Under the pieces are notes generated by a model. That model made no database searches. It was not told the origin of the DNA and saw nothing but the letters and a program-made list of their open reading frames with translations. From the NCBI GenBank assembly GCA_021199655.1, contig JAJQHQ010000050.1, forward strand, positions 1 through 64,000: 64,000 bases of DNA, read 5' to 3'. Made by a program: the position numbers and the translations under genes. This document shows, piece after piece, positions 1 to 64,000 of this stretch (within the stretch, counting starts at the first letter, position 1; each line of letters starts with the position of its first letter). Source of the stretch: Lachnospiraceae bacterium (GTDB lineage: Bacteria; Bacillota; Clostridia; Lachnospirales; Lachnospiraceae).

Positions 1-55
1 ACCCACGGCCTTTCGCTTAGGAGGCGAACGCTCTATCCTGCTGAGCTACAGAGAC
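1..55 (-). tRNA. tRNA-Arg (anticodon CCT), 3' part cut by window edge
   Basis: The reverse complement starts GTCTCTGTAGCTCAGCAGGA, a normal acceptor stem and D-arm. An anticodon stem follows (TTCGC/GCGAA) with the seven-base loop CTCCTAA, giving anticodon CCT, which reads AGG as arginine. About 55 of the usual 74-77 bases are inside the window; most of the T-arm and the 3' end lie beyond position 1. It is transcribed in the same direction as the DUF3881 gene upstream of it. Confidence 0.93.
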
Positions 56-110
56 ATTTTGAGTGCCCGTTCAGTATACTATATCCGCCTGAAAAATACA
101 AGATAGCTTT

Positions 111-986
111 TTACGCAAAATTGATTTTCCCCTGCAGCCAGATATTACCCTTGAAACGGCGGCCAACCTCCGGCTCGCCGAGAAGATCATTTTTGTTGAT
201 GCAGACATCAAAATACATATCGTTGCACTCCAGATGCAGTACATAGACCTGCTCATCCGTGGCACTGTTGATCACTTTTTCGTACTGCACGATATTCCCC
301 AGGACCTGATACTGGTCACACTCGGTGCCGCACGGCATGAAGCAGGTATCAACAATGGAATAGAGATCCTCTGTAAACATTCTTCGGGAGATCATTGTGT
401 AGAGATCCATATCCTCGATGGTCAGACTTTCAATAGCGTCCTCATCACCGTTTTTTGCAGCGGAAAGAAGCTGGCTGCGCTTGGCAGTGCTCTTTTGCTG
501 CTGGTCAATCTGTTTGCTGTCTTTTTGCACAGGAAAAAGAATCTTTCCGCTGCAGGAGAGTCCGGACAGGGTGGCGGTCATTTTCCGGCCAAAAATCTGG
601 TTGAGAATCTGCTCACGCTGGCATTCCACCGTATTCTGCACAAAAAAGATGAGTGAGACGCCGACACGCCCATCGTCGCAGGCCCCGGACCAGGAAAGAC
701 CATCCACCCGTTTTTCGAGTGAAAGCTCTTCCTGCGTCGTTACCTGTGTTCCTCTTATGCACGGGAAATAATACTGTCTGTGGAAACCGTCTCCGTCCAG
801 ATTGCCGCCGATGATGATTCCCATATTCGGCGCATATTCCTTGTACATCTGCATACAGGCAGTGTTTTTATCTCCTTTGGCAATGACCCGCTCCGTATAA
901 TCGTGAAAAGTCTCGTTCAGATATTTTTCCGTCTCAGACTCATTATTCAGTTTTCCAAAACCAATCGCCCTTAAATAAGAATGCAT
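111..986 (-). CDS. DUF3881 family protein
   Basis: A protein of 291 residues beginning MHSYLRAIGFGKLNN. I recognise it as the DUF3881 family, which is typical of Lachnospiraceae and has no established function. The frame is open 19 codons further upstream, but the start at 986 has a clear ribosome site (GGGGAG, 6 bases before ATG). No signal peptide or membrane segment is seen. A lysine- and glutamine-rich linker near residue 170 separates the N-terminal half from a C-terminal half ending in KGNIWLQGKI. It lies alone between serS (same strand, separate) and tRNA-Arg. A housekeeping cytoplasmic role is inferred only from its conservation. Confidence 0.8.
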   Translation of the reverse strand: MHSYLRAIGFGKLNNESETEKYLNETFHDYTERVIAKGDKNTACMQMYKEYAPNMGIIIGGNLDGDGFHRQYYFPCIRGTQVTTQEELSLEKRVDGLSWSGACDDGRVGVSLIFFVQNTVECQREQILNQIFGRKMTATLSGLSCSGKILFPVQKDSKQIDQQQKSTAKRSQLLSAAKNGDEDAIESLTIEDMDLYTMISRRMFTEDLYSIVDTCFMPCGTECDQYQVLGNIVQYEKVINSATDEQVYVLHLECNDMYFDVCINKNDLLGEPEVGRRFKGNIWLQGKINFA

Positions 987-1006
987 GTGTTCTCCCCGGA
1001 GATATC

Positions 1007-1105
1007 GTAACTGTTTTATGCAGTGGCTGTCCATTCTATGCAACGACTGTTCTGCACAATGACTGCTCTGTGTAGAAACTCTTCCATCCGGATAATCGCA
1101 GTTAC
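1007..1105. repeat. Possible decayed GTAACTG-ended mini-element
   Basis: Begins GTAACTG and ends CAGTTAC, the same terminal bases as the mobile mini-elements elsewhere in this window. The 8 bases outside each end, GAGATATC and GTGATTTC, agree at 6 of 8 positions, as a decayed target duplication would. The interior has no clear match to the other copies, so this could be chance. It lies in the leader of the DUF3881 gene. Confidence 0.35.
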
Positions 1106-1156
1106 GTGATTTCTTATTTTTTTCTTTTGTATCTTGTTTTTTACATTTTTTTATTT

Positions 1157-1186
1157 TATATAGTTTCTTTTTTTTATGGTTGTAAA
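1157..1186 (-). promoter_or_regulatory. Possible promoter of the DUF3881 gene
   Basis: On the minus strand, TTTACA (1181-1186) is followed after 18 bases by TATATA (1157-1162), in a very A/T-rich stretch. It would give a leader of about 165 bases that includes the possible mini-element at 1007-1105. The call rests on the two hexamers alone. Confidence 0.35.
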
Positions 1187-1202
1187 AACCGATATCTTTT
1201 CT

Positions 1203-2498
1203 TTATCTTTTGTTTTCCGGCACCGGAATCAGCTCCATGCCGCCCATGTATGGACGAAGCGCTTCCGGAATACGCACGGATCCGTCCGCATTCAGATTGT
1301 TCTCAAGGAATGCGATCAGCATACGCGGCGGAGCCACGCAGGTGTTGTTCAGAGTGTGCGCAAGATATTTGCCGTTCTTGCCGTTGACGCGGATTTTCAG
1401 GCGGCGTGCCTGTGTGTCTCCGAGGTTCGAGCAGCTGCCGACCTCAAAATATTTCTTCTGGCGCGGGGACCATGCCTCGACGTCACAAGATTTCACTTTC
1501 AGGTCCGCGAGGTCACCGGAGCAGCATTCCAGTGTGCGGACAGGAATGTCCAGTGTGCGGAAATAATCCACCGTGTTCTTCCACAGACGGTCATACCACA
1601 TCATACTGTCCTCCGGCTTGCAGACAACGATCATCTCCTGCTTTTCAAACTGATGAATGCGGTACACTCCTCTCTCCTCGATGCCGTGCGCGCCCTTTTC
1701 CTTGCGGAAGCAGGGAGAATAGCTGGTCAGAGTCTTCGGAAGCTCTTCTTCCGGAATGATGGTGTCGATGAATTTTCCGATCATGGAGTGCTCGCTCGTC
1801 CCGATCAGGAAGAGATCCTCACCCTCGATCTTGTACATCATGGCATCCATTTCCGCAAAGCTCATAACGCCTGTCACCACATTGCTGCGGATCATGTACG
1901 GCGGAATGCAGTAGGTAAAACCGCGGTTGATCATAAAATCACGCGCATAGGACAGCACTGCGGAATGCAACCGCGCAATATCGCCCATCAGATAATAAAA
2001 ACCGTTGCCGGCTACTCTTCCGGCCGCGTCCATATCGATACCGTTCAGCTTTTCCATGATCTCTGTGTGATACGGAATTTCAAAATCCGGCACAAATGGA
2101 TCACCGAAGCGCTCCAGCTCGACATTCTCGCTGTCATCTTTTCCGATCGGCACGGAAGGATCAATGATATTCGGGATGATCAGCATGATCTCCCGGATTC
2201 TCGCTTCGACTTCTTTTTCCTTTGCGCTCAGCTCTTCTACACGCTCGGCATTTGCCGTCACCTGGCGTTTGACTTCCTCGGCCTCATCCTTTTTCCCCTG
2301 GCCCATCAGCATACCGATCTGTTTGGAAATCTTATTGCGGTTTGCGCGAAGCGCCTCGACTTCCTGTTTGATATCCCGATTCTGCTGATCGAGGGAAAGT
2401 ACTTCGTCCACGAGCGGCAGCTTCTCATCCTGAAATTTGTTTCGGATGTTCTGCTTTACGACTTCCGGGTTTTCTCTTACAAATTTGATGTCCAGCAT
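1203..2498 (-). CDS. serS: Serine--tRNA ligase
   Basis: Class II aminoacyl-tRNA synthetase of 431 residues, charging tRNA-Ser with serine in the cytoplasm. The N-terminal coiled-coil arm that grips the tRNA is visible (MLDIKFVRENPEVVKQN through about residue 110, rich in K/E/R). The catalytic domain carries the class II motif 2 region (PCFRKEKGAHG...GVYRIHQFEKQEM) and motif 3 near the end (NNTCVAPPRMLIAFLENN). The start at 2498 is chosen because GGAGG stands 8 bases before it; the frame is open 5 codons further but without a site. That ribosome site lies in the last codons of the DUF4446 gene, so the two are translationally close and probably co-transcribed. No T-box leader was found upstream. 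Confidence 0.97.
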   Translation of the reverse strand: MLDIKFVRENPEVVKQNIRNKFQDEKLPLVDEVLSLDQQNRDIKQEVEALRANRNKISKQIGMLMGQGKKDEAEEVKRQVTANAERVEELSAKEKEVEARIREIMLIIPNIIDPSVPIGKDDSENVELERFGDPFVPDFEIPYHTEIMEKLNGIDMDAAGRVAGNGFYYLMGDIARLHSAVLSYARDFMINRGFTYCIPPYMIRSNVVTGVMSFAEMDAMMYKIEGEDLFLIGTSEHSMIGKFIDTIIPEEELPKTLTSYSPCFRKEKGAHGIEERGVYRIHQFEKQEMIVVCKPEDSMMWYDRLWKNTVDYFRTLDIPVRTLECCSGDLADLKVKSCDVEAWSPRQKKYFEVGSCSNLGDTQARRLKIRVNGKNGKYLAHTLNNTCVAPPRMLIAFLENNLNADGSVRIPEALRPYMGGMELIPVPENKR

Positions 2499-2499
2499 G

Positions 2500-3024
2500 T
2501 TATTGTCCTCCATTCATGTCGCTGAAATATGTTACCGCCTGGCGCAGAGCTTCTTTTTCCTCCGGTCCAAGGACGATATAGGATTCCCCTTTTACTATTT
2601 CTTTAATATAAGTGTAGCAGCCGTCTCTGCCGTGGATCGTGTTCAGTACAAAACCGGAATCACTTTCATCCAGCATGGCCAGCGCGAAGCTCAGCCTGCC
2701 GCCCACATCCGGAAACGCATCATACTTTACAATTCCGATCTTATTTGCCGAACGCTTCTGCACTTCCTTGATACGATGAATCTCATCGTTATGCAGACGG
2801 CTCATCTCTGTGAGCTTATCAACCTCAAGAAACTTCTGTGAAAACGCCTTCTCGAGCGATGCCGCATCCTTTCCCTTCATAAATATGCGGTAGCGTTTCA
2901 GAAATCTTGTCATTTTCATGGAAACATGCACCATGTAAAGAAGTACCAGAATCAGGATTCCCATCATGGCAATCACAAGAATACCGGGATCAATCCCCAG
3001 CGAATTCAATATTTTACTTTCCAT
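2500..3024 (-). CDS. DUF4446 family membrane-anchored protein
   Basis: A protein of 174 residues with one N-terminal membrane segment (about residues 13-36, ILVIAMMGILILVLLYMVHV), then a charged helical stretch and a compact cytoplasmic domain containing KYDAFPDVGGRLSFALAML, the hallmark of DUF4446. The family is commonly found next to parB in Clostridia, as here, and its function is not established. It ends one base before the serS start, so the two probably share a transcript. A 178-bp gap containing a short tandem repeat separates it from parB. Confidence 0.85.
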   Translation of the reverse strand: MESKILNSLGIDPGILVIAMMGILILVLLYMVHVSMKMTRFLKRYRIFMKGKDAASLEKAFSQKFLEVDKLTEMSRLHNDEIHRIKEVQKRSANKIGIVKYDAFPDVGGRLSFALAMLDESDSGFVLNTIHGRDGCYTYIKEIVKGESYIVLGPEEKEALRQAVTYFSDMNGGQ

Positions 3025-3057
3025 TATGTTTTCCCCTTATTATCATTTCATTCAAAC

Positions 3058-3093
3058 CGATATTGAAACTGATATTGATACTGATATTGAAAC
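3058..3093. repeat. Three 12-bp tandem repeats (TGATATTGAAAC type)
   Basis: Three consecutive near-identical 12-base units, TGATATTGAAAC / TGATATTGATAC / TGATATTGAAAC, in the gap between the end of parB and the start of the DUF4446 gene. They lie about 35 bases upstream of the DUF4446 start codon, so they are in its leader or promoter region. No coding role is likely. Confidence 0.7.
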
Positions 3094-3202
3094 ATATGTT
3101 CGATATTCGTCATTCCTTTCCGCAGATTTTACAAAAAGATCTGTTTCTTCCCATCTACGCATTCTATCATTACAGAAACTGAATTTCAATATCTTTTCCG
3201 TT

Positions 3203-4144
3203 TCACTCGGCAGGTATTGACTGAAAGAGATACATGAGCCGTTCCAGTTCTTCGTTGGAATAATAATCAATCACAATTCTCCCTTTATTGTGATTTTTCT
3301 GTTCTATCGAAACCTTGGTACCAAGCAATGATTTCATCTTATCTGCATAGTCCTGATATATAAAATCATTTGATGGGTTTGCTTTTTGTTTGGGGTTCTC
3401 CATCTTTTCAGAAGAAAGGACCTTCACCATACGCTCAACATCCCTCACACTCAGTTTTTTGTCAAAAATTTCCTGTGCACACTGATACTGCAGCTCCTTA
3501 TCTTCAATTCCCAGAAGCGCACGCGCATGACCGGTGGAAAGTTTTTCTTCCACCACCATCTGCTGCACCCGTTCATCCAGCTTTAAAAGACGCATGGAAT
3601 TCGTCACGGCGGTTCGGCTTTTCGACACACGCTCAGCGACTTCCTCCTGTTTTAGATGAAATTCCGTCAAAAGTCTTTTATAGGCGACCGCTTCCTCGAT
3701 CGGGTTCAGATTTTCTCTTTGAATATTTTCAATCAGAGAAATTTCCACAGCCTGCTGCTCGGAAAACTCCCGTATTATGACCGGGACTTCCTTCAATCCG
3801 GCCAGTTTTGCCGCACGCCACCGACGTTCCCCGGCAATAATCTCATAATAATCGCCTTTTTTCTGAACGATCAACGGCTGTATCACCCCAAACTGACGAA
3901 TGGAATCCGCCAGTTCAAGCAGAGAGTCCTCATCAAAACTTTTTCTGGGCTGATCATGATTTGGTTCAATCTGTGTGAGTTTTAATTTTACTTCCTCATT
4001 TAATGCCGGCTCTTTTTTTACAGCTGTTTTTCCGGATGAACTTTCTGTTGCTTTTTCCGGAGTATTCGCTGTATGTTTCACTGCCGTCTGTCTGGGAATC
4101 AGGGAATCCAGTCCTTTTCCCAACGCTGGTTTTTTTGCTGCCAT
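3203..4144 (-). CDS. parB: Chromosome partitioning protein ParB (Spo0J)
   Basis: A CTP-dependent DNA clamp of 313 residues that loads on parS sites near the origin and, with ParA, segregates sister origins. Visible features are the short N-terminal motif KKPALGKGLDSLIP (the part that stimulates ParA), a disordered linker, the nuclease-like N domain with the CTP/Arg-rich patch GERRWRAAKLAG, the helix-turn-helix (LKQEEVAERVSKSRTAVTNSMRLL) and a C-terminal dimer domain. Its ATG overlaps the TAA of parA (TAATG), so translation is coupled. Two perfect parS sites at 5031-5046 and 6011-6026 lie just upstream of this operon. Confidence 0.96.
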   Translation of the reverse strand: MAAKKPALGKGLDSLIPRQTAVKHTANTPEKATESSSGKTAVKKEPALNEEVKLKLTQIEPNHDQPRKSFDEDSLLELADSIRQFGVIQPLIVQKKGDYYEIIAGERRWRAAKLAGLKEVPVIIREFSEQQAVEISLIENIQRENLNPIEEAVAYKRLLTEFHLKQEEVAERVSKSRTAVTNSMRLLKLDERVQQMVVEEKLSTGHARALLGIEDKELQYQCAQEIFDKKLSVRDVERMVKVLSSEKMENPKQKANPSNDFIYQDYADKMKSLLGTKVSIEQKNHNKGRIVIDYYSNEELERLMYLFQSIPAE

Positions 4145-4911
4145 TATTCTTCTCCCCTGTGAATCACTTCATCTGCAAGCAATCTGTATGCTTCTGCTCC
4201 TGCTGATCTGGTATCATACATCGTCACGGGCAATCCGTAGCTAGGAGCCTCAGCCAGTCTTACATTTCTTGGAATGATGCTCTTATAAATATTCTGGTTC
4301 AGATTATCCTTCACATTTTCAACAACCTGTAAAGAAAGATTTGTTCGGGCATCATACATCGTAAATACAACACCCTCAATCTCTATATCCGGATTCAATC
4401 GTTCTTTCACCAGATCCACCGTATGAATCAGCTGACTCAATCCTTCCAGCGCGTAATACTCACACTGGATCGGCACCAGTACGGTATCCCCTGCACACAT
4501 GGAATTGATTGTCAGCATATTCAGAGAAGGCGGACAGTCGATTAAAATAAAATCATAATCCGACTTTACCGGTTCCAACGCTTTTTTTAGCAGAAATTCC
4601 TTTTCTTCAATTCCTATCAGCTCAATTTCCGCGCCCGACAGGTTAATATTTGAGGGAATCAGAGACAAATTTTCAAAAATCTCCTTTTGCAGACATTCCT
4701 CCAGTGTCTCTTCTCCTAAAAGCATCTCATAAACAGTCTTTTCTACATTATCCTTATCGACTCCCAGACCGCTGGTCGTGTTTCCCTGAGGGTCCATATC
4801 AACAACAAGGACTTTTTTCCCGTTTTCAGCAATGGCAGCAGACAGATTAATAGCTGTAGTGGTTTTTCCTACTCCACCTTTCTGGTTTGCCACCACAATT
4901 GTTCTCCCCAT
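4144..4911 (-). CDS. parA: Chromosome partitioning ATPase ParA (Soj)
   Basis: A ParA/MinD-type ATPase of 255 residues. The deviant Walker A motif (KGGVGKTTT, residues about 10-18), the Walker A' aspartate (VVDMDPQGN) and Walker B ([11 protein letters not shown]) are all intact. It binds DNA non-specifically as an ATP dimer and is released by ParB; in Firmicutes the homologue Soj also modulates DnaA. It is the first gene of the parA-parB operon, and one parS site lies 119 bp upstream of its start codon. Confidence 0.96.
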
Positions 4912-5030
4912 ATTCGAGACATTTCCCCCTTTTATCTTCTTATCGTTTTATCCGGTTTGTTTTACCGGTTTGCTTTACCCGTTTTCTTCGTTACAGTATA
5001 GCACCATATCGATCATATTTCCATATAAAA

Positions 5031-5046
5031 TGTTTCACGTGAAACA
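5031..5046. promoter_or_regulatory. parS site 1
   Basis: Perfect 16-bp palindrome TGTTTCACGTGAAACA, identical to the consensus ParB-binding site. It lies between parA and the coiled-coil gene, about 10.9 kb from dnaA. ParB bound here could also influence the parA promoter. Confidence 0.97.
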
Positions 5047-5080
5047 TTCCTCTGTTTTTCACAAAAAAAGTAATCTGTGA

Positions 5081-5833
5081 TCAGCCATTTTCCACTTTTT
5101 GTGCATACTCTCTGATCAGCTTCATGCAATTCTTTAATTCCGTTCTGCACCGGTTTTTATTTCCATTTAAAAATGCAAGAGATGTCTCTGTTTTGTGATA
5201 TACAGTATTTAAAAATAATAACAATTCATCTTTGTTGATACTCGTATTCTCTATTTCTGCCGTTTCAACTGTTTCTGATGTTTCATCTATTTCTGCCGTT
5301 TCAACTGTTTCTGCCGTTTCATCTGTTTCTGATGAATCGCTGTCAGCTTCATTCTCTAATGAATTAATTTCATTAAAATCATCAGATATTTCTGATTCAG
5401 GATTCGCTTCCACAGTCATTAAAGAAGGTTCACAGGGAACTACATCCGATTCATCGGTTTTCCGGGCTATCTGATTCTCTTCTTCATTCTTTTCTTCATT
5501 CTTTTCTTCGTTTTCTTCTTCATTCACTTCTTTGGCAAGTCTTTGAAATTCATCCCGGTTTTTCATGGCTTCTTCTAACATTTGAGTAACATATTCCATC
5601 CGCTGCTTTAGCTGACGAATTTCATCCTGTTTTTCTTCGAGATGTTCATCAAGATGCTGATTCATCGCACGCGGTGAAAAAATATTTGTATCCAGCTTTT
5701 TTTCCTGCTGTAATTCTTCCACTTCATGCTCAGCGCATGAAAGATCATTTACCAGTTCCTGCATTTCCCGTTCCAGACCGTCAAGTTTACGGTCATTTTC
5801 GCTTAGTAAATTCTGAATATAGTCTTTCAACAT
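5081..5833 (-). CDS. Acidic coiled-coil protein of unknown function, next to parA
   Basis: I do not recognise a family. The 250-residue protein starts MLKDYIQNLLSEND and has heptad-like coiled coil over about residues 5-125, an extremely acidic low-complexity middle (EENEEKNEEKNEEEN, then TDETAETVETAEIDETSETV) and a short helical C-terminus with NKNRCRTELKNCMKLIREYA. No membrane segment or signal peptide is seen. The start at 5833 is preferred because GGAG lies 9 bases before it, while an ATG 20 codons upstream has no ribosome site. It lies between the two parS sites on the same strand as parAB. A role in chromosome organisation is suggested only by that position. Confidence 0.7.
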   Translation of the reverse strand: MLKDYIQNLLSENDRKLDGLEREMQELVNDLSCAEHEVEELQQEKKLDTNIFSPRAMNQHLDEHLEEKQDEIRQLKQRMEYVTQMLEEAMKNRDEFQRLAKEVNEEENEEKNEEKNEEENQIARKTDESDVVPCEPSLMTVEANPESEISDDFNEINSLENEADSDSSETDETAETVETAEIDETSETVETAEIENTSINKDELLLFLNTVYHKTETSLAFLNGNKNRCRTELKNCMKLIREYAQKVENG

Positions 5834-5973
5834 AATTTGATACTCCGCTGTAATATTATAACAGTTCTGAACAGTTACCCATTTTCTTTTCATTATGATA
5901 CTACATTATTTGGAGAAACTAAAGCATAATTTTTATAAAACGTATCCGGTAAATACAGGAGAGAACCAAATCA

Positions 5974-6000
5974 GTAACTGTGAAGGTACTGAACAGTTAC
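5974..6000. mobile_element. 27-bp mini-element with perfect 8-bp target duplication
   Basis: Starts GTAACTGTGAAGG and ends ACTGAACAGTTAC; the outer 8 bases at each end are exact inverted repeats. It is bounded on both sides by CCAAATCA (5966-5973 and 6001-6008), the mark of insertion with an 8-bp duplication. It landed 10 bp from parS site 2. Other copies occur at 14745, 25631, 47109, 51159 and 63617. Confidence 0.85.
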
Positions 6001-6010
6001 CCAAATCAAA

Positions 6011-6026
6011 TGTTTCACGTGAAACA
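6011..6026. promoter_or_regulatory. parS site 2
   Basis: A second perfect TGTTTCACGTGAAACA palindrome, 980 bp from site 1, in the divergent gap between the coiled-coil gene and the hydrolase-like gene. It should be a ParB loading site. The gap 5834-6225 also holds the 27-bp mini-element and a promoter at 6166-6194; nothing else was recognised in it. Confidence 0.97.
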
Positions 6027-6165
6027 TTTTCATCCGGATCAGAAAAAAATTTGCACAAGCTGCGAAGTACATATAAAACATAAAGAATATTAATATAAGG
6101 AAGGAACTGAACAGAAACATTTTAAATAATGTAAAAAAGATACTGAACAGATACGATATTTTATG

Positions 6166-6194
6166 GTGACAGATTTCGCATCAGGATGTATAAT
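6166..6194 (+). promoter_or_regulatory. Promoter of the hydrolase-like gene
   Basis: GTGACA (6166-6171), a 17-base spacer and TATAAT (6189-6194), followed 31 bases later by the start codon at 6226. The match is good for a housekeeping sigma-A promoter. Confidence 0.65.
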
Positions 6195-6225
6195 ACGGTA
6201 TAAAAAGGAAGGAGCCGTTGTAAAT

Positions 6226-7173
6226 ATGAAAAAGACTTTTTTGAAATTATCGGCCGCCTCAATAGGCGCATTGCATTGTGTCAATAAATATATAGACAAT
6301 TCCGTTTCAAATAATACAAAAAAAATAGCTGGAAAAAAATACTGCTGGAAAAATGGAAATATTTTTTACAGGGTAGCCGGAAAGGGAGAGCCCGTGCTTT
6401 TACTGCACAATCTGAATGTATTTTGTTCGGAAAACGACTGGAATCAGGTTCTGCCGCTGCTTGCAGAAACAAATCGGGTATATACTCCGGATCTGATCGG
6501 ATGCGGGCGTTCAGATAAGCCATCCGAAACCTACACAGGTTATTTCTATGTGCAAATGATCACAGATTTTGTCAAAAACGTAATTGGTGAAAGAACCACG
6601 GTAGTTGCATCAGGAATCAATGCAGTTTATGTAATGATGGCGAACTCTCTGGATGAAGATCTGTTTGATCAGATCATACTCATCAATCCGCCATCGCTGT
6701 CGTCACTTAAAAAAATGCCGGATCAGCATTCTAAAATACTGCTTCGGCTGTTCGGACTCCCGGTTATCGGCAAAACCTGCTATTATATTGCCGTAAATAA
6801 GACAAATACGGAAGACTATTTTTCCGAGAAAGTCTTTTTCAACCCATTTCAGGTAAAACAGCAAACAGTAAAAGCAGGATATCAGGCGGCTCACACCGGA
6901 AACGGCGGTGGAAGATATCTGTTTGCCAGCCTCGAAGGGGGATATCTGAATGCTGATCCGACAGAAGTGATCAGGAAAAATAATAAGAATGTTACTCTTG
7001 TCGTCAGCGAGCATCTGCCGGGCGCAAGAGAAATCACAGAGAAATACATGGCTTTGAACGATTCGATACAAACCTGTACGCTGAAAAATACAAAAATGCT
7101 TCCGGAACTGGAAGCCCCGGAACTGGTAGCAACAACGATAAAGAAAATTATGGATAAATGTGAAAATATATAA
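6226..7173 (+). CDS. Alpha/beta-hydrolase fold protein lacking the catalytic motifs
   Basis: A 315-residue protein with an N-terminal stretch MKKTFLKLSAASIGAL and the alpha/beta-hydrolase core: VLLLHNLNVF where the oxyanion HG motif usually sits, then VYTPDLIGCGRSDKP, the common DL-G-G-S-KP strand. At the nucleophile elbow, where members have G-x-S-x-G, it reads VVASGINAV, placing glycine in the serine position. Near the C-terminus, where the catalytic histidine usually precedes LP-LEAPE, it reads NTKMLPELEAPELV with no histidine. It is therefore probably not a hydrolase but a fold reused for binding. It is the only plus-strand gene on the left arm, has its own promoter and terminator, and begins beside parS site 2. 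The start at 6226 follows GGAAGGAG. Confidence 0.78.
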   Translation: MKKTFLKLSAASIGALHCVNKYIDNSVSNNTKKIAGKKYCWKNGNIFYRVAGKGEPVLLLHNLNVFCSENDWNQVLPLLAETNRVYTPDLIGCGRSDKPSETYTGYFYVQMITDFVKNVIGERTTVVASGINAVYVMMANSLDEDLFDQIILINPPSLSSLKKMPDQHSKILLRLFGLPVIGKTCYYIAVNKTNTEDYFSEKVFFNPFQVKQQTVKAGYQAAHTGNGGGRYLFASLEGGYLNADPTEVIRKNNKNVTLVVSEHLPGAREITEKYMALNDSIQTCTLKNTKMLPELEAPELVATTIKKIMDKCENI

Positions 7174-7258
7174 ATGATATAAATAATATGATTGCAATTT
7201 TAAACCAGAACTTTATCTGATTGAGTAGAGACGGCTTACCAGGCCTGGCACATAAATG

Positions 7259-7297
7259 ATGGTACCTGCATAGAACCTGTGCAGATACCATTTTTTT
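7259..7297 (+). terminator. Rho-independent terminator of the hydrolase-like gene
   Basis: Stem ATGGTACCTGCA / TGTGCAGATACCAT with a short loop, followed by seven T. It lies 85 bases after the stop codon. The T-run overlaps the last codon of rsmG, which converges from the other side. Confidence 0.82.
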
Positions 7298-8081
7298 ACG
7301 AAAGAGGATTTTTTGTCGGAGTACCGGCTTTGCGCGGATACTTTGCGGGTGTACCACGATTTTTACGAATAAATACAAACAAACGTTCGATATCCGTATC
7401 AGGTATCTTTGCTGTCTTTACAGATTCCGTATCTCCTCCCAACAGAAAAACAGCTTTTTTCGCTTCTTGGCATTCCTGATCAATCCCTGCAGATTTGTAT
7501 GCAATAAAGATTCCGCCGCGCTTTACAAAAGGAAGACAGTATTCCGAGAGAGAAGACAGGCTGGCTACCGCTCTGGACACACAATAATCAAAACCTTCGC
7601 GATAAGAGGAATCAAAAGCAGCTTCTTCCGCCCTTCCGTGAACAGCAGTAATCCCTGTCAGACCAAGCGTATGAATTACCTCATTCAAAAACAAAACTCT
7701 TTTATTTAAAGAATCCAACAGAACAACCTCTAATTCCGGAAACAGAATTTTCAAGGGGATACCCGGAAAACCGGCTCCGGACCCTACATCGATCAGGCGG
7801 CCGGTGAACGGATTCAGATGCAGCTGTTCACAGTCCGATTTACATACCAGCGCACTGTCGATAAAATGTTTTTGAACCACATCTTCAAATTTAGTGATCG
7901 CGGTCAGATTCATCACACGATTTTTCTCAACAAGAAGGCGGTAATAGGTCAAAAAAAACTCAATCTGCAGATCAGATAAAGAGAAACTCAGTTTTTCAAA
8001 ACTGTCCCTGATATATTTTTTTGCCCAATCAGTATCAGACAATTTCAAATTGAAATTATCCGGTGTATTTTCTAAATTCAT
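7296..8081 (-). CDS. rsmG: 16S rRNA (guanine-527-N7) methyltransferase RsmG (GidB)
   Basis: A SAM-dependent Rossmann methyltransferase of 261 residues that modifies G527 of 16S rRNA. The SAM-binding glycine motif is clear (LIDVGSGAGFPGIPLKI), followed by VVLLDSLNKRVLFLNEV with the acidic residue that binds ribose. The N-terminal helical part contains the family signature NRVMNLTAITKFEDVVQKHFIDS. The C-terminus ends in the basic tail common in clostridial members. It is the last gene of the rpmH-to-rsmG cluster, 43 bp after mnmG. Confidence 0.95.
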   Translation of the reverse strand: MNLENTPDNFNLKLSDTDWAKKYIRDSFEKLSFSLSDLQIEFFLTYYRLLVEKNRVMNLTAITKFEDVVQKHFIDSALVCKSDCEQLHLNPFTGRLIDVGSGAGFPGIPLKILFPELEVVLLDSLNKRVLFLNEVIHTLGLTGITAVHGRAEEAAFDSSYREGFDYCVSRAVASLSSLSEYCLPFVKRGGIFIAYKSAGIDQECQEAKKAVFLLGGDTESVKTAKIPDTDIERLFVFIRKNRGTPAKYPRKAGTPTKNPLS

Positions 8082-8124
8082 ATCATCGAACCTATTTTCT
8101 GTAAAATCCTGAATAATTACTAAC

Positions 8125-9990
8125 CTACTTCATATGGATCAGTAAAACGGAAATATCCGCGGGCGAAACTCCGGCAATGCGGGACGCCTGACCGATGGAT
8201 TCCGGCCGATATTTTTTCAGCTTCTGCTGTGCTTCCAGCCGCAGCCCGGAAATCTTATCATAATCAATTTCTTTGGGAATCCGCTTCGTTTCCAGTTTTT
8301 TAAACTGTTCCACCTGTTTCATCTGCCGATCCAGATAGCCCTTATATTTTATAGAAATATTCACCTGATCCTCGACGTCTGCCGGCAAAACCGGACGGGA
8401 ACTGTCGATATTCGACAAAAGATGATAGGAAAGCTCCGGACGCCGTATCAGCTCGCCGAGGGAAATCGATGATTTCAGCTCGGTGCTGTTGAGAGAACGA
8501 AGCAGTTCCTGTACATCCGGACGATCTGAGACAAAGGTATGTTCCACTCGGTCAATTTCAGAGGCAATCTGATCCTTTTTATGAAGAAGCTTTTGATAAC
8601 GCTCTTCATCGATCAGGCCAATCTCATACCCTTTTTCCGTCAGGCGAAGATCGGCATTGTCCTGACGAAGAAGCAGGCGATATTCCGCGCGGGAAGTCAT
8701 CATCCGATAAGGCTCTGTGTTCTCTTTTGTGACCAGATCATCGATCAGTACACCAATATACGCCTCCGAGCGATCCAGAATCAGCGGCTCTTTTCCCTTA
8801 ATTTTCAGCGCCGCGTTGATACCGGCGATGATTCCCTGTGCCGCAGCCTCCTCATAACCGGAACTGCCGTTAAACTGGCCGGCAGAATACAGACCGCTGA
8901 TCTCTTTAAATTCAAGAGAAAGCTTCAGCTGCCGGGCATCAATACAGTCATACTCGATCGCGTAGGCATTTTTTACAATCTGCGCATGCTCCAGACCAGG
9001 AACCGAACGGTACATTGCGATCTGCACATCCTCCGGCAGTGAACTGGACATACCGGAAAGATACATTTCATTGGTATGAAGCCCTTCCGGCTCAACAAAA
9101 ACCTGATGACGGGTTTTGTCCGCAAATTTAACAACTTTGTCCTCAATGGAAGGACAGTAACGCGGCCCGGTTCCCTCGATTTTCCCGGAAAATAAAGGCG
9201 AACGGTCGATATTTTTGCGGATAATCTCATGTGTCGTCTCATTTGTATAGGTCAGCCAGCAGGAAACCTGTTCTTTTTGCACACTTTCCGGATCGGTAGT
9301 AAAAGAAAACGGAATGACACGTTCGTCACCCTTTTGCTCCTCCATCTTTGAATAGTCAATAGACGGTCCGGCAATCCGGGCAGGAGTACCAGTCTTAAAA
9401 CGCCTCATTTCAATACCAAGCGAGTGCATGGAATCTGTCAGATAATTTGCCGCTGCCAGGCCGTTTGGCCCGGTATGCATACTGACATCCCCGTAAATAC
9501 ATCTGGCTTTCGAGTAAGTTCCCGCGCATAAAATGGCCGCTTTGCAGTGGAAAATGGAACCGGAATACGTCTTTACGCCCACAAGAGTGCCATTCTCCAC
9601 CAGAAGGTCAGTCACTTCCAGCTGCTTGATCATCAGATGATCCGTCTGTTCAAGAACCTGCCGCATACTCCTGCTGTAATCGGATTTATCCGCCTGAGCC
9701 CGAAGAGAATGAACCGCAGGTCCCTTCGAACGGTTCAGCATTTTTGACTGAATAAAGGTTTTGTCAATGTTTTTACCCATTTCGCCGCCCAGCGCGTCCA
9801 CTTCCCGAACCAGATGTCCTTTCGAACTGCCGCCGATATTCGGATTGCACGGCATCAGTGCGATACTGTCCACACTGACTGTAAAAATCACCGTCTCCAT
9901 CCCCAGCCTCGCACTGGCAAGCGCAGCTTCACAGCCCGCATGTCCGGCTCCGACTACAACCACATCCACAAATTCTTCCACCAAACTCAT
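8125..9990 (-). CDS. mnmG: tRNA uridine-5-carboxymethylaminomethyl enzyme MnmG (GidA)
   Basis: An FAD-dependent protein of 621 residues that acts with MnmE on the wobble uridine (U34) of certain tRNAs. The FAD-binding motif [21 protein letters not shown] is at the N-terminus, the GTPARI and [10 protein letters not shown] motifs lie in the middle, and the C-terminal helical domain ends [22 protein letters not shown]. Length is normal. RBS GGAAAGG precedes the ATG at 9990. It lies directly after its functional partner mnmE. Confidence 0.97.
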
Positions 9991-10087
9991 GATTCCGGCC
10001 TTTCCCGTTCACCTGTTCTGCCCTGTTTTATTATCTTTAAAATTGCAAATACAATATATAAAGATATTAAACAATGACATGAATACT

Positions 10088-11470
10088 TTATTTTCCCATA
10101 CAAAACTGTCCGAAGATCTCATCCACGAGATCCTCGCCAACCTCCCTGCCGATCACCCTGCCGAGAGCAGCGTAGGCATCCATCAGATCGATTGAATAAA
10201 AATCCTCCGGCAGGCCGGAAGAAATACTTTCCAGCACTTTTTTCAGACTTTCGAGGGCCGACACCAGCTCCGCCTTCTGTCTGGCACTCGAAATGATCAC
10301 CTCATCATTAAAGGAAATCTCCCCCTGATAAAACATCTCTTTCAACAGATTTTCCAGAGCGTCAATACCGGTCTCTTCCTTAGCTGATATCTCCAGAACC
10401 GGAAAACGGTATTTCGTAAAGGAACAGACATCTTCTTTTGTGACAACCGGAGTCAGATCTGATTTATTTAAAAGCACAATGGTCTTTTTTCCATCAAGAA
10501 TTTCCAGAATTTCTTCATCATTTTCATCTACTGGTCTGGAGGAATCGACAACATAAAGAATCAGATCCGCAGATTCCGCCTTTTCCTTTGCTCTGCTGAC
10601 ACCGATTTTTTCGATACAGTCCTGTGTATTCCGAATTCCGGCTGTGTCAACGATATTCAGCGTAATGCCGCCAAGAGAAATCGTCTCCTCAAGCGTATCT
10701 CTTGTCGTACCTTCAATATCCGTCACAATTGCCCGATCCTCCCCGGCAAGAAGATTCAGAAGAGAAGATTTTCCGGCGTTCGGCTTGCCAAGTATCACCG
10801 TTGATATACCTTCTTTGATCATTCTTCCATTATCCGCCGAGGAAATCAGCGATTCCAAAATACGGATCAGGTCCATCATCCGTATTTCCAGCTGCTCAGG
10901 ATAACCTTCAAGAGAATAATGCTCCGGATCATCCAGAGCAGACTCAATAAACGCGGTCTCATAAAGGATCCGTTCCCGCAGATCGTTCACTTTCCGGCTT
11001 AACGAACCCTTCAGCTGGCTCACCGAATTACAAAGGGCATATTCATTCTTCGCCTGAATCACGTCAATCACAGATTCCGCCTGCGACAGATCGATCCTGC
11101 CGTTAAGAAAAGCCCGTTTGGTAAATTCTCCCGGCTGCGCAGGCCGTGCGCCGTTTTTCAGCACTGTCTCCAGCACCCGCTTCGTCGCATAAACGCCCCC
11201 GTGACAGTTGATCTCCACAGTATCTTCCATCGTAAAGCTTTTCGGAGCAAGAAAAAGGGAAACAAGCACTTCATCGATCGTCTTTCCTTCGTCCTGAACA
11301 GTACCATAATGAATTGTATGAGAAGCCTGATCGATCAGCTTCTTACGGCCTCCCGGAGAAACAAACACACGATCCCCGACCTGAACGGCATCCGGTCCGC
11401 TGATCCTCACAATACCAATTCCCGACCCGCCTATGGCCGTCGAGATTGCGGCAATTGTATCATCCTGCAT
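10088..11470 (-). CDS. mnmE: tRNA modification GTPase MnmE (TrmE)
   Basis: A 460-residue GTPase working with MnmG on U34 of tRNA. It has the N-terminal folate-binding domain (IAAISTAIGGSGIGIVRISG), the G domain with GKPNAGKSS (G1), GTTRD (G2), DTAG (G3) and NKSD (G4), and the C-terminal CMGK form of the conserved C-x-G-K box. The start at 11470 is chosen because GAGGAAG stands just before it; the frame is open 9 codons upstream without a site. A large hairpin element (11581-11753) separates it from jag. Confidence 0.97.
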   Translation of the reverse strand: MQDDTIAAISTAIGGSGIGIVRISGPDAVQVGDRVFVSPGGRKKLIDQASHTIHYGTVQDEGKTIDEVLVSLFLAPKSFTMEDTVEINCHGGVYATKRVLETVLKNGARPAQPGEFTKRAFLNGRIDLSQAESVIDVIQAKNEYALCNSVSQLKGSLSRKVNDLRERILYETAFIESALDDPEHYSLEGYPEQLEIRMMDLIRILESLISSADNGRMIKEGISTVILGKPNAGKSSLLNLLAGEDRAIVTDIEGTTRDTLEETISLGGITLNIVDTAGIRNTQDCIEKIGVSRAKEKAESADLILYVVDSSRPVDENDEEILEILDGKKTIVLLNKSDLTPVVTKEDVCSFTKYRFPVLEISAKEETGIDALENLLKEMFYQGEISFNDEVIISSARQKAELVSALESLKKVLESISSGLPEDFYSIDLMDAYAALGRVIGREVGEDLVDEIFGQFCMGK

Positions 11471-11580
11471 ATATATCTTCCTCTTTCTATCAAACACTCA
11501 TACACTCAAAAAAATCAAATATAATCCAATCAGTTAAATAATATCAAACTGATAATACATAATTTAACGAAAAACAAAAA

Positions 11581-11753
11581 CCCTCCGGGTATTTCTATAA
11601 GCAGACGGTAGGCAGATTTTTGCAAGCTTTCCGAGCATAATTTTCCCTGCTTCGCCATTGTCTGAGCGAAGCGAGTTCCAGCGAAGCAGGGAATCATAAA
11701 TGGCGCAGGAAAGCGCAAAAATCAACGTGTCTGCGTTAGAAATACCCGGAGGG
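11581..11753. repeat. 173-bp long hairpin element between jag and mnmE
   Basis: The outer arms CCCTCCGGGTATTTCT (11581-11596) and AGAAATACCCGGAGGG (11738-11753) are exact complements. Inside are GCAGACGGTAGGCAGATTTT / AAAATCAACGTGTCTGC arms and an inner stem CCCTGCTTCGC (11645-11655) / GCGAAGCAGGG (11681-11691). The element at 18834-18995 has the same middle arm and loop in reverse orientation but a different inner stem sequence that still pairs. On the minus strand it ends in GGAGGG plus a T-rich run, so it could stop transcription after jag. Confidence 0.8.
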
Positions 11754-11774
11754 TTTTGTCAGTAATCGTCTGTT

Positions 11775-13055
11775 CTATGCTTCGCCGTCCTCATTTCCAT
11801 CCTCAGCATGCGCAAATTCACTCTGCGCCGCCTCGACATCATTGACTTCATAGGATCTGTTGTATCCGCCGCGATTATTGTACCGGCCGCGGCGGCCGCC
11901 ATTGTTATATTTGGAAGAGTATCCGCCATATCCGCGGTCACGATCTCCTCGATCCTTTTTTAAAGTAACCACGACCTTGCGGTACGGCTCATCTCCTTCA
12001 CTGTGTGTCGTCACATAGGGGTCATTCTGCAGTGCTGAATGAATGATCCTTCTCTCATACGGATTCATCGGCTCAAGGAATACCGGTCTTCTGGTTTTCT
12101 TCACCTTGGCAGCAATATTTCTTGCAAGATTTTCAAGCGTCGCTTTGCGGCGGGCACGGTAATCTTCCGTATCCAGCTTTACTCTTACATAAGAAGCCTT
12201 GCCCTTATTTACGACAAGAGAAGTCAGGTACTGCAGAGAATCAAGCGTCTGACCTCTCTTTCCGATCAGAATCCCCATGTCTTCCCCGTCAATATTCACG
12301 CAAAGGGCTTCTTCCTCAAATTCAGCCTTTACATCCGCTTCAATATTCATTGCTTTCATAACTTCGTTGATAAACGAAACCGCGCGGCGCTTTGCTTCCT
12401 CGGGATCTGCGGGTACTTTCGGCTCTTTCGGTGCCGCAGCTTCTTTTATTACTGCAGCTTCCTTACCTGCAGCAGCTTCCGTATTGGCAGCTGTCTGAGT
12501 CATCGCAGACTGTTCTTTTTTCTGCTCTCTGTTCTGATTCTTTTTACCATCACGTTCTTTTCCGGATTCATAATCCTTTCCGGACTCTGCTTCTTTCTTT
12601 GATTCAAAATTCTTTTTGGATTCTGCATTTTTCTTCGATTCATAATTATTTCTAGAATCGGAACCCTTCTTTGAATCAGAGACTTTTTTGGAATCAGAAA
12701 CCTTATCAGACTCCTTCTTTTCCTCTTTCTTTTCCTCTTTTTTCTGCTCTTTTAATTCTTTCTTCTCTGTCTTGAATTCTTTCTTAGTCTCTTTCTTGGA
12801 ATCCTTTTTGAAATCTTTTCTGGAATCCTTTCTGTCCTTTTCCGGCTTATCCTCAAAGATCTCTTTCATCAGATCCTCATCCGTGACTTTCTTTTTTGCC
12901 TCAATGACAGCCTTTCTGCCGCCGATTCCAAGAAATCCCCTGGAACCCTCATCGATCACGGTATATTCAATATTATCGCTGCTTGTGCCGAGCTGTATGG
13001 AAGCCTCTGTAAGCGCATCCGCCACTGTTTTCGCTGTAACTCTGACTGTATCCAT
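11775..13055 (-). CDS. jag: Jag/KhpB-type RNA-binding protein (SpoIIIJ-associated)
   Basis: 426 residues, longer than usual. Domains in order: Jag_N (about residues 1-55, MDTVRVTAKTVADAL), a long lysine/glutamate/serine-rich disordered linker (about 60-210), a KH domain (GILIGKRGQTLDSLQYLTSL), an R3H domain (NPYERRIIHSALQ) and an Arg/Gly/Asn/Tyr-rich tail resembling RGG boxes. The KH/R3H partners bind RNA and are linked to cell elongation control in Gram-positive bacteria. The start at 13055 follows AGGGGG. It lies 56 bp after yidC, the conserved spoIIIJ-jag arrangement. Confidence 0.93.
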   Translation of the reverse strand: MDTVRVTAKTVADALTEASIQLGTSSDNIEYTVIDEGSRGFLGIGGRKAVIEAKKKVTDEDLMKEIFEDKPEKDRKDSRKDFKKDSKKETKKEFKTEKKELKEQKKEEKKEEKKESDKVSDSKKVSDSKKGSDSRNNYESKKNAESKKNFESKKEAESGKDYESGKERDGKKNQNREQKKEQSAMTQTAANTEAAAGKEAAVIKEAAAPKEPKVPADPEEAKRRAVSFINEVMKAMNIEADVKAEFEEEALCVNIDGEDMGILIGKRGQTLDSLQYLTSLVVNKGKASYVRVKLDTEDYRARRKATLENLARNIAAKVKKTRRPVFLEPMNPYERRIIHSALQNDPYVTTHSEGDEPYRKVVVTLKKDRGDRDRGYGGYSSKYNNGGRRGRYNNRGGYNRSYEVNDVEAAQSEFAHAEDGNEDGEA

Positions 13056-13111
13056 AAAAATAACCCCCTGATTCTGCTGAATCCTGTAACTGTATTGCAA
13101 TTTAACAGTAC

Positions 13112-14371
13112 TTATTTTTTCTTATTCTTTTCGTTATACTGCTGTACCATCTGCGCCTTTGCGGCCAGCGAGCCCGGCTTTGCTGTCGTATTGCTCTTAT
13201 AATAATCCGTAGATGCCTTGATCTTTTCAGCCTTTTCTTCCGCGGAAATCTGTTTTTTCTCAGTCGGCTCAATGTTCTTAGTGGAAATCTTCGCTGTATT
13301 GGCAATCTTTTGCGGCGGAAGTCCCTGCTTCTCACGCTTTTTGTTTTCTTTTTCGAGATTCTTCTTAATCAGCTCATCCACATCAATCTTATCAATGCTT
13401 CTGTTGACAAAAATCTGCTGCACGGTACGAACAACGGCACCGGCAATCCAGTAAATACCAAGACCTACAGGAAGTGACAGACAGAAGACTGCCGACATGA
13501 TCGGCATCACCGTATTCATCGACTTCATTGTGGCATTCATGGTATCGTTCGAATTCGAATTATTCTGCTCGTTTCCTGTAGAAGCAAGCCTTGCGTTCAG
13601 CCACTGTGTGACAGCCGCCAGAATCGGAACCAGGGCAGCTCCGATGATCAGCAGCCACGAACCAGCCTTATACGCATCCTGAATGATCGACATTGGAGAA
13701 TCCGCAATGTTCAGACCGAGGAAAAAATTCATGTTATTCACGGTCTCATGCGTCGAATTAATAAGCGAACTCATCTCCGGAAAATTCGCCAGAAGATCCG
13801 CCCAGTTGGCGGTCTTGAACTTATAAAGAACATCAATGACCTTATCCATGGTCATCTCGAATTTGTTGACGCTTAACGAAGTAGCCGCTGACGTCAGAAA
13901 TTCTTCCGCACCGGATGTCTCAAGGAGTTCTGAAGCAAGAGAGCCAAATGCGCTGTAAACAGATGTAACATAAGCCGGCACATTCCAGATCACACGGTAA
14001 AGGGCAAACAGAATCGGCATCTGAATCAGAAGCTGCAGACAGCTTCCCATCGGATGCACACCATATTTCGAATAGACAGCCTTCGTCTCCTCGTTCATCT
14101 TCATCATGGCTGCCTGATCGTCTTTTTTGCCTTCATATTTTTTATTGATTGCCTGAAGCTCCGGATTCATCTTCACCTGGAGTCTGGAGAACTTCTGCTG
14201 CTGGATCGTCAGAGGCAGCATGATCATATAGATAATAATGGTGAACAGAATAATACACAGGCCGATATTCGGAATCCCAATCTGCTCCTGTACCCAGAAA
14301 ATCGCATTCATAATATAACCGAGTACATTCGCAATTGGTCCGAGAATGCCTGTGGCTTTCGTCAATAACAT
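13112..14371 (-). CDS. yidC: Membrane protein insertase YidC (OxaA/SpoIIIJ)
   Basis: A 419-residue polytopic membrane protein that inserts and folds membrane proteins, alone or with SecYEG. It has a hydrophobic first segment (about 12-50, including IGLCIILFTIIIYMIMLPLT), the cytoplasmic hairpin with QVKMNPELQAINKKYEGK, the conserved region MGSCLQLLIQMPILFALYRV, further membrane segments, and a long lysine-rich cytoplasmic tail. The ATG has a strong AAGGAGG site. The insert of about 100 residues between membrane segments 2 and 3 is larger than in Bacillus. Confidence 0.95.
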   Translation of the reverse strand: MLLTKATGILGPIANVLGYIMNAIFWVQEQIGIPNIGLCIILFTIIIYMIMLPLTIQQQKFSRLQVKMNPELQAINKKYEGKKDDQAAMMKMNEETKAVYSKYGVHPMGSCLQLLIQMPILFALYRVIWNVPAYVTSVYSAFGSLASELLETSGAEEFLTSAATSLSVNKFEMTMDKVIDVLYKFKTANWADLLANFPEMSSLINSTHETVNNMNFFLGLNIADSPMSIIQDAYKAGSWLLIIGAALVPILAAVTQWLNARLASTGNEQNNSNSNDTMNATMKSMNTVMPIMSAVFCLSLPVGLGIYWIAGAVVRTVQQIFVNRSIDKIDVDELIKKNLEKENKKREKQGLPPQKIANTAKISTKNIEPTEKKQISAEEKAEKIKASTDYYKSNTTAKPGSLAAKAQMVQQYNEKNKKK

Positions 14372-14430
14372 TTTATCTTTTCCTCCTTATGGCAAGCCTG
14401 CCATATATACTGTCCCACACAAATATTCAT

Positions 14431-14462
14431 GTTACTGTTCACAGCTGTGCTGTGAATGTAAC
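14431..14462. other. Hairpin between yidD and yidC
   Basis: GTTACTGTTCACAG and CTGTGAATGTAAC form a near-perfect stem in the 139-bp gap between yidD and yidC. It has no T-run, so it is more likely a processing or attenuation structure than a terminator. ATTCATGT recurs on both sides, which might be an old duplication. Confidence 0.5.
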
Positions 14463-14510
14463 AATTCATGTCCTGTCAGCCAAAAAATCCCTGCGCAGCC
14501 CTGTGCATGA

Positions 14511-14720
14511 TCACGGAACCGGATCATATCCGCCCCTTGAAAAAGGATTGCACCGCATAATTCGCCAGGCCGCCATGGCGCTTCCCTTTACGGCACCGTA
14601 TTTTTCAATAGCCTCCAGTCCGTATTGGGAACAGGTCGGCGTATACGGACACCTCAGTTTTTTTAAAGGTGAGAGATGCTTCTGATAAAACCGGATCAGG
14701 TATATCAGAATTCTTTTCAT
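14511..14720 (-). CDS. yidD: YidD membrane protein insertion efficiency factor
   Basis: A small protein of 69 residues (MKRILIYLIRFYQKHLSPLK) with the family signature CPYTPTCSQYGLEAIEKYG and CNPFSRGGYDPV. YidD assists YidC-dependent insertion at the membrane and conventionally lies between rnpA and yidC, as here. Length and all signature cysteines are normal. Confidence 0.95.
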   Translation of the reverse strand: MKRILIYLIRFYQKHLSPLKKLRCPYTPTCSQYGLEAIEKYGAVKGSAMAAWRIMRCNPFSRGGYDPVP

Positions 14721-14744
14721 GTAAGATCACTTCCTGTTCAAATT

Positions 14745-14812
14745 GTAACTGTTCAGTACCTTCACAGTTACGGAAAAAGTCCATTTAAAATCTCTGCGCG
14801 GTGGGACTTTTT
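14745..14812. mobile_element. Truncated GTAACTG mini-element at the 3' end of rnpA
   Basis: Contains the complete 27-bp terminal hairpin (14745-14771, GTAACTGTTCAG...CACAGTTAC). The second hairpin of the 135-bp element follows (AAAAAGTCC ... GGGACTTTTT, 14776-14812). The third hairpin and right terminus are missing. The rnpA stop codon (TTA on the plus strand, 14785-14787) lies in the second hairpin. Confidence 0.75.
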
Positions 14813-15168
14813 GCACTTATCGACTCAACATCACCTGACAGGATGGAGTGAAGTCTTCCGAGATGCAGCATGGCACTCTCTACCTCTGCATAGCTTTTCC
14901 CATTTACAGCGGGTCTCGCTACCACAACGATATCCATTCCTCTGTCGAACTTCGATTCATTCAACCGGTAGCTCTCTCTGATCAGCCTCGTAATCCGATG
15001 TCTGACCACACTGTTTCCCACTTTTTTGCTCACCGAAATTCCAATGCGATTCTTCTGCGTGTCCTGTCTCAATACATACATGATCAGATATTTGTTTGCG
15101 TATGATTTTCTTTTTCTGTAAACACGCTGAAAATCTTCATATTTTTTCAGGGAATCTGAAAACTCCAT
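14785..15168 (-). CDS. rnpA: Ribonuclease P protein component
   Basis: The 127-residue basic protein subunit that helps the RNase P RNA bind precursor tRNA. The RNR-type motif region is present (RIGISVSKKVGNSVVRHRITRLIRESYR). The last 15 or so residues (SISAKSPTAQRF) are encoded partly by a mini-element hairpin and make the protein slightly longer than common relatives of 110-120 residues. It follows rpmH after a long stem-loop. Confidence 0.95.
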   Translation of the reverse strand: MEFSDSLKKYEDFQRVYRKRKSYANKYLIMYVLRQDTQKNRIGISVSKKVGNSVVRHRITRLIRESYRLNESKFDRGMDIVVVARPAVNGKSYAEVESAMLHLGRLHSILSGDVESISAKSPTAQRF

Positions 15169-15189
15169 ATTAAAATTCCTTTAACACAA

Positions 15190-15256
15190 AGAGGGATTTT
15201 TGTCAGCTGCTGCACGCCCACCATGTCAGGCAGACAACAGATACAAAAATCCCTCT
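15190..15256. other. Stem-loop between rpmH and rnpA
   Basis: A perfect 14-bp stem, AGAGGGATTTTTGT (15190-15203) with ACAAAAATCCCTCT (15243-15256), encloses a 39-base loop. Its place in the rpmH-rnpA leader suggests a processing or attenuation element adjusting the large rpmH:rnpA expression ratio. On the minus strand the 3' arm is not followed by a T-run. Confidence 0.65.
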
Positions 15257-15275
15257 GCTAAGATACTTGGCAGAC

Positions 15276-15410
15276 TTAAGCCGACAAAACTTTTCTTCCC
15301 TTTGCTCTTCTTGCGGCTAACACTTTTCTTCCGCCTGCTGTACTCATTCTCGCCCGAAAGCCATGTACTCTTGACCTGTGTCTTCTGCCAGGCTGAAACG
15401 GCATTTTCAT
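15276..15410 (-). CDS. rpmH: 50S ribosomal protein L34
   Basis: A 44-residue very basic protein. It reads [20 protein letters not shown] then [20 protein letters not shown] and VLSA, the L34 pattern. The usual FQPKKRQRSKVHG segment is [13 protein letters not shown] here, a mild variant. A strong AGGAGGT site precedes the ATG at 15410. It is the first gene of the leftward cluster and faces away from dnaA, the conserved oriC layout. Confidence 0.97.
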
Positions 15411-15530
15411 AATTCCGGCACCTCCTTCTTCATTCTCTTTGCGGCTGCCGAATCTCTGTATCCGATCCTGATCCTACCGCTGCGTTTCTGATCATATTAT
15501 AATCATGGTCTTTTTTGAGACATCATCTCG

Positions 15531-15559
15531 ATTATATTCACAAAGACCTTTTAAGTCAA
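15531..15559 (-). promoter_or_regulatory. Promoter of the rpmH operon
   Basis: On the minus strand: TTGACT (15554-15559), exactly 17 bases, TATAAT (15531-15536). It is near-consensus and about 120 bases upstream of the rpmH start. It should drive rpmH and the genes after it. Confidence 0.85.
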
Positions 15560-15599
15560 GCAATTCCTCAAAAAAAATACAGCCTTATCGAAAAAAAAT

Positions 15600-15875
15600 A
15601 AAAACTTCAGAATCCGGAAAATGAAATCATGTGGATAACTTTATTCCTCAAATTTGGTTTACGTAAGTTATCCACATTTTGTGGATAATTTGTTGATAAA
15701 AAATCCGGAATTTCCATATTTCCGCTTATTTTCAAACAGAATCGGAATGGGGATATCCTTATGCACAATCTGTTCCAAAAGGGAAAACGTAAGTCGTATT
15801 ATGTCAACTTTTCTGTATTATCCTCATTTTATTCTGACTTATCCACAAAGTTATCCACAGTATGTGGATGAAAAT
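15600..15875. other. oriC: Replication origin oriC, part upstream of dnaA
   Basis: The rpmH-dnaA gap (535 bp) holds six DnaA boxes. Consensus TTATCCACA or its complement occurs at 15630-15638, 15668-15676, 15680-15688, 15839-15847 and 15851-15859, and TGTGGATG at 15863-15870. TGTTGATAA at 15691-15699 is a weaker candidate. Very A/T-rich DNA without boxes lies at 15560-15610. The spacing of boxes in opposite orientations is typical of Firmicutes origins. Confidence 0.93.
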
Positions 15876-15881
15876 TTTCCA

Positions 15882-15910
15882 TTGCTAATTCATCATTTTT
15901 GGTTTAATAT
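15882..15910 (+). promoter_or_regulatory. dnaA promoter
   Basis: TTGCTA (15882-15887), 17 bases, TAATAT (15905-15910), 36 bases before the dnaA start codon. DnaA boxes at 15839-15870 abut it, so autoregulation by DnaA is likely. Confidence 0.6.
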
Positions 15911-15945
15911 TAGCGTAGGAAAAAATCGTTTTTGGAGATAAAAAG

Positions 15946-17316
15946 ATGGACTTACTGAAAGAAAAATGGAATGACATTCTCTATGCCGTAAAAGTAGAGC
16001 ATGAGCTTTCCGATATTGCGTTCAAAACATGGCTGCAGCCGCTGACGATCCATGAAGTATCGGATCATATGATCACGATCCTTGTGCCGTCCGGCAAGGT
16101 CGGGATCGACTATATCACCAAAAGGTACAACTATCCCCTGAAGGTGGCAATCGCGGAATTTACCGGTAAAGAATACGAGCTCGAATTTTTATTGCCGGAG
16201 GATGCGGAAAACACGAACAACAGCCGGAAAAACAGGCTCACACAGGGCGACAGCGCGGATTCTACCCGTGTAGTGACAGAAAAGGCAGGTCTGAATCCGA
16301 GATACACATTTGATACGTTCGTGGTCGGCAACAACAACAAGTTTGCCCACGCGGCCGCGCTCGCTGTATCCGAATCGCCGGGCCGGATGTACAACCCTCT
16401 CTATATCTATGGAGGAGCCGGACTCGGAAAGACGCACCTGATGCACTCGATCGCGCACTACATTCTGAATCAGGATCCATCGAAGCGCGTGATCTATGTG
16501 ACAAGTGAGACCTTTACGAACGAAGTCATTGACGCGATTCGTAACGGCAACGCGACTTCCATGTCCAAATTCCGTGAGAAATACCGGAACGTAGACGTAC
16601 TGTTAATCGACGATATCCAGTTTATAATAGGAAAGGAATCCACACAGGAGGAGTTTTTCCACACATTCAACGAGCTGCATAATAATAAGAAGCAGATCAT
16701 CATTTCATCCGATAAGCCGCCAAAGGAGATTGAGACACTGGAGGCAAGGCTTCGTTCGCGTTTTGAGTGGGGTCTGATCGCCGACATTTCTTTCCCTGAT
16801 TTCGAGACAAGGATGGCGATCCTGCAGAAAAAAGAAGAACTGGACGGCTACAACATTGACAACGAAGTCATCAAATATATCGCCATGAATGTAAAGTCCA
16901 ACATCCGTGAGCTGGAGGGAGCGCTGAACAAGCTCATCGCCATGAGCCGTCTGGACAAAAAAGAGATTAATGTCGCCCTGGCGGAAGAAGCCATCAAAGA
17001 CATCATCTCTCCGGACAGTAAAAGGGAGATCACACCGGAGCTCATCATCAATACGGTTGCGGAGCATTTTCAGATCACACCGGAAGACATCAAGGGCAGT
17101 AAACGCAACTCCGAGATCGTATATCCCCGCCAGATTGCCATGTATCTGTGTCTGGAAATGACCAATGCCGGCACCAAACACGTTGGCTCGATCATGGGGA
17201 ACCGCGATCACACGACCATTATCCACGGCAGGAAGAAAATTGCTGATGAGATCAAAATGTCAGAGAACACCAGAAATACGGTAGATATAATAAAGAAGAA
17301 ACTCAACCCGAATTAA
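15946..17316 (+). CDS. dnaA: Chromosomal replication initiator DnaA
   Basis: The 456-residue AAA+ initiator that binds the DnaA boxes on both sides of this gene and opens oriC. Domain I covers about residues 1-85 (KTWLQPLTIHEV), domain II is a short variable linker, domain III has Walker A GGAGLGKTH (about 156-164), Walker B VLLIDDIQF and the arginine-finger region RLRSRFEWGL, and domain IV carries the box-binding helix-turn-helix and signature NRDHTTIIHG. Length is normal and GGAG precedes the ATG. Confidence 0.98.
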   Translation: MDLLKEKWNDILYAVKVEHELSDIAFKTWLQPLTIHEVSDHMITILVPSGKVGIDYITKRYNYPLKVAIAEFTGKEYELEFLLPEDAENTNNSRKNRLTQGDSADSTRVVTEKAGLNPRYTFDTFVVGNNNKFAHAAALAVSESPGRMYNPLYIYGGAGLGKTHLMHSIAHYILNQDPSKRVIYVTSETFTNEVIDAIRNGNATSMSKFREKYRNVDVLLIDDIQFIIGKESTQEEFFHTFNELHNNKKQIIISSDKPPKEIETLEARLRSRFEWGLIADISFPDFETRMAILQKKEELDGYNIDNEVIKYIAMNVKSNIRELEGALNKLIAMSRLDKKEINVALAEEAIKDIISPDSKREITPELIINTVAEHFQITPEDIKGSKRNSEIVYPRQIAMYLCLEMTNAGTKHVGSIMGNRDHTTIIHGRKKIADEIKMSENTRNTVDIIKKKLNPN

Positions 17317-17341
17317 CAGCTAAAACAAAAAAGGAAAAAAG

Positions 17342-17575
17342 TTATCCACAATTTTATCCACTTATCCACATGTAAAACCACAGAATATGGTGTTGAAAAG
17401 ATGAGGATATTTGCTTATCCTGTTTTTTCCATTTCAGAAGGATTTTTAACATAAAAAAAGCATCTGTGGATAAATCCGGAGTTTTCCTTTTTCCATACGG
17501 GGAAAATTCACATGGTTTTCCTTTTCGAAAATCCGCTGTTTTCGCCAGCGGAGACCGGTTATTCACTTATCAACA
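17342..17575. other. oriC: Second DnaA-box cluster between dnaA and dnaN
   Basis: The 393-bp gap contains TTATCCACA at 17342-17350 and 17362-17370, TTATCCACT at 17354-17362, TGTGGATAA at 17465-17473 and TTATCAACA at 17567-17575. Together with the upstream cluster this makes a bipartite origin like that of Bacillus subtilis, where unwinding occurs on the dnaN side. The A/T-rich stretch at 17590-17625 is a candidate unwinding region. Confidence 0.88.
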
Positions 17576-17709
17576 GGCCTTAATACTACGTTTACTGATT
17601 TTTTATTATTTATATATAGCAGTCCCAGGCAAGCCTCAAACCCATGACGCATAAGCGGCATAAAAGGCGGTCTGTGGTCTGCTGTCCTCAATATGAAGGG
17701 AGAATTTCT

Positions 17710-18813
17710 ATGAAGATCACCTGCAGCAAACAGGAACTCATGAGAGCGATCAATATTGTTACAAAAGCTGTACCTGCAAATACCACCATGCCGGTCTTGA
17801 AGTGCATATTTATCGACGCTTCCGCGTCAGAGATCAAGTTTACAGCCAACGATATGGAACTTGGTATTGAGACAAAGGTGACTGGCATGATCCTGGAACA
17901 AGGTGTGGTTGCCCTTGAGGCGAAGCTTTTTTCTGATATGATCCGAAAGATGGAAGAAAGTGACGTTACGATCGCTTCCGATGAGAATTTTAATACAACG
18001 ATCACCTGTGAAAAAGCAAAATTCAATATTATGGGACAGAGCGGAGAGGATTTCCCTTATCTTCCTTTTGTTGAGAAGGATTATCAGGTCATTCTTTCTT
18101 CGTTTACTCTGAAAGAAGTCATCCGACAGACGATTTTTTCCACCGCTGCGACGGAGACAAATAAGATCATGACCGGCGAACTGTTTGATATAAAGGAGAA
18201 TCTCTTAAGAGTCATTTCACTGGATGGTCATCGTATTTCGATCCGCAATATCCAGCTGAAAGATTCTCTCGAGGAACGCAAGGCGATCGTTCCCGGAAAG
18301 ACACTGAATGAGATTTCCAAAATTCTCTCCGGCGGGACGGAGGATGAGGTGGAAATCTATCTGACAGAGAACCTGATCCTGTTTGAATTTGATGAGAATG
18401 TCGTTGTATCCAGACTGATCGAGGGAAAATATTTCAACGTGGATCAGATGATCTCCAATGATTATCAGACGAAGGCAACGATCAACCGACAGGATTTCTT
18501 AAGCTGCCTGGACCGTGCGACTCTGATGGTAAAGGAGGGGGACAAGCGCCCGATCATCCTGAACATTGCGGATAATACGATGGAGATGAAGATCAGTTCT
18601 CAGATCGGTAAGATGAATGATGTCTTGGATGTTGAACTGGAAGGAAAGCCGATCAAGATTGGATTTAATCCGCGTTTTATGCTGGACGCGCTGCGCGTGA
18701 TCGATGATGAGATGATTGATATTTATTTTATGAATTCAAAAGCGCCGTGCTTTATCCGGGATGAGGAGCAGAATTATAATTATATGGTGCTGCCGGTGAA
18801 CTTTGTGGACTAG
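17710..18813 (+). CDS. dnaN: DNA polymerase III beta sliding clamp
   Basis: The 367-residue ring-forming clamp that tethers the replicative polymerase. Three repeated clamp folds are apparent in length and pattern, starting MKITCSKQELMRAINIVTKA and ending with the canonical YNYMVLPVNFVD. The frame is open 22 codons upstream, but the ATG at 17710 has GAAGGGAG before it and gives the normal N-terminus. Confidence 0.97.
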   Translation: MKITCSKQELMRAINIVTKAVPANTTMPVLKCIFIDASASEIKFTANDMELGIETKVTGMILEQGVVALEAKLFSDMIRKMEESDVTIASDENFNTTITCEKAKFNIMGQSGEDFPYLPFVEKDYQVILSSFTLKEVIRQTIFSTAATETNKIMTGELFDIKENLLRVISLDGHRISIRNIQLKDSLEERKAIVPGKTLNEISKILSGGTEDEVEIYLTENLILFEFDENVVVSRLIEGKYFNVDQMISNDYQTKATINRQDFLSCLDRATLMVKEGDKRPIILNIADNTMEMKISSQIGKMNDVLDVELEGKPIKIGFNPRFMLDALRVIDDEMIDIYFMNSKAPCFIRDEEQNYNYMVLPVNFVD

Positions 18814-18833
18814 TATGATAACCGAAAATCGTC

Positions 18834-18995
18834 ATTCATTTCTACAGCAGACACGTTGATTTTTGCGCTTCTCTTGCGCCGCTTGTTATTTGCCGTCTCG
18901 CTGAAACTCGCTTCGCTCAGACAATGGCGAGACGGCAAAAGCTATGCTCGAGAAGCTCGCAAAAATCTGCCTACCGTCTGCTTGCAGAAATGAAT
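18834..18995. repeat. 162-bp long hairpin element after dnaN
   Basis: The outer arms ATTCATTTCT (18834-18843) and AGAAATGAAT (18986-18995) are complementary. The middle arms contain GCAGACACGTTGATTTTTGC and, opposite, GCAAAAATCTGCCTACCGTC. The inner stem is TTGCCGTCTCGC / GCGAGACGGCAA around a loop with GCTTCGCTCAGACAATGG. In reverse orientation it matches the 11581-11753 element in loop and middle arms but not in the inner stem. It fills most of the 303-bp dnaN-S4 gap; no coding sequence was seen there. Confidence 0.8.
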
Positions 18996-19116
18996 TGCCA
19001 ATTTTCTAATTTACAGTTTGATAAATTAAAGTATATATATTATTATATATTTAGAAGTTATAAAAGAAAGAGTGAAATCATTTAGGTTAGTTTTATATGA
19101 ATAAGGAATCATAGTC

Positions 19117-19335
19117 ATGGAAAAATCAACAGATATTAAGTTACGGGACGAGTACATTAAGCTCGGCCAGGCCCTGAAAGCGGCCGGGATTGCCGATTCC
19201 GGTGTGGATGCGAAGTTTCTGATCCAGGACGGAAAGGTCCTGGTGAACGGGCAGGTGGAGCTGCAGCGCGGGAAGAAGCTGCATGACGGCGATGAAGTGA
19301 TCTGCAGGGATGTGACTGTAAAGATTCATTCCTGA
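19117..19335 (+). CDS. yaaA: S4-domain RNA-binding protein (YaaA/RlbA type)
   Basis: A 72-residue protein consisting almost only of an S4 domain: DEYIKLGQALKAAGIADSG, the loop KFLIQDGKVLVNGQVEL and the end DGDEVICRDVTVKI. In Firmicutes this gene sits between dnaN and recF, as here, and its target RNA is not firmly established. It lies 54 bp upstream of recF. Confidence 0.9.
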   Translation: MEKSTDIKLRDEYIKLGQALKAAGIADSGVDAKFLIQDGKVLVNGQVELQRGKKLHDGDEVICRDVTVKIHS

Positions 19336-19389
19336 TCGCCGACTGAAGCGGAAAGCATTTCCATACAGAAAGAACAGGTTTTTGTATCT

Positions 19390-22613
<3,224 letters not shown>

Positions 22614-22635
22614 TGTACAGCCAATGTACGACCGT

Positions 22636-22766
22636 TCAGGGGGACAATTTCGGACACGCTCGCGCTTATAAAACAACGTAGCGGTACTAAGCTCGATCTT
22701 CGCCTGACGGCTTGATTTCGCTAAGTGCCGACGTTGTCTTTAATAGTCCTCAATTGCCCACCCTGA
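22636..22766. repeat. 131-bp long hairpin between gyrB and gyrA
   Basis: The left arm has TCAGGGGGACAATTTCGGAC then ACAACGTAGCGGTACTAAGC. The right arm has CTAAGTGCCGACGTTGT, then GTCC, then AATTGCCCACCCTGA, pairing imperfectly over most of its length around a loop containing CTTCGCCTGACGG. It occupies much of the 362-bp gap; the remainder (22767-22960) is A/T-rich and probably holds the gyrA promoter. No terminator T-run follows the stem. Confidence 0.65.
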
Positions 22767-22975
22767 CCGGTCTACAGGCTGGGGTTTGAAGGGTTTCATT
22801 CTGGTTTTTGGTGTTCTTCATATGTATAGATAATAATTTTAATCATATAATTTGATTTTATATTAGATTTTTGCTAAACAAGGCGTTTTCAATATAAAAC
22901 AGCCCTGCACGGGCTTTGGAAGTATAAATTATTTTGAACTTGTATATATGGCAGCAGGATTGAGGAGGATGAATT

Positions 22976-25576
22976 TTGGAAGACAATATCTTCGATCAAA
23001 TTAAGGAAGTTGACCTGAAAAAGACGATGGAGGAGTCGTACATTGATTATGCGATGAGTGTAATCGCGTCGCGGGCGCTTCCGGATGTGAGGGATGGTTT
23101 GAAGCCGGTGCAGCGCAGGGTGCTGTATTCGATGATCGAGCTGAATAACGGGCCGGACAAGCCGCACAGGAAGTGTGCGCGTATTGTCGGTGATACGATG
23201 GGTAAATATCATCCGCACGGGGACAGTTCGATCTACGGCGCGCTGGTGAATATGGCGCAGGAGTGGTCGACACATTATCCTCTGGTGGACGGACACGGCA
23301 ATTTTGGTTCGGTGGACGGCGACGGCGCGGCGGCGATGCGTTACACGGAAGCGCGTTTGAGCAAGATCTCTATGGAGATGCTGGCGGATATCAATAAGGA
23401 TACCGTGGATTTTGTGCCGAACTTTGATGAGACGGAGCGGGAGCCGGTGGTGCTGCCGTCGAGATATCCGAATCTTCTGGTAAATGGCTCGAACGGTATT
23501 GCGGTCGGCATGGCGACGAATATTCCTCCGCACAATCTGCGTGAGGTGATTTCTGCTGTCGTGAAGATGATCGATAACCGTGTGGATGAGGATCGGGATA
23601 CGTTGATCGAGGAAATCATGGAGATCATCAAGGGACCGGATTTTCCGACCGGAGCGCAGATCCTCGGCAGAAGAGGAATTGAGGAGGCGTATAGGACAGG
23701 TAAAGGGAAGATTCGTGTCCGTGCCGTGACAAATATCGAGACGATGAGCAACGGCAAGAGCCGCATTATCGTGACGGAGCTTCCGTTCATGGTGAATAAG
23801 GCACGTCTGATCGAAAAAATGGCGGATCTGGTGAAGGAAAAGCGCATCGACGGTATTACTGCGATCACAGATGAGTCGAACCGGGAAGGTATGCGGATCA
23901 ACATTGAGCTGCGGCGCGATGTGAATGCGAATGTGATCTTAAACCAGCTTTATAAGCATACGCAGCTGCAGGATACATTCGGCGTGATCATGCTGGCGCT
24001 GGACGGCAATCAGCCGAAGGTCATGAATATTCATGAAATGCTGCAGCTTTACCTGAACCATCAGGAGGAAGTCGTTACCAGACGGACGAAATATGACCTG
24101 AATAAAGCGCAGGAACGCGCCCATATTTTGGAGGGCTTGCTGATCGCGCTGGATAATATTGACGAGGTGATTAAGATCATCCGCGGGTCGCAGACCACGC
24201 AGCTGGCAAAAGCCGGATTGATGGAGCGTTTCGGTCTGACGGATGCGCAGGCACAGGCTATCGTGGACATGCGTCTGCGGGCTCTGACCGGTCTGGAACG
24301 CGAGAAGCTGGAGACGGAATATAAGGAACTGATGGAAAAAATCAAGGGTTACAAGGCAATCCTGGCTGATGAGAAGCTTCTGCTCGGCGTGATCAAGACG
24401 GAGATCAGCCTGATCGCGGAAAAATACGGCGACGACCGCAAGACAACGATCGGTTATGACGCGACGGAATTTTCGGCGGAGGATCTGATCGAGGATGAAA
24501 AGGTTGTCATTGCAATGACAAAGCTTGGTTATATCAAGCGCATGCAGCCGGATAATTTCCGCAGTCAGAACCGCGGCGGCCGCGGCATTCGCGGGATACA
24601 GACGCTGGAGGAGGATTACATAGAAGAGATTCTGGTGACGAATACGCACCATTATCTGATGTTCTTTACGAATAAAGGCCGTGTTTACCGCCTGAAAGTG
24701 TATGAGATACCGGAAGCAAGCCGCACGGCGCGCGGCACCGCGATCATTAATCTGCTGCAGCTGCAGCCGGAGGAAAAGATCACGGCGATGATTCCGATCA
24801 AGGAATACAAGGAAGGCAATTATCTGTTTATGGCTACAAAGAAGGGCCTTGTAAAGAAGACCTCGATCATGGCATTCGCATTCGTGAAAAAAAATGGTCT
24901 TGCTGCCATTACTCTCCGCGAGGACGATGAATTAATTGAGGTGAAATTTACAGATAATAAAAGAGAAATCTTCCTTGTGACAAAATTCGGGCAGTGTATC
25001 CGCTTTAAAGAGACGACTCTGCGTCCTACAGGAAGAACTTCGATGGGCAATATCGGCATGAAGCTGGCGCCGGGCGATGAGGTCATTGCCATGCAGCTGG
25101 ATGTACAGGGTGAATATCTGCTGCTTGTGTCGGAAAAAGGTATCGGAAAGCTGACACGCACCAGTGAATTTACAACACACGGCCGCAACGGAAAGGGCAT
25201 GAAGTGCTATAAGATCACGGAGAGGACAGGCAATCTGGTTGGCGCGAAGGCAGTCTGCCTGGACGATGAGATCATGATCATCAGCAAGGATGGAATTATC
25301 ATCCAGATGGCATGTGAGAATATCTCCATCTGCGGACGTCCGGCAAGCGGCGTGAAACTGATGAATCTGGATGTGGATCCGGAGACAGGCATCGCGGATC
25401 AGGTTGCGAGCATCTCTAAGGTGGGGAAGACGCAGCCGCAGGAGGAAAATCCGGAGAAGATGATTGAGGAAGATTCTGATATCATCGATGTAGCGGATGA
25501 AAATGAGGTGTCCAAAGATTCATTCAGTGACCAAGACGGTGATGAGGTGTCTGAAGGTTCGTCGGATGAAAATTGA
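22976..25576 (+). CDS. gyrA: DNA gyrase subunit A (TTG start)
   Basis: The 866-residue DNA-cleaving and wrapping subunit of gyrase. The catalytic tyrosine lies in the conserved MRYTEARLS context, the quinolone-region sequence [19 protein letters not shown] is wild-type-like, and the C-terminal beta-pinwheel carries the GyrA box [11 protein letters not shown]. The start is TTG at 22976, with GAGGAGG 7 bases upstream; the ATG at 22970 is in another frame and soon stops. The last 55 residues are an acidic tail ([20 protein letters not shown]) beyond the folded part. Confidence 0.97.
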
Positions 25577-25630
25577 TACGTATGCCAGTGAAATGGTATA
25601 AAGAAACAGATAGTTTATCATAGAAAGCAG

Positions 25631-25657
25631 GTAACTGTGAAGGTACTGAACAGTTAA
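25631..25657. mobile_element. 27-bp mini-element with perfect 8-bp target duplication
   Basis: GTAACTGTGAAGG ... CTGAACAGTTAA; the last base is A where other copies have C. It is flanked on both sides by GAAAGCAG (25623-25630 and 25658-25665). It lies in the gyrA-murT gap, 38 bases before the murT start codon, so it is in the murT leader. Confidence 0.85.
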
Positions 25658-25695
25658 GAAAGCAGCTGTAAAAACAGCAGAAAAAAGGACAGCAT

Positions 25696-27363
25696 ATGAA
25701 ATTACGCAGGATGATTGCCATATGGGCGGCAAAGATCATCAGCGCTGCGTGCAGGCTTTCCGGCAAACAGGGTGTTACGTTTGCCGGAAAAGTTGCATTA
25801 AGGATCGATCCGAATATACTGAAGGATCTTTCCGCGCAGGTGCGGGAAAAGATTTTTGTGGTCTGTGGCACGAACGGAAAAACAACAACGAATAATCTGC
25901 TGTGTCAGGCCATTGAGACGGAAACTCCCGCAAAGCTGATGGCGGAAAAATCGGCAGGACGGAACAACGGAAATCATGGTCAAAAGAATCATGGTCAATC
26001 GGTTCGTGTCGTCTGCAATCACACCGGCTCCAATATGCTGGACGGTGTGGCGGCGGCTTTTGTGCTGGCAGCAAAAAATAACGGGACTCTGGACGCGGAT
26101 TATGCCTGTATTGAGATCGATGAAGCATCCACGCTGCGTGTATTTCCGCATTTCAAGCCGGATTATATGGTGCTGACGAATCTGTTCCGCGATCAGCTGG
26201 ACCGCTACGGCGAAATTGATATCACGATGGATATGCTGAACCGCGCGATGCAGATGGCTCCGGACATGAAGATCATTGTAAATGCGGACGATGCTCTTTC
26301 TGCGTATCTGGCGATGGAGAGCGGGCATGAATTTATCACCTACGGAATTACGGAGCAAGTGTTTTCGGAAGAGGAACAGGGAGAGCAGCATGAGATCCGC
26401 GAAGGCCGCTTTTGCAAAAAATGCGGGGCAAGGCTGGATTATGAATTTTATCATTACAGCCAGATCGGCAAATACAACTGCCCGAACTGCGATTTTACCA
26501 GACCGGAGATTGATTTTGAGGCGCTTCATATCGATATGACGGAGGGACTTTCCTTTGATGTGCTGGAGCGGTATGTTCTTCCGGAGGAAGAACTGGACAG
26601 CGTAATTACGATGGATGATCTGGCGGCAGGCGATGGGACGGGTTCAGGTCATGAGGAAGAGGCTGCCGCAACAAAAGAAGCAGTGTCCGACAGGATCATC
26701 CACAGATATGAAAGCCGTCATCTTTCTGCGGATTACCGGGGTTTTTACAATATTTATAATATTCTTGCCGCCTATGCGGCAGGCAGAAGCGCCGGATTGA
26801 AGCTGACAGATTATGAGAAGGTGCTGAAAGATTTTCATCCGCAGAACGGGAGGATGGAGCACTTTACAATCAATGGAAATGATGTAATGCTGAATCTGGC
26901 GAAGAATCCGGCCGGATTTAACCAGAATATTTCTGCGGTGATGGAGGATAAAAAAGAAAAAGATATTATCATCGTAATTAATGATAACGCGCAGGACGGG
27001 ACGGATATCTCCTGGCTGTGGGATGTGGATTTTGACCGGTTTGGAGACAGGAAAGACTGTGATTCGGAATCAAAAAATGCAGATTTGGAATTAGTAAATA
27101 CGGATTCGAAGTCTGATTCTATAAATGAGGATATGGCGGGAAAAACGAATACGATTCGCTCAATCACGGTCAGCGGTATCCGCTGCCAGGATATGCGGCT
27201 GCGCATGAAGTATGTGGATATTCCCTGTGAGATGATCGGCGATGTGAAGAGCGCGATCGAGGCGCGGCTTGCCGACGGCTGCGGGAATCTGTATGTGCTG
27301 GTGAACTATACCGCGCTGTTTTCAACGAGAAATATTCTGGCAGGGATGCAGGAAACAAAATAG
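25696..27363 (+). CDS. murT: Lipid II isoglutaminyl synthase subunit MurT
   Basis: A 555-residue Mur-ligase-like ATPase that activates the alpha-carboxylate of the stem-peptide glutamate for amidation by ammonia from GatD. The ATP motif GTNGKTTTNNLL lies near residue 57. A four-cysteine zinc ribbon characteristic of MurT follows (CKKCG at about 239 and CPNC about 20 residues later). The C-terminal DUF1727 domain contains YNIYNILAAYAAGRSAG and NDNAQDGTDISWLWDVDF. Compared with about 440 residues in staphylococci it is longer, with low-complexity inserts near residues 95-105 and 455-480. It forms an operon with gatD. Confidence 0.95.
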   Translation: MKLRRMIAIWAAKIISAACRLSGKQGVTFAGKVALRIDPNILKDLSAQVREKIFVVCGTNGKTTTNNLLCQAIETETPAKLMAEKSAGRNNGNHGQKNHGQSVRVVCNHTGSNMLDGVAAAFVLAAKNNGTLDADYACIEIDEASTLRVFPHFKPDYMVLTNLFRDQLDRYGEIDITMDMLNRAMQMAPDMKIIVNADDALSAYLAMESGHEFITYGITEQVFSEEEQGEQHEIREGRFCKKCGARLDYEFYHYSQIGKYNCPNCDFTRPEIDFEALHIDMTEGLSFDVLERYVLPEEELDSVITMDDLAAGDGTGSGHEEEAAATKEAVSDRIIHRYESRHLSADYRGFYNIYNILAAYAAGRSAGLKLTDYEKVLKDFHPQNGRMEHFTINGNDVMLNLAKNPAGFNQNISAVMEDKKEKDIIIVINDNAQDGTDISWLWDVDFDRFGDRKDCDSESKNADLELVNTDSKSDSINEDMAGKTNTIRSITVSGIRCQDMRLRMKYVDIPCEMIGDVKSAIEARLADGCGNLYVLVNYTALFSTRNILAGMQETK

Positions 27364-27443
27364 CAGGAGCATATCGGATATCAGACAGAATTTAGTGGCG
27401 CCCGCGAAGCGAGCAGGGAAGTTTGGATAAAAGGAGAGCACAC

Positions 27444-28163
27444 ATGAAATTAACCATCGGGCATCTTTACCCGGATCTTTTAAATCTGTACGGTGACCGC
27501 GGCAACATTCAGTGTATGAAAAAGCGCTGCGAGTGGCGCGGTATTGAAGCTGAAGTGTGGGAATTTCAGATCACGGATGAGGTGAAATTTTCAGATCTGG
27601 ATATTGTGCTGCTGGGCGGAGGCTCCGACCGGGAGCAGATGCTGGTGTGTGAAAAGCTGAAGACCATCCGTGAAGATTTCCATGCTTATGTAGAAGATGG
27701 CGGCAGTGTGATCGCGGTCTGCGGCGGCTATCAGCTGCTCGGACATTATTACGATACGGCGGATGGGCGGATCGAAGGTCTGTCTCTGGTGGATCTTTTT
27801 ACGGAGCAGGGCAGTCCGCGTCTGATTTCCAATATTGTGATCGCAAATGACGATTTTCCATACCCGATCGTTGGCTTTGAAAATCACGGCGGCAGGACCT
27901 TTATCGGGGAAAACAGACCGCTCGGCAAAGTACAGTTTGGTTTTGGAAATAACGGAAAGGACGGAGCGGAGGGCGTACTTTATAAAAATGTCGTCGGCAC
28001 CTATCTGCATGGCCCGCTGCTTCCGAAAAATCCGCATGTCTGCGATTATCTGCTCGGGAACGCGCTGGAGCACAAATACGGGACGCGGGAGCTTAGCTCT
28101 CTGGATGATGAGCAGGAGCTGGAAGCAAATCGGTATATCGTGGAGAGGTTTACCGGAAAATAA
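27444..28163 (+). CDS. gatD: Lipid II isoglutaminyl synthase glutaminase subunit GatD
   Basis: A 239-residue class I glutamine amidotransferase (CobB/CobQ-like) that supplies ammonia to MurT. The nucleophile cysteine is in VCGGYQLLG and the catalytic histidine in TYLHGPLLPKNP. The start at 27444 follows AAAGGAGAG; the frame opens at a TTG 7 codons earlier that has no site. It lies 80 bp after murT, the conserved pairing. Confidence 0.95.
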   Translation: MKLTIGHLYPDLLNLYGDRGNIQCMKKRCEWRGIEAEVWEFQITDEVKFSDLDIVLLGGGSDREQMLVCEKLKTIREDFHAYVEDGGSVIAVCGGYQLLGHYYDTADGRIEGLSLVDLFTEQGSPRLISNIVIANDDFPYPIVGFENHGGRTFIGENRPLGKVQFGFGNNGKDGAEGVLYKNVVGTYLHGPLLPKNPHVCDYLLGNALEHKYGTRELSSLDDEQELEANRYIVERFTGK

Positions 28164-28187
28164 TAATATTTTATCAAAAAGATAATA

Positions 28188-28238
28188 TTGACAAAAGCAA
28201 TCAACGGACATATGATAAAATGTAGTGGGAAATCCCAC
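28188..28238 (+). promoter_or_regulatory. Promoter and palindromic operator of the toxin-antitoxin pair
   Basis: TTGACA (28188-28193), 17 bases, TATGAT (28211-28216), then a perfect palindrome GTGGGAAATCCCAC (28225-28238) about where transcription would start. A palindrome there is what an autoregulating antitoxin would bind. A stem AATATTTTATC / GATAATATT (28165-28189) just upstream may end the gatD transcript. Confidence 0.75.
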
Positions 28239-28260
28239 ATATAATAACAGAGGTGATAGA

Positions 28261-28500
28261 ATGAATGCGTTAAAAGATTATAATGTTCATATTGACAGTA
28301 AGAAAAGAGTTACGTTACGTGGAGCAACCTATCAGTATTATAATGTGAAGGAATATGAAAACGGATGTATTCTTCTTGAACCAAGAGAATTAAATTTGCC
28401 GGATAGTATTTCAAAAAGAACGTTGGAAGATATGGATCAGGCTGTGGAAAATTTCAAAAAAGGAGTTGTATCTTCAGTTATTGATTTATCGGATTTTTAA
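28261..28500 (+). CDS. Putative antitoxin of a type II toxin-antitoxin pair
   Basis: A 79-residue protein, MNALKDYNVHIDSKKRVTLR onwards. The N-terminal strand pattern (short beta strands with K-R-V-T-L-R) resembles AbrB/MazE-like DNA-binding antitoxins, and the C-terminal half (MDQAVENFKKGVVSSVIDLSDF) looks like the helical part that would wrap a toxin. It is A/T-rich relative to its neighbours, has its own promoter and palindromic operator, and is followed 14 bp later by the RelE-like gene. The role is inferred from that arrangement. Confidence 0.65.
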   Translation: MNALKDYNVHIDSKKRVTLRGATYQYYNVKEYENGCILLEPRELNLPDSISKRTLEDMDQAVENFKKGVVSSVIDLSDF

Positions 28501-28514
28501 AATGGAGTGAGTTT

Positions 28515-28886
28515 ATGCAATATAGTATTCGCATGGGAGTTCCTGAAATGTCTGATCTATGGTCAGATTTACAGAAGAAACATAAAACAGGAAAAATAAG
28601 TAAAAAAGATGAAGTACTGTATCAAAAATGGGGAAAAGCGTTAAAAAAATTATCGGAAAATCCAATTTATCCTGGTTTACAATCTCATGAAATTATACCT
28701 TTATCCAGAAGATATGGAGAAAAAGTGTGGCAGTCTTATCTGGAAAATAAAACAAGCGGTGCTATGAGAATGTTCTGGATATATGGTCCGGGAAAGCAGG
28801 AAATTACAATTATTGGATTAGAACCTCATCCGGAAGATAAGAAAAAAGGAGGATATGACAGGATTAATCTTTCAGATATAGGATAA
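28515..28886 (+). CDS. Putative RelE-superfamily toxin
   Basis: A 123-residue basic protein. The second half has the RelE/ParE-like strand pattern (SGAMRMFWIYGPGKQEITIIGLEP...) and ends in GGYDRINLSDIG, as in addiction-module proteins of gut Firmicutes. The expected activity, cleavage of mRNA on ribosomes, is known for the superfamily but unproven here. GGAGTGAG precedes the ATG. It is A/T-rich like the antitoxin, pointing to joint acquisition. Confidence 0.6.
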   Translation: MQYSIRMGVPEMSDLWSDLQKKHKTGKISKKDEVLYQKWGKALKKLSENPIYPGLQSHEIIPLSRRYGEKVWQSYLENKTSGAMRMFWIYGPGKQEITIIGLEPHPEDKKKGGYDRINLSDIG

Positions 28887-28921
28887 TACCATATAACGAA
28901 CAGAAGAAGGGAGAGATCAGT

Positions 28922-30481
28922 ATGAACAGAATGAAAAAATGGATGACAGGCGTACTTTTGTTTCTGCTGTTATGCGTGATCGGCGTACTGCCCGCATCGG
29001 CCGCCAGCTTTACGACAGCCGGGGATGCGACGTATTCGAATGGGGTCTATACGCTGACGGAGGCAAGCTCCTGTAAGGCGGGAGGTATGTTTTACAGTGC
29101 AGAGCTGGATACGCGGAAGGATTTCGAGATTTCCTTTGAGTATTATGTCGGTGATGCCCTTTTCAAATCAAGGGAAGGCTTTATGCTGGTATTTGCTGAC
29201 AGTCCGCTTTCCATAGGGGATTATGGAAGCTGCCTTGGATATTATGATTATATCTTTGGAAAAAGCTCGTGTTACGGAATTGAGTTCGATTCCTATACAT
29301 TGGGGACCGGGGATCCTTCCGGCCAGCATATCGCGGTGACAAAAAATAACGGAACCAGCATCTGGTACAAGCATCTGGATTATGTGAATGAGACCATCTG
29401 CGACAGTACCTGGCATAAAGTGAAGATCCGTTATATCAGCAGTACAGGCATGCTGCAGATCTACAAGGACGGGACACTGGTGCTGACCAGCACGAATTTT
29501 GATCCGGCAGATCTGGCATATTTCGGAATTACCGCTTCGACCAGCAGCTACGGCTGCCAGAAGCAGAAGATTCGCAATATTTCCGTGACCGCGACGGAAG
29601 TGTGCCTGATCACGTATGACGCGAACGGCGGAAGTGTCAGCACCTCGTCACAGGTCGTTACATACGGCGCCGCTTACGGCACACTGCCGACACCGACCCG
29701 TACGGGATATACATTCCAAGGCTGGTATACGGCCGCTTCCGGCGGAACGCAGGTGACATCTACGACAAAGGTAACGACAGGCGACCGTACACTGTATGCG
29801 CAGTGGAAGATCAACACATACAAGGTGACGTTTAAGGCGAACGGCGGCAAGGTCAATAAAAAGTCGAGCACATCGAGAACCGTCACTTATAACGCGGCAG
29901 TCGGGTCGCTGCCGACGCCGACGCGCAGCGGCTATACGTTCCTTGGCTGGTACACGAAAAAAAGCGGCGGCTCCAAGATTTCCTCCACGAAGGTAATCAC
30001 TAGTAACGTCACTTATTACGCACACTGGGCGAAAAATTCCGCGAAGGTGACGATCAAACTGAAAGCAAACGGCGGAAAATGTTCTAAGAGCAAGATCACG
30101 ACCACCTACGGCGGAAAACTGGGCTCACTGCCGACACCGACGCGCAGCGGCTATACATTTCAGGGCTGGTATACGAAAAAGAGCGGCGGCACGAAGGTAA
30201 CATCCACTACGAAGACAACGAAGGTACTTTCTACAAAGACGCTTTACGCGCACTGGAAAAAGAAGAGCACCAGTTCGAGCAGCTCATCGGGCAGCAGTTC
30301 GAGTAGCTCCGGAACATGCAGTGTGTGCCATGGAACCGGAAGATGTCTGACCTGCGGCGGAACCGGCTATGTATCTGCGTATTATTACCTGAATGGTACG
30401 CTTCGAGTTTCACGAAAAGCCTGCACCAAATGCTATTGGGGACAGTGCATCAGCTGCGGCGGAACCGGGCTGCGATCGTGA
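28922..30481 (+). CDS. Secreted InlB-repeat protein with DnaJ-like CxxCxGxG motifs
   Basis: 519 residues. A signal peptide (MNRMKKWMTGVLLFLLLCVIG, cleavage likely after PASA), then a concanavalin/LamG-like beta-sandwich (about 30-225), then three Listeria-Bacteroides/InlB-B repeats of about 65-75 residues (each with GS-PTPTR-GYTF-GWYT and ending YAHW or YAQW), a poly-serine linker, and a C-terminus with CSVCHGTGRCLTCGGTG and CTKCYWGQCISCGGTG. The last part is a zinc-finger pattern otherwise known from the cytoplasmic chaperone DnaJ. No wall-sorting signal is seen, so it is probably released or wall-associated through the repeats. Confidence 0.82.
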   Translation: MNRMKKWMTGVLLFLLLCVIGVLPASAASFTTAGDATYSNGVYTLTEASSCKAGGMFYSAELDTRKDFEISFEYYVGDALFKSREGFMLVFADSPLSIGDYGSCLGYYDYIFGKSSCYGIEFDSYTLGTGDPSGQHIAVTKNNGTSIWYKHLDYVNETICDSTWHKVKIRYISSTGMLQIYKDGTLVLTSTNFDPADLAYFGITASTSSYGCQKQKIRNISVTATEVCLITYDANGGSVSTSSQVVTYGAAYGTLPTPTRTGYTFQGWYTAASGGTQVTSTTKVTTGDRTLYAQWKINTYKVTFKANGGKVNKKSSTSRTVTYNAAVGSLPTPTRSGYTFLGWYTKKSGGSKISSTKVITSNVTYYAHWAKNSAKVTIKLKANGGKCSKSKITTTYGGKLGSLPTPTRSGYTFQGWYTKKSGGTKVTSTTKTTKVLSTKTLYAHWKKKSTSSSSSSGSSSSSSGTCSVCHGTGRCLTCGGTGYVSAYYYLNGTLRVSRKACTKCYWGQCISCGGTGLRS

Positions 30482-30584
30482 CAGAGAATAAATAACAAAT
30501 AACAGATTTTGCGATTTATACATATGCCTGTTTGTTCAAATGAAAGCAAATGCTTATATTTGTGCAAATACAGGCAAATGCCTA

Positions 30585-30613
30585 TTGACATCTATGCGGT
30601 ATCGCTGTATCTT
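30585..30613 (+). promoter_or_regulatory. metK promoter
   Basis: TTGACA (30585-30590), 17 bases, TATCTT (30608-30613). It is positioned to transcribe the SAM riboswitch and metK. A mini-element is inserted right after it, at about the expected start of transcription. Confidence 0.65.
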
Positions 30614-30623
30614 ATGCTTTGTT

Positions 30624-30672
30624 GTAACTGTTCAGTCCTTCACAGTTACGAGATACTGTACTGAATAGTTAT
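30624..30672. mobile_element. 49-bp mini-element with perfect 8-bp target duplication
   Basis: Left end GTAACTGTTCAG, right end CTGAATAGTTAT (10 of 12 complementary to the left end), with an internal CACAGTTAC. It is flanked by GCTTTGTT on both sides (30616-30623 and 30673-30680). It lies between the metK promoter and the riboswitch, so it would be transcribed as the first part of the leader. Confidence 0.82.
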
Positions 30673-30701
30673 GCTTTGTTTACAATTACATACGTTTTTC
30701 T

Positions 30702-30868
30702 CTTATTCAGAGTGGTGGAGATACATAGGATCTGTGAAGCCACGGCAACCCCGGCGCAGTCTTTCAGAAAAAGATGCAATGGAAGGTGCCAACCTGAGCG
30801 AGTAAACTCGAACAATAAGGGGATTTGATGATTGATTATTGAGTCCGCCTTTTTAGCGGACTCTTTTT
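30702..30868 (+). promoter_or_regulatory. SAM-I (S-box) riboswitch with terminator
   Basis: The P1 stem CTTATT (30702-30707) / AATAAG (30814-30819) encloses the conserved S-box features: CAGAGTGGTGGAG, GAAGCCACGGCAACC and AAGGTGCCAACCTGAGCGAG. The expression platform ends in a terminator with stem GAGTCCGC / GCGGACTC followed by five T (30841-30868). When SAM is bound, transcription should stop before metK. This is a complete class I aptamer by motif order. Confidence 0.95.
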
Positions 30869-30902
30869 CATCAGAAACCAGTGGAGAAAAACATACCACT
30901 TC

Positions 30903-30928
30903 GTAACTGTTCATGTATGTGCAGTTAC
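30903..30928. repeat. Degenerate mini-element end in the metK leader
   Basis: GTAACTGTTCATG ... GCAGTTAC, 26 bases with the terminal inverted bases of the GTAACTG family but a diverged middle and no target duplication. It lies between the riboswitch terminator and the metK ribosome site. Confidence 0.5.
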
Positions 30929-30955
30929 GGTTTCAGAAAAGAAAGGATGAATTAT

Positions 30956-32287
<1,332 letters not shown>

Positions 32288-32365
32288 GAAGTTTCTATTT
32301 TATAAAAATTTTAGAATCAACCCGTTTTCTTTAGGAGAAATGCTTTATTTCCTATGGTATAATAA

Positions 32366-32409
32366 AAGCCGTGCCATGCAGATGTTTTTCAATGGCACGG
32401 CTTGTTTTT
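32366..32409 (+). terminator. Rho-independent terminator after metK
   Basis: Stem AAGCCGTGCCAT / AATGGCACGGCTT with a 13-base loop, then GTTTTT. It lies 79 bases after the metK stop and 21 bases before the kinase start codon, so it could also act as an attenuator for the kinase. A TATAAT box at 32358-32363 lies just before it, but no good -35 was found. Confidence 0.75.
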
Positions 32410-32430
32410 CAGATAATAAGGGAGCAGAGA

Positions 32431-33921
32431 ATGAAATTACGGACACGGCTTGTGATAGCTTTTTTGATCATTATGATGGTGCCGTTTCTGATGTTTGACA
32501 TCATTATACTGAGTTTTACCAGATATCGCGGTGCGCTGGAGAACAATTACGGCGTGACTGTTACATTGGACAGTGTTACCGATTCGGTGCAGATCATCAG
32601 CAATTCCACGCAGGAAATATTTACCAGTTTGCAGGAGCAGGCGGCTGAGGATACGGAGGTCTTTCTGGATGAAGACTATCTGGATCAGGTGAACAGCGAG
32701 CTTTTAGAGCGCTATTCGTTTCTGATGGTGAGAGTGGAGGATGAGCTGTATTACAACGGAGCTGAAGAAGATGTGTCGGATCTTTTTGATAGCCTGCCAA
32801 TCTTCCGGGAAGCAGGAAGCGCCTCGGAGGCCAGCGCATATATTGGAGAGGATACGCAGGCCTTTGTGCGGCAGCTGGATGTAGAATTTGACGACGGTTC
32901 TACAGGCAGCGTTTTTATCGTATCCTCGGTCGGGCAGATCGTATCGCAGACGCGCAGACTGTTCCGGGATCTGCTGATTGCGGTGGCTGTAATTCTGGTC
33001 TGCACCGCGCTGGTTATGGTTATCTGGATCTATACCGGGGTCAATGTACCTCTGAAAAAGCTGTCCGAGGCGACGCACCGGATCAAGGAAAAAGACTTTG
33101 ATTTTGAGATAGAGGTAAAAGGGCACGACGAGATCAGTATGCTGTGCCGCGATTTCGATGATATGCGGCGGCAGCTGAAAATGCAGGAGGAAGAAAAAGA
33201 AAGCTTCGACCGGCAGAGCAAGGAACTGATCAGCAACATTTCCCATGACCTGAAGACGCCGATCACGGCAGTAAAAGGCTACGTGGAAGGCATCATGGAC
33301 GGCGTCGCGGACACGCCGGAAAAGATGGACCGCTACATCCGCACGATCTACATCAAGGCAAACGATATGGATCGGCTGATCAACGAGCTGACCTTTTACT
33401 CGAAGATCGATACGAACCGCATCCCTTATAATTTCAATAAGATCGACGCGGTGGAGTATTTTGACGACTGCGCTGAGGAAGTCGGCCTGGAGATGCATGA
33501 GCGCGAGATCCGTTTCTCCTATATTAATAATGTAGAGATCGGTACACTCGTCATTGCGGATGCGGAGCAGCTGAAGCGTGTCATCAATAACATCATCGGC
33601 AACTCCATCAAATACATGGACAAGCCGAAAAAAGAAGTGCAGCTGCGCGTTTTCAACGCCGGGGACTACGTGCAGGTGGAGATTGAAGATAACGGCAAAG
33701 GCATCGAGAACAAAGACCTCGTGAACATCTTCGACCGCTTCTATCGCACCGATATGTCGCGCAACTCCTCACAGGGCGGCAGCGGGATCGGCCTCTCCAT
33801 TGTGCGCAAGATCATCGAGGATCACGGCGGCCGCATCTGGGCGACCAGCCGTTTCGGCGAGGGGACGACGATGCATTTTGTGATCCGAAAGTATGTGCTA
33901 AGCACTTCTGCGCAGCAGTGA
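32431..33921 (+). CDS. Sensor histidine kinase
   Basis: A 496-residue two-component kinase in the membrane. Two membrane segments (about residues 7-30 and 175-200) flank an extracellular sensor domain of about 140 residues with many acidic residues. HAMP follows (NVPLKKLSEATHRIKEKDFD), then HisKA with the phospho-accepting histidine in ELISNISHDLKTPITAVKG, and a HATPase domain (N box RVINNIIGNSIKYM, G1 IEDNGKGIEN, G2 GGSGIGLSIVRKI). The start at 32431 follows GGGAGC. It precedes the regulator gene, a less common order, with a 258-bp structured gap. The signal is unknown. Confidence 0.93.
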   Translation: MKLRTRLVIAFLIIMMVPFLMFDIIILSFTRYRGALENNYGVTVTLDSVTDSVQIISNSTQEIFTSLQEQAAEDTEVFLDEDYLDQVNSELLERYSFLMVRVEDELYYNGAEEDVSDLFDSLPIFREAGSASEASAYIGEDTQAFVRQLDVEFDDGSTGSVFIVSSVGQIVSQTRRLFRDLLIAVAVILVCTALVMVIWIYTGVNVPLKKLSEATHRIKEKDFDFEIEVKGHDEISMLCRDFDDMRRQLKMQEEEKESFDRQSKELISNISHDLKTPITAVKGYVEGIMDGVADTPEKMDRYIRTIYIKANDMDRLINELTFYSKIDTNRIPYNFNKIDAVEYFDDCAEEVGLEMHEREIRFSYINNVEIGTLVIADAEQLKRVINNIIGNSIKYMDKPKKEVQLRVFNAGDYVQVEIEDNGKGIENKDLVNIFDRFYRTDMSRNSSQGGSGIGLSIVRKIIEDHGGRIWATSRFGEGTTMHFVIRKYVLSTSAQQ

Positions 33922-34054
33922 AATGCAATCACAGCCGGAGCGAATTTATTCGCGGAGAGCTGTCATTGCATTTCAGGATGGGGCAGAATGCCCCATCAGC
34001 CACAAACATAGGACGCCGACAGGCGGCATATAGCCCGTAAGGGCGGTTTGTGGC
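33919..34054. other. Highly structured region between kinase and regulator genes
   Basis: Three consecutive hairpins. The first is 33919-33975 (TGAAATGCAAT ... ATTGCATTTCA, with inner GCGAAT/ATTCGC) and its first bases are the kinase stop codon. The second is 33977-33997 (GATGGGGCA / TGCCCCATC). The third is 33999-34054 (GCCACAAAC / GTTTGTGGC with two inner hairpins). A weaker TTGCC/GGCAA pair follows at 34076-34115. None is followed by a T-run. The rest of the gap to 34179 shows nothing further apart from the regulator's ribosome site. Confidence 0.6.
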
Positions 34055-34179
34055 CTGATGCGCAGAAGAATAAATTGCCCAGGCATCCGCCGCAGACACC
34101 TGAGGCAACGTGCTCTTTCATGGGTGTATGAAATGTATCTATTTGTAAAGAAATATAAAGAAATACGGAGGTAAAGTGT

Positions 34180-34869
34180 GTGAGCAGAATATTGATCGTA
34201 GAAGATGAAGGCGCGATCGCCGACCTGGAAAGGGACTATCTGGAGCTCTCCGGCTTCGAGGTAGAGATCGAAAACAGTGGCGACAGGGGCTTACAGCGCT
34301 CTCTGGAAGAGGATTTTGACCTGATCATACTGGATCTGATGCTGCCGGAGATCGACGGTTTTGAGATCTGCCGCCAGATCCGTGAGAAAAAGAATCTTCC
34401 TATTATAATGGTGTCCGCCAAAAAGGACGACATTGACAAAATCCGCGGCCTCGGCCTTGGCGCCGACGACTACATGACCAAACCGTTCAGCCCGAGCGAG
34501 CTGGTAGCCCGCGTCAAGGCACATCTTGCCCGCTACGAGCGGCTGGTGAACAGCAACGTGCAGGAGAATGATATCGTGGAGATCCGCGGCATCAAGATCG
34601 ACAAGACTGCACGCCGCGTCTGGGTCAACGGCGAGGAGAAGAATTTCACCACTAAGGAATTTGACCTGCTCACCTTCCTCGCGCAGAACCCGAACCACGT
34701 CTTCACCAAGGAAGAGCTCTTCCGCGAGATCTGGGACATGGAATCGGTCGGCGATATCGCGACCGTGACCGTCCACATTAAAAAGATCCGCGAGAAGATC
34801 GAGAAACAGTCCTCCAAGCCGGAATATATCGAGACCATCTGGGGGGTCGGGTATCGGTTTAAGATGTGA
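34180..34869 (+). CDS. OmpR/PhoB-family response regulator
   Basis: A 229-residue DNA-binding regulator, presumably the partner of the upstream kinase. The receiver domain has the acidic pair (VEDEGA), the phospho-acceptor aspartate in DLIILDLMLPEIDG and the conserved lysine in DYMTKPFSPSEL. The C-terminal winged helix contains FTTKEFDLLTFLAQNPNHVF and TVTVHIKKIREKIE. The start is GTG at 34180 with GGAGG 8 bases upstream. Targets cannot be told from the sequence. Confidence 0.95.
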   Translation: MSRILIVEDEGAIADLERDYLELSGFEVEIENSGDRGLQRSLEEDFDLIILDLMLPEIDGFEICRQIREKKNLPIIMVSAKKDDIDKIRGLGLGADDYMTKPFSPSELVARVKAHLARYERLVNSNVQENDIVEIRGIKIDKTARRVWVNGEEKNFTTKEFDLLTFLAQNPNHVFTKEELFREIWDMESVGDIATVTVHIKKIREKIEKQSSKPEYIETIWGVGYRFKM

Positions 34870-34973
34870 TGAACTCTGTTGTTTTTAGCAATGCTTGATA
34901 GAATATGCACTTTGTGGTAAGTTAAAGGTACAATATAATATAGTATGCTCTTGCCGGAAAGGCGGTGATATTT

Positions 34974-35315
34974 TTGTGTACACGATCGGAATTAAGTAAA
35001 ATTTTAAATGAACTGGCAAAGTCGTATCGGAATACCTATGGCAACAACCTTCAGAAGATTGTCCTTTATGGTTCCTATGCGAGGGGGGATTATCGAGAAG
35101 ATTCAGATATTGATGTTGCCGCTATTGTAAAGGGATCGCGCCGTGAATTGCAGGAAGAACTTAAGAAGGTCTGGGATATTTCACATGATTTGGGATTAGA
35201 ATATGGTATTATTGTTTCACCGACGGTTATTCCGTATGATGAATATGAAGGATTGAAAGAAGACCTTCCGTATTACAGAAATATTGAACTGGAAGGAGTG
35301 GTTGTCAGTGGATGA
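34974..35315 (+). CDS. MNT-type nucleotidyltransferase (MntA-like antitoxin)
   Basis: A 113-residue minimal nucleotidyltransferase. The polymerase-beta motif is intact (IVLYGSYARGDYREDSDIDVAAIV), with GS and D-x-D for metal and nucleotide binding. In MntA-HepT systems such proteins inactivate a HEPN RNase toxin by adding AMP. Its partner here is reduced to a fragment (35308-35436). The start is uncertain: TTG at 34974 has AAGGCGGTG at a good distance, while GTG at 34965 is too close to it. A weak promoter (TTTGTG-17-TATAAT, ending 34939) precedes it. Confidence 0.8.
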   Translation: MCTRSELSKILNELAKSYRNTYGNNLQKIVLYGSYARGDYREDSDIDVAAIVKGSRRELQEELKKVWDISHDLGLEYGIIVSPTVIPYDEYEGLKEDLPYYRNIELEGVVVSG

Positions 35316-35436
35316 ACAGAAATACGCCGACTACTCTGATTATTATATTGTTGCGAAGAGTGACGCTGTGGATCAATACGAAAAAGCAGAAGAATTTTGC
35401 AGTGAAATCAGAAATTTCATAAATGCTCAGGGTTGA
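35308..35436 (+). pseudogene. C-terminal remnant of a HEPN-domain toxin (HepT-like)
   Basis: A short frame from GTG at 35308, overlapping the end of the nucleotidyltransferase gene and preceded by GGAAGGAG, encodes 42 residues. It contains DYSDYYIVAKSDAVDQYEKA and ends FCSEIRNFINAQG. This matches the last part of HEPN toxins, where a D-Y-x-D-x-Y-x-V segment is followed by a helix of alternating E/A. The N-terminal helices and the R-x4-6-H RNase motif are missing, so it should be inactive. It is too short for ordinary gene calling. Confidence 0.65.
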
Positions 35437-35440
35437 TAAA

Positions 35441-35471
35441 AAAGAAGCGGGGGTTTTCCTCCGCTTCTTTT
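35441..35471 (+). terminator. Rho-independent terminator after the MNT/HEPN pair
   Basis: AAGAAGCGG / CCGCTTCTT stem with a GGGTTTTCCT-type loop, followed by TT and A/T-rich sequence. It lies 5 bases after the HEPN fragment stop codon. Confidence 0.7.
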
Positions 35472-35616
35472 AAAAACCGGATCAATTGAACATGTGTAAA
35501 ACCCCATGATTATCCACAAACGAAAAAGTTTCGTAAAATACTTAATATTCACGCAAAAACACATAATTTTACTTAATGCGTTAAGCAGATTTGTGCAAAA
35601 TTTCCAAAAGAAATGA

Positions 35617-35645
35617 TTGTATTTCAAAAAAAAGAGTGATATCAT
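35617..35645 (+). promoter_or_regulatory. Probable promoter of the giant adhesin gene
   Basis: TTGTAT (35617-35622), 17 bases, TATCAT (35640-35645), giving a leader of about 95 bases before the ATG at 35749. The rest of the 312-bp gap is A/T-rich; it includes one isolated DnaA box (TTATCCACA, 35510-35518) and a small palindrome CTTAATGCGTTAAG near 35573. Confidence 0.5.
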
Positions 35646-35748
35646 CAAAATAATGACGATACTATCTCCTTTCGTATAAGCAAACATGGAGAAAGTACAA
35701 AAATCGGCTGATGCAGCCAAAGCAGCTACATAATAAGGAGGGTTTGTG

Positions 35749-38700
35749 ATGAGAAAAACAACCAAAAGGAACCGCATACTTGCCTTTATTCTGACCTTTG
35801 CGATGATCTTCCAGCAGGCCGGAATCACGACATTTGCGGACGAGGGGACGAGTGCCGCTGCGGAGACGGCCGTAGAGGCGACGACGAATGATGCGGGAGA
35901 GACGACTGCGGCAGAAGAGGTTTCGACTGCGGACGAGACGACCGCGCAGACAACGGCTTCTACGGAAGCGGAAGAGGTAAGCGTGACAGATACGGAAGCA
36001 TCTGCAGACCCGGCTGATACAGACGAGCCGGATGCGGAAGCTTCTGATAATGATACAGATCCGGCAGCAGAGACGATAGGGGATGTTGAGGATGAGTCCG
36101 AAGCAGACACAGAGTCCGCAGCGGAAGACGTGACTGAGGCGGAGAGCGAAGAAGTCACCGAAGCGGCGACGGAAGCTGCTGAAGATACAGAAGCAGCAGA
36201 TGCAGCGGAAGCGGCCGATGAGACCGAGACGGAAGCTGAGACCGAAGAAGAAGCTCCGAAGACTTCCTTTACGTATTCGGATGAGAACGTAGTCATTACG
36301 GCAACCGCATCCGAGGATGCAAACTTCTCACAGGATGTGGAGCTGGTGGCGGACTACATCGAGCCGGACAGCATTGCGTATGAAGAAGCGGTCAGCAAGA
36401 TCGAGAGCCAGCTCGGAAGCAGTCTGGGACTGACCGATGACAACACAGAGGCAGCGTACTTACTGTACGATGTCTATTTCCTGTCTGCAGAAGGCGAACG
36501 CGTTGAGCCGGAAGCCGGTACCGTGAGCGTGAGCATGGTATTCCGTCAGGCGGTCGACCTTGGATTGACTGGTGAGATCACCAGCAAAGCGGTTGTGCAT
36601 ATCAAAGATGGCAGCACGGCTGAGGTCGTGACTGACTTTGTCAATGTCAACGCAAACGGCGATGTGACTGCGATGGGATTTACGCAGGACAGCTTTTCTG
36701 AAACCGGTCTGGTTCTTGCGAGCGGGTCGACAGATGTACCATTCGATATTTCAAGCGCGGTGGATATGAGTCAGTTTGCGACTATTAACGTGAATTCAGT
36801 TTACGCGGATGGCGAGGATGTTGCCACTTCGATAGTTGAGCGGGACGCGGAGCTCACCATCAATATGACGTTTACCGTGGGTAATGACACAGTATCACAG
36901 ACATTGGCTCATTCAAGCTATGTATGGGAATACGACCTGAGCGATTTTGTGGATGAAAACTGTATTTTCAGTGTATCTGGTTCAGGCGATCTGTATCGGA
37001 CTGAGGGTACTTCTACCAAGGTCGGAGAGTACTACGTAGAGAACGGTAAGCTTTATCTGTATATATATGAACAGTATCTGGATACTTGGACCAGCAATAT
37101 TACCGGAACGTTCAATTTCTATGCTGCTCTGGATACGACAAATATCGGGACAGAGACATCAGAAATGATTTCTTTCCCGGGTTATTCGACTATCATCAAT
37201 TTCGAAGAAGTGACGGTTACGACCAGCAAGAAAGTAAATGAAAATTATAGTAATGACACTGTCACGATTACAAAAGATTCTGACGGGAATTATTATATGA
37301 ACTATACATTGACATTTACAGTGGATGCAGCACTGAGCACACTGGTATTGACAGATACTCTGGGTGCGGGTCAGACACTTGTGGATGGCAGTGTGCAGGT
37401 GAATTCCAGCACGGTCGACAGCAGCCATATTTCGTATTCAACGGATTCCGACGGTGTGACGACCATGTATATCTATATCGCGGGCACTGATACGAGCGAT
37501 ATTGATTATTTGTATGATTCTTCGGCCAAGGACGCCACCTATACGGTAACCTACAAAGTGAAGCTGGATGAGGATGTATTTGAGGATCATGGCAAGCTCA
37601 AGAACAGTGCATATTGGACCTACAACGGCACAAATTCTGAAACGAAAACAACGGAGGTAACACCGTACAAGAACATCAGCTCACAGGTTTCGAAAGAATA
37701 TGAAAAAACGGTGTATGATGATACCACCGGATATTATACATTCTACTGGAAGCTCACGGTGACGGGAGATGATCTGTCTGGATATGTAGTTACGGACACC
37801 TGTGGCAGTAACCAGACCTACAACAGCAGCAGCTTTGAGATTGACTGCACGGATGGTACACCTGCAGTGACGGTATCGACGACGACGTATAGTGACTCGA
37901 CCACAGGGTTTACTTTTACATTCCCGTCAGATACGACCTATTCCGGCACGTATGTGTTTACGTATACGACGACATCAACACAGACCAAAGATGAGATGGC
38001 AGGAAGTGGCACAGTATCTTTTAACAACAAAGTATCAATTGACGATGGAGATGGCAATACGGGTTCCGATGACGGCAGTACTAGCATTGACACGGGAACA
38101 AAAACTGCTGAGGCGGAGATTGAAAAGAACTGGACGACAACGAAAGACACTGTGGATACAACGACCGGTTTTCTTTATTGGGAAATCAAGGTCACGCTGG
38201 CGGACGGCGTGACCGAGCTGGAAAATGTGACAGTAACAGACAGCTATCCATACTATTATTTAAATCAGGATTCCTGGAACGGTAAGCAGCTGACGATGAA
38301 GTGGGACACCATTGAGGTGAAAGATGCCAGCGGGAATGTGCTTACCAGAGGCACAAATGCTACAGATGGGGATTACACTATTGATGAATCAACCGGTGTG
38401 ATAACGTTTGCGAAGCTTACATCAGATGTGACAATCACGGGTGCAGTGTACTTTGATTTCAGTTCCTTAAGTGAGACAGATAAAGTGACCTTTATCAATA
38501 GTGCTGTCCTGAAGGTGAATGATGTAAAACTGGATGAAGACAGTGACACGCTCACTTATACGGAAAACGATTACAGAATGACCAAGACAGTCACTTACGA
38601 TGAGTCCACCGGTCTTTTCAACTGGACTGTAGTGATCAACCCGACCATGGCGGAATATGCGGACCAGATCTGCGTGTACTTCTCGGATACGCTTCCGGCA

Positions 38701-41700
38701 GGCATGGAATTTGTGGGATGTATTGACAAAAACGGAAGTTCCGTTTCAAGCGCAATAAATGTAGCACTGTCTGTTTCTGATTATGGCAGTGGAAATGGAC
38801 AGAATTACACGGTTACTGTACAAACAAAGAAAGTACTTGATGAAAATGACAAGGAGACGGATCAGCAGACAATTGAAAAGGTAGATGTTGGTATTCTTGG
38901 AAGCTTTCACTGGTACCTGAGTAAGACCAGTTATACAATTACCTATCAGACAAAGCTGTCGGATACTGAGCTGGCTCGTATTGCCGCTATTTACGCGAAC
39001 GGCTATACTGAGCAAACTTTTAGTTACACCAATGTTGCGTATTTGCTCAATTCGAGTGGGGGCACTCTGACGAGCGTTGAGGAAGAGATTACCTATATGT
39101 ACAATCCACTCAGCAAGTCGGATCTCGGTATTGGCGCGGATGCCAATTACGCAAACTCTAAGGATGTGTTTACCTACAAAGTAGTGGCCAATGAAGAAGA
39201 GATCGATCTGGATCCGAACAGTGATACTCTCACGCTGTATGATACGCTCGGTTCGGATGTAAGCATTTTGCTGGACAGTGTATCGGTGACGGACGAAAAC
39301 GGAGCAGATCTTAGTGGTGTGACCATTTCATATGAAGAGGACACACTGGTGATCACGATTCCGGATCAGACCTGCGCGGTGATCACGTTCAGTGTGAAAG
39401 CGGTGGATCTGGGAGAGAATACTTACACGAATACGGTTTATCTCGTAGGGTATGTGACATACTCGGCTTCCGTTTCAGAGAAGCATTATATCAAAGAGCA
39501 TTCTGGTACAGTGAACGGTGTATCGAATACTATTACACTTTCCAAGCTAGATGCTGACACAGGGAAAGCGCTTGGGGGTGCTGAGTTTGCTCTGTATCAG
39601 GTGAACTATGATGAAAATACTTATGTTCTGGGTTCTGAAACAGTAGTAAAGGATTCCCTTGAAAACTCAATATATACTTCTGATGAATATGGTAAAGTAA
39701 CATTCCCGTTGTTGACTCCTGGATCACTGTATTACTGGGAAGAAACAGAAGCTCCGACAGGTTATGTGGCTTCAAGTACGGAAAAGCATTACTTTATCGT
39801 ATACGCGGTAGCGACGAATCAAGCCGGAACGGCTGAGGATACAAGCACTACCGGACAGGCTACGACAAAAGCAAACCGCGAAGCGGCGGAAGCTTTGGCA
39901 GAAGCAATAGAAAACGCAAATTCCGGCGTGACGGTTCATGTTCTCAGGGCGAGCTATTCCTGGGTGGTGACAAATAAGCAGACCGGCAGCATTACTGTGA
40001 CTAAGAATGTTACGATAAACGGAAATGCTGTGACTGCGGGCGATGACACGATGGACGGCGACTATATATTTGGTCTGTTTACTGTGACCGAAGAGACTGG
40101 CCAAAGTCCTGTAGAGACCCTTGTCGATGTGGACACGATTAAGGTATCAGATGGTGCAGCAGAGAATACTCTTACATTCAACGGACTTGCATCCGGAGAT
40201 TATGTGGTAAGAGAACTGATGGAAGTGACATCTTCAGACACTTATCAGTACACATGGATAGACTCTGCGTCAGAGATTCATTATTATATAGATTACTCCG
40301 ATACGGGTGTGACGGTGATAGTAGACGGTACGGAAAGCACAGAAAAAGATGTGGAACTGAGTTCAAAGGAAAGTAAGTCTGTAACGTTTACCAACAACAA
40401 AGTCAACGGTTCTCTGCAAATCACAAAGACAGTTGTCGCAGACACAGAGACCGCCGAGTCTGAGTCAGAAGCAGGAACAACTTATGATATCATTGTTAAG
40501 CTGGAAACGCCTGTTACAGCTGGTGATGATCTTTCAAAAGTAAAGGCTGAAAACGGCAATGGTGATGACATTACTGATGATCAGAATCTTGCTCTGACGG
40601 TAGATACAACTGACCCGACAATCCTGACATTCCAGATCAAAGCAGGAACATCTGAGTCTGTAAAGCTGACGAATCTTCCGCTTGGCACCTACAGTGTGAC
40701 CGAAAATATTGCGGAAGGTAAAACGTATACTGCAACCTACACGGTGACAGCAGGCGGCGACTCAACGACAGAAACAAATTCTTCAATCGAGCTTTCTGCA
40801 GCTAAAGCAGATAAGGAAGTCGAAGTTACGAATGAGTATCCGATCGAAGCAACGATTGAGGCAAAGAAGAGCTATAACCATGCTCTTAAAGGCGGAGATT
40901 TTACATTTAAGCTTACTGCCGGAAATAATAATGCTGGTGTAGATACTCCGATGCCAACTGCAGAGTCTACCACTGGTACGATTAATTTGGATGGAAGTGT
41001 TACAGTTACGAATGGCAGTGCGTCCTCTGTTGACACCGACAATCTTTATACCGCAAGTGTGTCGTTTGGTACGATCAGTTATGCAAAAAAAGGTGTTTAT
41101 TACTATACGATTGAGGAGACATCGACATCCGATGAATACCTTACCTGTGATACGACGGTTTATAATGTAAGAGTGACGGTATCTGTAAATGATAATGGCG
41201 TAAAGTCGGTGACTGTAGAATACCAGAAAGCCGGCAGCTCTGATGGCTATAGCGATACTGTGCCTACATTTGCTAATACAAAAACAGGTAAGCTGGAAAT
41301 CAGCAAATCTCTCCTGGCAAGTGCAGCAACAAAGACTTCTAATGAAGGAACATATTATCAGGTTACAGTGGCTCTTTCAAATGCAGCAGACGGGGTAGAT
41401 CTCGCTGGTGTCACTGCGAAAGTTACGAGCGGAACGGATGAAAGGAATGATGCACATCAACTTTCTGGTATTAGCGAAGGAAGCAATAGCTTAGAATTCT
41501 GGATTCTGCCGGATCAGACGGTCACTTTAAGCGGATTGCCTTATGGCACCTACACTGTGACGGAAGATGATTCAAGTACGGATTTTACGGCGGTCTATTA
41601 TGTAGACAGCAGTAAAGAGAGTTCAGCATCGGTTACAATTTCTGATAACAAGCTTTCGGGAAGTGTAAAGATTGTGAATGATTACGGCGATTACGGTGCA

Positions 41701-44700
41701 TCCGCGATTATCTCTGCGAAGAAGACGTATAACGTAGCATTTGGAACAGATACGTTTATGTTCAAGCTGATTCAGGGAAAAGCGGCTGATAATAAGACAC
41801 CTTCTCCGATGCCGGAAGGATATTCAACGGAAACGTTGGAAGGTGGGGATACCCAGAATTATGTGACAGAAATTGTAAATAAAGATAATATATATTCAAC
41901 AGTCAAAGAGGCAGTTGTAAACTTTGATGCTATCACTTATGATACTGTTGGAACATATTATTACACCCTGCTGGAGATTGCAGGAACGGATGACGGTATC
42001 GTTTATTCCGAGACTGTTTACACAATCAAAGTAGAGGTGACTGATGCAGCACCTAATCTGACGGCTAAAGTATCCTATAAGCTTCAGGGTGCGGATGACA
42101 GCACTTATGAAGTGATGTCAAATGAGCAAGGCAATGTAAATGTGCCGGAATTTGAAAATACGAAGCTTGGCAGCCTGACTATTACAAAGACAGTAGTGGC
42201 TGATACGGAGACCGCCGAGTCTGAGTCAGAAAAAGACACAACTTATGAGATTAAAGTGAAACTGATGAATTCTGAAACAGATGGGGCTGACCTCTCTGGT
42301 GTTAAGGTTGTAGACAGCAATGGAACTGATATCACAACCAAAAAAGACCTTGATCTGAAAGGAAAAGAAACTAATTCAAAGGAACTGACATTTAAAATCA
42401 AGGCCGGGTCAACCGAAGCAGTGACATTGACGAATCTTCCACTTGGCACCTACAGTGTGACCGAGATTGTTGATGAAGATGAGATTTATTCCGCTACTTA
42501 TAAAGTGACAGATGCAGCAGCAGATGAAGACAATACGTCAATCTCAGTTTCTTCAGACGCATTAAATAGGGAAGTTGAAGTAATAAACGAGTATCAGATT
42601 GAGACTACAATTAAGGCTCAGAAGAGCTATAATGCGGTGCTTAATGAAAACGCGTTCACGTTTGAACTGACGGCAGGAAATAATAATGCCGGCGTATCCA
42701 CGCCGATGCCGGAGGGATATAATACGGCAACGAACAGCATAACGGCGAAAAACAAAGCGGGAACGCTGGATAACGGTACTTACTACGCGGATGTGGAATT
42801 TGGACCGATTATCTATAAGGAAAAAGGAATCTACAATTATACTTTGACAGAGGTTGTTCCGGTTGAAGGCGATTCGTCCTATAATTCGAATATTACCTAT
42901 TCAACCGTATCCTATGATGTGAAGGTAGAAGTAAAAGTAGAGGGTACAGTTAAATCTGTTGAGGTAACCTACAGTGTAGCAGGTGAAGATAGCTATACAA
43001 CAGATGTTCCGACCTTCGAGAATAAGCTGTCGGGCAGCCTTAAAATCAACAAGACTCTGGTAGATGATGCTGTTAATGGCGGTACATTCTTCTTCACGGT
43101 AAAAGACGCGGATGACAATTATTACTATCTTGACGGAACAACGGGAGAAACAGTAAAGACCAATGCTGCAGATACAAATAGAATTATTTCCGTATCTGTA
43201 ACAAAAAATGGAACAGAAACCACTGGAGATATAACCCTTACAAAACTGGATGCGGATGAATATACCGTGACGGAGGTAACTCAAAGTGGTAAAGCAATCT
43301 CTGCAACAGAATACAAAGTGGAAATCACTGGCGGTACGCCAACAGCAAATACGGCAGAAGTGAAAGCAGATGTTATTGCCGGTTATCAGGCAGTTGTCAG
43401 TGTCACCAATACAAAGCTTGGCAGTCTGGAAATCTCCAAGGAAGTATTGGCGAGCACTGCAACCAAGGAAAGTGAAAGTGAAGCCAATACGGAGTACGAA
43501 ATCAAGATTATGTATACTCCGGATGTAAACACAGATGATCTTTCTGGAGTAACATCTGAACTTTCAAGCGGAAGTGGATATTATACACTGACAGGAAATA
43601 GTGACGGCAGCACAGAACTGACGCTGAAAATCAAGGCCGGTCAGGTAGTGACCTTAAGCGGTCTGCCGCTTGGTACGTATGAGGTGAGTGAGACTCCGAA
43701 TTCTAAGTATACCGCGAAATATGAGGTGAATAACGGAGAATCGAAAGAAGCTGCGGATACCGTTACAATCTCCAGCTCGGCACATAGTGGTTCGGTCAAA
43801 GTCATCAACGATTATGATGATTATGATGCTTCACTTGAGATTCCGGTGACGAAGACCTACAATGTTGAGTTTGGTACAGATACATTTACCTACATGCTGA
43901 TCGCGGGTACAAAGGTGGGTGACAGTACGGTTCAGTCTCCGATGCCTACAAGCGCAGTAACCGGCGATGTAAATGGAACTACCTGTACTTATGTTACTAC
44001 AGTAGTGAATGTAAGTGGAAACAGTACCGATAAGACGGAAACAGCACACTTTGCTTCAATCCCATATGAAGGCGAGGGTACCTATACCTACACACTGAAA
44101 GAGGTTCAGTCCGGCAATACAGATGATGAATATATCATCTATGATCAGGCAGAATATGAGATTACTGTGGCTGTTACTAAGAAACAGGGCGAAGAGGACT
44201 ATGCTGTGACAGTTACCTATGTAAAGACGATTGACAGTGATGGAACTGCTATAGCTGCGGGAGACCAGACCACAGAAACATTGAATCTGAAAGATGCAGA
44301 TACTATCAGCAGTACGGCACCTTCTTATTCAAACAAGAAAGTGGGTAAGATCACAGTTGATAAGACAGTCCTTGTAAACGGTAAAGCCGATACAACCGGT
44401 CAGAAAAATGGCACATACTACTTCGCGCTTTATAAGGTTGCTGATGATGGAAGTGAAAAATATATCGAGACCAAACCAATCTCTGTAACCAGCGGTTCAG
44501 GAACGGCAGTTACTTTTGAGTCGCTGCTTGAGCCGGGTACCTATAAGGTGAAAGAGGTAACAGGAAAAGGCGCTGATGCTGAGGTTCTTTCCTCGACAGA
44601 TTTGACGATTACCGGTGACGACACAGATACAGACGGTGTCAAGACAGTTGCTTTGACTGCCGGAAAGACAGAATCGGTAAGTTTCACGAATGACTACACG

Positions 44701-47043
44701 GAGAAGCAGCTTGGGAATCTGGAGATCACGAAGACGACTACGGGAGCAACTACACCGGATGATACAGAGTTTACAATAAGCGGTCCGGACGGTTTTACAA
44801 CTGAAACGCATACCTATGAGGAGTTCAAAGACGGCGTTTTGACGTTGAAAGGTATCCCGACAGGTGAGTACACGATTGTGGAGAGTGTCGACGGAGCAAA
44901 GGTTGATGGTTACAAGCTTAAAGTAACCGACGACGGTACAGTGACAGCAACTGTTGAGTCCGGTGAGACGGCGACGGTTGAGATCGAGAATAAGTACACG
45001 AGAGAAACCGGAAATCTGGAGATCACGAAGACGACAACGGGTGCAACAACACCGGATAGTACGGTCTTCACGATCAGCGGACCGAGCGATTACGGGACTG
45101 TAACGTATACTTATAAGGAATTCAAAGACGGCGTTTTGACGCTGAAAGGTATCCCAACAGGTGAGTACACGGTTGAGGAAAGCGTCGACGGAGCAAAGGT
45201 AGCTAATTATAAGTTGAAAGTAACCGGTGACGGTACAGTGAAAGCAACCGTTGAATCCGGTGAGACGGCGACGGTTGAGATCGAGAATAAGTACACGAGA
45301 GAAACCGGAAATCTGGAGATCACGAAGACGACAACGGGTGCAACAACACCGGATAGTACGGTCTTCACGATCAGCGGACCGAGCGATTACGGGACTGTAA
45401 CGTATACTTATAAGGAGTTCACAAACGGCGTGCTTACATTGAAAGGTATCCCGACAGGTGAGTACACGGTTGTGGAGAGTGTCGATGGAGCGCAGGTAAT
45501 TGGCTACACGCTGAAGGTAACCAATGACGGTACAGTGACAGCAACTGTTGCAGCTGGAGAAACAGCATCGATTACGATCGAGAATACGTACACAAAGAAA
45601 ACGACTAAGGTCGCCGTGACCAAAGTCTGGGATGACGAGAACAACAAGGACGAGATCCGTCCGACGAGCGTTACAGTGAAGCTTCTTGCGGACAATGTGG
45701 ACACAGGTGAGACAGTGACGCTCTCAGCGGACAACAACTGGACGGCAAGCTTCGAGGATCTGGATCAGTACAGCAATGGTACGGAGATCAGCTACACAGT
45801 TGAGGAAGCAGAAGTACCGAGCGGCTATACTGTAAAGGTGACAGGAAGCGCAGCGGCGGGCTACACAATCACGAATACGCACGTTCCGGAAACGGAAACC
45901 GAAACCGAGACGGAAACCGAAACCGAGACGGAAACCGAAACCGAGACGGAAACCGAAACCGAGACGGAAACCGAAACCGAAACAGAAACGGAAACAGAAA
46001 CTGAAACTGAAACGGAGACTGAAACGGAAACCGAGACAGAAACTGAGACAGAGACCGAAACAGAAACAGAGACTGAAACAGAGACAGAAACCAGGACAGC
46101 AGAGATTTCGGTAACGAAGAACCTGCAGGAGCCCAATGGCGATGCGTTGTATGCGGTGGATGATACGTATTACGTAGGTCTGTATACGGACGCTGAATGC
46201 ACGAACCTGTACGCGATGATGGCGCTCGAATACAAGAACGCTTCGGCTTCGACCGTAGTCTTCACGGATCTGGCGATTGGAAGTACGTATTACATCGCAG
46301 AGTGCGACGAGAACGGAACGGCTCTTATCTCCGGAATCGAAGTACTGGCGGACGGCACGAAGTATGCGCCGAACTTTGGCGACAATGCGGTGACGACGAC
46401 CGTGACCACAACGGATAGCAGCCAGACGGTGGTGACATTCGCGAACGAGTTCTACACGATACCGAAGAACTATTATAAGGAAGGTGCGCTGACTATTACC
46501 AAGAAGCTGCTTGGTGCAGACGGTTCGGCACTGAAATCGAGTGAGACGTTCTACGCAGGTATTTTTACGGATGCGTCCTACACAACACTGGCGGCGACGA
46601 CAGGCAGTGCGACGACGACGGAAGCGACCGTGGATCAGAATATCATAGCCCTTAGCCTGAACGGAAACTCTGAAGTGAGCGTGGAAGTAAAGGTAACGAT
46701 TCCGGGCGGTGAGACTGCGACCCTGTATGTGACCGAGGTAGACGCGGACGGCAATCCGGTAGACGGAGCGGAAGGATTCGCGTACACGGTGAGCATGGAC
46801 GGTTCTGTAGTAACGATGGATGCGGAGAACCCCACCGCGAGCGTGACGATCACGAACCAGGAGATCGAAGAGACGACGGAGGAAGAAGTTGAGTCCGAGG
46901 AAGAGTCCGAAGCGGTACAGACAGGCGATGAGACGCCGCTGGCATTCTGGTTCAGTCTGATGCTGATGGCTGTGGCTGTGATAGCTCTGGCTCTCGCGAA
47001 GCGACTTAGAATAGCCAGAGCGAACTGCCGCAGAACAAAGTGA
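35749..47043 (+). CDS. Giant cell-wall-anchored adhesin with Cna-B and FctA-like isopeptide domains
   Basis: A 3764-residue surface protein. In order: signal peptide (about 1-31, ends ITTFADEG); acidic Thr/Ala/Glu-rich stalk (about 32-165); a series of immunoglobulin-like adhesion and D2-type domains (about 170-1260); a SpaA-like domain (about 1263-1350, LSKLDADTGKALGGAEFALY); four FctA/Spy0128-like domains starting near 1701, 1983, 2284 and 2695, alternating with domains ending LPLGTYSVTE or similar; three near-identical 99-residue repeats (2989-3285); a Cna-B domain (about 3285-3370, VTKVWDDENNKDEIRP); a pure Glu-Thr tract (3381-3448); two more domains; and a sorting signal VQTGDETP (3723-3730) with membrane segment and basic tail. 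Internal isopeptide bonds are expected from the family. No sortase gene is in the window. ATG 35749 follows GGAGGG. Confidence 0.93.
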   Translation: MRKTTKRNRILAFILTFAMIFQQAGITTFADEGTSAAAETAVEATTNDAGETTAAEEVSTADETTAQTTASTEAEEVSVTDTEASADPADTDEPDAEASDNDTDPAAETIGDVEDESEADTESAAEDVTEAESEEVTEAATEAAEDTEAADAAEAADETETEAETEEEAPKTSFTYSDENVVITATASEDANFSQDVELVADYIEPDSIAYEEAVSKIESQLGSSLGLTDDNTEAAYLLYDVYFLSAEGERVEPEAGTVSVSMVFRQAVDLGLTGEITSKAVVHIKDGSTAEVVTDFVNVNANGDVTAMGFTQDSFSETGLVLASGSTDVPFDISSAVDMSQFATINVNSVYADGEDVATSIVERDAELTINMTFTVGNDTVSQTLAHSSYVWEYDLSDFVDENCIFSVSGSGDLYRTEGTSTKVGEYYVENGKLYLYIYEQYLDTWTSNITGTFNFYAALDTTNIGTETSEMISFPGYSTIINFEEVTVTTSKKVNENYSNDTVTITKDSDGNYYMNYTLTFTVDAALSTLVLTDTLGAGQTLVDGSVQVNSSTVDSSHISYSTDSDGVTTMYIYIAGTDTSDIDYLYDSSAKDATYTVTYKVKLDEDVFEDHGKLKNSAYWTYNGTNSETKTTEVTPYKNISSQVSKEYEKTVYDDTTGYYTFYWKLTVTGDDLSGYVVTDTCGSNQTYNSSSFEIDCTDGTPAVTVSTTTYSDSTTGFTFTFPSDTTYSGTYVFTYTTTSTQTKDEMAGSGTVSFNNKVSIDDGDGNTGSDDGSTSIDTGTKTAEAEIEKNWTTTKDTVDTTTGFLYWEIKVTLADGVTELENVTVTDSYPYYYLNQDSWNGKQLTMKWDTIEVKDASGNVLTRGTNATDGDYTIDESTGVITFAKLTSDVTITGAVYFDFSSLSETDKVTFINSAVLKVNDVKLDEDSDTLTYTENDYRMTKTVTYDESTGLFNWTVVINPTMAEYADQICVYFSDTLPAGMEFVGCIDKNGSSVSSAINVALSVSDYGSGNGQNYTVTVQTKKVLDENDKETDQQTIEKVDVGILGSFHWYLSKTSYTITYQTKLSDTELARIAAIYANGYTEQTFSYTNVAYLLNSSGGTLTSVEEEITYMYNPLSKSDLGIGADANYANSKDVFTYKVVANEEEIDLDPNSDTLTLYDTLGSDVSILLDSVSVTDENGADLSGVTISYEEDTLVITIPDQTCAVITFSVKAVDLGENTYTNTVYLVGYVTYSASVSEKHYIKEHSGTVNGVSNTITLSKLDADTGKALGGAEFALYQVNYDENTYVLGSETVVKDSLENSIYTSDEYGKVTFPLLTPGSLYYWEETEAPTGYVASSTEKHYFIVYAVATNQAGTAEDTSTTGQATTKANREAAEALAEAIENANSGVTVHVLRASYSWVVTNKQTGSITVTKNVTINGNAVTAGDDTMDGDYIFGLFTVTEETGQSPVETLVDVDTIKVSDGAAENTLTFNGLASGDYVVRELMEVTSSDTYQYTWIDSASEIHYYIDYSDTGVTVIVDGTESTEKDVELSSKESKSVTFTNNKVNGSLQITKTVVADTETAESESEAGTTYDIIVKLETPVTAGDDLSKVKAENGNGDDITDDQNLALTVDTTDPTILTFQIKAGTSESVKLTNLPLGTYSVTENIAEGKTYTATYTVTAGGDSTTETNSSIELSAAKADKEVEVTNEYPIEATIEAKKSYNHALKGGDFTFKLTAGNNNAGVDTPMPTAESTTGTINLDGSVTVTNGSASSVDTDNLYTASVSFGTISYAKKGVYYYTIEETSTSDEYLTCDTTVYNVRVTVSVNDNGVKSVTVEYQKAGSSDGYSDTVPTFANTKTGKLEISKSLLASAATKTSNEGTYYQVTVALSNAADGVDLAGVTAKVTSGTDERNDAHQLSGISEGSNSLEFWILPDQTVTLSGLPYGTYTVTEDDSSTDFTAVYYVDSSKESSASVTISDNKLSGSVKIVNDYGDYGASAIISAKKTYNVAFGTDTFMFKLIQGKAADNKTPSPMPEGYSTETLEGGDTQNYVTEIVNKDNIYSTVKEAVVNFDAITYDTVGTYYYTLLEIAGTDDGIVYSETVYTIKVEVTDAAPNLTAKVSYKLQGADDSTYEVMSNEQGNVNVPEFENTKLGSLTITKTVVADTETAESESEKDTTYEIKVKLMNSETDGADLSGVKVVDSNGTDITTKKDLDLKGKETNSKELTFKIKAGSTEAVTLTNLPLGTYSVTEIVDEDEIYSATYKVTDAAADEDNTSISVSSDALNREVEVINEYQIETTIKAQKSYNAVLNENAFTFELTAGNNNAGVSTPMPEGYNTATNSITAKNKAGTLDNGTYYADVEFGPIIYKEKGIYNYTLTEVVPVEGDSSYNSNITYSTVSYDVKVEVKVEGTVKSVEVTYSVAGEDSYTTDVPTFENKLSGSLKINKTLVDDAVNGGTFFFTVKDADDNYYYLDGTTGETVKTNAADTNRIISVSVTKNGTETTGDITLTKLDADEYTVTEVTQSGKAISATEYKVEITGGTPTANTAEVKADVIAGYQAVVSVTNTKLGSLEISKEVLASTATKESESEANTEYEIKIMYTPDVNTDDLSGVTSELSSGSGYYTLTGNSDGSTELTLKIKAGQVVTLSGLPLGTYEVSETPNSKYTAKYEVNNGESKEAADTVTISSSAHSGSVKVINDYDDYDASLEIPVTKTYNVEFGTDTFTYMLIAGTKVGDSTVQSPMPTSAVTGDVNGTTCTYVTTVVNVSGNSTDKTETAHFASIPYEGEGTYTYTLKEVQSGNTDDEYIIYDQAEYEITVAVTKKQGEEDYAVTVTYVKTIDSDGTAIAAGDQTTETLNLKDADTISSTAPSYSNKKVGKITVDKTVLVNGKADTTGQKNGTYYFALYKVADDGSEKYIETKPISVTSGSGTAVTFESLLEPGTYKVKEVTGKGADAEVLSSTDLTITGDDTDTDGVKTVALTAGKTESVSFTNDYTEKQLGNLEITKTTTGATTPDDTEFTISGPDGFTTETHTYEEFKDGVLTLKGIPTGEYTIVESVDGAKVDGYKLKVTDDGTVTATVESGETATVEIENKYTRETGNLEITKTTTGATTPDSTVFTISGPSDYGTVTYTYKEFKDGVLTLKGIPTGEYTVEESVDGAKVANYKLKVTGDGTVKATVESGETATVEIENKYTRETGNLEITKTTTGATTPDSTVFTISGPSDYGTVTYTYKEFTNGVLTLKGIPTGEYTVVESVDGAQVIGYTLKVTNDGTVTATVAAGETASITIENTYTKKTTKVAVTKVWDDENNKDEIRPTSVTVKLLADNVDTGETVTLSADNNWTASFEDLDQYSNGTEISYTVEEAEVPSGYTVKVTGSAAAGYTITNTHVPETETETETETETETETETETETETETETETETETETETETETETETETETETETETETETETETETETRTAEISVTKNLQEPNGDALYAVDDTYYVGLYTDAECTNLYAMMALEYKNASASTVVFTDLAIGSTYYIAECDENGTALISGIEVLADGTKYAPNFGDNAVTTTVTTTDSSQTVVTFANEFYTIPKNYYKEGALTITKKLLGADGSALKSSETFYAGIFTDASYTTLAATTGSATTTEATVDQNIIALSLNGNSEVSVEVKVTIPGGETATLYVTEVDADGNPVDGAEGFAYTVSMDGSVVTMDAENPTASVTITNQEIEETTEEEVESEEESEAVQTGDETPLAFWFSLMLMAVAVIALALAKRLRIARANCRRTK
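44713..45603 (+). repeat. Three tandem 297-bp repeats inside the adhesin gene
   Basis: Units begin at 44713, 45010 and 45307 with the same bases encoding GNLEITKTTTGATTPD. The period is exactly 297 bp (99 codons) each time. Units 2 and 3 are almost identical in DNA over their first 110 or so bases, which indicates recent duplication or gene conversion. Such repeats can change copy number in frame. Confidence 0.9.
45889..46092 (+). repeat. (Glu-Thr)n microsatellite in the adhesin gene
   Basis: About 34 tandem GAr-ACn hexamers encode an uninterrupted Glu-Thr dipeptide run (residues 3381-3448). The first third repeats a higher-order unit of alternating GAAACC and GAGACG. Every hexamer keeps the frame, so slippage would change length without breaking the protein. 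It lies between the Cna-B domain and the last domains before the wall anchor. Confidence 0.95.
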
Positions 47044-47108
47044 GGGGGCGTATCCAATCTTGTGGGTGAGACCCGGAGACGCCGCAGACATAAGGATAAC
47101 GAATAAAC

Positions 47109-47135
47109 GTAATTGTGAAGGTACGAAACAGTTAC
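47109..47135. mobile_element. 27-bp mini-element, diverged, no target duplication
   Basis: GTAATTGTGAAGGTACG ... ACAGTTAC differs from the other 27-bp copies at several bases, and the flanking octamers do not match. It lies in the 415-bp gap after the adhesin gene. That gap also holds a T-less stem (TTTTCCGGTGGATG / CATCCGCCGGAA, about 47191-47224) and the terminator at 47263. Confidence 0.65.
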
Positions 47136-47262
47136 GGGTTACCCAGCCTGATTGAGTGTGATTGGGATTTCTGCAGACAATGGATAAAGATTTTCCGGTG
47201 GATGTGAAAAGCATCCGCCGGAATCATTGAAGAAGCGGGTAACGAAAAAGAATTGATGAATG

Positions 47263-47297
47263 AAAAAAGATGGCGCATTTGAACGTCATCTTTTTTT
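47263..47297 (+). terminator. Rho-independent terminator
   Basis: AAAAAGATG(G)CG ... CG(T)CATCTTTTTTT, a stem with a long U-run. It lies 220 bases after the adhesin stop codon and could also work on the minus strand. The stem closely resembles the one at 49231-49266. Confidence 0.75.
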
Positions 47298-47458
47298 GTA
47301 CAAATGAAAGGGAATCGCAGGTGGTTTTTCATTAAAGGATATGATATACTAAACACATCTAACTATTGAATATATCAGATAAAAGAATTATCAGCAAAGA
47401 AATAGGTCATAGTACACATACAGGCGCACAGGGAAATAGCAGAAACAGGGAGAGACAG

Positions 47459-49054
47459 ATGGGAATTTATTTAAATCCGGGAAAAAAAGGATTTGAGACG
47501 ATATTGAACGGGCTGTATGTGGATAAGACCGGGCTGATCGACTATGTGAATAAAACGTTGGATACACCGCTGAAACTGACATGCTTCAGCAGACCAAGAC
47601 GGTTTGGTAAGTCTTTTGCTGCCAAAATGTTGTGTGCCTATTATGACAGGAGCTGCGATTCACATGCACTGTTTGAAGGGTTGGAAATTGCAGAAAAGTC
47701 GTCTTTTGAAGAACATTTGAATCGGTATGACGTGATTTACATGGATATTACCTGGTTTATATCCCGTTCAAGGACCCGAAAGACCAATATTCTGGCTGAT
47801 ATGCAGACGGCGGTCATTCAAGAGCTGAGAGAAGCATTTCCCGCTTATGTGAAAGTGGATGAAGTGTATCTTCCAGATGCTATGACAAATATCAGTCAGA
47901 AGACGGATAGAAAATTCTTTGTAATTATAGATGAATGGGACGCTCTGTTTCGGGAAGCGAAAGATGACGAGAAATTGCAGGAAGAATATGTCCAGCTGCT
48001 GAGAGGTTTGTTTAAGGGCGGTACGGCTACAGATGAAACAATCGTCGGAGCTTATATGACAGGTATCCTTCCAATCAAAAAGTATGGTACTGAATCAGCA
48101 CTGACTGATTTTCAGGAATATACCATGGTGAATCCGGACGAGCTGCTTCCTTACGTGGGATTTTCAGAGACGGAAGTACAAAAGCTTTGCGGGCTCACAG
48201 GAGCCGATTATGAGAAAATGAGATGCTGGTACGACGGTTACTCATTCGAAGGATCGGAGTCGGTATATAATCCCAATTCTGTTATGCTTGCAATCCGGAA
48301 AAAGAGATTCAGAAATTACTGGAGGGCCTCTGAAACATTTGAGTCCTTGAAAAGCTATATTACGAGTGGTTTTGATGGATTGAAAGATGCCGTTATCCTG
48401 ATGCTTGGGGGGCAGCACATTAAGGTGGACACCAGTACATTCCAGAACGACATCATTTCCTTTGACAGCCGGGATGATGTGCTGACATTATTGGTACATC
48501 TGGGGTATCTGGCATATGATGCGAACGAAGAAGAAGTATATATTCCGAACCTTGAAGTCGCTGATGCCTTTAAAACGGCAGTGAAAAGTACAAAGTGGAA
48601 TGAAGTGAATAAGGCTTTGTCACAGTCGGATCATTTGTTGAATGCAACGATTCAGGGCGATGCTCAGACAGTTGCAGAAGCATTGGAACTCTCGCATGAG
48701 ACCTGCACATCCAGTCTGGAATATAATGATGAGAACTCGTTGAGCTGCGCAATTCTTCTGGCATATTATACAGCACAGAATTATTATGAGATATTCCGTG
48801 AACTGCCCGCAGGAAAAGGGTTTGCTGATTATGCTTTCCTTCCACGAAAGGGTGCTGACAAACCTGCGCTGCTTATAGAGCTTAAATACAACAAGTCTGC
48901 GGATACCGCGATTCAGCAGATACATGACAATCGTTATGATGGAAAGCTGAAAGGTTTCGGCGGTAAGGTAATGCTTGTTGGGGTAAATTATGACAAAGAT
49001 GCGAAAGGCGAAAAACGAAAGCATCATACGTGTATCATTGAAGAAGCAAAATAA
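47459..49054 (+). CDS. AAA-ATPase-like / PD-(D/E)XK nuclease-family protein
   Basis: 531 residues in the AAA-ATPase-like (PF09820) plus PD-(D/E)XK (PF08011) family, abundant in gut Bacteroidota and Clostridia and without established function. The N-terminus has the family opening (GFETILNGLYVDKTGLIDYV), SRPRRFGKSFAAKML as the P-loop-like motif, and IDEWDALFREAK as Walker B. The C-terminus carries the nuclease core ending LLIELKYNKSADTAIQQI (E-x-K). The start at 47459 follows GGGAGAG; the frame is open 31 codons upstream. A relative of the same architecture is at 51359-53029. Defence or regulatory roles are possible but unproven. Confidence 0.85.
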   Translation: MGIYLNPGKKGFETILNGLYVDKTGLIDYVNKTLDTPLKLTCFSRPRRFGKSFAAKMLCAYYDRSCDSHALFEGLEIAEKSSFEEHLNRYDVIYMDITWFISRSRTRKTNILADMQTAVIQELREAFPAYVKVDEVYLPDAMTNISQKTDRKFFVIIDEWDALFREAKDDEKLQEEYVQLLRGLFKGGTATDETIVGAYMTGILPIKKYGTESALTDFQEYTMVNPDELLPYVGFSETEVQKLCGLTGADYEKMRCWYDGYSFEGSESVYNPNSVMLAIRKKRFRNYWRASETFESLKSYITSGFDGLKDAVILMLGGQHIKVDTSTFQNDIISFDSRDDVLTLLVHLGYLAYDANEEEVYIPNLEVADAFKTAVKSTKWNEVNKALSQSDHLLNATIQGDAQTVAEALELSHETCTSSLEYNDENSLSCAILLAYYTAQNYYEIFRELPAGKGFADYAFLPRKGADKPALLIELKYNKSADTAIQQIHDNRYDGKLKGFGGKVMLVGVNYDKDAKGEKRKHHTCIIEEAK

Positions 49055-49057
49055 CAT

Positions 49058-49225
49058 TCAAATCGGCCCCAGCAGAAAATCTGCCAGGTGCATGATCTTT
49101 ACGCCGTTGATATTGCCGCCGGCAAGATCGTCGAGTGTAACGACATATTTTGGATAGTGGTCTTTGATCTCAAGAAGATTGGCAATCTCACGGTCGGATT
49201 CTTCCGGAAGCTGGCGGCGGCGCAT
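49058..49225 (-). pseudogene. C-terminal remnant of an AAA+/DUF4143 ATPase
   Basis: On the minus strand a 55-residue frame from ATG 49225 reads RRRQLPEESDREIANLLEIK, then DHYPKYVVTLDDLAGGNING, then VKIMHLADFLLGPI and stop. This is the typical end of DUF4143 ATPases (REL-LL-IKDNYPKYVLTLDEL...NGI-H-N-DFLL). The P-loop domain and most of the DUF4143 domain are absent. The upstream boundary falls at the terminator-like hairpin at 49231. It is a relic of a longer gene. Confidence 0.7.
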
Positions 49226-49230
49226 AATAA

Positions 49231-49266
49231 AAAAGGATGGCGCGTTGTGTATGCGTCATCCTTTTT
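49231..49266. terminator. Bidirectional terminator downstream of pyrG
   Basis: AAAAGGATGGCGC ... GCGTCATCCTTTTT, with A-run before and T-run after, so it can end transcription from both sides. It serves pyrG (minus) 58 bases after its stop codon and could stop plus-strand readthrough. Its stem resembles the one at 47263-47297. Confidence 0.75.
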
Positions 49267-49323
49267 GCGATTGAAGGTAATTTTTTGCAATTGTTCAGGA
49301 CCGGTATCCTGTTCTTGCGTTTT

Positions 49324-50940
49324 TTATTTTCCAGACTTTTCATGATACTCGCCGGCTGCCTCGATAAATCCGCGGAACAGCGGATGCGGGCGGTTCGGCC
49401 GGGACTTGAGCTCCGGGTGCGCCTGTGTCGCGAGGAAGAACGGATGATCTTTAAGCTCGATCATCTCGATGATGCGGCGGTCCGGTGAGAGGCCGGAGAG
49501 GGTCATGCCGTTCTGCTCGAGGATCTGGCGGAAGTCGTTGTTCACCTCGTAACGATGACGATGGCGTTCATGGATCTCTTCCGTGCCGTAGAGCTCGTAG
49601 GCTTTGGTCGTCTTGTCCAGTACGCAGGGGTAGGAGCCGAGGCGGAGTGTGCCGCCGATGTCCTCCACGCCGTTCTGATCCGGCATCAGTGCGATGACCG
49701 GATATTTGGTCTGTGGATCGAGTTCGATGCTGTGTGCGCCGTCGAGGCCGATGACATTGCGCGCATATTCCACGATCGCCAGCTGCAGGCCGAGGCACAG
49801 ACCGAGGTACGGAATCTTATTGATGCGGGCGTAGCGGATGGCTTCGATCTTGCCTTCGATGCCGCGGTCTCCAAAGCCGCCCGGTACGAGGATGCCGTCC
49901 ACACCGGCCAGCAGTTCTCCGGCGTTTTCACGGGTGACGTCCTCGGAATTGATCCAGCGGATATTGACGGTGGCGTGTGTGGCGATGCCGCCGTGCTTCA
50001 GCGCTTCGACTACGCTGATGTAGGCATCGTGAAGCTGGATGTATTTGCCGACCAGCGCGATCTCCACCTCATGTGTGGGCGTGCGCAGAGCGTTTACCAT
50101 CTCTTTCCAGTCGGTCAGATCAGGCTCCGGGCAGCTTAGATGCAGGCATTCACAGGCCACCTGCGCCAGATTTTCCTCCTCCATTGCCAGCGGCGCCTCA
50201 TACAGATATTCCACGTCCAGATTCTGAAGGACATGCGTGCTCGGAACATTGCAGAACAGGGCGATCTTTTCCTTGATCTGTTTGCTCATCGGATACTCGG
50301 AACGGCAGACGATGACGTCCGGCCAGATGCCCATGCCCTGCAGCTGCTTGACGCTTGCCTGAGTCGGCTTGGTCTTCATCTCGCCCGACGCGTGCAGGTA
50401 CGGCACCAGCGTGACGTGGATCAGGATCGCGTTCTCGTGTCCCACCTCATGCTGGAACTGCCGGATCGCCTCCAGGAACGGCTGGCTCTCGATGTCGCCG
50501 ACCGTACCGCCGACCTCGATGATCGCGATCTGCGTCTCATCGGTCGTATAGTCGCGGTAAAAGCGGCTCTTGATCTCATTGGTAATGTGCGGGATGACCT
50601 GCACCGTGCCGCCGCCGTAGTCGCCGCGGCGTTCTTTCTGAAGGACTGTCCAGTAGATCTTGCCGGTCGTGACATTGGAATTCTTGTTCAGGTTCTCATC
50701 GATAAAGCGCTCATAATGTCCCAGGTCGAGATCCGTCTCTGCTCCGTCGTCTGTGACGAACACTTCGCCGTGCTGGATCGGGTTCATCGTGCCGGGGTCG
50801 ATATTGATGTAGGGGTCAAGTTTCTGCATGGTGACTTTGTAGCCTCTGGCCTTTAAAAGCCGGCCGAGGGACGCTGCGGTAATGCCTTTTCCGAGTCCGG
50901 AAACGACGCCGCCGGTGACAAATACGTATTTTACTGCCAT
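49324..50940 (-). CDS. pyrG: CTP synthase
   Basis: The 538-residue cytoplasmic enzyme converting UTP to CTP with glutamine. The N-terminal synthetase domain begins [20 protein letters not shown] with the P-loop SGLGKG, and continues with [21 protein letters not shown]. The class I amidotransferase domain has the nucleophile in [10 protein letters not shown] and the catalytic His in THPELKSRP form (AHPELKSRP). Length is normal. AGGAGGAG precedes the ATG. It is the only intact minus-strand gene on the right arm, facing replication. Confidence 0.98.
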
Positions 50941-51000
50941 GATCTCCTCCTGGTGATTATAAAACTGTGGATGCTGTTTCTCTGAATGTTTTGCAACGAT

Positions 51001-51042
51001 TCATGACAGGTCTTCGCACTTGCTGCGAAGGCCGTATGAATA
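51001..51042. repeat. Partial GTAACTG-family fragment
   Basis: TTCATGACAGGTCTTCGCAC through GCGAAGGCCGTATGAA repeats the third hairpin of the 135-bp mini-element (stem GGTCTTCGCA / TGCGAAGGCC). It lies directly beside the nearly complete copy at 51052-51185, so it looks like an older, broken insertion. Confidence 0.65.
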
Positions 51043-51051
51043 TGAAGAGTT

Positions 51052-51185
51052 GTAGCTGTTCATAACAGTACCCCGCACTCGCTGCGAGGTACGTATGAAA
51101 ACGTACATTTTACAGGAAAAAGTCCCATCGCGCAGCGATTTTAAATGGACTTTTTCCCGTAACTGTGAAGGTACTGAACAGTTAC
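51052..51185. mobile_element. 134-bp mini-element (three hairpins), slightly decayed
   Basis: Left end GTAGCTGTTCAT, right end CTGAACAGTTAC. It contains, in order, the GTACCCCGCA / TGCGAGGTAC hairpin, the AAAAAGTCCCATCGC / GCGATTTTAAATGGACTTTTT hairpin and the 27-bp terminal hairpin (51159-51185). It is the same composite as 63617-63751 in reverse orientation. The flanks GAAGAGTT and GATGATTT agree at 6 of 8 positions. The 418-bp gap 50941-51358 otherwise shows only A/T-rich sequence. Confidence 0.8.
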
Positions 51186-51358
51186 GATGATTTTTAAACA
51201 ACATATTCCATTATACATCCTGTACAGAGGAAAAGCTATTCTTTTTTAAAATAAAAATACGGTACCCGTTTTCACGTCTTGCGAAGCAGGATGGTTTGTG
51301 TTAATCTATGACCATAAAAAAAGATTTTTTCGTTTTGTTTTTGAGAGGAAGTGACTGC

Positions 51359-53029
51359 ATGGAGAAAATAAAAATGCCGGTTGGCATAGATGATTTTGCG
51401 GATTTTCACCAGATGGGTTACTATTATATAGATAAAACGGGAATGATCAAAGAGCTTTTGGAAAGTCCAGGGAAGGTAAACCTGTTCACCCGTCCCCGCC
51501 GCTTTGGCAAAAGCCTGATCATGAGCATGCTGAAATATTTTTTTGAGATTGGTACGGATAAGAGTCTGTTTGACGGTCTGGCAATCTCGAAGGAGAAAGA
51601 ACTCTGTGAAAAATATATGGGGCAGTTTCCGGTGATCGCCATTACATTGAAACAGGTGACCGGAGAGACTATGAGCGAGGCAAGAAAACAACTGTGGGAA
51701 TCGGTCATAGAGGCAGTGGATGGCTTTGATTTTCTGCAGAAAAGTAATAAACTGAGCAGCAGCGATCATCTTACTCTGCAGAAGCTTTCTGAAGGGACGG
51801 GAAATCTGGAGGCATCCCTGAAACAGCTTTCCAGGATTCTCTGCAAACATTACGGCAGAAAAGTGATCATCCTGGTCGATGAGTATGATGCCCCGCTGCA
51901 GAAAGCTTATGAAAACGGTTATTATGATCGGATGGTAAAACTGATCCGTCAGTTTTTTGGCTATGCATTAAAGTCAAACGATTCGCTTTATTTCAGTGTA
52001 TTGACGGGAGTGATGCGTGTTTCAAAGGAGAGTATTTTCTCTGACCTGAACAATCCGGATGCTCATACTATGGTCGATCCACAGTACAGTGAATGGTTTG
52101 GTTTTACAGATGAGGAAGTGAGACAGATTCTGGAAAACTGCGGATTGCAGGATTATTATGGAATTACAAAGGACTGGTATGACGGATATCGAATAGGAAA
52201 GACAGAGAATATTTATTGTCCATGGGATGTGGTTAAGTGGTGCAAAGCGCTGCTTATTGACCGGGACGCAGTACCTGAAAATTATTGGGAGAATGTCAGC
52301 GAGAACGAGTTCATCCGTACTTTTGCACAGATGGCAGACAGTACAACTCGTGATGAGATTGCGCGCTTAATTGCCGGCGGGACGGTAAACAGGAAACTGA
52401 TACAGGAACTGACATATAGAAATATGACAGGCAGCCTTGATAACATCTGGAGCCTGTTATTTACGACCGGATATCTGACACAGCGCGGGCGCAATGAAGA
52501 CGGAACGTATGAACTTTGTATCCCCAACTGTGAGGTAAACAGCATTTTTAAAACAAAGATTGAAGAATGGTTCAAGGATAAAATTCTGGGGGATACAGAT
52601 GGATTGAAATCATTTTACGCAGCACTGGATGCGGGAGATGCGGAAGTTCTTGAGGATTGTCTGAATTATCATCTGGGCGAATCAATCAGTTATGTAGATG
52701 GAGGCACATACGAGGATAAAGAAACATTTTACCATGGCATAATGCTGGGCATGCTGCGCAGCAGAAAAGACTGGGAAGTGCGTTCTAACAGAGAGGCAGG
52801 AAACGGAAGGCCAGACATTACTGTATTTAATATTCGGCAGAAAATCGCGTATATTATTGAAGTGAAGTATTCAAAGAAAGAAGAGGAATTGCCTGCTGAT
52901 GCGCAGGAAGGACTCGACCAGATCAATCGGATGCATTATGATCAGTATTTCAGTATGCGTTTTCCGAAACGTATACGGCATTTTGGGATTGCTTTTTGCA
53001 AAAAACAATGTAAAGTTGTAGCGGAATGA
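51359..53029 (+). CDS. AAA-ATPase-like / PD-(D/E)XK nuclease-family protein (second copy)
   Basis: 556 residues with the same architecture as 47459-49054. The opening is MPVGIDDFADFHQMGYYYID with DKTGMIKELLESPGKV, the P-loop-like motif TRPRRFGKSLIMSML, Walker B ILVDEYDAPLQKAY, a mid-region typical of the family (WYDGYRIGKTENIYCPWDVV), and a C-terminal PD-(D/E)XK core GRPDITVF...IAYIIEVKYSK with complete D and E-x-K. The two proteins are clearly diverged, so this is not a recent duplication. The start at 51359 follows GAGAGGA. Function is unknown. Confidence 0.87.
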   Translation: MEKIKMPVGIDDFADFHQMGYYYIDKTGMIKELLESPGKVNLFTRPRRFGKSLIMSMLKYFFEIGTDKSLFDGLAISKEKELCEKYMGQFPVIAITLKQVTGETMSEARKQLWESVIEAVDGFDFLQKSNKLSSSDHLTLQKLSEGTGNLEASLKQLSRILCKHYGRKVIILVDEYDAPLQKAYENGYYDRMVKLIRQFFGYALKSNDSLYFSVLTGVMRVSKESIFSDLNNPDAHTMVDPQYSEWFGFTDEEVRQILENCGLQDYYGITKDWYDGYRIGKTENIYCPWDVVKWCKALLIDRDAVPENYWENVSENEFIRTFAQMADSTTRDEIARLIAGGTVNRKLIQELTYRNMTGSLDNIWSLLFTTGYLTQRGRNEDGTYELCIPNCEVNSIFKTKIEEWFKDKILGDTDGLKSFYAALDAGDAEVLEDCLNYHLGESISYVDGGTYEDKETFYHGIMLGMLRSRKDWEVRSNREAGNGRPDITVFNIRQKIAYIIEVKYSKKEEELPADAQEGLDQINRMHYDQYFSMRFPKRIRHFGIAFCKKQCKVVAE

Positions 53030-53049
53030 GGGGTTATGATAGTTTTGGG

Positions 53050-53100
53050 GTAACTATTCAGGACAGTACTTCGCACTTGCCGCGAAGTACGCATGAAAAC
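53050..53100. mobile_element. Truncated GTAACTG mini-element
   Basis: Starts GTAACTATTCAG and continues with the third-hairpin sequence in the form GTACTTCGC / GCGAAGTAC, then GCATGAAAAC. It stops matching after about 51 bases, so the other end is lost. It lies between the second AAA-ATPase-like gene and the transglutaminase-like gene. Confidence 0.7.
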
Positions 53101-53137
53101 GGATATTATATGGGGACGTTCGGGGAACGTGTGAGAG

Positions 53138-54274
53138 ATGGGAATGCTGCGCGAACAGACAGAAGCCGGGGATCGGCTTAATTATCCGTATGAAGATTCT
53201 TATGAGGACCTGTATACAGCTCCTTATGAGAATCAGTACGAGGATTCGTATGAGGATCCGTATGAGGATCCGTATGAGGATCCGTATGAAGATCAGGAAT
53301 TTCTGGAGAGACAGCGGAAGCGGCGCGAGAGACGCAAACGCGAGGAAGCCCGCAGGAGAAGGCGTCTCAGGCTGCTTGCGGCCGGAGGCGTCTGCGTGGT
53401 GTGCGCGGTTGTGGCTGTGATCTGCTCGCTTCAATTCGGTGATCGTATTTCTGTGCTGAAGGATTCGGATGCGGTCACGGGAGGACAGGTCACAGGGAGT
53501 CAGACTGCCGGAAACAATACTGTGGGGACACAGAATCAGTCGGCTGTTGATGAGGAAGCTCCGGAAATCAGCGGCGTGGTGCCGTTAAGCGCATTTGTCG
53601 GCACAGAAGTCTCTTATACGGCAAATATTGTCGTGACGGATGACAGTGACCCGGAGGCAGAGCTTTCCGTGGATACTTCGGCTGTGGATTCGGATGAGGC
53701 GGGGACCTATGACATTACCTACACAGCCACGGATAAGGCGGGCCATACGGCGTCTGCATCCACGACGATCACGTTTTCCGAAAAGCCGGAGGACTATATC
53801 GAGGAATCTGTGGTACTGGAGGAAGCGCAGGCAGTGCTGGATGAGATTTTAAGCGACGATATGACTTTGAAACAGAAGACAAGGGCGATCTATACCTGGG
53901 TTCGCGCGCATCTTTCTTATTCAGATGCGGATTATGATGAAAGCTGGACGAATGGCGCACATATTGGTTTCACGACCGGGACAGGCGATGGGTTTATCTA
54001 TTTTTCTACGACAAAGGCGCTCCTGACGCAGGCCGGAGTGCCGAATATAGATGTGGAAAAAAGCAATGTGACCAGCTCGCGCCATTACTGGAGTCTGGTT
54101 AATGTCGGCGATGGCTGGTATCATCTGGACACGACGCCGAGGTTAAGCGGCGCGACCTTTTTCCTGGCGACAGATGCGGAGATGACGGCCTATTTTGAAG
54201 AATACGGCGCTTATGACGCGATCGATACGAGCCGTTATCCGGCTACGCCGACCACGGCGTCGACGATTGAGTGA
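53138..54274 (+). CDS. Membrane protein with Ig-like and cysteine-less transglutaminase-like domains
   Basis: 378 residues. A cytoplasmic N-terminus with YEDP-type repeats (about 17-52) and a strongly basic stretch (RKRRERRKREEARRRRR), one membrane segment (about 81-101, LLAAGGVCVVCAVVAVICSL), an extracellular linker, an immunoglobulin-like domain (about 150-230), and a transglutaminase-like domain (about 235-360: AIYTWVRAHLSYSD, HYWSLVNVGDGWYHLDTTP). In the family the cysteine sits in a G-D-C/G-x-C motif; here the stretch reads GTGDGFIYFSTTKALL, with glycine instead. Histidine and aspartate are kept. It is probably non-catalytic. The gene ends 262 bp before ftsH. Confidence 0.75.
   Translation: MGMLREQTEAGDRLNYPYEDSYEDLYTAPYENQYEDSYEDPYEDPYEDPYEDQEFLERQRKRRERRKREEARRRRRLRLLAAGGVCVVCAVVAVICSLQFGDRISVLKDSDAVTGGQVTGSQTAGNNTVGTQNQSAVDEEAPEISGVVPLSAFVGTEVSYTANIVVTDDSDPEAELSVDTSAVDSDEAGTYDITYTATDKAGHTASASTTITFSEKPEDYIEESVVLEEAQAVLDEILSDDMTLKQKTRAIYTWVRAHLSYSDADYDESWTNGAHIGFTTGTGDGFIYFSTTKALLTQAGVPNIDVEKSNVTSSRHYWSLVNVGDGWYHLDTTPRLSGATFFLATDAEMTAYFEEYGAYDAIDTSRYPATPTTASTIE
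53237..53296 (+). repeat. 12-bp tandem repeats encoding Tyr-Glu-Asp-Pro
   Basis: TATGAGGATCCG occurs three times in a row exactly (53249-53284), with diverged units on both sides. It encodes YEDP repeats in the cytoplasmic N-terminus of the transglutaminase-like protein. The exact copies suggest recent slippage. Confidence 0.85.
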
Positions 54275-54348
54275 TACTGAGGCGTACTGTACGGTTCGAG
54301 TGTAACGCCTATATATAATTTTTTCACAAAACATTTAGAATTGCGGTA

Positions 54349-54377
54349 TTGATTTCTATTCGGGAGCAAACTATAAT
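54349..54377 (+). promoter_or_regulatory. ftsH promoter
   Basis: TTGATT (54349-54354), 17 bases, TATAAT (54372-54377), about 160 bases before the ftsH start codon. It is the best promoter match in the 262-bp gap; the remaining leader shows no recognisable element. Confidence 0.7.
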
Positions 54378-54536
54378 GAGGGGAACTGGAAATTGGATTC
54401 TGTCACAACAGTTCAAAACAGCATATAGCCTGCTGCTTTGAACAATAAAACAACAATAAAACAGCATCGAAATGAAAAAAAGGTGCGCTGTTCAGGATCA
54501 GGTTTCCATGTTACAGCGAAATCAGGAGGCAACCGA

Positions 54537-56852
54537 ATGGATAACAATCAAAATGATAACCGTCGAAATGACCGGGATCAGGGACCGAACAACCGACCCG
54601 GCAGGAATAATAATACCTTTATTATCTTTCTGGCGGTCACACTTGTCACACTGCTTATCATGGCACTGGTGAACAGCAGCCTGGGAAGCGGCACGTCCTC
54701 CGTGGAAATTACGTATGATGAGTTTCTCGAACTGCTCGATGAGGGGCAGGTAAGTTCCGTTACGATTTATTCGGACGAGATTGAGATTACACTGAAAAGC
54801 GATGTGCTCTCCGAGTATCTCGGCTCTTCGTCGGGATCGGTGACTTATTATACAGGCAATCCGGACGATCCGAATCTGGTGGCGCGTCTGGATCAGGCAG
54901 GCGTGTCTTTTACACAGAACATACCGGATACGACTTCGAGCTATATCTGGAGTCTGATCTTAAGCTTTGCTCCGCTGATCATCATCTGGGTGATCTTCGC
55001 TTTTGCGATGCGCAGGATGACGAATGGAAGCGGCGGCATGATGGGTGTCGGCAAGAGCAAGGCGAAGGTATATATTCAGAAAGAGACCGGCGTGACGTTC
55101 AAGGATGTAGCCGGACAGGATGAGGCGAAGGAATCGCTGCAGGAAGTCGTGGACTTTCTGGAGAATCCGCAGAAGTATACGGAGATCGGTGCGAAGCTGC
55201 CGAAGGGCGCTCTGCTGGTCGGCCCTCCGGGCACCGGCAAGACGCTGCTGGCGAGAGCCATCGCCGGCGAGGCGAAGTGCCCGTTCTTCTCTCTGTCAGG
55301 TTCTGATTTTGTCGAGATGTTCGTCGGTGTCGGCGCGTCCCGTGTGCGTGACCTGTTTGACGAGGCGAAGAAGAATGCACCGTGCATTATCTTCATCGAT
55401 GAGATCGATGCGGTGGCAAAGAGCCGTGATACCCGCTTTGGCGGAGGAAATGATGAGCGTGAGCAGACGTTGAACCAGCTGCTCGCGGAGATGGATGGAT
55501 TTGAGCCATCCAAAGGACTGATCGTGCTGGCGGCGACGAACCGTCCGGAGGTACTGGATCAGGCGCTCCTGCGTCCGGGACGTTTTGACCGCCGGGTCGT
55601 GGTGGATAAGCCGGATCTGAAGGGCCGTGTTGAGACGCTTAAAGTACACTCGAAGGATGTCAGCATGGATGAGACCGTTGATCTGGACGCGATCGCGCTG
55701 GCGACGTCCGGTGCGGTAGGTTCTGATCTGGCGAACATGATCAATGAGGCTGCGATCCTCGCAGTAAAGAAGGGCCGTAAGGCTGTCTCGCAGCAGGATC
55801 TGTTTGAGGCGGTGGAGGTCGTACTGGTCGGCCAGGAGAAGAAGAACCGCGTACTCAGCAAGGAAGAACGCCGTATTGTTTCCTACCATGAGGTTGGCCA
55901 TGCTCTGGTAAGCGCACTGCAGAAGGATTCCGAGCCGGTACAGAAGATCACGATCGTGCCGCGTACGATGGGTGCGCTCGGCTATGTCATGAATGTGCCG
56001 GAGGAGGAGAAATACCTCAATACTGAGAAAGAGATCCGTGCGATGCTGGTTGAGTATGTGGCCGGGCGTGCGGCTGAAGAGATTGTCTTTGATACGGTGA
56101 CGACCGGTGCGGCAAATGATATCGAGCAGGCGACGCGGGTTGCACGCGCGATGGTGACACAGTATGGTATGTCAAAGAAGTTCGGCCTGATCGGTCTGGA
56201 AGTGACGGCTTCCCAGTATCTGGACAACCGTCCGGTGATGAACTGTTCGGACGCGACAGCTGCTGAGGTCGATAAGGAAGTCATGCAGATTCTGAAGGAT
56301 TCCTACGACGAGGCGAAGCGTCTGCTCACCGAGCACCGCAGGACCATGGATAAGATCGCGGAATTCCTGATCGAGAAAGAGACGATCACAGGCAAGGAGT
56401 TCATGAAGATCTTCCGTGAGTGCGAAGGCGAGAAGAAAGATGAGGAAAAGACGACCGCAAGAATCGCCGAGCGGCCGGTGGAGGAGAATCCGCAGCCGGA
56501 AGTGAAAGCGGATGTGGCAGTGCCGGAGAATCCGCAGCCGGAAGTGAAAGCGGAAGGGACTGATCAGATGAATCCGGAGCCGGAAACCGCTGCGAATGCG
56601 GAAGAAAAGCCGGAAATAACGGCATCTGCAGCTGAGTCGGAGATTTCACATCCGGAAGCAGAAGTGAATACGGCTGGAACGGAGATTTTGCAGCCGGAAG
56701 TGATTTCGGACGAAGCCGGTCAGGAAAAGCCGGTCGGAGAAGCTCCGGCATCATCTGTGGAGGCATCATCTGCGGAGGAAACAGATTCGGAAGCTGCGAA
56801 AGCGGAAGCGAAGGATAGCGATAGTCCAAAGAGCGATACGGACAATCTTTGA
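54537..56852 (+). CDS. ftsH: ATP-dependent zinc metalloprotease FtsH with acidic C-terminal tail
   Basis: A 771-residue membrane AAA+ protease that degrades misfolded membrane and short-lived regulatory proteins. Two membrane segments (about 24-45 and 138-160) flank a small extracytoplasmic domain. The AAA domain has Walker A GPPGTGKT (from about 229), Walker [12 protein letters not shown] and the SRH region [20 protein letters not shown]. The zinc site is HEVGH (451-455). After about residue 640 comes a Pro/Glu/Ala-rich acidic tail of about 130 residues with the repeat ENPQPEVKA. The start at 54537 follows AGGAGG; the frame is open 33 codons upstream. Confidence 0.97.
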
Positions 56853-56933
56853 TGAAGGTTATTGGGAACTTAAGATAACAGGCAGATTTCAGATGATCGA
56901 GCAGGAGGCGACTCGTTGGCTCCTGCTCATAAC

Positions 56934-56967
56934 AAAAGAACCGTTTTCAAAAAGGGCGGTTCTTTTT
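56934..56967 (+). terminator. Rho-independent terminator after ftsH
   Basis: AAAAGAACCG ... CGGTTCTTTTT, a stem with a purine-rich loop and U-run. Another stem (GAGCAGGAGGC / GCTCCTGCTC, 56899-56928) lies just before it. Confidence 0.85.
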
Positions 56968-57232
56968 CGTTACGCTGCAAATCGTTTGTTCACAAATTTT
57001 TCAAATTTTTCCCCATAAATGAACACACAAAACGATTATGCTCTTGGCAGTATTATAGTAAACGATGAGAGTCGTTTTACTTTGCGCCAGACGCGAGGCT
57101 GCGCAAGCAGCCATTCCTCACGCGTCTGTGTGCATATTAGATATTTATATGCAATGACGGAATCAGACAGGAACAGCTGCATTGGTTGCGCAGGGGTTAT
57201 CAATACGGTTTTATCGCAGTGGGAGGCAGCAT
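56968..57232. other. Gap before the export locus
   Basis: A/T-rich sequence with a hairpin AGACGCG ... CGCGTCT (57092-57129) whose inner part is GGCTGC/GCAGCC. TATAGT near 57051 could be a -10 box, but no convincing -35 lies 17 bases before it. I see no gene here. Confidence 0.4.
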
Positions 57233-60133
57233 ATGGGTAATTACCAGATGAAATGTAAAGGAGATAAAACATATATACAAAGGATGCCGCAGCAAAAACA
57301 GGAACGTGGCAGGAGTGGAAAGTCAGGGAAAAGAGCGGCTTTGAGCGGTCTTTTATCACTGGCTGTTTTTTTCACGCAGATGGCCGGATTCATGACGGTG
57401 TCTGCGGAGGCGGAAACGTATGAATATGAAGGGACGACGCAGATTGCCTCAACGGATTATTATGCGGAATTCAGCACTACGGCGGTGGACCTGATCGTTG
57501 AGGAGGTCTATGTATCTTCCGGGTCTTATGTACAGGAAGGTACCAGCATTCTTAAGATCACGGATGACAGCTATCAGAGTGCGATTTCTTATTATAAAGC
57601 GGCGATCATACGCGCAGAGAATAACTTGACGGATGCAGAGCTCACTTACGCGCAGGGAATGCAGTCAGCGGAGTATACGCTGGAATTGGCGCAGGCGGAG
57701 GCCGATCAGGCGGAATTTGTCCGTGACCAGTCCGAAGCGGAGCTGGAGGACACGATAGAGGATCATGAGGAGATTCTCGTTGAACTGGAGGAACGGATCG
57801 AGGATCTGGAAAATGGCGAATATGACGATGATGATTCCTCATCGAGCAGTTCATCAAGCAGTTCATCGAGCAGCTCATCAAGTTCTTCTTCTTACGATTC
57901 ATCAGAGGAAGAGACGGAGAATCAGGAACAGACAAACGCCACGACGGAGTCGGAAACGGAGACAGAATCCGAGACAGAGGATCCAGCTGCGGCCCTGCAG
58001 CTGGAGCTTCTGGCACTTCAGACGCAGTCAGAACTTCTGGCAGAGTCTGAGTCTGAGCTGGAGTCAGAGCTGCTGGAGAAAAATGAAGAATACAATGAGA
58101 TTCTGGAGAAAATGTACGCTCTGGAAGGATATGATACTTCTGTTCTGGCAGGGGCCGGACATCTGGTGTTGGATACGGAGGAGGAAACGGAAGAGGAGAC
58201 GGATTTTTCCGCAAACCTTGAGAGTGTGTTGTCAACGATGACCGGTTCTTCGAATTTGCCTCAGGAGACGCTGGCGGATACATCTTCGCTGATTTCTGTT
58301 GTGTCGGCGGATACGGGTATTTCTACTGTATCGGAGGACACGACGGAAGCGACAGCAGAAGAAACTGAAACTTCTGCAACAGAGGCCACAGAAAAGACGA
58401 CCACCGAGGCTTCCGCCACAGAGACCACGGAGGCAACGACCGAAGCGTCTGCAACGGAAACTGAAGAAGAAACGACAGAGACAGAAGCGACTATTATTAT
58501 AGAAGATATTGAGGAAGTGAAGGATGCCGGTGATGCCTCCACGGCGAGCCCGGAGGAGACTGAGACGGAATCCGACACATCGGATACAGAGGAGGATTCG
58601 GAGACGGAAGAGGACACGCTGGAATCTTTGCTTGCCGAGCTGTACGCCATGGAATCCACCAGACAGCAGCTATACCTGGATTATTATGAGGTGATTCACT
58701 CGGAAGAGGATGTGGCGGAACAGATTGCGGTGATCGAGCAGCAGCTGGCCGCATTAAGCAGCTCGACAGCTTCGGGATATTCTTCTTCAGCGTCTTCGGG
58801 TTCTGCATATGGGACATTCGGTACAGGCAGCAGCACGGCATCTGCCGACTCGTCATCATCCACGGATTTGGACAGTTCCACGGATTCAGGCGATTCCACG
58901 GATTCGAGCAGTTCCACAGATACGAGCGATTCTACAGATACAAGTGATTCTACGGATTCAAGTGATTCTACAGATACGAGCAGTTCCACAGATACGAGTG
59001 GTACGACGGATACTTCCGGGACATCCGCTTCGTCGGGCAGAGATTCTGCTTCCGGAACTTCGGATTCCACGAGTACAGGCGGATCTACGGCTTCCGGCAT
59101 GAGCGGCAGTTCCTCGACGGATTCCTCTGACTGGTCTTCGGCACTTGCTTCGGCGATGGCATCCGCTTCAGACAGTTCGGACTCTTCTTCATCGTCAAAG
59201 TCGGGAAGCACCGATTCTTCGTCCGTATCTTCTTCGGATTTAGCTTCTGCTCTGGCATCGGCAGGTACAGGAACTGACACGTCGTCATCAGCTGCGGCAT
59301 CGGCCGGCACGGATGTATCGTCTGCGCTTTCGTCAGTCTCAGGAGGGGCTTCAGGCAGCGGCAGCAGCGATAGCCTGTTTGGAAACACGTATGATCTGTC
59401 GGAAGCGGAAACGGCTCTGGAGCTGACGGCGACGGATTCTGACGAGGCGGAAGAAGTATTGGAGCAGCTTTATGAAGTGCTGGAGGATGTACAGCTTCAG
59501 TATGAGGAGCTGATGCGGATTAAGACGACGACGGAACTGGATATTCAGTATACTTATGATACGACAATCCTTGCCGGAGAGCTGGCGGAGATCACTTACC
59601 AGCAGACGGTCGAGTCGCTGGAAGAGGATCTGCAGTCCTATGAGGATGCGGTGACTGAACTGGAGGAAGCGCTGGAAGTATTGCAGAGCCTGGAAGACGG
59701 CACGGTGACTGCCGAGGCAGCGGGCAGCCTTTCGGCGGTCAACTATGAGGCGGACGATACTTTAAGTTCCACGACCGCGCTTTACAGTATTTATGAGACG
59801 GATGTAGTGACGGTGACGATCGAGGTATCTCAGTATGAGATCGCGAAGATGGCGGTCGGTGATACGGTGAGCGTGGTGCTGTCCGGCTATGGAACTTATG
59901 ACGGCACCATTTCTGAGAAGAGCACGGAGGCGGAAGACGGGACATCCCGGACGACTGTAAATTATCAGGTGGTCGTTTCCATTGATAACAGCCGCGGCTG
60001 GTTGAGCGCAGGTATCGGGGCGACGGTCACAGTGACGGCAGATGATGCAGCAGATAATACCGCAGAGATAATAGAATACGCAGCGGAGCAGACAGAAGAC
60101 GCTGCGGACGCAGCAGAGAATGAAACAACGTAG
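57233..60133 (+). CDS. Secreted HlyD/MacA-like adaptor with very large low-complexity inserts
   Basis: 966 residues. Signal-like segment at about 32-57 (RAALSGLLSLAVFFTQMAGF), then a biotinyl/lipoyl-like half-motif (VDLIVEEVYVSSGSYVQEGT), coiled coil (SAEYTLELAQAEADQAEFVR), and three inserts: poly-Ser and Glu/Thr (about 200-245), Thr/Glu/Ala-rich (about 345-460) and a Ser/Thr/Asp/Gly-rich stretch of about 200 residues (about 510-715). The second coiled-coil arm and the beta-barrel domain follow (VTVTIEVSQYEIAKMAVGDT). It is first in an operon with a second adaptor and a MacB-like permease. The stop codon TAG lies in a mini-element remnant (60130-60156). The start at 57233 follows GGGAGG. Confidence 0.78.
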   Translation: MGNYQMKCKGDKTYIQRMPQQKQERGRSGKSGKRAALSGLLSLAVFFTQMAGFMTVSAEAETYEYEGTTQIASTDYYAEFSTTAVDLIVEEVYVSSGSYVQEGTSILKITDDSYQSAISYYKAAIIRAENNLTDAELTYAQGMQSAEYTLELAQAEADQAEFVRDQSEAELEDTIEDHEEILVELEERIEDLENGEYDDDDSSSSSSSSSSSSSSSSSSSYDSSEEETENQEQTNATTESETETESETEDPAAALQLELLALQTQSELLAESESELESELLEKNEEYNEILEKMYALEGYDTSVLAGAGHLVLDTEEETEEETDFSANLESVLSTMTGSSNLPQETLADTSSLISVVSADTGISTVSEDTTEATAEETETSATEATEKTTTEASATETTEATTEASATETEEETTETEATIIIEDIEEVKDAGDASTASPEETETESDTSDTEEDSETEEDTLESLLAELYAMESTRQQLYLDYYEVIHSEEDVAEQIAVIEQQLAALSSSTASGYSSSASSGSAYGTFGTGSSTASADSSSSTDLDSSTDSGDSTDSSSSTDTSDSTDTSDSTDSSDSTDTSSSTDTSGTTDTSGTSASSGRDSASGTSDSTSTGGSTASGMSGSSSTDSSDWSSALASAMASASDSSDSSSSSKSGSTDSSSVSSSDLASALASAGTGTDTSSSAAASAGTDVSSALSSVSGGASGSGSSDSLFGNTYDLSEAETALELTATDSDEAEEVLEQLYEVLEDVQLQYEELMRIKTTTELDIQYTYDTTILAGELAEITYQQTVESLEEDLQSYEDAVTELEEALEVLQSLEDGTVTAEAAGSLSAVNYEADDTLSSTTALYSIYETDVVTVTIEVSQYEIAKMAVGDTVSVVLSGYGTYDGTISEKSTEAEDGTSRTTVNYQVVVSIDNSRGWLSAGIGATVTVTADDAADNTAEIIEYAAEQTEDAADAAENETT
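58869..59005 (+). repeat. 18-bp tandem repeats encoding Asp-Ser-Thr-Asp-Ser-Ser
   Basis: About seven imperfect copies of a GATTCTACAGATACRAGT-type unit encode DSTDTS/DSTDSS repeats in the third insert of the first adaptor. All units keep the frame. This resembles Ser-Asp stalks of surface proteins. Confidence 0.8.
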
Positions 60134-60156
60134 CTGTGAAGATACGGAACAGGTAT
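60130..60156. mobile_element. Decayed 27-bp mini-element covering the adaptor stop codon
   Basis: GTAGCTGTGAAGATACGGAACAGGTAT matches the 27-bp element at most positions when split as GTAGCTGTGAAG / ACAGGTAT. The flanks GAAACAAC (60122-60129) and GAGACGAC (60157-60164) agree at 6 of 8 positions. TAG at 60131-60133, the stop of the upstream gene, is inside it. Confidence 0.55.
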
Positions 60157-60185
60157 GAGACGACGGAATAAGGAGGCGGGCGGCC

Positions 60186-61730
60186 ATGGCCAACAGCAAA
60201 AAGCGTAAAAAAAAGCATCATTATCTGAGAAATATATTTCTTCTTCTTGTAGTTGTGGCAGCAGGAGCGGGCGCTTTTGTGGTCTATCAGGATCAGCAGA
60301 CGACAGAGACGGAAGTGACGACTTCCTATAAACAGGAAACAGTGAAATACGGCTCCGTTATCACCGGCATTACGGAGAGCGGGTCGGTGACCTACGGCAC
60401 TGCGGATCAGGAATTTGAGGTGGCGGAGGTGGTTTCATCATCGAGCTCCAGCTCGTCGAGTTCCGGTTCATCGAGCAGTTCGAGCATCGATATGAGCAGT
60501 ATGAGCAGTATGACCAACATGGCTTCAACAGCAGCTTCGACTACTGCCTCCAGTTCGTCTTCATCTTCGGGTTCCTCCACTTCTCTGGAAATCGAGGAGG
60601 TCTATGTGGCAGTCGGCCAGGTGGTTTCTGAGGGCGATGCGCTGATGAAGATCACAGATGAAAGCATTGAGGCTTATCGGGAAGAGCTAGAGGCGGCGGT
60701 CACGAGTGCGGAGCTGACCGTAAAGCAGGAAGAGATCAACGTTGAGACCAAGCAGGCGGAAGCGGATTATACGTATGCCACTTACATAGCGGAAGGCGAG
60801 ACCGCGGAGGCGACCTATAACGCGACGATTACCAGTCTGGAAAATACGGTGACTGAGCTTGAGGAAGATCTTGAAGAAGCTGCGGAAGAACTGGAAGAGC
60901 TGCAGTCAGAGTATGATGACGGTGAAGACGTGGAGGACGATCTGGAGGACGCTCAGCTGAATTATGATACGATCGAGGCGAATCTGGAGATTGCGAAGAA
61001 CAACCTGACCACGCAGTCAATCGAGGCAAAGCAGACCTATGAAAACGCCATGACCAATTATGAATATGCCGACCAGCTTTATGAAATTGACACGGACGGC
61101 CTGACGGATGATCTGGAGGATGCGCAGGATACACTGGAGGAGGCCGAGGAGGCCCTGGCGGAATTTGAGGAGCAGATCGGCGATGGTGTGATCTATTCCG
61201 AATATTCCGGGACAGTAATGTCGATTTCCTACAGCGCGGGAGACAGTCTTTCCAGTGATTCGACGGTGGTGACATTTTCGGATTCGGACGCCGTGACGAT
61301 GACGGTGGCGGTTTCCCAGAATGATATCGCGGATATTTCCACAGGGGATGCGGTGTCGATTTCTCTGACTGCGTATGAGGATGAAACGTTTGATGGGGAA
61401 GTGACGTCGATCTCCACATCGGCGACGACCGGTTCCTCAACGGTAAACTATGAAGTGACGGTGACCTTTACCGGCGACATCAGTAAAGTGTACTCTGATA
61501 TGACAGGCGAGGTGACCTTTATTACAAAGGAAGAGGCGGATACGCTTTATATTTCCAACCGTGCGGTCTATACGGACGGAGCGACCTCCTACGTGAAGGT
61601 TTTGAATGACGACGGGACGATTGAGGAAGTGACGATTACGACCGGCTATTCCAACGGCACGACGGTCGCGGTGACCTCCGGACTTGAGGAAGGGCAGACA
61701 GTGCTGATAGAAAGTCAGGTGACAGAATGA
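60186..61730 (+). CDS. HlyD/MacA-like membrane fusion (adaptor) protein
   Basis: 514 residues. A basic N-terminus, one membrane anchor (about 14-36, NIFLLLVVVAAGAGAFVVYQ), then the adaptor fold: first lipoyl half (VKYGSVITGITESGSVTYGT), a Ser-rich insert (about 82-135), LEIEEVYVAVGQVVSEGDAL as the second conserved lipoyl segment, a long coiled coil (about 165-325), then the beta-barrel and membrane-proximal parts (SNRAVYTDGATSYVKVLNDD, EGQTVLIESQVTE). It would bridge the permease to the outside. It is preceded by GGAGGCGGG, and its TGA overlaps the ATG of the permease gene (ATGA). Confidence 0.88.
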   Translation: MANSKKRKKKHHYLRNIFLLLVVVAAGAGAFVVYQDQQTTETEVTTSYKQETVKYGSVITGITESGSVTYGTADQEFEVAEVVSSSSSSSSSSGSSSSSSIDMSSMSSMTNMASTAASTTASSSSSSSGSSTSLEIEEVYVAVGQVVSEGDALMKITDESIEAYREELEAAVTSAELTVKQEEINVETKQAEADYTYATYIAEGETAEATYNATITSLENTVTELEEDLEEAAEELEELQSEYDDGEDVEDDLEDAQLNYDTIEANLEIAKNNLTTQSIEAKQTYENAMTNYEYADQLYEIDTDGLTDDLEDAQDTLEEAEEALAEFEEQIGDGVIYSEYSGTVMSISYSAGDSLSSDSTVVTFSDSDAVTMTVAVSQNDIADISTGDAVSISLTAYEDETFDGEVTSISTSATTGSSTVNYEVTVTFTGDISKVYSDMTGEVTFITKEEADTLYISNRAVYTDGATSYVKVLNDDGTIEEVTITTGYSNGTTVAVTSGLEEGQTVLIESQVTE

Positions 61731-63556
61731 GATTATCAGAGCTTTTAAGGCTTGTCTGGCTGAACATCAATCAGAACCGGTTTAAAACTGTGATGACATC
61801 CATCGGAATTATTGTAGGAGCGGCCACGATTGTGATGGTGATCGCCATCGGACGCGGAGGACAGATGGATGTGGCGGAGCAGTTTGCCAGCCTGAATGCC
61901 GGATCGATTGATATTACCTATGACTATGCGGGTGAGGAGACGTCAGCGGGAGGAGACAGCAGCTTTTCTTTTTCTGATTTCAGCAGTTCGATCATGAGCA
62001 ATATCAGTAATCTTTTTGGCGGAGGAAACAGCGGCGGCCGGGGCTCCATGGATTCAGGCAGCAGTTCATCATCCGCAGATTCCTCGTCCGGCGATTCTTC
62101 GTCGGGCGGCCGGGATATGGCGATGGGCGGCGGTATGACGATGGGCGGAGATTTTTCCACCGATGCGTCGGGAGACAGCAGCGGCGGTCGGGGCGGCATG
62201 GGTAATTTTTCTGATTTTTCCGACAGTGACATCAGTGATATGGCGGAAGCGTTCGCGAGCGGCGAGATGGATATGAGCGATATCGAGGAAATGTTTTCCG
62301 GTGAAGCGGACGGCTCTGAAGATGGTGAAACGGAGGATGCCGGCGCTGCGGATGACAGTGACGAAGTGGCTGACGATTCGAACGGCGCAGGCGTATCTGG
62401 TGAGGTTGCAGAAGAAGGGGAAGATGATTCCGGCGAAGCAGGCTCGGAAAGCAGTCTGGAAGAAGCAGCTGAGGCAGAAAGCGGCTCTGCGGAGGAAGAG
62501 ACGGAAGCTGCCGCTGCAGTTGCTGCCGAGGATGAGGAGGACGAATCCGAAACAGACCTGACAGATGACCGTCTGAATCAGGAAAATATCATTCTCACGA
62601 TTGACGATGTAGAAGACATCCAGACTTTTGTGAGCGGTGTGGACGACGCAACGATTTCCTATACGACCCGTTCTTCGGTTGAGGGCGGTGACCTGACTGA
62701 GGCGGAGACTTACACGGTAGCAGGCGTATATTATAGCTACTACACGGTCAGCAACCTGTCCATGGCGGAAGGGGAATTTATCACGGACGATGAGAGCGAC
62801 AGCTGCTCAAGAGTCTGCGTACTCGGAAGCAGCGTGGCGAAAGAACTGTTCGGCAGCGCTGCGGAGGCTTATGGAGAGACGCTTTATCTGGATGACCGCG
62901 CGTATGAGATTGTCGGCGTGCTTTCTTCTTCGTCTACGGTATCCGGCAGCATCACGCCGGACGAGTCGATTTTTGTGCCGTATGAGACCGGCATCAAATA
63001 CATTACGGGTGAGGACATCAGCCCGGTGATCACTGTGATCTGCAATGATGTTGATCTGGTGGATACGGTAAAAGCAAATGTGGAAACGGTTCTGGAGGAA
63101 AACTACAGCACGGCGGAATTCACGTTCTCCGATGCGAGCAGCAAGCTGGAAGCGGCGGAGTCTTCGAATGAGATTCTGACCATGCTGCTCTCGGCGATGG
63201 CGGTGATCGTTTTTATCGTCGGCGGAATCGGCATTATGAACGTCCTGTTTGTTTCAGTCAAAGAGCGGACCGGCGAGATCGGAATCCTGAAATCACTTGG
63301 CGCGTCACGGAGTACGATTCTGTTTGAGTTCCTGTTTGAGTCGGCTGCGATCAGTCTGATCGGAGGATTCCTCGGAGTCGGAGCCAGTTTTCTGGTGACA
63401 CCGATCGTGGAATACAACGGAATCCGCGTGGAGGCAAATATTAATGCCTGGGCGGCGGCGCTTGCGTTTTCTATCCTGACCGGTACGATTTTCGGATTTT
63501 ATCCGGCGTGGCAGGCTTCCAAGCTGGTGCCTGTGGAGGCGCTGAATTCGGATTAA
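61727..63556 (+). CDS. MacB-like ABC transporter permease with large disordered insert
   Basis: 609 residues of the MacB_PCD/FtsX permease type. Membrane segment 1 is near 20-45 (TVMTSIGIIVGAATIVMVIA). The extracellular domain is interrupted at about residues 75-285 by a Gly/Ser/Met then Glu/Asp/Ala-rich insert, and resumes at NIILTIDDVEDIQTFVSGVD. Three more membrane segments form the FtsX part (MLLSAMAVIVFIVGGIGIMN, ERTGEIGILKSLGASRSTIL). The ATPase subunit, normally a separate LolD-like protein, is not in the window and may lie beyond 64000. Substrate is unknown; MacAB systems export peptides, antibiotics or lipoproteins. Confidence 0.88.
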   Translation: MRLSELLRLVWLNINQNRFKTVMTSIGIIVGAATIVMVIAIGRGGQMDVAEQFASLNAGSIDITYDYAGEETSAGGDSSFSFSDFSSSIMSNISNLFGGGNSGGRGSMDSGSSSSSADSSSGDSSSGGRDMAMGGGMTMGGDFSTDASGDSSGGRGGMGNFSDFSDSDISDMAEAFASGEMDMSDIEEMFSGEADGSEDGETEDAGAADDSDEVADDSNGAGVSGEVAEEGEDDSGEAGSESSLEEAAEAESGSAEEETEAAAAVAAEDEEDESETDLTDDRLNQENIILTIDDVEDIQTFVSGVDDATISYTTRSSVEGGDLTEAETYTVAGVYYSYYTVSNLSMAEGEFITDDESDSCSRVCVLGSSVAKELFGSAAEAYGETLYLDDRAYEIVGVLSSSSTVSGSITPDESIFVPYETGIKYITGEDISPVITVICNDVDLVDTVKANVETVLEENYSTAEFTFSDASSKLEAAESSNEILTMLLSAMAVIVFIVGGIGIMNVLFVSVKERTGEIGILKSLGASRSTILFEFLFESAAISLIGGFLGVGASFLVTPIVEYNGIRVEANINAWAAALAFSILTGTIFGFYPAWQASKLVPVEALNSD

Positions 63557-63616
63557 GTGCGTGTGGCGGATCTGAGTTAAGGGCAGAATGGTGACAGAAT
63601 GTTTTTTAAAATATGG

Positions 63617-63751
63617 GTAACTGTTCAGTACCTTCACAGTTACGAGGGGAAAGCCCATTTAAAATCGCTGCGCGATGGGGCTTTCCTCCACATGCTATAT
63701 GTTTTCATACGGTCTTCGCAGCAAGTGCGAAGACCTGTTCTGAACAGTTAC
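63617..63751. mobile_element. 135-bp mini-element, intact ends, perfect 8-bp target duplication
   Basis: The ends are exact 12-bp inverted repeats: GTAACTGTTCAG and CTGAACAGTTAC. It is flanked by AAATATGG on both sides (63609-63616 and 63752-63759). It contains three hairpins: the 27-bp terminal one (63617-63643), AAAGCCCATTT...ATGGGGCTTT (about 63650-63685), and GGTCTTCGCA / TGCGAAGACC (63711-63735). No open frame fits inside, so it must be moved by a transposase encoded elsewhere. It lies between the permease and lipoprotein genes. Confidence 0.9.
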
Positions 63752-63804
63752 AAATATGGTTCATAACTCGGCCGCGTCAGAAAAGCGGAGAAAAGAGGAA
63801 AGCT

Positions 63805-64000
63805 ATGAAAAGAAGATCTTTGAGCCTGCTGCTGGCAGCGGCGATGACAATTTCACTGACCGGTTGTGAGAGTGTAAGCGAAGTGGCCGGTTCCGCACAG
63901 AGCGCCGTCAGCGGCGCAGTGGGAACCGTCAGTGAAAAACTGGGTTTTTCGAGTGAAGAGACGGAAACAGAACTGGCCGAAGGGCAGCGAAAGGCAACGA
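63805..64000 (+). CDS. Lipoprotein, N-terminal part (cut by window edge)
   Basis: Starts MKRRSLSLLLAAAMTISLTG with the cysteine next (lipobox L-T-G-C), so it is exported and lipid-anchored. It continues into a Ser/Ala/Val-rich stretch (VAGSAQSAVSGAVGTVSEKL) and is open to the end of the window (65 codons seen). AGAGGA precedes the ATG. It follows the export locus and may belong to it; what is visible is too short to name a family. Confidence 0.8.
   Translation, partial: MKRRSLSLLLAAAMTISLTGCESVSEVAGSAQSAVSGAVGTVSEKLGFSSEETETELAEGQRKAT

Follow-up and report, generated by a model that had tools for sequence, protein, structure and literature searches.

The 64,000-nucleotide stretch of Lachnospiraceae DNA analysed here (the window) contains, towards its right-hand side, a gap between an ORF that ends at 63556 and looks like an ABC permease and an ORF with its ATG near 63805 that looks like a lipoprotein gene. 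Within this gap lies a 135-bp element (63617-63751, + strand) with exact 12-bp terminal inverted repeats, the left one reading GTAACTGTTCAG (63617-63628, +) and the right one giving the same reading on the minus strand (63740-63751), where many other copies have GTAACTATTCAG. The element is bracketed by the 8-bp target duplication AAATATGG (63609-63616 and 63752-63759), so that the length, ends and duplication described in an earlier note on this DNA are confirmed in both coordinates and sequence. Three hairpins follow one another from left to right on the + strand: the 27-bp head unit (63617-63643), in which GTAACTGT pairs with ACAGTTAC, a central hairpin with a conserved ATTTAAA-type bulge (63647-63687), which covaries between genera, and a third hairpin, GGTCTTCGC...GCGAAGACC (63711-63735), which covaries within the genus. 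The internal hairpins claimed by the note are thus real, and the fold of the whole element is more stable than that of any of 200 shuffled sequences on either strand (z -7.20 and -7.39). The note's statement that no open frame lies inside the element stands as far as ORFs confined to the 135 bp are concerned, of which there are none, but one frame is open throughout (63613-63999, +) and continues in frame into the downstream lipoprotein-like ORF, probably by chance. An Rfam search of the window found no match over the element, nor did searches of five further loci, and promoter and terminator scans placed no site on it. Two long ORFs upstream of the ABC-permease-like ORF (57182-60133 and 60186-61730) have repeats that are very rich in serine or acidic residues, and by sequence the pair resembles an efflux adaptor and its neighbouring gene. 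A GA-cis RNA scores above its gathering score at 46980-47059 (46.5 bits).

The window holds further copies in several states. Two are 27-bp solo copies, both on the minus strand, at 5974-6000, with the target duplication CCAAATCA on both sides, and at 25631-25657, with GAAAGCAG. A 49-bp copy on the plus strand (30624-30672) is internally deleted, its head joined to the right end between duplications of GCTTTGTT, a truncated copy retains the head unit (14745-14771, +), and a full-length-like copy of about 133 bp has its left end at 51185 (51053-51185, -) and is without a clear octamer pair. A SAM riboswitch at 30700-30821 (70.3 bits) starts 28 bp past the 49-bp copy, which places that remnant in a leader region.

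Many more copies are present in the genome to which the window belongs (G000, a 3.98-Mb draft in 110 contigs). BLAST returned 43 matches that are 81-100% identical, 41 of which cover at least 114 of the 135 positions; the first look at this genome scored 40 of 355 candidates. The exact 12-mer end occurs 186 times (92 forward and 94 reverse; none for the reversed control), and as each copy can contribute at most two, this corresponds to roughly a hundred or more sites. In an 845-kb sample that includes the window, we scanned for two end-like 12-mers no more than 300 bp apart whose flanking octamers differ at one position at most, and found 43 elements, 26 with identical octamers, compared to 0, 1, 0, 0 and 0 in controls whose flanking octamers were taken 10, 15, 20, 30 and 45 bp further out. 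The earlier note had called the window copy MITE-like and had proposed looking for an excess of matching flanking octamers; that excess is found in this sample, and together with the inverted ends and the lack of genes it bears out the description. By length, the 43 comprise fourteen of 26-27 bp, five of 29-63 bp, two of 64-119 bp, nineteen of 120-150 bp and three of more than 150 bp, and none of them lies inside an ORF of at least 100 aa (a simple length rule, with no gene finder), though such ORFs span 87% of the sample. Among 91 collected elements of 120-160 bp, a length range picked to favour octamer matching, the octamers are identical in 50 and differ by one mismatch in 16. A looser pairing scan of three contigs (at most 4 mismatches per end, spacing 20-6000 bp) gave 29 hits against 17 in a control run without the end filter and therefore has no discriminating power; the three kilobase-long pairs it produced are at chance level. 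A second subfamily, with GTAACAGTTCAG ends and other inner hairpins, was seen at three sites (C10:67022-67248, C10:125591-125654 and C18:99016-99241 of G000), and its 12-mer also occurs in IS66-type loci of G428 and G376 and in a stretch of G363 (L377). Some hairpin tips carry a module around CCGCTTCGGTCGG with an inner hairpin of its own (G000:C10:87067-87253, G000:C18:94195-94431, L236 and L246), which has 8 hits in the 845 kb, 4 of them within octamer-bounded elements, is also found in another genus, and differs in presence between orthologous copies.

A first search found matches in 15 of 41 genomes, all 15 from the same genus, while a 27-base head pattern matched 13 of the 250 family genomes searched (12 of the 13 belong to other genera); the controls gave no match. 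Exact head matches are most numerous in G164 (33) and G286 (26); the family is patchily distributed across genera, and high copy numbers are not confined to the genus of G000. The near-complete genome G164, nearly one contig, has 58 exact 12-mers, each examined with at least 4 kb of flank on either side. For 32 of them a second end lies 27-233 bp away, with at most one octamer mismatch (two of the 32 being the two ends of one copy), and scanning out to 5 kb, or to where the stretch stops, revealed no partner end more than 1 kb away. Copies of 26-27 bp with octamer duplications are found in several genera (G081, G089, G129, G164 and G283). Plasmids gave no match to the element, and among phages three faecal contigs carry copies that are 72.8-75.5% identical, with no exact 27-mers in viral contigs. 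On one faecal phage-labelled contig (L090, 4369-4568), a Clostridiales-1 RNA hit near the MITE copy scores 30.4 bits, below the gathering score of 48.

We consider it very likely that these copies belong to a family of non-autonomous MITEs that are about 135 bp long, mobilised in trans by an IS66-family DDE transposase of the single-ORF, ISBst12-like type, and later eroding to a 27-bp palindrome. Movement by an IS66 transposase is inferred from the matching ends and the length of the duplication. An IS66-type copy of 1796 bp on a viral-collection contig (L388) has GTAACTATTCAG at both ends, is bounded by the target duplication CTATGGCA, and has its ORF split into 92 and 423 aa. In the longer stretch (L383) around locus L351, GTAACTATTCAG again stands at both ends, 3607 bp apart, between copies of ATAATTTT, and the protein of L351 is by Pfam and NCBIfam a predicted IS66 transposase, scoring 150 bits against PF03050 (cut-off 23.1) and 264 bits against the NCBIfam IS66 model (cut-off 180). 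The end of the window copy, GTAACTGTTCAG, is found exactly at one end of a 1824-bp IS in L352, the other end agreeing at 11 of 12 positions and the octamers without a match, and the IS end GTAACTATTCAGTACC of L376 shares 15 of its 16 bases with the left end of the MITE. An exact MITE-type 12-mer is present in nine of 29 loci (L346-L374): GTAACTGTTCAG in L352, GTAACTATTCAG in L351, L360, L370, L373 and L347 (in L347 not at the end position), and the end of the second subfamily, GTAACAGTTCAG, in L349, L371 and L374. The likeness is limited to about 12-16 terminal bases, with nothing shared recognised beyond about 16 bp. These findings support the best guess of the earlier note, that the mover is of the IS66 type, and the matching IS it had suggested looking for was found, with 8-bp duplications, in other genera of the family but not in the MITE-rich genomes checked. 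There, a PF03050 search of G000 gave one fragment only, which adjoins a GTTACTATTCAC-type end, and no IS with MITE ends, G164 and G286 likewise had none, and 12 carriers from other genera gave eight PF03050 matches in four genomes, none with MITE ends within 1.5-kb flanks; all genomes searched for the partner except G164 are drafts.

The usual IS66 elements of the genus were dismissed as movers, since their ends, such as GTAAACGTCAAACC, GTAAATGTAAAACC and GTAAACGGTAGATA, differ from those of the MITE; ends could be resolved in 5 of the 20 stretches, and one of these five is of the GTTACTATTCAC type. No MITE end was found at zero mismatches in the IS66 loci of the genus that were examined. An IS66-like element encoding 692 aa in G061 (L054), with a GTATCTATTCAG-like site about 260 bp past the ORF and no partner end, was set aside, and the IS6 family (PF13610) matched in one of nine genomes.

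Could the MITE instead be moved by the sister IS66-type group with GTTACTATTCAC ends, rather than by the group with GTAACTRTTCAG ends? Members of the sister group are close at hand: the G000 fragment belongs to it (56% identity), a profile of the group matches 26 of the 397 family genomes searched, and a complete, divergent 2267-bp element with GTTACTATTCAC ends is present between copies of ACTATTTT in a genome of the same genus (G014). Its ends match GTAACTATTCAG, a MITE end, at 10 of the 12 positions, and among 80 loci fetched from named genomes, 27 are intact between 8-bp duplications. The two positions at which the ends differ are, however, nearly fixed in the sister group, since all 72 loci with a right end found have T at position 3 and 71 of them have C at position 12, the MITE carrying A and G there, and IS66-type elements with exactly matching ends do exist. 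We therefore regard the sister group as an unlikely mover. Several copies of this group are found in Schaedlerella arabinosiphila and Dorea sp. 5-2 (L142-L146, L164-L166, L179, L182 and L202), many with 8-bp duplications, and in the G014 copy the transposase is preceded by a 102-aa ORF with no family match above cut-off.

Orthologous sites in related genomes allow the states of individual insertions to be compared. Fifteen own-genome sites had any two-flank hit, of which nine were viewed as alignments and the window site separately; sites seen from the relatives are shown at a mean flank identity of at least 84%. At the window site, the related species G013 (91% identity to G000 over the joined flanks) has the identical pair of AAATATGG octamers, here flanking a 27-bp element, GTAACTGTTTAGTACCTTCACAGTTAC, with the head unit as the sole remaining form. 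An insertion common to G000 and G013 between the same octamers is older than their split, and the earlier note's view that the window copy was recently active is thus not supported. As for the empty sites in relatives that the note had proposed to compare, the window site shows only an imprecise absence, the element being missing from G047 and G012 but the intergenic DNA differing too, while a precise one is found at a sister copy (C10:65931-66064), which is full in G000 and G047 and empty in G013, where a single octamer remains with one base changed (GGGGAAAG compared to GGGGAATG). A further site (C10:73951, equal to G013:C31:59611, one site viewed from two sides and counted once) holds a right-half remnant in G000 and a 27-bp copy in G013 with an identical boundary. 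At C10:87067-87253, the G000 copy contains about 47 bp of nested hairpin sequence that G013 does not have, and G012 is without the element.

The 27-bp form could be explained by deletion within the full element, as an 8-base sequence, ACAGTTAC, is present twice in the window copy, once where the head finishes and once at the right end, and a deletion between the two repeats, which lie at both deletion edges, yields exactly the 27-bp form. In addition, G164 and G000 contain intermediates of 41-51 bp in which all or part of the 27-bp head is joined to a right end and the octamers are kept. We interpret the 27-bp forms as scars of deletion; the two orthologous sites and the intermediate forms suggest the direction of change. 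The reverse, in which the 27-bp palindrome is the basic mobile unit, a tiny transposon of which the 135-bp forms are extensions, would account for the 14 of 43 elements that are 26-27 bp long between octamer duplications, for their occurrence in several genera, and for G283, where three exact head matches include two apparently solo copies and no full copy was seen. It would leave unexplained why the orthologous pairs (135 and 27 bp at the window site, right-half remnant and 27 bp at C10:73951) suit deletion, why the intermediates join head to right end, and why the repeat predicts the 27-bp product exactly, and we think it improbable. A 22-bp form at C10:88476-88497, which is 27 bp long in G012, was dropped as proof of deletion from a full element because a 5-bp deletion and one change in a 27-bp copy explain it equally well.

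Covariation was counted in 22 head plus central hairpin segments, comprising 13 from G164, two each from G000 and G198, one each from G202, G075 and G286, and two from faecal phage-labelled contigs. These remain of 52 head segments, of which 42 entered the alignment (A2); copies from joined contigs, copies whose octamers have more than two differences and seven with long inserts or shortened hairpins were excluded from the 52, and copies with an extra base in the left arm, L036, and L230, L231, L247 and L037, with shifted register, from the structure count. Of 548 cells, 97.1% are paired and 16 unpaired. Double changes are found in 9 of the 25 pairs, with 46 cells changed on both sides compared to 2 changed on one side, although with 13 of the 22 rows coming from G164 the cells are not independent events. 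None of 500 shuffles reaches the pairing or double-change values, while the number of pair types is as high in 232 of the 500, and sliding the partner lowers pairing to 35-42%. The double changes are all in the central hairpin; in the head hairpin five pairs are invariant and three depart only by unpaired cells, with compensated head changes seen in single copies (GTACCTG/CAGGTAC in L033 and GTATCTG/CAGATAC in L037). The third hairpin covaries within the genus, as 23 own-genus copies folded separately show.

G-U pairs make up only 2 of the 548 cells, and this near absence of wobble pairs, read with the caveat that the cells are not independent, fits better with the upkeep of a DNA palindrome than of an RNA fold. 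That the repeat is a regulatory or terminator RNA spread by homologous recombination, with no transposon involved, is a reading to which strong hairpins, covariation and the placement of 0 of 43 elements inside ORFs might lend themselves, but variable octamers duplicated at the ends, an empty site with one octamer, ends common to IS66-type ISs, the rarity of G-U pairs and the silence of the Rfam and terminator searches make it highly improbable. Returning to the transposon, we suggest tentatively, as a possibility we would not yet favour, that the inner palindromes are preserved as DNA, either through template-switch correction of quasi-palindromes or because single-stranded DNA that folds is selected for when it is transposed or replicated, that the same folding drives the collapse to 27 bp, and that REP-like short palindromic repeats may quite generally arise from IS66-type MITEs.

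Put together, the proposed course would begin with the element as it is found today, between 8-bp duplications at many places, outside the sampled ORFs and variably present at matching sites in related species. An IS66-type transposase would bind GTAACTRTTCAG at both ends and join the element to a target with an 8-bp stagger, which host repair would turn into the duplication. Deletion between the ACAGTTAC repeats, possibly helped by the hairpins in between, would then leave the 27-bp palindrome with its duplications intact; both states are seen at one site, and it is their order that is conjectural. Meanwhile the arms of the inner hairpins change together with few wobble intermediates, as if the palindromes were kept at the DNA level.

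No description of this MITE family was found in the literature searched: the seven papers found to contain the 12-base end concern other subjects, judged by title and abstract, and searches on MITEs with Lachnospiraceae, IS66 or related genera turned up nothing on it. With the family tied to a definite transposase group, mobilisation in trans becomes testable. Two points stand out, the route to the scars and the covariation with few wobble pairs: one orthologous site with a structured MITE in one species and a 27-bp palindrome in another offers a concrete way in which short palindromic repeats, often of unclear origin, could form, and hairpins nearly without wobble intermediates make DNA-level palindrome correction testable on a natural series.

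ISBst12 members have a single ORF. They form a subgroup of IS66 according to the available text of PMC8024623, and that of PMC11946415 gives the IS66 family 8-bp direct repeats and inverted repeats of 20-30 bp starting GTAAGCG. The MITE shares with the ISBst12-like group its 8-bp duplications and ends that begin GTAA, the PF03050 transposases being flanked by GTAACTRTTCAG, but it has no transposase and only about 12-16 terminal bases in common. Its repeat of 12-16 bp, GTAACTGT, departs from the 20-30-bp GTAAGCG repeat and agrees instead with that of the GTAACTRTTCAG subgroup.

ERIC, Correia and RUP elements are short gene-less MITEs with terminal inverted repeats, target duplication and many intergenic, hairpin-forming copies. 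The family resembles them in these traits and differs in its ends, in duplication length (8 bp here), in taxon, and in inner hairpins that are kept across genera while the sequence changes. The SDR elements of cyanobacteria, very small mobile repeats of 20-30 bp that appear to have been inserted, are similar in size, and here the 27-bp form can be compared with a larger element at the same site. REP and REPIN sequences depend on a RAYT (Y1) transposase and are not known to make target duplications, which the MITE family has.

REPs and REPINs are described as short palindromes at many intergenic places, tied to RAYT tyrosine transposases, in the available parts of PMC3116915 and PMC3733652, and the former adds that compensatory changes are common in REPINs and that single REPs are remnants of larger mobile units. 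As far as these sources reach, palindromes, compensatory changes and 27-bp forms as remnants are shared with the family reported here, while its 8-bp duplications and its ends of the IS66 type suggest a DDE transposase. By its testable features, the element is best placed as a MITE with IS66-type ends and an IS66-type duplication length.
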